From Erythrobacter donghaensis (GTDB lineage Bacteria; Pseudomonadota; Alphaproteobacteria; Sphingomonadales; Sphingomonadaceae), in the NCBI RefSeq assembly GCF_001557325.1, contig NZ_LSJS01000050.1, positions 1 through 16,032 on the forward strand: a DNA stretch of 16,032 bases, written 5' to 3'. The notes under the pieces are model-generated. The model worked only from the letters and a program-made list of their open reading frames with translations, was not told where the DNA came from and searched no databases. Shown here one piece after another: positions 1-16,032 of this stretch. How positions within the stretch are numbered: the first letter of the stretch is position 1; each line of letters opens with the position of its first letter. A program made the position numbers and the translations under genes.

Positions 1-108
1 ACTTGCGCGTCTATGAGGTCGGTGAACCGCGCTCCACGTAGCTTAGGGCCGCATTGATGCATTCGGCACCAGATCCTGAGCGGCCGCAAGGGGGTCGGTA
101 GCTGAATT

Positions 109-140
109 TCCGCTTTCGGCCCAAATCGCTGCAAAGCGGA
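109..140. repeat. Inverted repeat with 8-bp arms
   Basis: TCCGCTTT at 109-116 is repeated in inverted form (AAAGCGGA) at 133-140. The right arm sits inside GCAAAGCGGAC (131-141), which recurs at 985-995 in a larger palindrome on the other side of dcd. Apart from this and the element at 160-202, I see no gene or other signal in positions 1-263; the first 100 bases hold nothing I recognise. Confidence 0.4.
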
Positions 141-159
141 CGGGCTCCTTCCATCAATT

Positions 160-202
160 GTCATCCCGGCGGAAGCTGGGCCCCGGCCCGCGCCGGGGTG
201 AC
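160..202. repeat. REP-like imperfect inverted repeat upstream of dcd
   Basis: GTCATCCCGGC (160-170) is matched by GCCGGGGTGAC (192-202), its reverse complement with one mismatch that would be a G-U pair in RNA. The GC-rich middle can fold further. Short dispersed hairpins opening with GTCATCCCGGC are common between genes in alphaproteobacteria, so this is probably one copy of a genome-wide intergenic repeat rather than a dcd-specific control site. Confidence 0.5.
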
Positions 203-263
203 GATAGGGGATAGGTCTCGCATCACCCTTGCCCCCGCGCCCGCCATCGGGAATCCCTTTCTC

Positions 264-818
264 ATGGCGATTCTCTCCGACAAATGGATCCGCGCGCAGG
301 CGCTCGAACATGGCATGATCGAGCCTTTCGTCGAGGCGCAGCGGCGTGACGGGGTGATCTCCTATGGCCTCTCGTCCTACGGCTACGACGCGCGGGTTGC
401 GCCGGAGTTCAAGATCTTCACCAATGTCGATTCCTCGGTGGTCGATCCCAAGGCCTTCGATCCCAAGAGCTTCGTCGACCGCGAGACCGATGTCTGCATC
501 ATCCCGCCCAATTCCTTCGCGCTCGCCCGCACGGTCGAATATTTCCGTGTGCCCGAGGACGTGCTGGTGATCTGCCTCGGCAAGTCGACCTATGCGCGCT
601 GCGGGATCATCGTGAACGTCACCCCGCTGGAGCCGGGCTGGGAAGGGCATGTGACGCTCGAATTCAGCAACACCACGCCGCTCCCTGCGAAGATCTACGC
701 CAACGAGGGCGCGTGCCAGTTCCTGTTCCTGCAGGGCAACGAACGCTGCGAGACCAGCTACAAAGACCGCGCGGGCAAATACATGGGCCAGCGCGGGGTG
801 ACCCTGCCACGGCTGTAG
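264..818 (+). CDS. dcd: dCTP deaminase
   Basis: This 184-residue cytosolic enzyme deaminates dCTP to dUTP and ammonia, feeding dUTPase and thymidylate synthesis. The whole family pattern is visible: [12 protein letters not shown] (33-44), the nucleotide-binding stretch GKSTYARCG (106-114) with its Ser and Arg, and [16 protein letters not shown] (118-133) ending in the expected catalytic Glu133. The C-terminus is [14 protein letters not shown]. The length is usual for bacterial Dcd. The ATG at 264 is chosen because [10 protein letters not shown] is the conserved family N-terminus; an in-frame extension back to 198 has no family counterpart and runs into the repeat. No strong ribosome binding site is seen. 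The gene appears to stand alone. Confidence 0.96.
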
Positions 819-985
819 GGCCCCGGCTTCAGGGCGCTTTCCTACAGACGGGCAGCCGGGTTAGCCTTGGGCGTTCTCGCGTCCGAAAGGCCCTCGACCC
901 TGTGACAAAGGCCCCGCTTCCCTGTCCGTCCGCCTTGGCGAAAATCGCACAAGCCACGGATTTTCCTAATCCTTTCGGGATTTTG

Positions 986-1010
986 CAAAGCGGACACGGT
1001 GTCCGCTTTG
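986..1010. promoter_or_regulatory. Perfect 12-bp-arm palindrome between dcd and the oxidoreductase gene
   Basis: CAAAGCGGACAC (986-997) is followed by a single G and then its exact reverse complement GTGTCCGCTTTG (999-1010). No T-run follows on either strand, so it is a poor intrinsic terminator. It lies 86 bases before the start at 1096. An operator or a small dispersed repeat are both possible; the sub-sequence GCAAAGCGGAC also occurs at 131-141. The rest of the 819-1095 gap shows only a small GCGTG-GCAA-CACGC hairpin (1063-1076) just before the ribosome binding site. Confidence 0.4.
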
Positions 1011-1095
1011 TCCGCTTGCCCACGGGTCGCCGCACGGATTCGGTCTGGCGGAGCCCGGCTGTGCGTGGCAACACGCCAGCCAAAGGAGAGCATGC

Positions 1096-2271
1096 ATGAG
1101 CACCCGCGAATTCGACATCATCGTCTATGGCGCCACCGGCTACACCGGGCGGCTGGTGGCGGAGTATCTCGCCAGCCATTATGGCAGCCGCGAGGATGGC
1201 CCCAAGTGGGCGATGGCGGGGCGCAGCCTTGCCAAGCTCGAGGAAGTCCGCGACCTGATCGGCGCGCCCGCCTCGACGCCCCTCGTTGTCGCCAATGCCG
1301 ATGACGATGCCGACCTCGAAGCCATGTGCGCGCGGACGAAGGTCGTCCTCACCACCGTCGGCCCCTACCAGCTCTATGGCGACAAGCTCGTCGCCGCCTG
1401 CGTCAAGACCGGCACCGACTATGCCGACCTGTGCGGCGAGCCTGCATGGATGGCGGCCAAGATCGCCGAGCATCAGGCGGCGGCAGAGGCCAGCGGCGCG
1501 CGCATCTGCTTTTCGAGCGGGTTCGATTCCATCCCCTTCGATCTCGGCGTGATGATGACCCAGAAGGCCTGCGTCGAAAAATTCGGCAAGCCCGCCCCGC
1601 GCATCCGCGGGCGGGTGCGGGCGATGCAGGGCACCTTCTCGGGCGGCACCGCGGCGAGCCTCGGCGCGACGATGAAGGCGGCGGCCAAGGACGTCTCGGT
1701 GATCGGCGTGCTGCGCAACCCCTTTGCGCTCACCCCGGGCTTCGAGGGGCCAGACCAGCCCTCGGGCATGATCCCGAGCTATGAGGACGATCTCGGCAAG
1801 TGGTCCGCGCCCTTCGTGATGGCGCCGATCAACACCAAGAACGTCCACCGCACCAACTTCCTGCTCGGCCACCCCTATGGCACCGATTTCCAGTATGACG
1901 AGATGATGCTGACGAGCCCCGGCGAGGCGGGCAAGGCGGCGGCCAATGCGGCGCTCGAATTCATGAAGAACCCCTTCGGCGCCAAGCCCCCCAAGCCGGG
2001 CGAGGGGCCCACGAAGGAGGAGCGCGAGAACGGCTTCTACGATGTCGTCTTCGTCGCCGACATGCCGGACGGGGGCCGGCTGCAATACGGGGTCAAGGGC
2101 CGCTACGATCCAGGTTACGGCTCGACCAGCCGGATGCTGTCGGAGACGGGGATCGCGCTGCTCGCCTGCACCAAGCCCGGCGGCATCGGCACCCCGGGCG
2201 CGTTCCTCGGCGAGGCGCTGGTCGAGCGGCTGGTGGAGCACGCCGAGCTGAGCTTCGGGGTGGAAGACTGA
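1096..2271 (+). CDS. Saccharopine dehydrogenase-like NAD(P)-binding oxidoreductase
   Basis: This 391-residue protein opens with a Rossmann fold: DIIVYGATGYTGRLVAEYL carries the glycine motif GATGYTG at residues 12-18. Next come CGEPAW and SSGFDSIPFDLGV, typical of the saccharopine dehydrogenase-like family that includes mycobacterial trans-acting enoyl reductases. Family members are NAD(P)-dependent reductases, and several act on lipid-type substrates; the substrate here cannot be told, and lysine metabolism is unlikely from the name alone. No signal peptide is seen, so it is presumably cytoplasmic. The ATG at 1096 is supported by AAAGGAG (1081-1087) about eight bases upstream. It appears monocistronic: the following genes run the other way. 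Confidence 0.87.
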   Translation: MSTREFDIIVYGATGYTGRLVAEYLASHYGSREDGPKWAMAGRSLAKLEEVRDLIGAPASTPLVVANADDDADLEAMCARTKVVLTTVGPYQLYGDKLVAACVKTGTDYADLCGEPAWMAAKIAEHQAAAEASGARICFSSGFDSIPFDLGVMMTQKACVEKFGKPAPRIRGRVRAMQGTFSGGTAASLGATMKAAAKDVSVIGVLRNPFALTPGFEGPDQPSGMIPSYEDDLGKWSAPFVMAPINTKNVHRTNFLLGHPYGTDFQYDEMMLTSPGEAGKAAANAALEFMKNPFGAKPPKPGEGPTKEERENGFYDVVFVADMPDGGRLQYGVKGRYDPGYGSTSRMLSETGIALLACTKPGGIGTPGAFLGEALVERLVEHAELSFGVED

Positions 2272-2275
2272 TGCG

Positions 2276-2316
2276 AAAAGGGCAGCCGACACCGGACGTG
2301 TCCGGCCCGACTGCCC
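2276..2316 (-). terminator. Intrinsic terminator of the first TonB-dependent receptor gene
   Basis: GGGCAG (2280-2285) pairs with CTGCCC (2311-2316), enclosing a second stem CCGGAC (2292-2297) with GTCCGG (2300-2305). On the minus strand the hairpin is followed by TTTT (complement of 2276-2279). It sits about 30 bases beyond the stop codon at 2347 and just after the convergent oxidoreductase gene, so the stem may also slow plus-strand transcription. Confidence 0.65.
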
Positions 2317-2346
2317 CGATTGCGACCCTGGGGGGAGAGGCGGGCC

Positions 2347-4527
2347 TCAGAAGCTGAGGCGGACGCTCGCCCTCACATTGCGCCCGATCAGCGGCACGAA
2401 ATCTTTCGTGAAGCTCGCGTGGCGGCGGCCGGTGACATCGAAGATGTTGTCGGCTGCGATCTGGACGGTGACATTGCGGTTGTCCCTGAGAGGGCGCCAG
2501 GCGACGAGGGCGTTGACGAGGGTGAAGCTGTCGGTCGCGGTCTCGAAGGCGGCGGTGCGGTTCTGCTCGTCGAACCACTGGATCTCGCCGCGCAGGTCTA
2601 GGGGTCCGGTCTGGGCCTCGAGCGCGCCGAGCAGGGCGAGCGGCGGGATGCGCGGGATGGCGTCGCCATTGTCGAGCTCGGCCTCGGTGTAGGAGGCGCT
2701 GAGGTCGGTGAGCAGGCGGAAGGAGCCGGTGTCGATGATCGGGTAGGAGAGCTCGGCCTCGAAGCCCCAGAAGTCGGCATCGCCCTGGAGGTACTGGAAG
2801 ACGGGGAGGTCGTCCTCTTCCTCGCCGGTTTCCTCGAGGAAGATGTAGTTGTCGAACCACTGGCGATAGGCGGTGAGGCCGAAGGTGCCCTTGCCGATCC
2901 GGCCGCGGGCATAGGCCTCGAGGCCCCAGGCGCGCTCGGTGGCAAGGTCGGGGTCGCCGATCTCGAAGGCCTGCGTGGCGATGTGCGGGCCGTCGGAGAA
3001 CAGCTCCTCGGCGCTCGGCGCGCGTTCGGCGCGCGAGCCGTTGATGCCGAAGCGGATGCCCTCGATGCCTTCGTAGACGAGGCCGAGCGCGCCCGAGAAG
3101 GTATCGAAGTCGCGCTCGACGCCGAGGGTCTGGGCCTCGACCTTGGTGAACTCGGCGCGCGCGGCAGCCTCGATCTGGAACGGGCCGGTGCCCCATTCCT
3201 GGAGGGTGAAGAGCGCGACCTGGTCGGTGAGGTTGGGCGGGACGTAGGCTTCGGCGCCCACGGCGAGGAAATCGCGGTGGGTGTATTGCACGCCGGACGC
3301 GCCGCGCAGCACGCCGTCTGCGTTCTGCACCAGCTCGGCGCGGGCCTCGACGCTGGTCGAATCGAACACGGTGCCGACCTCGGCGCCCTCGAATTCGGTG
3401 TGGGTGTAGTCGGAATAGCCGACCCGCAGCTTCAATCGCTCGAAGGCGCCCTCGCCGAGGTAGACATCGCCCTTGAAGTCGGCGCGGAACTGCTCGAGGC
3501 CGATGGTGACGCGCTCCTCGCCTTCCTCCTCCTCCTCGGCACCGCCTTCCTCACCGTGGTGGCCGGTGCCGGGGCGGGTGGGGACGCCGTAGCTGGTGTC
3601 GTACCAGCCGATGCTGGCGCCGAAGGTGCTCTCGCCGAGGATCAGGCCGAGACCGGCGTTGACGGTCCAGCTCTCGACCGCGGTGTTGGGCACGAAGTCG
3701 CCTTGCGAGGCCGCTGCGCGCAGCTCGGCGGCTTCCTCGATCTCGCCCTCGGCCTCCTCCTCGGCGGCCTCGGCGAAGAGCTCGTTGCGCAGTTCACGCG
3801 CCACCTGAAGCCCGCCGATGTCGATGTCGCCGGTCTTGCGCCACGACCCGTCGATGTGGGCGACGAGGTTGGGGCCGATCCCGACATCGAGGCTCGCCGC
3901 GCCGGTGCGCAGGTTGGTGGCGGTGTCGACCGCGCCGAAGGCGTCAAGGTGGAAGGCCTCGTCCGGGATCCGGGTCGGGATGCGCTTGTCGATCACGTTG
4001 ACCGCGCCGCCGATCGCCTGGCTGCCGTAGAGCAGCACGGCCGGCCCGCGCAGCACCTCGATCCGCTCGATGGTGATCGGCTCGATCGTGGTGGCGTGGT
4101 CGACCGAGGTGTTCGAGACATCGGCGGTGCCCACGCCGTCGACCAGCACGCGCACGCGTTCGCCCTGCTGGCCGCGCAGCACCGGACGCGAGGAGCCGGG
4201 CGCGAAGCTGGTCGCCGAGACGCCGGGGAGTTTGGCGAGCAGGTCGCCGATCTGGCCGGTCGCCGCGTCGCGCTGGACGTCGGCGATATCGATCACGCTG
4301 GTGCCCGCCAGCAGATCGAGCTCCTTGAGGCCCGCGGTGCTGACGATGATCTCGCCCGCAGTGGCGGCCTGACGGTTGTGGAGGTCGTCCTCGGGCTCGG
4401 CCTCGGCGGCGGGCTGGGCTGCTTCCGCCGCCGTTTCGTCGGCCAGCGCCGGGCTGGCGGCGGCAAGACCGAGCGCGGCAACGAGCGCAAGGCGGGAGGA
4501 GGCAAGGGAGAGCTTGCTGGCGTTCAT
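2347..4527 (-). CDS. TonB-dependent outer-membrane receptor, ZnuD-like (metal uptake candidate)
   Basis: This 726-residue outer-membrane protein has a signal peptide (1-29, cleavage near SPALA|D), a TonB-dependent plug at about 59-182 (VLRGQQGERVRVLVDG, IERIEVLRGPAVLLYGSQAIGGAVNVID) and a long beta-barrel ending in RASVRLSF with the terminal Phe of such barrels. Residues about 322-338 hold two adjacent His and a run of Glu, and a second acidic patch lies at about 245-265. A His/acidic-rich loop and this plug type recall ZnuD-type zinc receptors, so zinc or another divalent metal is my best guess, by inference. The ATG at 4527 begins the signal peptide; the longer in-frame start lacks one. A palindrome at 4549-4563 suggests a repressor. 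Confidence 0.87.
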   Translation of the reverse strand: MNASKLSLASSRLALVAALGLAAASPALADETAAEAAQPAAEAEPEDDLHNRQAATAGEIIVSTAGLKELDLLAGTSVIDIADVQRDAATGQIGDLLAKLPGVSATSFAPGSSRPVLRGQQGERVRVLVDGVGTADVSNTSVDHATTIEPITIERIEVLRGPAVLLYGSQAIGGAVNVIDKRIPTRIPDEAFHLDAFGAVDTATNLRTGAASLDVGIGPNLVAHIDGSWRKTGDIDIGGLQVARELRNELFAEAAEEEAEGEIEEAAELRAAASQGDFVPNTAVESWTVNAGLGLILGESTFGASIGWYDTSYGVPTRPGTGHHGEEGGAEEEEEGEERVTIGLEQFRADFKGDVYLGEGAFERLKLRVGYSDYTHTEFEGAEVGTVFDSTSVEARAELVQNADGVLRGASGVQYTHRDFLAVGAEAYVPPNLTDQVALFTLQEWGTGPFQIEAAARAEFTKVEAQTLGVERDFDTFSGALGLVYEGIEGIRFGINGSRAERAPSAEELFSDGPHIATQAFEIGDPDLATERAWGLEAYARGRIGKGTFGLTAYRQWFDNYIFLEETGEEEDDLPVFQYLQGDADFWGFEAELSYPIIDTGSFRLLTDLSASYTEAELDNGDAIPRIPPLALLGALEAQTGPLDLRGEIQWFDEQNRTAAFETATDSFTLVNALVAWRPLRDNRNVTVQIAADNIFDVTGRRHASFTKDFVPLIGRNVRASVRLSF

Positions 4528-4548
4528 GGCGGTTCCCGTGTCATGTAT

Positions 4549-4563
4549 GTGATAACGTATCAC
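4549..4563 (-). promoter_or_regulatory. Candidate operator upstream of the ZnuD-like receptor
   Basis: GTGATAACGTATCAC has perfect 6-bp arms (GTGATA / TATCAC) around three bases. It lies 22-36 bases before the start at 4527, in the most AT-rich part of the gap, where a promoter would be. A Fur-family regulator, possibly Zur given the receptor type, is a plausible binder, but it does not clearly match a Zur consensus I can recall. Confidence 0.45.
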
Positions 4564-4644
4564 GCGCCTAGCGCCGCGCCCGCGCGATGCAAGCACAAAA
4601 TCGCAAGACGGTGCTCAGGGATCGACGAAAGGCATCCCGGCCCC

Positions 4645-4684
4645 CAAAAGAAAATGGCCCGGCCGCGCGAGGCGACCGGGCCAT
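4645..4684 (-). terminator. Intrinsic terminator of the second TonB-dependent receptor gene
   Basis: ATGGCCCGG (4654-4662) pairs perfectly with CCGGGCCAT (4676-4684) across a 13-base loop. On the minus strand the stem is followed by TTTTCTTTTG (complement of 4645-4654). It starts about 20 bases after the stop codon at 4706, so the two receptor genes are transcribed separately. Confidence 0.85.
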
Positions 4685-4705
4685 GAGCCTCGTCAGGAAG
4701 GCTGA

Positions 4706-7144
4706 TCAGAACGCGTAGCGGGCAACCACCTGGAACACCGGACCGGCACGCTCGCTTTCGAGTTCGTACTCGTCGAACTCGCGATCGATCTGCTCCTGGA
4801 CGGTGTTGAACTTGTTGAAGTCCTCGTCCTTGGTCCCGTCGAGCAGGTTCGAGCCCACCGCGCGGATGACGAAGCTGTCGCCGAAGCGCTTCTCGACGAA
4901 GATTTCGAGGTCCGCGCCGTAGCGGGTGAAGACTTCCTCGCCCACCACGCGGCCGAAGGCCTCGCCCTGCTTGCGATAGGTCGCGCCGAAGGCCACGCCC
5001 AAATCGGGCAGGTTCTGGATCGCGCCGAAGTTGTAGACGTAATCCGACTGGTCGTTGAAGCGGCGCTCGCCGAATTCGTCGGTGATGTTGCTGTCGAGGA
5101 TCGCGAGGTTCCCGAACACGCCGGTTTCGGGCAGGCCGAGGAAGGCGAGGCTGAACGAGGCGTCGAATTCGATCCCGTAGACTTCGCCGTCACCGGTGTT
5201 GCGCGGGACGTAGACGAAGGTGCCGGGACCTTCCGAGCCGTCTTCCACCGAGCCATCGGCTTCCAGCGCGGTGGTCAGTTCGGTGAGGTTGCTCACGTCG
5301 CGGTAGAACACGTTGACGCCGATCACGCCGTTCTTGCCGATCTTGTGCTCGTAGCCAAGGTCGCCGCCCCAGGCGGTTTCGGGCAGCAGGAACGGGTTGC
5401 CGCGGAAGTCGTTGTCGCCGAATTCGGTTTCCAGCTCGATCGGAGCGATGAAATCGAAGCGCGGGCGACGCAGCGTGAGCGCGGCCGAGGCCGTGATCCG
5501 GCCATTGCCGATCTCGTACTTGAGCGAGGCCGAGGGCAGGAACTCGTCATAGTCATTGCTGACGTCGGTACCGGCCGGGTTGTCCGGATTGCTGCCGAAG
5601 ATGTCGGTCGTGGTGCTTTCCCAGCGCAGACCGACTTCAAAGGTCAGATTGTCGTATTCGCCTTCGATCAGCGCGTAGAGATCGGCGCGGTCTTCCTCGA
5701 TCGCGACGACGGTGTTTTCGAACGCCGGGAAGACCGCGGGCACGAACTCGACCGGGCTGCGGACGAACTGGTCATAGCCGGTGCGGGTCGCCGCCGGCAG
5801 GTTGAACCGGTTGAGGCTGGTCCTCGGGGTTTCCTGGAACAGCGTGTCGCGGTCCTTGGTTTGGATAAAGCCGCCGATCGCGAATTCGAGATTGTCGTTG
5901 AGCTCGAACTCATGCTCGAGGTTGACGAAGAACTCGGTGTCCCTGGTGTCCGAAAGGATCAGCTCGCCGGTGAAACGCGGGGAGCTGCGGTCAAAGTCGA
6001 TTTCGTATTCGAATTCGTCCTGGACATCATCGAAGCTGGCATAGCCGACCCGCAGCTGGGTTTCGCCGAGGCTCCATTCCTGATTGAGCTTGCCGATGAT
6101 CGACCAGCTTTCGGTGGTGATGTCGTTGACGTTGGCGTTGTCGGTCAGCAGGCCGGCATCGTCGGTGTCGTCGTCATTGTCGACCGGGCCGAACACGCCT
6201 TCGGGCCGCGAATATTCGAAGGAGCGCTCGTCCTCCACGCGCTCGGTGCGCACGAAGTTGCCGAGGATTTCGAATTCGGTGGTTTCAGTCTCGATCCCCC
6301 AGCTGGCGTTGAAGGCATAGTCGGTGCCGTCGCGGGTATCGGTCTGGTCTTCGCGGTTTTCGAAATCGTCGGTCGCGAAGTCGGGGTTGTTTTCGGGGCT
6401 GTCGCCATAGCGCAGGCTCAGCTTCTCCTTCGGGTTGTAACGGCCCTGCACGTTGGCGCCGATCAGCAGGCGACCGCCCGCCAGCGCGCCGCCGTAGTAG
6501 AAGCCGCCCGAGGGCTTGAACTCACCGTCATCGAAGAACAGCCCGCCCGCGCGGACATAGCCGCCATCGAGCGTCAGGCCGTCGCGCAGCACGATGTTGA
6601 GCGAGCCGGCCACCGCATCGCCGGTGCGGCGCGCCGAGGAGGAGCGCACGATCTCGACGCGCTGGATCAGCTCGGCGGGTATCCGATCGAGGAAGAACGA
6701 GCGGTCGGCCTGGCCGCCGGGCACGCGCTCGCCGTTGATCAGGATCTGGGTGTAGCCCGGATCGAGGCCGCGCAACCGCGCACCGTCGCTTTCGAGGACG
6801 TCCGACAGGAAGGTCACGCCCGGCACGCGCTTCAGCGCGTCACCCGCGGTCAGCGGTTCGAAGCGGCGGAAATACTCCTCGTCATAGACCAGAATCGGCT
6901 CGGCCGCGTCCGAACGGTTGCGGAAGCCGATCGAGCCCTGGACCACGATTTCCTTGGCCGACTGGATGTCTTCCTCGCTCGGCGTCTCGGGATCCTGCGC
7001 CGCAGCGGCGGCCGCGGTTGCGGAGAGCGCGGCGTCAGCGGGTGCGGTATCGTCGGCGAGGGCCGCGTGCGGGACTGCGGCGACAGCGGCGAGCATGAGA
7101 GCCTTGCGCGACAGGCGCAGGCGGAGCGGCGTGGTATAATTCAT
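4706..7144 (-). CDS. TonB-dependent outer-membrane receptor, substrate unknown
   Basis: This 812-residue protein has a signal peptide (MNYTTPLRLRLSRKALMLAA, cleavage near residue 30, ALA|DD) and an Ala-rich linker. The plug (about 65-190) includes IVVQGSIGF, ALKRVPGVTFL, ARLRGLDPGYTQILINGERV and RVEIVRSSSARRTGDAVAGSLNIVLRDG. A beta-barrel rich in acidic turns follows and ends in VFQVVARYAF. It imports an unidentified ligand across the outer membrane using TonB-ExbBD energy. No carbohydrate or siderophore genes lie beside it, so no substrate is assigned. The ATG at 7144 is preferred because it starts the signal peptide and has GGGGGC upstream; an ATG four codons earlier (7156) is a close alternative. 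It has its own terminator at 4645-4684. Confidence 0.9.
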   Translation of the reverse strand: MNYTTPLRLRLSRKALMLAAVAAVPHAALADDTAPADAALSATAAAAAAQDPETPSEEDIQSAKEIVVQGSIGFRNRSDAAEPILVYDEEYFRRFEPLTAGDALKRVPGVTFLSDVLESDGARLRGLDPGYTQILINGERVPGGQADRSFFLDRIPAELIQRVEIVRSSSARRTGDAVAGSLNIVLRDGLTLDGGYVRAGGLFFDDGEFKPSGGFYYGGALAGGRLLIGANVQGRYNPKEKLSLRYGDSPENNPDFATDDFENREDQTDTRDGTDYAFNASWGIETETTEFEILGNFVRTERVEDERSFEYSRPEGVFGPVDNDDDTDDAGLLTDNANVNDITTESWSIIGKLNQEWSLGETQLRVGYASFDDVQDEFEYEIDFDRSSPRFTGELILSDTRDTEFFVNLEHEFELNDNLEFAIGGFIQTKDRDTLFQETPRTSLNRFNLPAATRTGYDQFVRSPVEFVPAVFPAFENTVVAIEEDRADLYALIEGEYDNLTFEVGLRWESTTTDIFGSNPDNPAGTDVSNDYDEFLPSASLKYEIGNGRITASAALTLRRPRFDFIAPIELETEFGDNDFRGNPFLLPETAWGGDLGYEHKIGKNGVIGVNVFYRDVSNLTELTTALEADGSVEDGSEGPGTFVYVPRNTGDGEVYGIEFDASFSLAFLGLPETGVFGNLAILDSNITDEFGERRFNDQSDYVYNFGAIQNLPDLGVAFGATYRKQGEAFGRVVGEEVFTRYGADLEIFVEKRFGDSFVIRAVGSNLLDGTKDEDFNKFNTVQEQIDREFDEYELESERAGPVFQVVARYAF

Positions 7145-7213
7145 CGGTGCCCCCATTGGCTTGGTTTGTGCGGGGGCCGCTATGGGGGCTGGGTGACGCT
7201 TTGCTGACAGCAT

Positions 7214-7263
7214 CGCGGATTGCGTCGCATCTCTGAAATATAACAGATTTGCTGCAATCCGCG
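7214..7263. repeat. Inverted repeat around an AT-rich centre upstream of the second receptor
   Basis: CGCGGATTGC (7214-7223) and GCAATCCGCG (7254-7263) are perfect 10-bp inverted arms around 30 bases. The centre contains TCTG-AAATATAA-CAGA (7232-7247), an AT-rich spot in GC-rich surroundings. It lies 70-120 bases before the receptor start at 7144, where a promoter and operator would be expected. No clear -35/-10 pair could be assigned. The rest of 7145-7442 holds nothing I recognise. Confidence 0.35.
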
Positions 7264-7442
7264 GCGCGCGGCCAAGCCTCTGATCAGATAGGCGATCCTG
7301 CCCGAGACTGACCGTCGGGCGACCGATGTGCGACATCTTGCGGACAAGCATTCCGGCGGCAGTGTTGCGCTTTTGCCGCATGCACGCGGCGGGCCGCCGC
7401 ACACAGGGGCTACCGGCCGAACGCAGGAATGTCGGTGGAAAC

Positions 7443-7488
7443 TGGAGCGGGCGAAGGGATTCGAACCCTCGACCCCAACCTTGGCAAG
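7443..7488 (-). pseudogene. Truncated tRNA-Gly(GCC), 3' half: attachment site at the island edge
   Basis: Read on the minus strand, this is the last 46 bases of a glycine tRNA. It has anticodon loop TTGCCAA (anticodon GCC at 7485-7483), 3' anticodon strand GGTTG, T arm GAGGG-TTCGAAT-CCCTT, 3' acceptor strand CGCCCGC, discriminator T and encoded CCA (7445-7443). The 5' anticodon strand (expected CAACC), D arm and 5' acceptor are absent; beyond 7488 the sequence is unrelated. This is what remains when an element integrates inside a tRNA gene and restores the intact gene at its far end. That end, with a complete tRNA-Gly carrying the same 3' sequence, should lie to the right, outside the window. 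Confidence 0.85.
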
Positions 7489-7549
7489 AAGACCGCCAGA
7501 CCTTTCCCAAGTGCGCCTGACTTCGATTAACTACGACAAATCAGTAGTA

Positions 7550-7591
7550 TAAGGCTATGAAACTTTTCCGAACCGCGATCACATAGCCTTA
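7550..7591. repeat. Perfect 10-bp inverted repeat between att site and integrase
   Basis: TAAGGCTATG (7550-7559) is exactly inverted as CATAGCCTTA (7582-7591) with 22 bases between. It lies between the att site and the integrase start. It could bind an excisionase or integrase, or form a hairpin; there is no T-run that would make it a terminator. Confidence 0.45.
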
Positions 7592-7605
7592 AATGAGCTT
7601 GCATC

Positions 7606-7652
7606 TGGTGACAATATGGTGACAAAGTGATCGCCAAGAGATTTTGTCACCA
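7606..7652. repeat. Probable integrase arm-type sites (TGGTGACAA repeats)
   Basis: TGGTGACAA (7606-7614) and TGGTGACAAA (7617-7626) are direct repeats spaced 11 bases apart, and TTTGTCACCA (7643-7652) is the exact inverse of the second. They lie within 65 bases upstream of the integrase gene. Repeated short sites between att and a tyrosine integrase gene are typical of arm-binding sites, and they may also let the integrase repress itself. Confidence 0.55.
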
Positions 7653-7667
7653 AACGGGGGGAAGTTC

Positions 7668-8936
7668 ATGCCCACGGTCAAGCTAACCAAACGCAGCGTC
7701 GACGGGCTGCTGCCTCCCGCCAAGGGGCAAGCCGTACTCTGGGACACGGAAGTCAGGGGCTTCGGCGCGCGCATCCTGCCTTCGGGGACAAAGACCTTTA
7801 TCCTGCAATATCGGAATCCTGAGGGCATCCAGCGGCGGATCAACATTGGCCGATATGGCGTTCTGACAGTCGATCAGGCTCGAGATCAGGCGAAACTGCA
7901 CCTGGCGTCTGTTATCCAGGGCGAAGATCCCGCCGACGAAAATCGCCGAGCACGCAAAGGTATGACGGTCGCCAAGATGTGCGACTGGTATCTGATCGAG
8001 GCGCGTGCCGGGAACATTCTCGGCAGGCTGAACAGGCCGATAAAGGCGTCATCGCTTGATATGGATGAAAGCCGGATCAAGACGCACATCATCCCGCTCC
8101 TCGGCAAGCGCGTGGTCTCGCAGCTGAGCATCGCCGATGTCGAGCAGATGCAATCCGACGTGAAGAATGGGAAAACGGCCAAAGCCCGAACTGGTGGGCG
8201 CGGTGGAAAGGCGACTGGCGGAGCCGGTGTCGCCTCCCGTTGCCTCGGCACAATTCAGGCAATCATCGGCCACGCCAAGCACAAGGGTTTGCTGGCTGCC
8301 CATCCCACCCAAGGCGCCAAGAAACTGGCCAGCAAGAAGCGGACCCGGCGGTTGAGCGTCGCCGAGATCGAGATGCTCGGGAAGGCGATCGCCTATGCCG
8401 AGCAAAATCACGAAAATCCTGTGGCCCTGGGCGTCCTGCAAACGCTTCTTCTGACCGGCTATCGCCGGGAAGAGGCGCAAGCCATGCAAAGAGCCTGGGT
8501 CAATGCTGCGGGCGGATTTGTCAGTTTTCCCGATACCAAGGGCGGCGCGCAAGTGCGCGCGCTTGGTCCTGCGGCGCTCAATATAGTCGAGCGGCAGCCG
8601 GAAATCGTAGGCAACCCCCACGTTTTCCCATCGGAAGCCGGGGCTGGATCGTACACAGCCGTAAGCTCCTGTCTGGATCGTGTTTGCAAACTCGCCGGGA
8701 TTTCGGGCGTAACGCCCCACACCCTGCGGCATACGTTCGGGAGCATCGCAGGCGAACTCGGTTTTTCGGAACTCACGATCCGAGCCATGCTCGGGCACGC
8801 CTCCCAAAACGTGACCCAGGATTACATCCATATCGATGAGGCGCTGAAGCTCGCAGTCCAACGGACGTCGGACGAGATTGCTCGTCTGCTCAATAAGGGC
8901 GCGGTGAGCTTGCGACACCCTAGTCTCGCCGCCTGA
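7668..8936 (+). CDS. Tyrosine-type site-specific integrase (DUF4102, P4-like)
   Basis: This 422-residue DNA recombinase integrates and excises the island. The N-terminal DUF4102 arm-binding domain spans about 1-90 (KLTKRSVDGLLPP, LWDTEVRGFGARILPSG). A core-binding SAM-like domain follows (about 100-215), then the catalytic domain with Arg266 (TGYRREE), Lys291 (FPDTKGG), HTLRH (His351, Arg354), His377 (LGHAS) and the nucleophile Tyr386 (TQDYIHID). All catalytic residues are present, so it is probably active. The ATG at 7668 follows GGGGGGAAG (7655-7663) at good spacing; an upstream TTG in frame would fall inside the TGGTGACAA repeat block. It lies about 180 bases from the tRNA-Gly fragment, the usual layout for an integrase beside its att site. 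Confidence 0.95.
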   Translation: MPTVKLTKRSVDGLLPPAKGQAVLWDTEVRGFGARILPSGTKTFILQYRNPEGIQRRINIGRYGVLTVDQARDQAKLHLASVIQGEDPADENRRARKGMTVAKMCDWYLIEARAGNILGRLNRPIKASSLDMDESRIKTHIIPLLGKRVVSQLSIADVEQMQSDVKNGKTAKARTGGRGGKATGGAGVASRCLGTIQAIIGHAKHKGLLAAHPTQGAKKLASKKRTRRLSVAEIEMLGKAIAYAEQNHENPVALGVLQTLLLTGYRREEAQAMQRAWVNAAGGFVSFPDTKGGAQVRALGPAALNIVERQPEIVGNPHVFPSEAGAGSYTAVSSCLDRVCKLAGISGVTPHTLRHTFGSIAGELGFSELTIRAMLGHASQNVTQDYIHIDEALKLAVQRTSDEIARLLNKGAVSLRHPSLAA

Positions 8937-8943
8937 TCCGGAA

Positions 8944-8978
8944 TTGAACTCTCGACACAAGGTAACGAATATGTTACC
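8944..8978 (+). promoter_or_regulatory. Probable promoter/operator of the toxin-antitoxin operon
   Basis: GGTAAC (8961-8966) and GTTACC (8973-8978) form a perfect inverted repeat around GAATAT, 15 bases before the toxin start. TTGAAC (8944-8949) lies 17 bases before GAATAT and could serve as a weak -35/-10 pair, which would place the palindrome over the -10. That fits autorepression by the HTH antitoxin. The palindrome is certain; the promoter assignment is tentative. Confidence 0.5.
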
Positions 8979-8992
8979 AAGGGCGGTGCAGC

Positions 8993-9331
8993 GTGATTAT
9001 TGAGGAGTATGTCTGTGAAGATGGCACCTGCCCGTTCCGGGGCTGGTTTGACGGTCTCGATGTGCAGGCCGCAGCCAAGGTGGCAACCGCCATCGTCCGC
9101 ATGGAACTGGGCAACCTGTCGAACGTCAAATGGATCGGTGGCGGGCTTGGCGAATACCGGATCGATTGGGGGCCGGGATACCGGCTCTATTTGACGCAGG
9201 ACGGAGGTCAACTGATCATCCTCTTCGTAGGCGGGACGAAGAAGCGGCAGCAGTCGGACATCAGGCAGGCGAGCGCACTGCTCGACCAATACAAGGGCCG
9301 CAAGGCCAAGGCGAAGAAGGCAAGGAGTTAG
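8993..9331 (+). CDS. Type II toxin, RelE/ParE superfamily (Gp49/HigB-like)
   Basis: This 112-residue protein has the hallmarks of the addiction-module killer family (TIGR02683 type): FRGWFDGLD near the start, then GNLSNVKWIGGGLGEYRIDWGPGYRLYLTQDG, ILFVGGTKKRQQSDI and a basic tail. Relatives are small RelE-fold proteins, many of which cut mRNA at the ribosome; that activity is inferred here. The GTG at 8993 starts MIIEEYV, a normal N-terminus for the family, and no better start exists. The partner antitoxin starts six bases after this gene ends, and its ribosome binding site overlaps the toxin's last codons, so the two are translated as a pair. Toxin-first order is the usual arrangement in this family. 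It probably stabilises the island. Confidence 0.9.
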   Translation: MIIEEYVCEDGTCPFRGWFDGLDVQAAAKVATAIVRMELGNLSNVKWIGGGLGEYRIDWGPGYRLYLTQDGGQLIILFVGGTKKRQQSDIRQASALLDQYKGRKAKAKKARS

Positions 9332-9336
9332 GCACG

Positions 9337-9660
9337 GTGGCGCTGACACGCGATTTCAAGGAAACGGTGAAGGAACGTGCCGCGCGCGATCCAGCCTTTG
9401 CCAAAGCCATGCTCGATGAGGCCGCCACCGCCTTTCTCAATGGCGAGCCGCATGTCGCGCGCCTGATTCTGCGCGATCTCGTCAACGCCTCGGTCGGGTT
9501 CGAGGAGCTCGCCAGTGAGACCAAGCGGCCGAGCAAGAGCCTGCACCGCATGCTTTCGGAGAAGGGCAATCCAAGCATGGACAATCTCGCCGCGATCTTC
9601 GGCGCGGTGCGCAAGCGCCTTGGCGTGGCGTTCGAAGCGCATGGCGTCGAGGCCGCGTGA
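9337..9660 (+). CDS. Antitoxin with HTH domain, partner of the RelE-like toxin
   Basis: This 107-residue protein matches the addiction-module antidote family (TIGR02684 type): LTRDFKETVKERAARDPAFAKAMLDEA, then FLNGEPHVARLILRDLVNASVGFEELA, and an HTH with PSKSLHRMLSEKGNPSMDNLAAIFGAVRKRLGV. It should bind and neutralise the toxin and repress the operon, probably at the GGTAAC palindrome. The start is a GTG at 9337, nine bases after AAGGAG (9322-9327); an upstream open stretch in this frame overlaps the toxin gene and looks non-coding. The SOS-box gap and the DUF5131 gene follow 75 bases later. Confidence 0.9.
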   Translation: MALTRDFKETVKERAARDPAFAKAMLDEAATAFLNGEPHVARLILRDLVNASVGFEELASETKRPSKSLHRMLSEKGNPSMDNLAAIFGAVRKRLGVAFEAHGVEAA

Positions 9661-9672
9661 TGCAGATGTTAT

Positions 9673-9687
9673 GTTCTATTTTTGTTC
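9673..9687 (+). promoter_or_regulatory. SOS box (LexA-binding site) upstream of the DUF5131-tcmP unit
   Basis: GTTCTATTTTTGTTC is an exact GTTC-N7-GTTC direct repeat with a T-rich spacer, the form of the LexA site known in alphaproteobacteria. It lies in the 75-base gap after the antitoxin gene, 48 bases before the DUF5131 start at 9736 and in the same direction, where LexA would block a promoter. No convincing -10 could be fixed. The site is intergenic and AT-rich in context, which makes chance occurrence less likely. Confidence 0.75.
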
Positions 9688-9735
9688 CGTTTGTGGTAGA
9701 TGCGATGCTGGCTGAGCAAGATCAGCGAGGTCGAA

Positions 9736-10518
9736 ATGGCTGAAACACAGATTGAATGGACGGATTCGACGTGGAATCCAGTGGCTGGCTGCACCATTGT
9801 CAGCGCGGGCTGCACGCACTGCTACGCTATGGAAATGGCTCGGCGCCTCGAAGCTATGGGCGTCAGCAAGTACGCAGGGCTGACACGGCGGAGCGGTGAG
9901 CGCACGATCTGGAACGGTGTAATCCGGGAAGATCGCGATGCGCTCCTGATTCCGCTGCGCTGGCGCAAACCAAGAAAGATCTTCGTCAACTCGATGAGCG
10001 ATCTCTTTCACGAACAGGTCAGCGACGCCTTCATTCTGGACGTCTGGAAGGTGATGCGCGAAACCCCACATCACAACTACCAGATTCTGACGAAGCGCCC
10101 TGACCGCATGGCGTCGATTACAACCAGGCTCATCAAGGACGTCCTTCCCAATGTGTGGCTCGGAACAAGTATCGAGAATGCAGATGTGGTTGAGCGAATA
10201 GACCACTTGCGAAACGTACCGGCTGCAATCCGTTTTCTGTCCTTCGAACCGCTGATTGGGCCGGTCGGTGAGATCGACCTCGCTGGAATAGACTGGGCGA
10301 TCGTCGGGGGTGAAAGTGGCCGCTCTGCCCGACCGATCAGGGAGGAGTGGATTGACGAGATTCACGATCAATGCGTCGCATTCGAGACGGCTTTCTTCTT
10401 CAAGCAATGGGGCACCTGGGGGAAAGATAACAAGCGCCGCTCAAAGAAGGCCAACGGCCGCGAGTATCGGGGCAAAACCTGGGATGAAATGCCGTCGGCG
10501 TTCCTCGCTGCCGTGTGA
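9736..10518 (+). CDS. DUF5131 (phage Gp37/Gp68) three-cysteine protein, radical-SAM-like
   Basis: This 260-residue protein belongs to the Gp37/Gp68 family (PF07505). Near the N-terminus, WTDSTWNPVAGC is followed by a three-Cys motif, Cys19-x6-Cys26-x2-Cys29 (GCTHCYA). This recalls the 4Fe-4S motif of radical SAM enzymes with altered first spacing. Strand-like segments then follow a TIM-barrel rhythm: IFVNSMSDLFH, YQILTKRPDRM, VWLGTSIEN, IRFLSFEPLIGPV, DWAIVGGESG and AFFFKQWG. No reaction is established to my knowledge; a radical SAM-type step on nucleic acid is inference. The ATG at 9736 fits the family N-terminus MAETQIEWTD; an in-frame ATG at 9700 is less likely. TcmP, its usual partner, follows after 34 bases, and an SOS box lies upstream. 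Confidence 0.88.
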   Translation: MAETQIEWTDSTWNPVAGCTIVSAGCTHCYAMEMARRLEAMGVSKYAGLTRRSGERTIWNGVIREDRDALLIPLRWRKPRKIFVNSMSDLFHEQVSDAFILDVWKVMRETPHHNYQILTKRPDRMASITTRLIKDVLPNVWLGTSIENADVVERIDHLRNVPAAIRFLSFEPLIGPVGEIDLAGIDWAIVGGESGRSARPIREEWIDEIHDQCVAFETAFFFKQWGTWGKDNKRRSKKANGREYRGKTWDEMPSAFLAAV

Positions 10519-10552
10519 CATGCAACAGGCCGGTCATCGGCAAGGGGAATGA

Positions 10553-11812
10553 ATGGCTGAAAAACCGTATGAGTGGGTGGATGGCGCAATGCTGGAGGAC
10601 CACTCGCGGCGCAAGCACAAGATCCTCCGGGAGTATTTCTTCCAGTATCTGACGGTTCGCTGCCAGCTCCCCCAGATGGAAAAGTTCCGCCTGGCGATTG
10701 TCGATGGCTTCGCCGGCGGAGGGCGATATAGCTGCGGCGCGTCGGGTTCGCCGCTCATCTTCATTGAGGAGTTGCGACGAGCAGTCGAGGCGGTCAACAT
10801 GCATCGGACGGCGGAAGGTCTCGGCCTCATTGAGGTCGAATGTCTGCTGGTGCTGAATGATTTCAGCAGGGATGCTCTCGAAACGATCAAGGCGCATATT
10901 GCACCGCTTCAGGCCGAAATCGTCCAAAATGTCCCGCGCCTTCATTTGCGCATTGAGTACCTGAACCAGCCATTCGAAGATGCCTATCCGGCAATGAAGC
11001 AATTCCTGGAACAAGGCCGCTTCCGGAATGTGCTGTTCAACCTCGACCAATGCGGCCACAGCAAGGTCAGCCGGTCGACGCTGGTCGACATCATGCACTC
11101 ATACCCGTCGGTCGAAGTCTTCTACACTTTCGCGATCCAGTCGCTCCTGACGTACCTTCAGACCCATGATCCGATACGGCTCGCGGCGCAGCTTCAGCCC
11201 TTCGGCATCCAGTCCAAGGATATCGAAGCTCTCGATTTCGGGATCAAGAAACAGCAATGGCTGGGCGCAGCAGAACGGCTGGTGTTCGACACATTCCGCA
11301 CCTGCGCCACCTTTGTCAGCCCGTTCTCGATCAACAATCCGGATGGGTGGCGATACTGGCTGATCCACTTCGCGAATGCTCACCGCGCCCGGCAGGTCTA
11401 CAACAACGTGCTGCACGACAACAGCTCGGAGCAGGCGCATTTCGGGCGATCAGGCCTCAACATGCTCGCCTATGACCCGAGCCACGAGGATGGCGCGCTG
11501 TACCTCTTCGATGTGTCTGGCCGTCAAAGTGCGCGCACCCAGCTACTGTCCGACATCCCCCGCCTCGTCTCGGAATCCGGCGATGTGATCGGCGTGGCCG
11601 ATTTCTACGCAGGGATCTACAATTCGACGCCGGCACATAGCGAAGACATACATCAGGCCATCATGGAAAATCCGGATCTGCAAGTTATCACGCCTGCCGG
11701 AGGCGAGAGGCGCAGCGCGAACGCTATTGCTGTCGGCGATATGTTGAAGCTCAAGCAGCAGAAGAGCTTCTTCCCATTTTTCACATCTCAAGAGCGCGAG
11801 AAGCAAAAGTAG
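10553..11812 (+). CDS. tcmP: Three-Cys-motif partner protein TcmP
   Basis: This 419-residue protein is recognised as TcmP (TIGR04474 type) from its N-terminus (HSRRKHKILREYFFQYL) and its place right after a Gp37/Gp68 gene, the pairing that gives the family its name. It looks Rossmann-like: DGFAGGGRY (51-59) resembles a class I methyltransferase SAM-binding loop, LLVLNDFSRDAL (98-109) the second acidic strand, and LFNLDQCGH (161-169) the active-site strand, though the usual DP-type residues are replaced by DQC. The role is unknown. The ATG at 10553 follows AAGGGG (10542-10547). The gene should share the SOS-controlled transcript. Its C-terminal half (about 240-419) matches no domain I can name. 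Confidence 0.83.
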   Translation: MAEKPYEWVDGAMLEDHSRRKHKILREYFFQYLTVRCQLPQMEKFRLAIVDGFAGGGRYSCGASGSPLIFIEELRRAVEAVNMHRTAEGLGLIEVECLLVLNDFSRDALETIKAHIAPLQAEIVQNVPRLHLRIEYLNQPFEDAYPAMKQFLEQGRFRNVLFNLDQCGHSKVSRSTLVDIMHSYPSVEVFYTFAIQSLLTYLQTHDPIRLAAQLQPFGIQSKDIEALDFGIKKQQWLGAAERLVFDTFRTCATFVSPFSINNPDGWRYWLIHFANAHRARQVYNNVLHDNSSEQAHFGRSGLNMLAYDPSHEDGALYLFDVSGRQSARTQLLSDIPRLVSESGDVIGVADFYAGIYNSTPAHSEDIHQAIMENPDLQVITPAGGERRSANAIAVGDMLKLKQQKSFFPFFTSQEREKQK

Positions 11813-11816
11813 GATT

Positions 11817-11882
11817 GGGGTCACCGATGACCCCCGCGAACGGGTGCCGCGAATGGCCCGACCACGCGGAGCGGGCCGGCAC
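11817..11882. terminator. Hairpins between the convergent tcmP and DUF2513 genes
   Basis: Right after the tcmP stop, GGGGTCA (11817-11823) pairs with TGACCCC (11828-11834) around a four-base loop. A second nested stem follows: GTGCCG (11844-11849) with CGGCAC (11877-11882), enclosing GCCCG (11856-11860) with CGGGC (11872-11876). No T-run follows on either strand, so these may end transcription in a Rho-aided way or merely stabilise 3' ends. Confidence 0.35.
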
Positions 11883-11924
11883 GAGGGACGGATCAGGCTA
11901 TAATCGCGCAGTTTTCGCTGAAGA

Positions 11925-12332
11925 TCAGAGGTCCAGCTCAACGCCGGTGTGCTGCTCAATCTTCTTCTTGATCAGCCCTTTGGCGAGCGCTTTCAGAAGG
12001 TCTATGCTGAAACCGCCGGCCTGTTTGGCCCCGGCTTTTGTCTCGCGCCAGATGGCAGGGTCGCGGATGGTGTCGAGGAAGTCGTGGCCAGCCCAGGTGA
12101 TCTGACCGATTTGCCAGACCGCACCGGACAGCTTCGCCTGGATCGTGATGAGACCAGCCTCGTCAAGCAAAGCCAGATGGCATTCGATCAGCTCAGCCTG
12201 ATCGCGCGGCATTTTGCCTGTACCATTTTCGCCCAGTATCTCGGCGATCTCCGGGGTCATCAGCTCGAACGCCCGCCGACCGTCCTCGATCTCCAGCAGC
12301 AGGTTGCGGACCAGATCCATGTCACGTTTCAT
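11925..12332 (-). CDS. DUF2513 domain protein
   Basis: This 135-residue protein starts MKRDMDLVRNLLLEIEDG, the typical opening of DUF2513, followed by IECHLALLDEAGLI and ITWAGHDFLDTIRDPAIW, which close that domain at about residue 90-95. The layout (helices, then a beta-hairpin ending in GHDFLD) looks like a winged-helix fold, so it may be a small regulator; this is inference. The C-terminal 40 residues are an amphipathic Lys-rich helix (LLKALAKGLIKKKIEQ). Such proteins are common on phages and islands and have no known function. The start at 12332 is chosen by family match; no strong ribosome binding site is seen. It lies 92 bases downstream of the repeat-linker gene and may share its transcript. 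Confidence 0.82.
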   Translation of the reverse strand: MKRDMDLVRNLLLEIEDGRRAFELMTPEIAEILGENGTGKMPRDQAELIECHLALLDEAGLITIQAKLSGAVWQIGQITWAGHDFLDTIRDPAIWRETKAGAKQAGGFSIDLLKALAKGLIKKKIEQHTGVELDL

Positions 12333-12424
12333 CGCATGGATCTTAACTGCAGACCCACCGGAAGGACAGCGATCTATCAATGCCTTCCGTGCGCGAGGCC
12401 TCGTCCTGCCGACATCATCTGCGT

Positions 12425-13045
12425 TCACGCGCGAACGAGGTGATAGCGTCCATTTTTTCGGGCACCTACAAAGTGCAGAAGATTGCAGGTGCACAGTCCT
12501 GCAAGATCGCGCCGCGCCGACTTGATGCTCACCTGCCAATGCGCTGCAACATCGCGCGCCCTCGTCGGCAAACCGCGCGCGACTCGGTCGAGTATCCAGC
12601 GCTGTCGCTCATTGAGCCCGTCCGTTATTGGGTCATTTACAGGGCCACTTTCAGGGTCATTTGTAGGGTCAGAATTCGGCCAATATCTGCCCGCAGCCAT
12701 CTCTTCCCGGCGACTATTCCCGAAAGATGCTCTGCTCGGCCCTGGTATGGCAGCCTCCGCCAAGGCCGATTGCTGGCTTTCGATGATGCCCAGGACGAAC
12801 GCCCGGATAACCGGAGACGTCGCAACCAAGCGCAAGAAGAAGACCGTGTCCGGCCCATGTTGCGCGGCCATCCAGTGCTTGGCGGACCGCTCACTGGCAT
12901 GGGTCAGACGCATCAGTTGCTTGACCGCGCGATGCGTATCGCCATGTTCCTTGCGCAGCAGATTGGCGATGACTTCGGCATAGGCCTGGCGGCTGGCGAG
13001 CGCGCCTTCCCAAGCTGGCAACTTCCTGCCCTTTTTCGGCAACAT
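12425..13045 (-). CDS. Putative DNA-binding protein with tetrapeptide-repeat linker and C-terminal winged helix
   Basis: This 206-residue protein has no name I can give with confidence. Residues 1-90 (KKGRKLPAWEGALASRQAYAEVIANLL, then VKQLMRLTHASERSAKHWMAAQHGPD) look like a helical HTH-type domain seen on alphaproteobacterial mobile elements. Residues about 122-139 are a [D/G]-P-x-[N/S/T] repeat linker. Residues about 141-206 (LNERQRWILDRVARGLPTRARDVAAHW) form a winged-helix domain like the C-terminal one of many Fic proteins, though no Fic domain is present. A DNA-binding regulator is likely. The ATG at 13045 follows GGAAAGGACC. Its upstream gap (13046-13165) is shared with the divergent serine recombinase gene, so it might control both. 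Confidence 0.7.
   Translation of the reverse strand: MLPKKGRKLPAWEGALASRQAYAEVIANLLRKEHGDTHRAVKQLMRLTHASERSAKHWMAAQHGPDTVFFLRLVATSPVIRAFVLGIIESQQSALAEAAIPGPSRASFGNSRREEMAAGRYWPNSDPTNDPESGPVNDPITDGLNERQRWILDRVARGLPTRARDVAAHWQVSIKSARRDLAGLCTCNLLHFVGARKNGRYHLVRA
12630..12677 (-). repeat. Degenerate 12-bp tandem repeat inside the DNA-binding-like gene
   Basis: On the plus strand, units GGGTCATTTACA, GGGCCACTTTCA, GGGTCATTTGTA and GGGTCAGAATTC follow each other with an exact 12-base period (12630, 12642, 12654, 12666). On the coding strand three full units and part of the fourth encode the four-residue linker repeat. Whole-codon unit length means copy-number change would keep the frame. Confidence 0.75.
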
Positions 13046-13165
13046 CTTCCGGTCCTTTCCCACATATACTGTTGAGAGTGCGGGAATGCCGGAGAGGTCC
13101 GTGTTTCGCGCTGCAGCGGTTGGCCGCCCTGGCCACTGCAGTCCGGATTTCGAAAGGGGCGCGCA

Positions 13166-14737
13166 TTGGCGGGTTGGGATCAAGAAGACGCGCCAAGCGA
13201 CGCCGAACAGCCGCCCACGGTGCGGGCGGCCGAATATGTTCGAATGTCCACCGACCATCAGAAATACTCGACGGAAAATCAGGCCGACGCGATCCGCCAC
13301 TATGCGGCGTCTCGGGGCATCGAAATTGTCCGCACCTATGCCGACGACGGCAAAAGCGGCCTGTCGATCGATGGCCGCGCCTCACTGCAACGACTGATTG
13401 CTGACGTCGAATCCGGCAGCGCCGATTTCGAGATGATCCTGGTCTATGATGTCAGCCGGTGGGGGCGCTTCCAGGACGCGGACGAGAGCGCCTACTACGA
13501 ATACATCTGTCGCCGGGCCGGAATTCAGATCGCCTATTGCGCCGAACAGTTCGAAAATGACGGGTCGCCGATGAGCACCATGTTCAAGGGCTTCAAGCGC
13601 GCCATGGCTGGCGAATACAGCCGGGAGCTTTCGGTCAAGGTTTTTGCCGGCCAGGGGCGGCTCATCGAGAAAGGCTACCGTCAGGGCGGTCCCGCCGGTT
13701 TCGGCCTGCGCCGGACGCTCATTGATGAACACGGCAACACCAAGGCGGTGCTCGGCCGCGGCGAGCAGAAGAGTCTCCAGACCGACCGCGTCATCCTGAC
13801 ACCCGGACCGCCGGAAGAGATTGGCGTGGTGCAAGAGATATACCGGGCTTTCGTCCATGACGGACGAACCGAACGCGAGATCGCCGAGGAGCTGAACGCT
13901 CGCGGCATCCTGTCCGACCTCGAACGCCCGTGGACACGCGGCACCGTGCACCAGCTCCTGATCAATGAAAAATATGTCGGCGACAATGTCTGGAATCGCC
14001 GCTCGTTCAAGCTGAAGAAGAAGCGGGTTCGCAATGCCCCGGACATGTGGATCAGGTCACAGGGTGCATTCGAGGGGATCGTTGAACGGGAGCTGTTCGA
14101 GGCTGCCCATTCGATTATTGCTGCACGCTCGTTCCGCCTGTCCGACGAGGAGATGCTGGAAGCTCTGCGGGGTCTCTACGCCAGCAAGGGGCTGCTGTCC
14201 GGCATCATTATCGACGAATGCGAGGGATTGCCGTCGAGCAGCGCCTTCAGCTCGCGATTTGGCAGTCTCCTGCGCGCTTACAGCCTGGTGGGCTTTTCGC
14301 CGGAGCGCGATTACCGCTACGTTGCCATCAACAAGGCGCTGCGCCGCCTGCACCCCGACATTGTCCGCGACATATTGAGTGGACTTCAGGCCCAGGGGAG
14401 CGATGCCTGGCAGGACCTCGCCAGCGACAGCATCCGCGTGAATGGCGAGTTCAGCCTCGCCATTGTTCTGGTGCGCTGCACTCCGACACCGACCGGCCTC
14501 CTGCGCTGGAAGATCCGCTTCGACACCAGCCATCTCGCAGACATCACCGTCGTCGTGCGCATGGACATGCACAACCGCGCGCCGTTCGATTATTATCTGT
14601 TTCCAAGAATTGACGTCGCCAGCGAACGGCTGCGGCTCGCCGAAGATAACGACCTGCACCTCGACGCCTATCGCTTCGACACGCTCGACTTCTTCTATGA
14701 CATCGCGGCACCCGTCGCCATTCCGGAGGCTGCCTAA
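13166..14737 (+). CDS. Serine recombinase (resolvase/invertase plus recombinase domain)
   Basis: This 523-residue large serine recombinase has an N-terminal catalytic domain (about 19-160): AAEYVRMSTDHQKYSTENQ with nucleophile Ser28, then LVYDVSRWGRFQD (92-104) with the conserved DxSRxxR arginines and MAGEYSRELS. A recombinase domain follows (about 210-285: EEIGVVQEIYRAFVHDGRTEREIAEELNARGI, NEKYVGDNVWNRR). The C-terminal 240 residues carry no zinc ribbon, unlike phage integrases of this class. It should cut and rejoin DNA at short dyad sites; its target is unknown. The start is a TTG at 13166 with AAAGGGG (13152-13158) upstream; a GTG at 13220 is an alternative. Its stop overlaps the RepB-like start (TAATG), so the three genes form one operon. 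Confidence 0.9.
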   Translation: MAGWDQEDAPSDAEQPPTVRAAEYVRMSTDHQKYSTENQADAIRHYAASRGIEIVRTYADDGKSGLSIDGRASLQRLIADVESGSADFEMILVYDVSRWGRFQDADESAYYEYICRRAGIQIAYCAEQFENDGSPMSTMFKGFKRAMAGEYSRELSVKVFAGQGRLIEKGYRQGGPAGFGLRRTLIDEHGNTKAVLGRGEQKSLQTDRVILTPGPPEEIGVVQEIYRAFVHDGRTEREIAEELNARGILSDLERPWTRGTVHQLLINEKYVGDNVWNRRSFKLKKKRVRNAPDMWIRSQGAFEGIVERELFEAAHSIIAARSFRLSDEEMLEALRGLYASKGLLSGIIIDECEGLPSSSAFSSRFGSLLRAYSLVGFSPERDYRYVAINKALRRLHPDIVRDILSGLQAQGSDAWQDLASDSIRVNGEFSLAIVLVRCTPTPTGLLRWKIRFDTSHLADITVVVRMDMHNRAPFDYYLFPRIDVASERLRLAEDNDLHLDAYRFDTLDFFYDIAAPVAIPEAA

Positions 14738-15636
14738 TGCCCGTCGTGCGCCCTCAGCAGATCGAGATGATCCCGGTTTCCAAGATTACGGTGCTTAACC
14801 CCCGCTCGCGCAACAAGCGTCAGCACCGAGAGATCGTGAACAACATCGAGTCGATCGGATTGAAGCGGCCGATCACGGTGAGCCGCCATCAGGGACCAGG
14901 TGGACCGCGCTATGATCTCGTTTGCGGCGAAGGGCGGCTCGAAGCCTTTCAGATGCTGGGCCAGACGGAAATTCCGGCGGTCGTGATCGAAGCGAGCGAA
15001 AGCGATTGCCTGGTGATGAGTCTGGTCGAGAACATTGCCCGCCGGACGCCTCGCCCGATTGACGTGATGCGCGAGATCGGTGCCTTGCGCGAGCGCGGCT
15101 ATAACGAAACCGAAATCGGGCACAAGATCGGGGTCAGCAGTTCTTGGGTCAGCATGATCGTCACGCTTCTGGCCCGCGGCGAGGAGCGGCTCGTCGCCGC
15201 CGTTGAAACCGGCCTCATCCCGATCAGCCTCGCCATGGAAATTTCCCGTGCGGAGTCCGAGGAAGCGCAGAACCTGCTGCTCGATGCCTATGAGACGGGC
15301 AAGCTGCGCGGCAAGAAGCTCGCGTCTGTGCGAAGGCTGCTCGAGCTGCGGATGCGCGGGCACAACAAGTCCCTGCCGGCGGGCAAGCTGGGGCGACGTT
15401 CCGCCAATCGCAAGCTGACCGCTAGCGACCTCATGCAGGTTTACCAGCGAGAGGCGGAGAAACAGCGCCTGCTCGTGAAGAAGTCTGATTTCACCCAGAC
15501 GCGGCTGCTGTTCATTGTTGAAGCGATCAAGGATCTGCTGGGCGACGACGGGTTTCTGACCCTGCTGCGCGCGGAGGCGCTGGAGACGATGCCGCGCGCG
15601 CTCGCCATGCGAATTGCAGGTGAGAGCGATGACTGA
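14737..15636 (+). CDS. ParB/RepB-like partition protein with RepB C-terminal domain
   Basis: This 299-residue protein has an N-terminal ParB-like (sulfiredoxin-fold) domain: IPVSKITVLNPRSRNKRQH, GEGRLEAFQMLG (64-75, box II) and VENIARR (97-103). A helix-turn-helix lies at about 121-143 (GYNETEIGHKIGVSSSWVSMI), and the C-terminal part resembles the plasmid RepB domain (PF07506 type: SDLMQVYQREAEKQRLLVKKSDF). ParB N-domains of this fold bind and hydrolyse CTP in true partition proteins; this is not shown here. No ParA ATPase gene is in the window, so classical partitioning is not assured. The ATG overlaps the recombinase stop by one base, with GGAGG (14725-14729) upstream. A recombinase accessory or regulatory role is as likely as segregation. 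Confidence 0.87.
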   Translation: MPVVRPQQIEMIPVSKITVLNPRSRNKRQHREIVNNIESIGLKRPITVSRHQGPGGPRYDLVCGEGRLEAFQMLGQTEIPAVVIEASESDCLVMSLVENIARRTPRPIDVMREIGALRERGYNETEIGHKIGVSSSWVSMIVTLLARGEERLVAAVETGLIPISLAMEISRAESEEAQNLLLDAYETGKLRGKKLASVRRLLELRMRGHNKSLPAGKLGRRSANRKLTASDLMQVYQREAEKQRLLVKKSDFTQTRLLFIVEAIKDLLGDDGFLTLLRAEALETMPRALAMRIAGESDD

Positions 15637-15988
15637 TTGGTCCGAACCCAACACTCCGGATATGGAACCCGGTTCGGATCGCCGGGTCCGGCTCGGCTTC
15701 GAACGCGAGACTGTCACCCTCGCGCTCAATCAGCTCGTTCCCCTGAAGATACTTCAGCAGGGCGTGCGGGAGAGCAAGAAATTCGCCCAGATCGTCAGTT
15801 CGATCAAGGCGATCGGGATCGTCGAGGCTCCGGCTGTCGCGCCGGACCCCCAGCATCCGGGCAAATATTTCCTGCTCGATGGCCATCTGCGGATCGAAGC
15901 CTTGCGGCAGCTCGAAATCCCGACGGTTGAGTGCCTCGTCGCCAATGATGATGAAACCTACACTTACAACAAGCGGGTGCCCTTGTAG
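15629..15988 (+). CDS. ParB N-terminal domain protein, apparently truncated
   Basis: This 119-residue protein begins with a ParB-like domain: VRLGFERETVTLALNQLVPLK, KFAQIVSSIKAIGIVEAPAV and FLLDGHLRIEALRQLEIPTVECLV. It then ends at TYTYNKRVPL and a stop. From memory of the family, relatives continue after YNKR with an Asn-Arg-Leu stretch and a helix-turn-helix for another 60-70 residues, so this copy looks cut short. None of the three plus-strand frames in the remaining 44 bases resembles that continuation, which argues for an insertion or rearrangement rather than a simple frameshift. The start overlaps the RepB-like stop by eight bases (ATGACTGA), indicating translational coupling. Confidence 0.72.
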   Translation: MTDWSEPNTPDMEPGSDRRVRLGFERETVTLALNQLVPLKILQQGVRESKKFAQIVSSIKAIGIVEAPAVAPDPQHPGKYFLLDGHLRIEALRQLEIPTVECLVANDDETYTYNKRVPL

Positions 15989-16032
15989 GCGGTGGAACGC
16001 ACGCGGTGCCGTGACACGACGCCATCCTCACT

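Follow-up and report, generated by a model that had tools for sequence, protein, structure and literature searches.

A LexA-type operator recurs upstream of DUF5131-tcmP, a candidate defense gene pair of alphaproteobacteria

Introduction

The gene pair DUF5131-tcmP and a candidate role for it in defense are already known from databases. PADLOC lists the same two-gene unit as PDC-M30 and PDC-M41, which are candidate antiphage systems only, and both proteins described here match these entries. PDC systems are putative and without experimental validation (PMC10855318). Among 100 P. aeruginosa strains, 32 contained PDC-M30, and 68.8% of these 32 were phage resistant, which is a correlation; the part of the article that describes PDC-M30 does not mention SOS control (PMC10855318). 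In S. meliloti, tcmP (SMa2243) and the phage defense gene hna (SMa2245) have neighboring locus tags, and both were upregulated about twofold in a nolR+ strain (PMC12445080). In the open-licence articles searched, we found nothing on SOS control of DUF5131-TcmP.

Three further systems are relevant for comparison. Spore photoproduct lyase (SPL) is a radical SAM DNA repair enzyme that is known to work as a single enzyme, and RlmJ is the 23S rRNA A2030-N6 methyltransferase. SplB-like radical SAM proteins occur in operons with SOS repair genes (PMC3765255). GTTCN7GTTC is the operator motif of the Caulobacter SOS regulon, and the DUF5131-tcmP pair analyzed here shares both this motif and its promoter-proximal position; the main-text portion of the article contains neither "gp37" nor "radical SAM" (PMC12700426). 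The control genome of Caulobacter vibrioides gave no TcmP match.

Here, we analyzed a stretch of 16,032 nt from Erythrobacter donghaensis (referred to as the window). A sequence-only reading had placed a DUF5131-tcmP unit under LexA control and had taken its function to be undescribed. The pair itself was already a PDC-M30/M41 candidate.

Results and Discussion

The gene pair and its integrative element

The window comprises the following features:

7436..7488, minus strand: tRNA-Gly gene (3′ portion), marking the left end of the putative integrative element (alignment to a related genome)
7644..8936, plus strand: tyrosine integrase of the element bearing the pair (PF00589/PF13356)
8993..9331, plus strand: RelE/ParE-type toxin of the HI1419 family, upstream neighbor (TIGR02683, 91.9 bits, cut-off 62.85)
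9337..9660, plus strand: helix-turn-helix antitoxin-like protein, upstream neighbor (weak TIGR02684 match, 17.8 bits versus 53.7)
9673..9687, plus strand: LexA-type operator GTTC-N7-GTTC (sequence match, enrichment before the pair, matrix score)
9727..9731, plus strand: GAGGT, likely serving the DUF5131 gene as ribosome-binding site (from the sequence)
9736..10518, plus strand: DUF5131 gene (phage Gp37/Gp68 family), 260 amino acids (PF07505)
9790..9822, plus strand: codons of C19-x6-C26-x2-C29, putative iron-sulfur site (invariant in relatives)
10553..11812, plus strand: tcmP gene, 419 amino acids (TIGR04474)
10700..10732, plus strand: TcmP motif I VDGFAGGGRYS, putative methyltransferase-type SAM-binding loop (RlmJ fold)
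11042..11056, plus strand: TcmP LDQCG, at the presumed place of the RlmJ-type DPxY catalytic motif
11471..11701, plus strand: weak GMT-like winged-helix domain of TcmP (PF22560, below cut-off)

The exact GTTCTATTTTTGTTC that had been noted at 9673-9687 is indeed present on the plus strand and constitutes the sole exact GTTC-N7-GTTC match in the window. The proposed gap of 48 nt to the DUF5131 gene holds for ATG 9736 (MAETQIEWTD), the start that agrees with the relatives, while the longest open reading frame begins at 9700. Profile matches confirmed the order of DUF5131 followed by tcmP: PF07505 matched the first protein with 349 bits (cut-off 28.9; E value 1.8e-104) and TIGR04474 the second with 211 bits (cut-off 53). 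The two genes are separated by 34 nt. No sigma-70-like promoter was found within positions 9500 to 12000 of the window.

A related Sphingomonadales genome (chromosomal flank protein 95% identical) aligned to parts of the left side of the window, and its 96% match at 7436-7488 stopped inside the tRNA-Gly gene of that genome. As the match ends within a tRNA gene and an integrase gene is present, DUF5131-tcmP very probably travels as cargo on an integrative element, with a left end at about 7488 and a right end beyond the window. A tRNA-Lys predicted by ARAGORN (7443-7520) was dismissed as most likely a chimeric miscall overlapping the 3′ remnant of tRNA-Gly. Megablast searches of plasmids returned nothing closely related to the window unit. 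Downstream of tcmP, a DUF2513 open reading frame (11925-12539) lies on the opposite strand and is partly overlapped by another minus-strand open reading frame without a Pfam match (12425-13300). The region from 13166 to 15988 contains a large serine recombinase, then a RepB/ParB-like gene (14737-15636) and a second ParB-like open reading frame (15614-15988); the recombinase and ParB genes overlap or abut and possibly form one cassette.

Enrichment of the motif upstream of the pair

Shuffling of the whole window yielded a mean of 0.42 GTTC-N7-GTTC matches, with at least one match in 74 of 200 shuffles. Therefore, the bare presence of the site in the window was weak evidence, and related loci were compared. 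A first set comprised close TcmP relatives from 80 genome loci (the best 80 of 102 confirmed stretches) and 4 viral loci; for another collection, the best 80 of 132 confirmed stretches were kept. DUF5131 was located directly upstream of TcmP in all 84 loci of the first set. After removal of loci without a usable DUF5131 start and of identical upstream stretches, 76 loci were left for counting. In 13 of these, including the window, the motif occurred no more than 300 nt from the DUF5131 start, with both strands counted, and the exact site was absent from the other 63. Dinucleotide shuffles (300 rounds) gave a mean of 0.61 and a maximum of 3, and control spacings of 3 to 6 and 8 to 12 gave 0 or 1 match. 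When 10 upstream stretches around the window clade were aligned, the site appeared as a conserved block before the start region; 6 of them carried the exact site, and L002, L003, L004 and L005 deviated by one mismatch.

The first set consisted of close relatives; a second set was assembled after the hypothesis had been fixed and blind to the site. Used as a query in its own order, the window TcmP matched only 1 of 396 genomes, namely, the centre genome itself, and the broader family TIGR04474 was thus applied to evenly drawn alphaproteobacterial genomes. Matches over the cut-off were obtained for 29 of 385 genomes of the class and for 47 of 397 genomes of one order. The resulting 80 loci were reduced to 69 by removing 4 without a DUF5131 match, 3 with less than 80 nt upstream, 2 that had already been seen (L232 and L262) and 2 near duplicates. 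Thirteen of the 69 had no TcmP located next to DUF5131; for them, the DUF5131 start was taken instead.

GTTC-N7-GTTC was found in 27 of the 69 loci, compared to 0.66 expected by shuffling (500 shuffles, maximum of 4), so that the comparison of homologous upstream regions with shuffled controls, suggested in the sequence-only reading, resulted in a clear enrichment. The exact site was absent in 42 of the 69. Other spacings from 2 to 14 gave 0 to 3 matches and permuted 4-mers gave 0 to 2, and among all 256 × 11 direct 4-mer repeats GTTC-N7-GTTC was the commonest. All 27 sites were positioned 2 to 128 nt before the start (gene starts in this set and in the gammaproteobacterial set were taken from alignments to relatives and may be off by some codons); 6 were on the other strand, and sites were present in both gene orders. 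The loci with a site included TcmP proteins only 22 to 30% identical to the nearest query used, as well as three loci (L268, L274 and L297) with 549 to 1190 nt between the two genes as located. Upstream of the pair, the site occurred 28 times in 22,152 nt, a density 33-fold above that of the remaining sequence of these 71 loci (10 in 261,739 nt). A matrix built from the 27 sites, with the window site excluded, assigned the window site a score of 23.2, while the 27 sites themselves scored 15.5 to 24.4 (median of 21.5) and the next best window position scored 7.1. A chance match would have been plausible from the window alone; it was rejected because the unbiased second set was so strongly enriched.

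The same motif before lexA

The assignment of the motif to LexA was assessed in lexA loci from 20 pair-carrying genomes and from the 3 genomes, among 196 sampled, that were closest by the flanking host protein. Of the 23 loci, 22, including those of the three closest genomes, had GTTC-N7-GTTC at a distance of 10 to 229 nt upstream of the lexA match; in the 23rd (L104), the motif was present and the lexA match was split. In contrast, the motif occurred anywhere in the locus in only 2 of 22 rlmN or moaA loci. These patterns agree with the earlier view that the motif represents the alphaproteobacterial LexA operator, and the window site accordingly looks like a LexA operator at the level of sequence.

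Predicted folds of the two proteins

The DUF5131 protein had been described as a three-cysteine, radical-SAM-like protein. C19, C26 and C29 as well as Y30 were invariant in all 66 aligned DUF5131 relatives, and the predicted model adopted the partial TIM-barrel fold of radical SAM enzymes. The canonical CX3CX2C motif, however, was not matched, as the spacing was C-x6-C-x2-C in 66 of 66. Noncanonical cysteine spacings are known within the radical SAM superfamily. The likeness to a photoproduct lyase was seen at the level of the fold: SPL was the top PDB match of the model, followed by viperin-type enzymes. At the level of sequence profiles, hhalign returned a probability of 1.2% for DUF5131 versus SPL with a narrow SPL alignment (13 rows, Neff of 1.7), and the values for RlmN (2.8%) and MoaA (0.9%) were about equally low, so that no homology to any of the three profiles was found. 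The SPL family was not among the NCBIfam matches of DUF5131, and a sequence profile search of the PDB gave no match at an E value of 1 for either DUF5131 or TcmP. The match to the radical SAM mobile pair family TIGR04471 remained below the cut-off (85 bits versus 355). A tyrosine follows the third cysteine, as in a sphingomonad SPL-family protein (CSYCYL versus CTHCYA). DUF5131 differs from SPL, with its CX3CX2C motif, in cysteine spacing and in being paired with TcmP. From the model, we infer that DUF5131 is a putative radical-SAM-like enzyme whose fold is closest to that of SPL.

The partner had been expected to be of the Rossmann type, in line with the TcmP model, which displayed an RlmJ-like methyltransferase fold at moderate quality (pLDDT of 77.7). 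The window TcmP did not match PF04378 (RlmJ) at an E value of 0.01. Two features set it apart from RlmJ: LDQCG stands at the presumed place of the DPxY-type motif, and a winged-helix region is added at the C terminus. LDQ was found in 42 of 44 rows listed (57 were aligned) and VDPFG in 2, while an RlmJ gene reads IDPSY at the catalytic motif position. The winged-helix profile PF22560 matched the window TcmP with 21.8 bits, below the cut-off of 27, and a relative (L026) exceeded the cut-off. Neither an SPL-like fold for DUF5131 nor an RlmJ-like fold for TcmP was encountered in the open-licence articles, which were searched on other aspects. Both predicted folds are of types that act on nucleic acids.

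Distribution and toxin-antitoxin neighbors

Mapped onto the TcmP tree from the first set, the site fell into two supported groups, one around the window (7 of 8 rows) and one composed mostly of Rhizobiales (5 of 6 rows), with further sites at L053 and L076. A FastTree phylogeny of DUF5131 from both sets (157 rows, 45 with the site) required 21 label changes, at least 8 of which were forced by supported branches. Thus, the site was gained or lost many times and is often kept, without being universal.

PADLOC profiles matched both components side by side (PDC-M41B, 4e-103; PDC-M30B, 1.1e-97; PDC-M30A, 1.5e-17; PDC-M41A, 8.4e-5). Toxin-antitoxin (TA) genes preceded the pair in 32 of the 84 first-set rows (L001, L002, L003, L005, L008, L011-L017, L019, L020, L055 and others), many of them near copies. 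Six unrelated kinds were represented: 18 PIN/VapC, 6 DUF6088, 3 DarT-DarG, 2 HigBA-like, 2 AbiEi-AbiEii and 1 HepT-MntA. The TA gene was often about 36 nt before the pair in the relatives; some of the upstream genes were called with a home-made open reading frame picker that at times chose the wrong strand. The sister loci L002 and L003 of the TcmP tree carried a HigBA-like and an AbiE system, respectively. The exact LexA-type site was present in 2 of the 32 TA-preceded rows versus 13 of the 52 other rows, which include L197 with an annotated VapC missed by the TA query. In the window, a TA pair and the site occur together. Across the broader alpha- and gammaproteobacterial sets, whose loci have short flanks, TA matches were confined to 7 of 102 loci.

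Other neighbors were observed in a few loci. A gene for an Mrr-type restriction endonuclease directly follows tcmP in L005 (5263-6213) and L009 (5260-6306). An ArdC-type antirestriction gene (ArdcN plus zincin domain) lies beside the pair on the minus strand of L012 (1354-2304), and L013, L015 and L017 have open reading frames similar to it in size and start.

Proposed mechanism and alternative explanations

With somewhat better than even confidence, we propose that DUF5131-tcmP forms an SOS unit under LexA repression, carried by an integrative element, and that its products act jointly on nucleic acid, with defense as the likeliest role. In all likelihood, LexA would bind at 9673-9687 and block the promoter of the pair. 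Based on the known alphaproteobacterial SOS response, DNA damage, including damage caused by phage infection or by mobilization of the element, would lead to LexA cleavage and opening of the promoter. In many alphaproteobacteria, DNA damage very probably turns on expression of the pair. The two proteins, one radical-SAM-type with an SPL-like predicted fold and the other RlmJ-like, would then probably act together on nucleic acid, and TcmP may bind the substrate partly via its winged-helix tail. The likeliest selected role appears to be damage-triggered defense against invading DNA or RNA, which we hold with about even confidence. The more far-reaching proposal is tentative: a widespread SOS-inducible system in which an SPL-fold radical enzyme is guided by an RlmJ-fold winged-helix partner and introduces or removes a modified base in nucleic acid that is invading or damaged. 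If true, base modification by radical chemistry would constitute a new kind of damage-triggered nucleic acid modification defense. The finding links the SOS response, radical SAM chemistry and defense. It gives the two-gene family a testable handle, with SOS-induced cells as a condition to study, and turns an orphan defense candidate into the concrete biochemical question of which base in which nucleic acid is concerned.

The main alternative to a defense role is DNA lesion repair, a less probable one, in which the SOS-induced pair would reverse a specific base lesion by radical chemistry, as SPL does with the spore photoproduct, and TcmP would find or flip the base. LexA control and the SPL-like fold, SPL being the best structural match of the model, favor repair, and the tyrosine after the third cysteine and the SplB-like radical SAM proteins in SOS repair operons (PMC3765255) point in the same direction. 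On the other hand, SPL profile similarity was lacking (with the narrow SPL alignment), and the distribution is sparse (in the class, 29 of 385 genomes over the family cut-off; in one order, 47 of 397). The partner is RlmJ-like, and SPL is known to work alone. The PADLOC listing, the patchy mobile distribution, the TA neighbors and the resistance correlation of PDC-M30 favor defense over repair.

Other explanations concern the operator rather than the enzymes. Stress-responsive repressors might control such pairs in general, LexA in some loci and autoregulated TA promoters elsewhere, with the TA system as an addiction or effector partner. Six TA kinds before the pair, different kinds in the sisters L002 and L003 and the rare coincidence of TA and exact site (2 of 32) would fit; we nevertheless regard this as unlikely, given that the broader sets have few TA matches (7 of 102, with short flanks), that 18 of the 32 are of one PIN/VapC kind with near copies and that some relatives keep none. 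Less probable again is that the site serves the mobile element, with LexA timing excision or transfer and the pair being passive cargo or an element function. SOS-induced excision of such integrative elements is well known, and DUF5131-tcmP follows an integrase gene inserted at a tRNA as well as two TA genes; however, the site stands immediately before the pair and not before the integrase, is found again in front of divergent pairs of either gene order and is rare elsewhere in the same loci. A chance match or a site of another regulator, with the pair driven by another promoter such as read-through from the upstream TA genes, is highly improbable. Within 16 kb, one match is likely to arise by chance (0.42 expected), and many relatives follow a TA gene by about 36 nt, but this leaves 27 of 69 unseen loci versus 0.66 expected, a window score above the matrix median (23.2 versus 21.5) and the presence of this motif ahead of lexA in 22 of 23 loci to be explained.

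Viral and gammaproteobacterial loci

Since 4 of 80 viral DUF5131 loci were not usable, 76 were inspected for the site. It was found in only 1 of these, with an untypical spacer, and the site was rejected as a feature of phage genomes. In Gammaproteobacteria, CTG-N10-CAG was present in 3 of 22 loci, with 0 to 4 matches for neighboring spacings, and a general E. coli-type SOS box was, by count, not enriched. Two individual loci matched the E. coli SOS box more closely, L315 at 17 of 20 positions (54 nt upstream) and L325 at 15 of 20 (12 nt upstream); two loci at 15 of 20 or better were seen in 0 of 200 shuffles. The alphaproteobacterial motif was found in 4 of the 22 loci (shuffles, 0.155; maximum of 2). 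These matches are hints, on thin support, that the pair may be under SOS control in Gammaproteobacteria as well.
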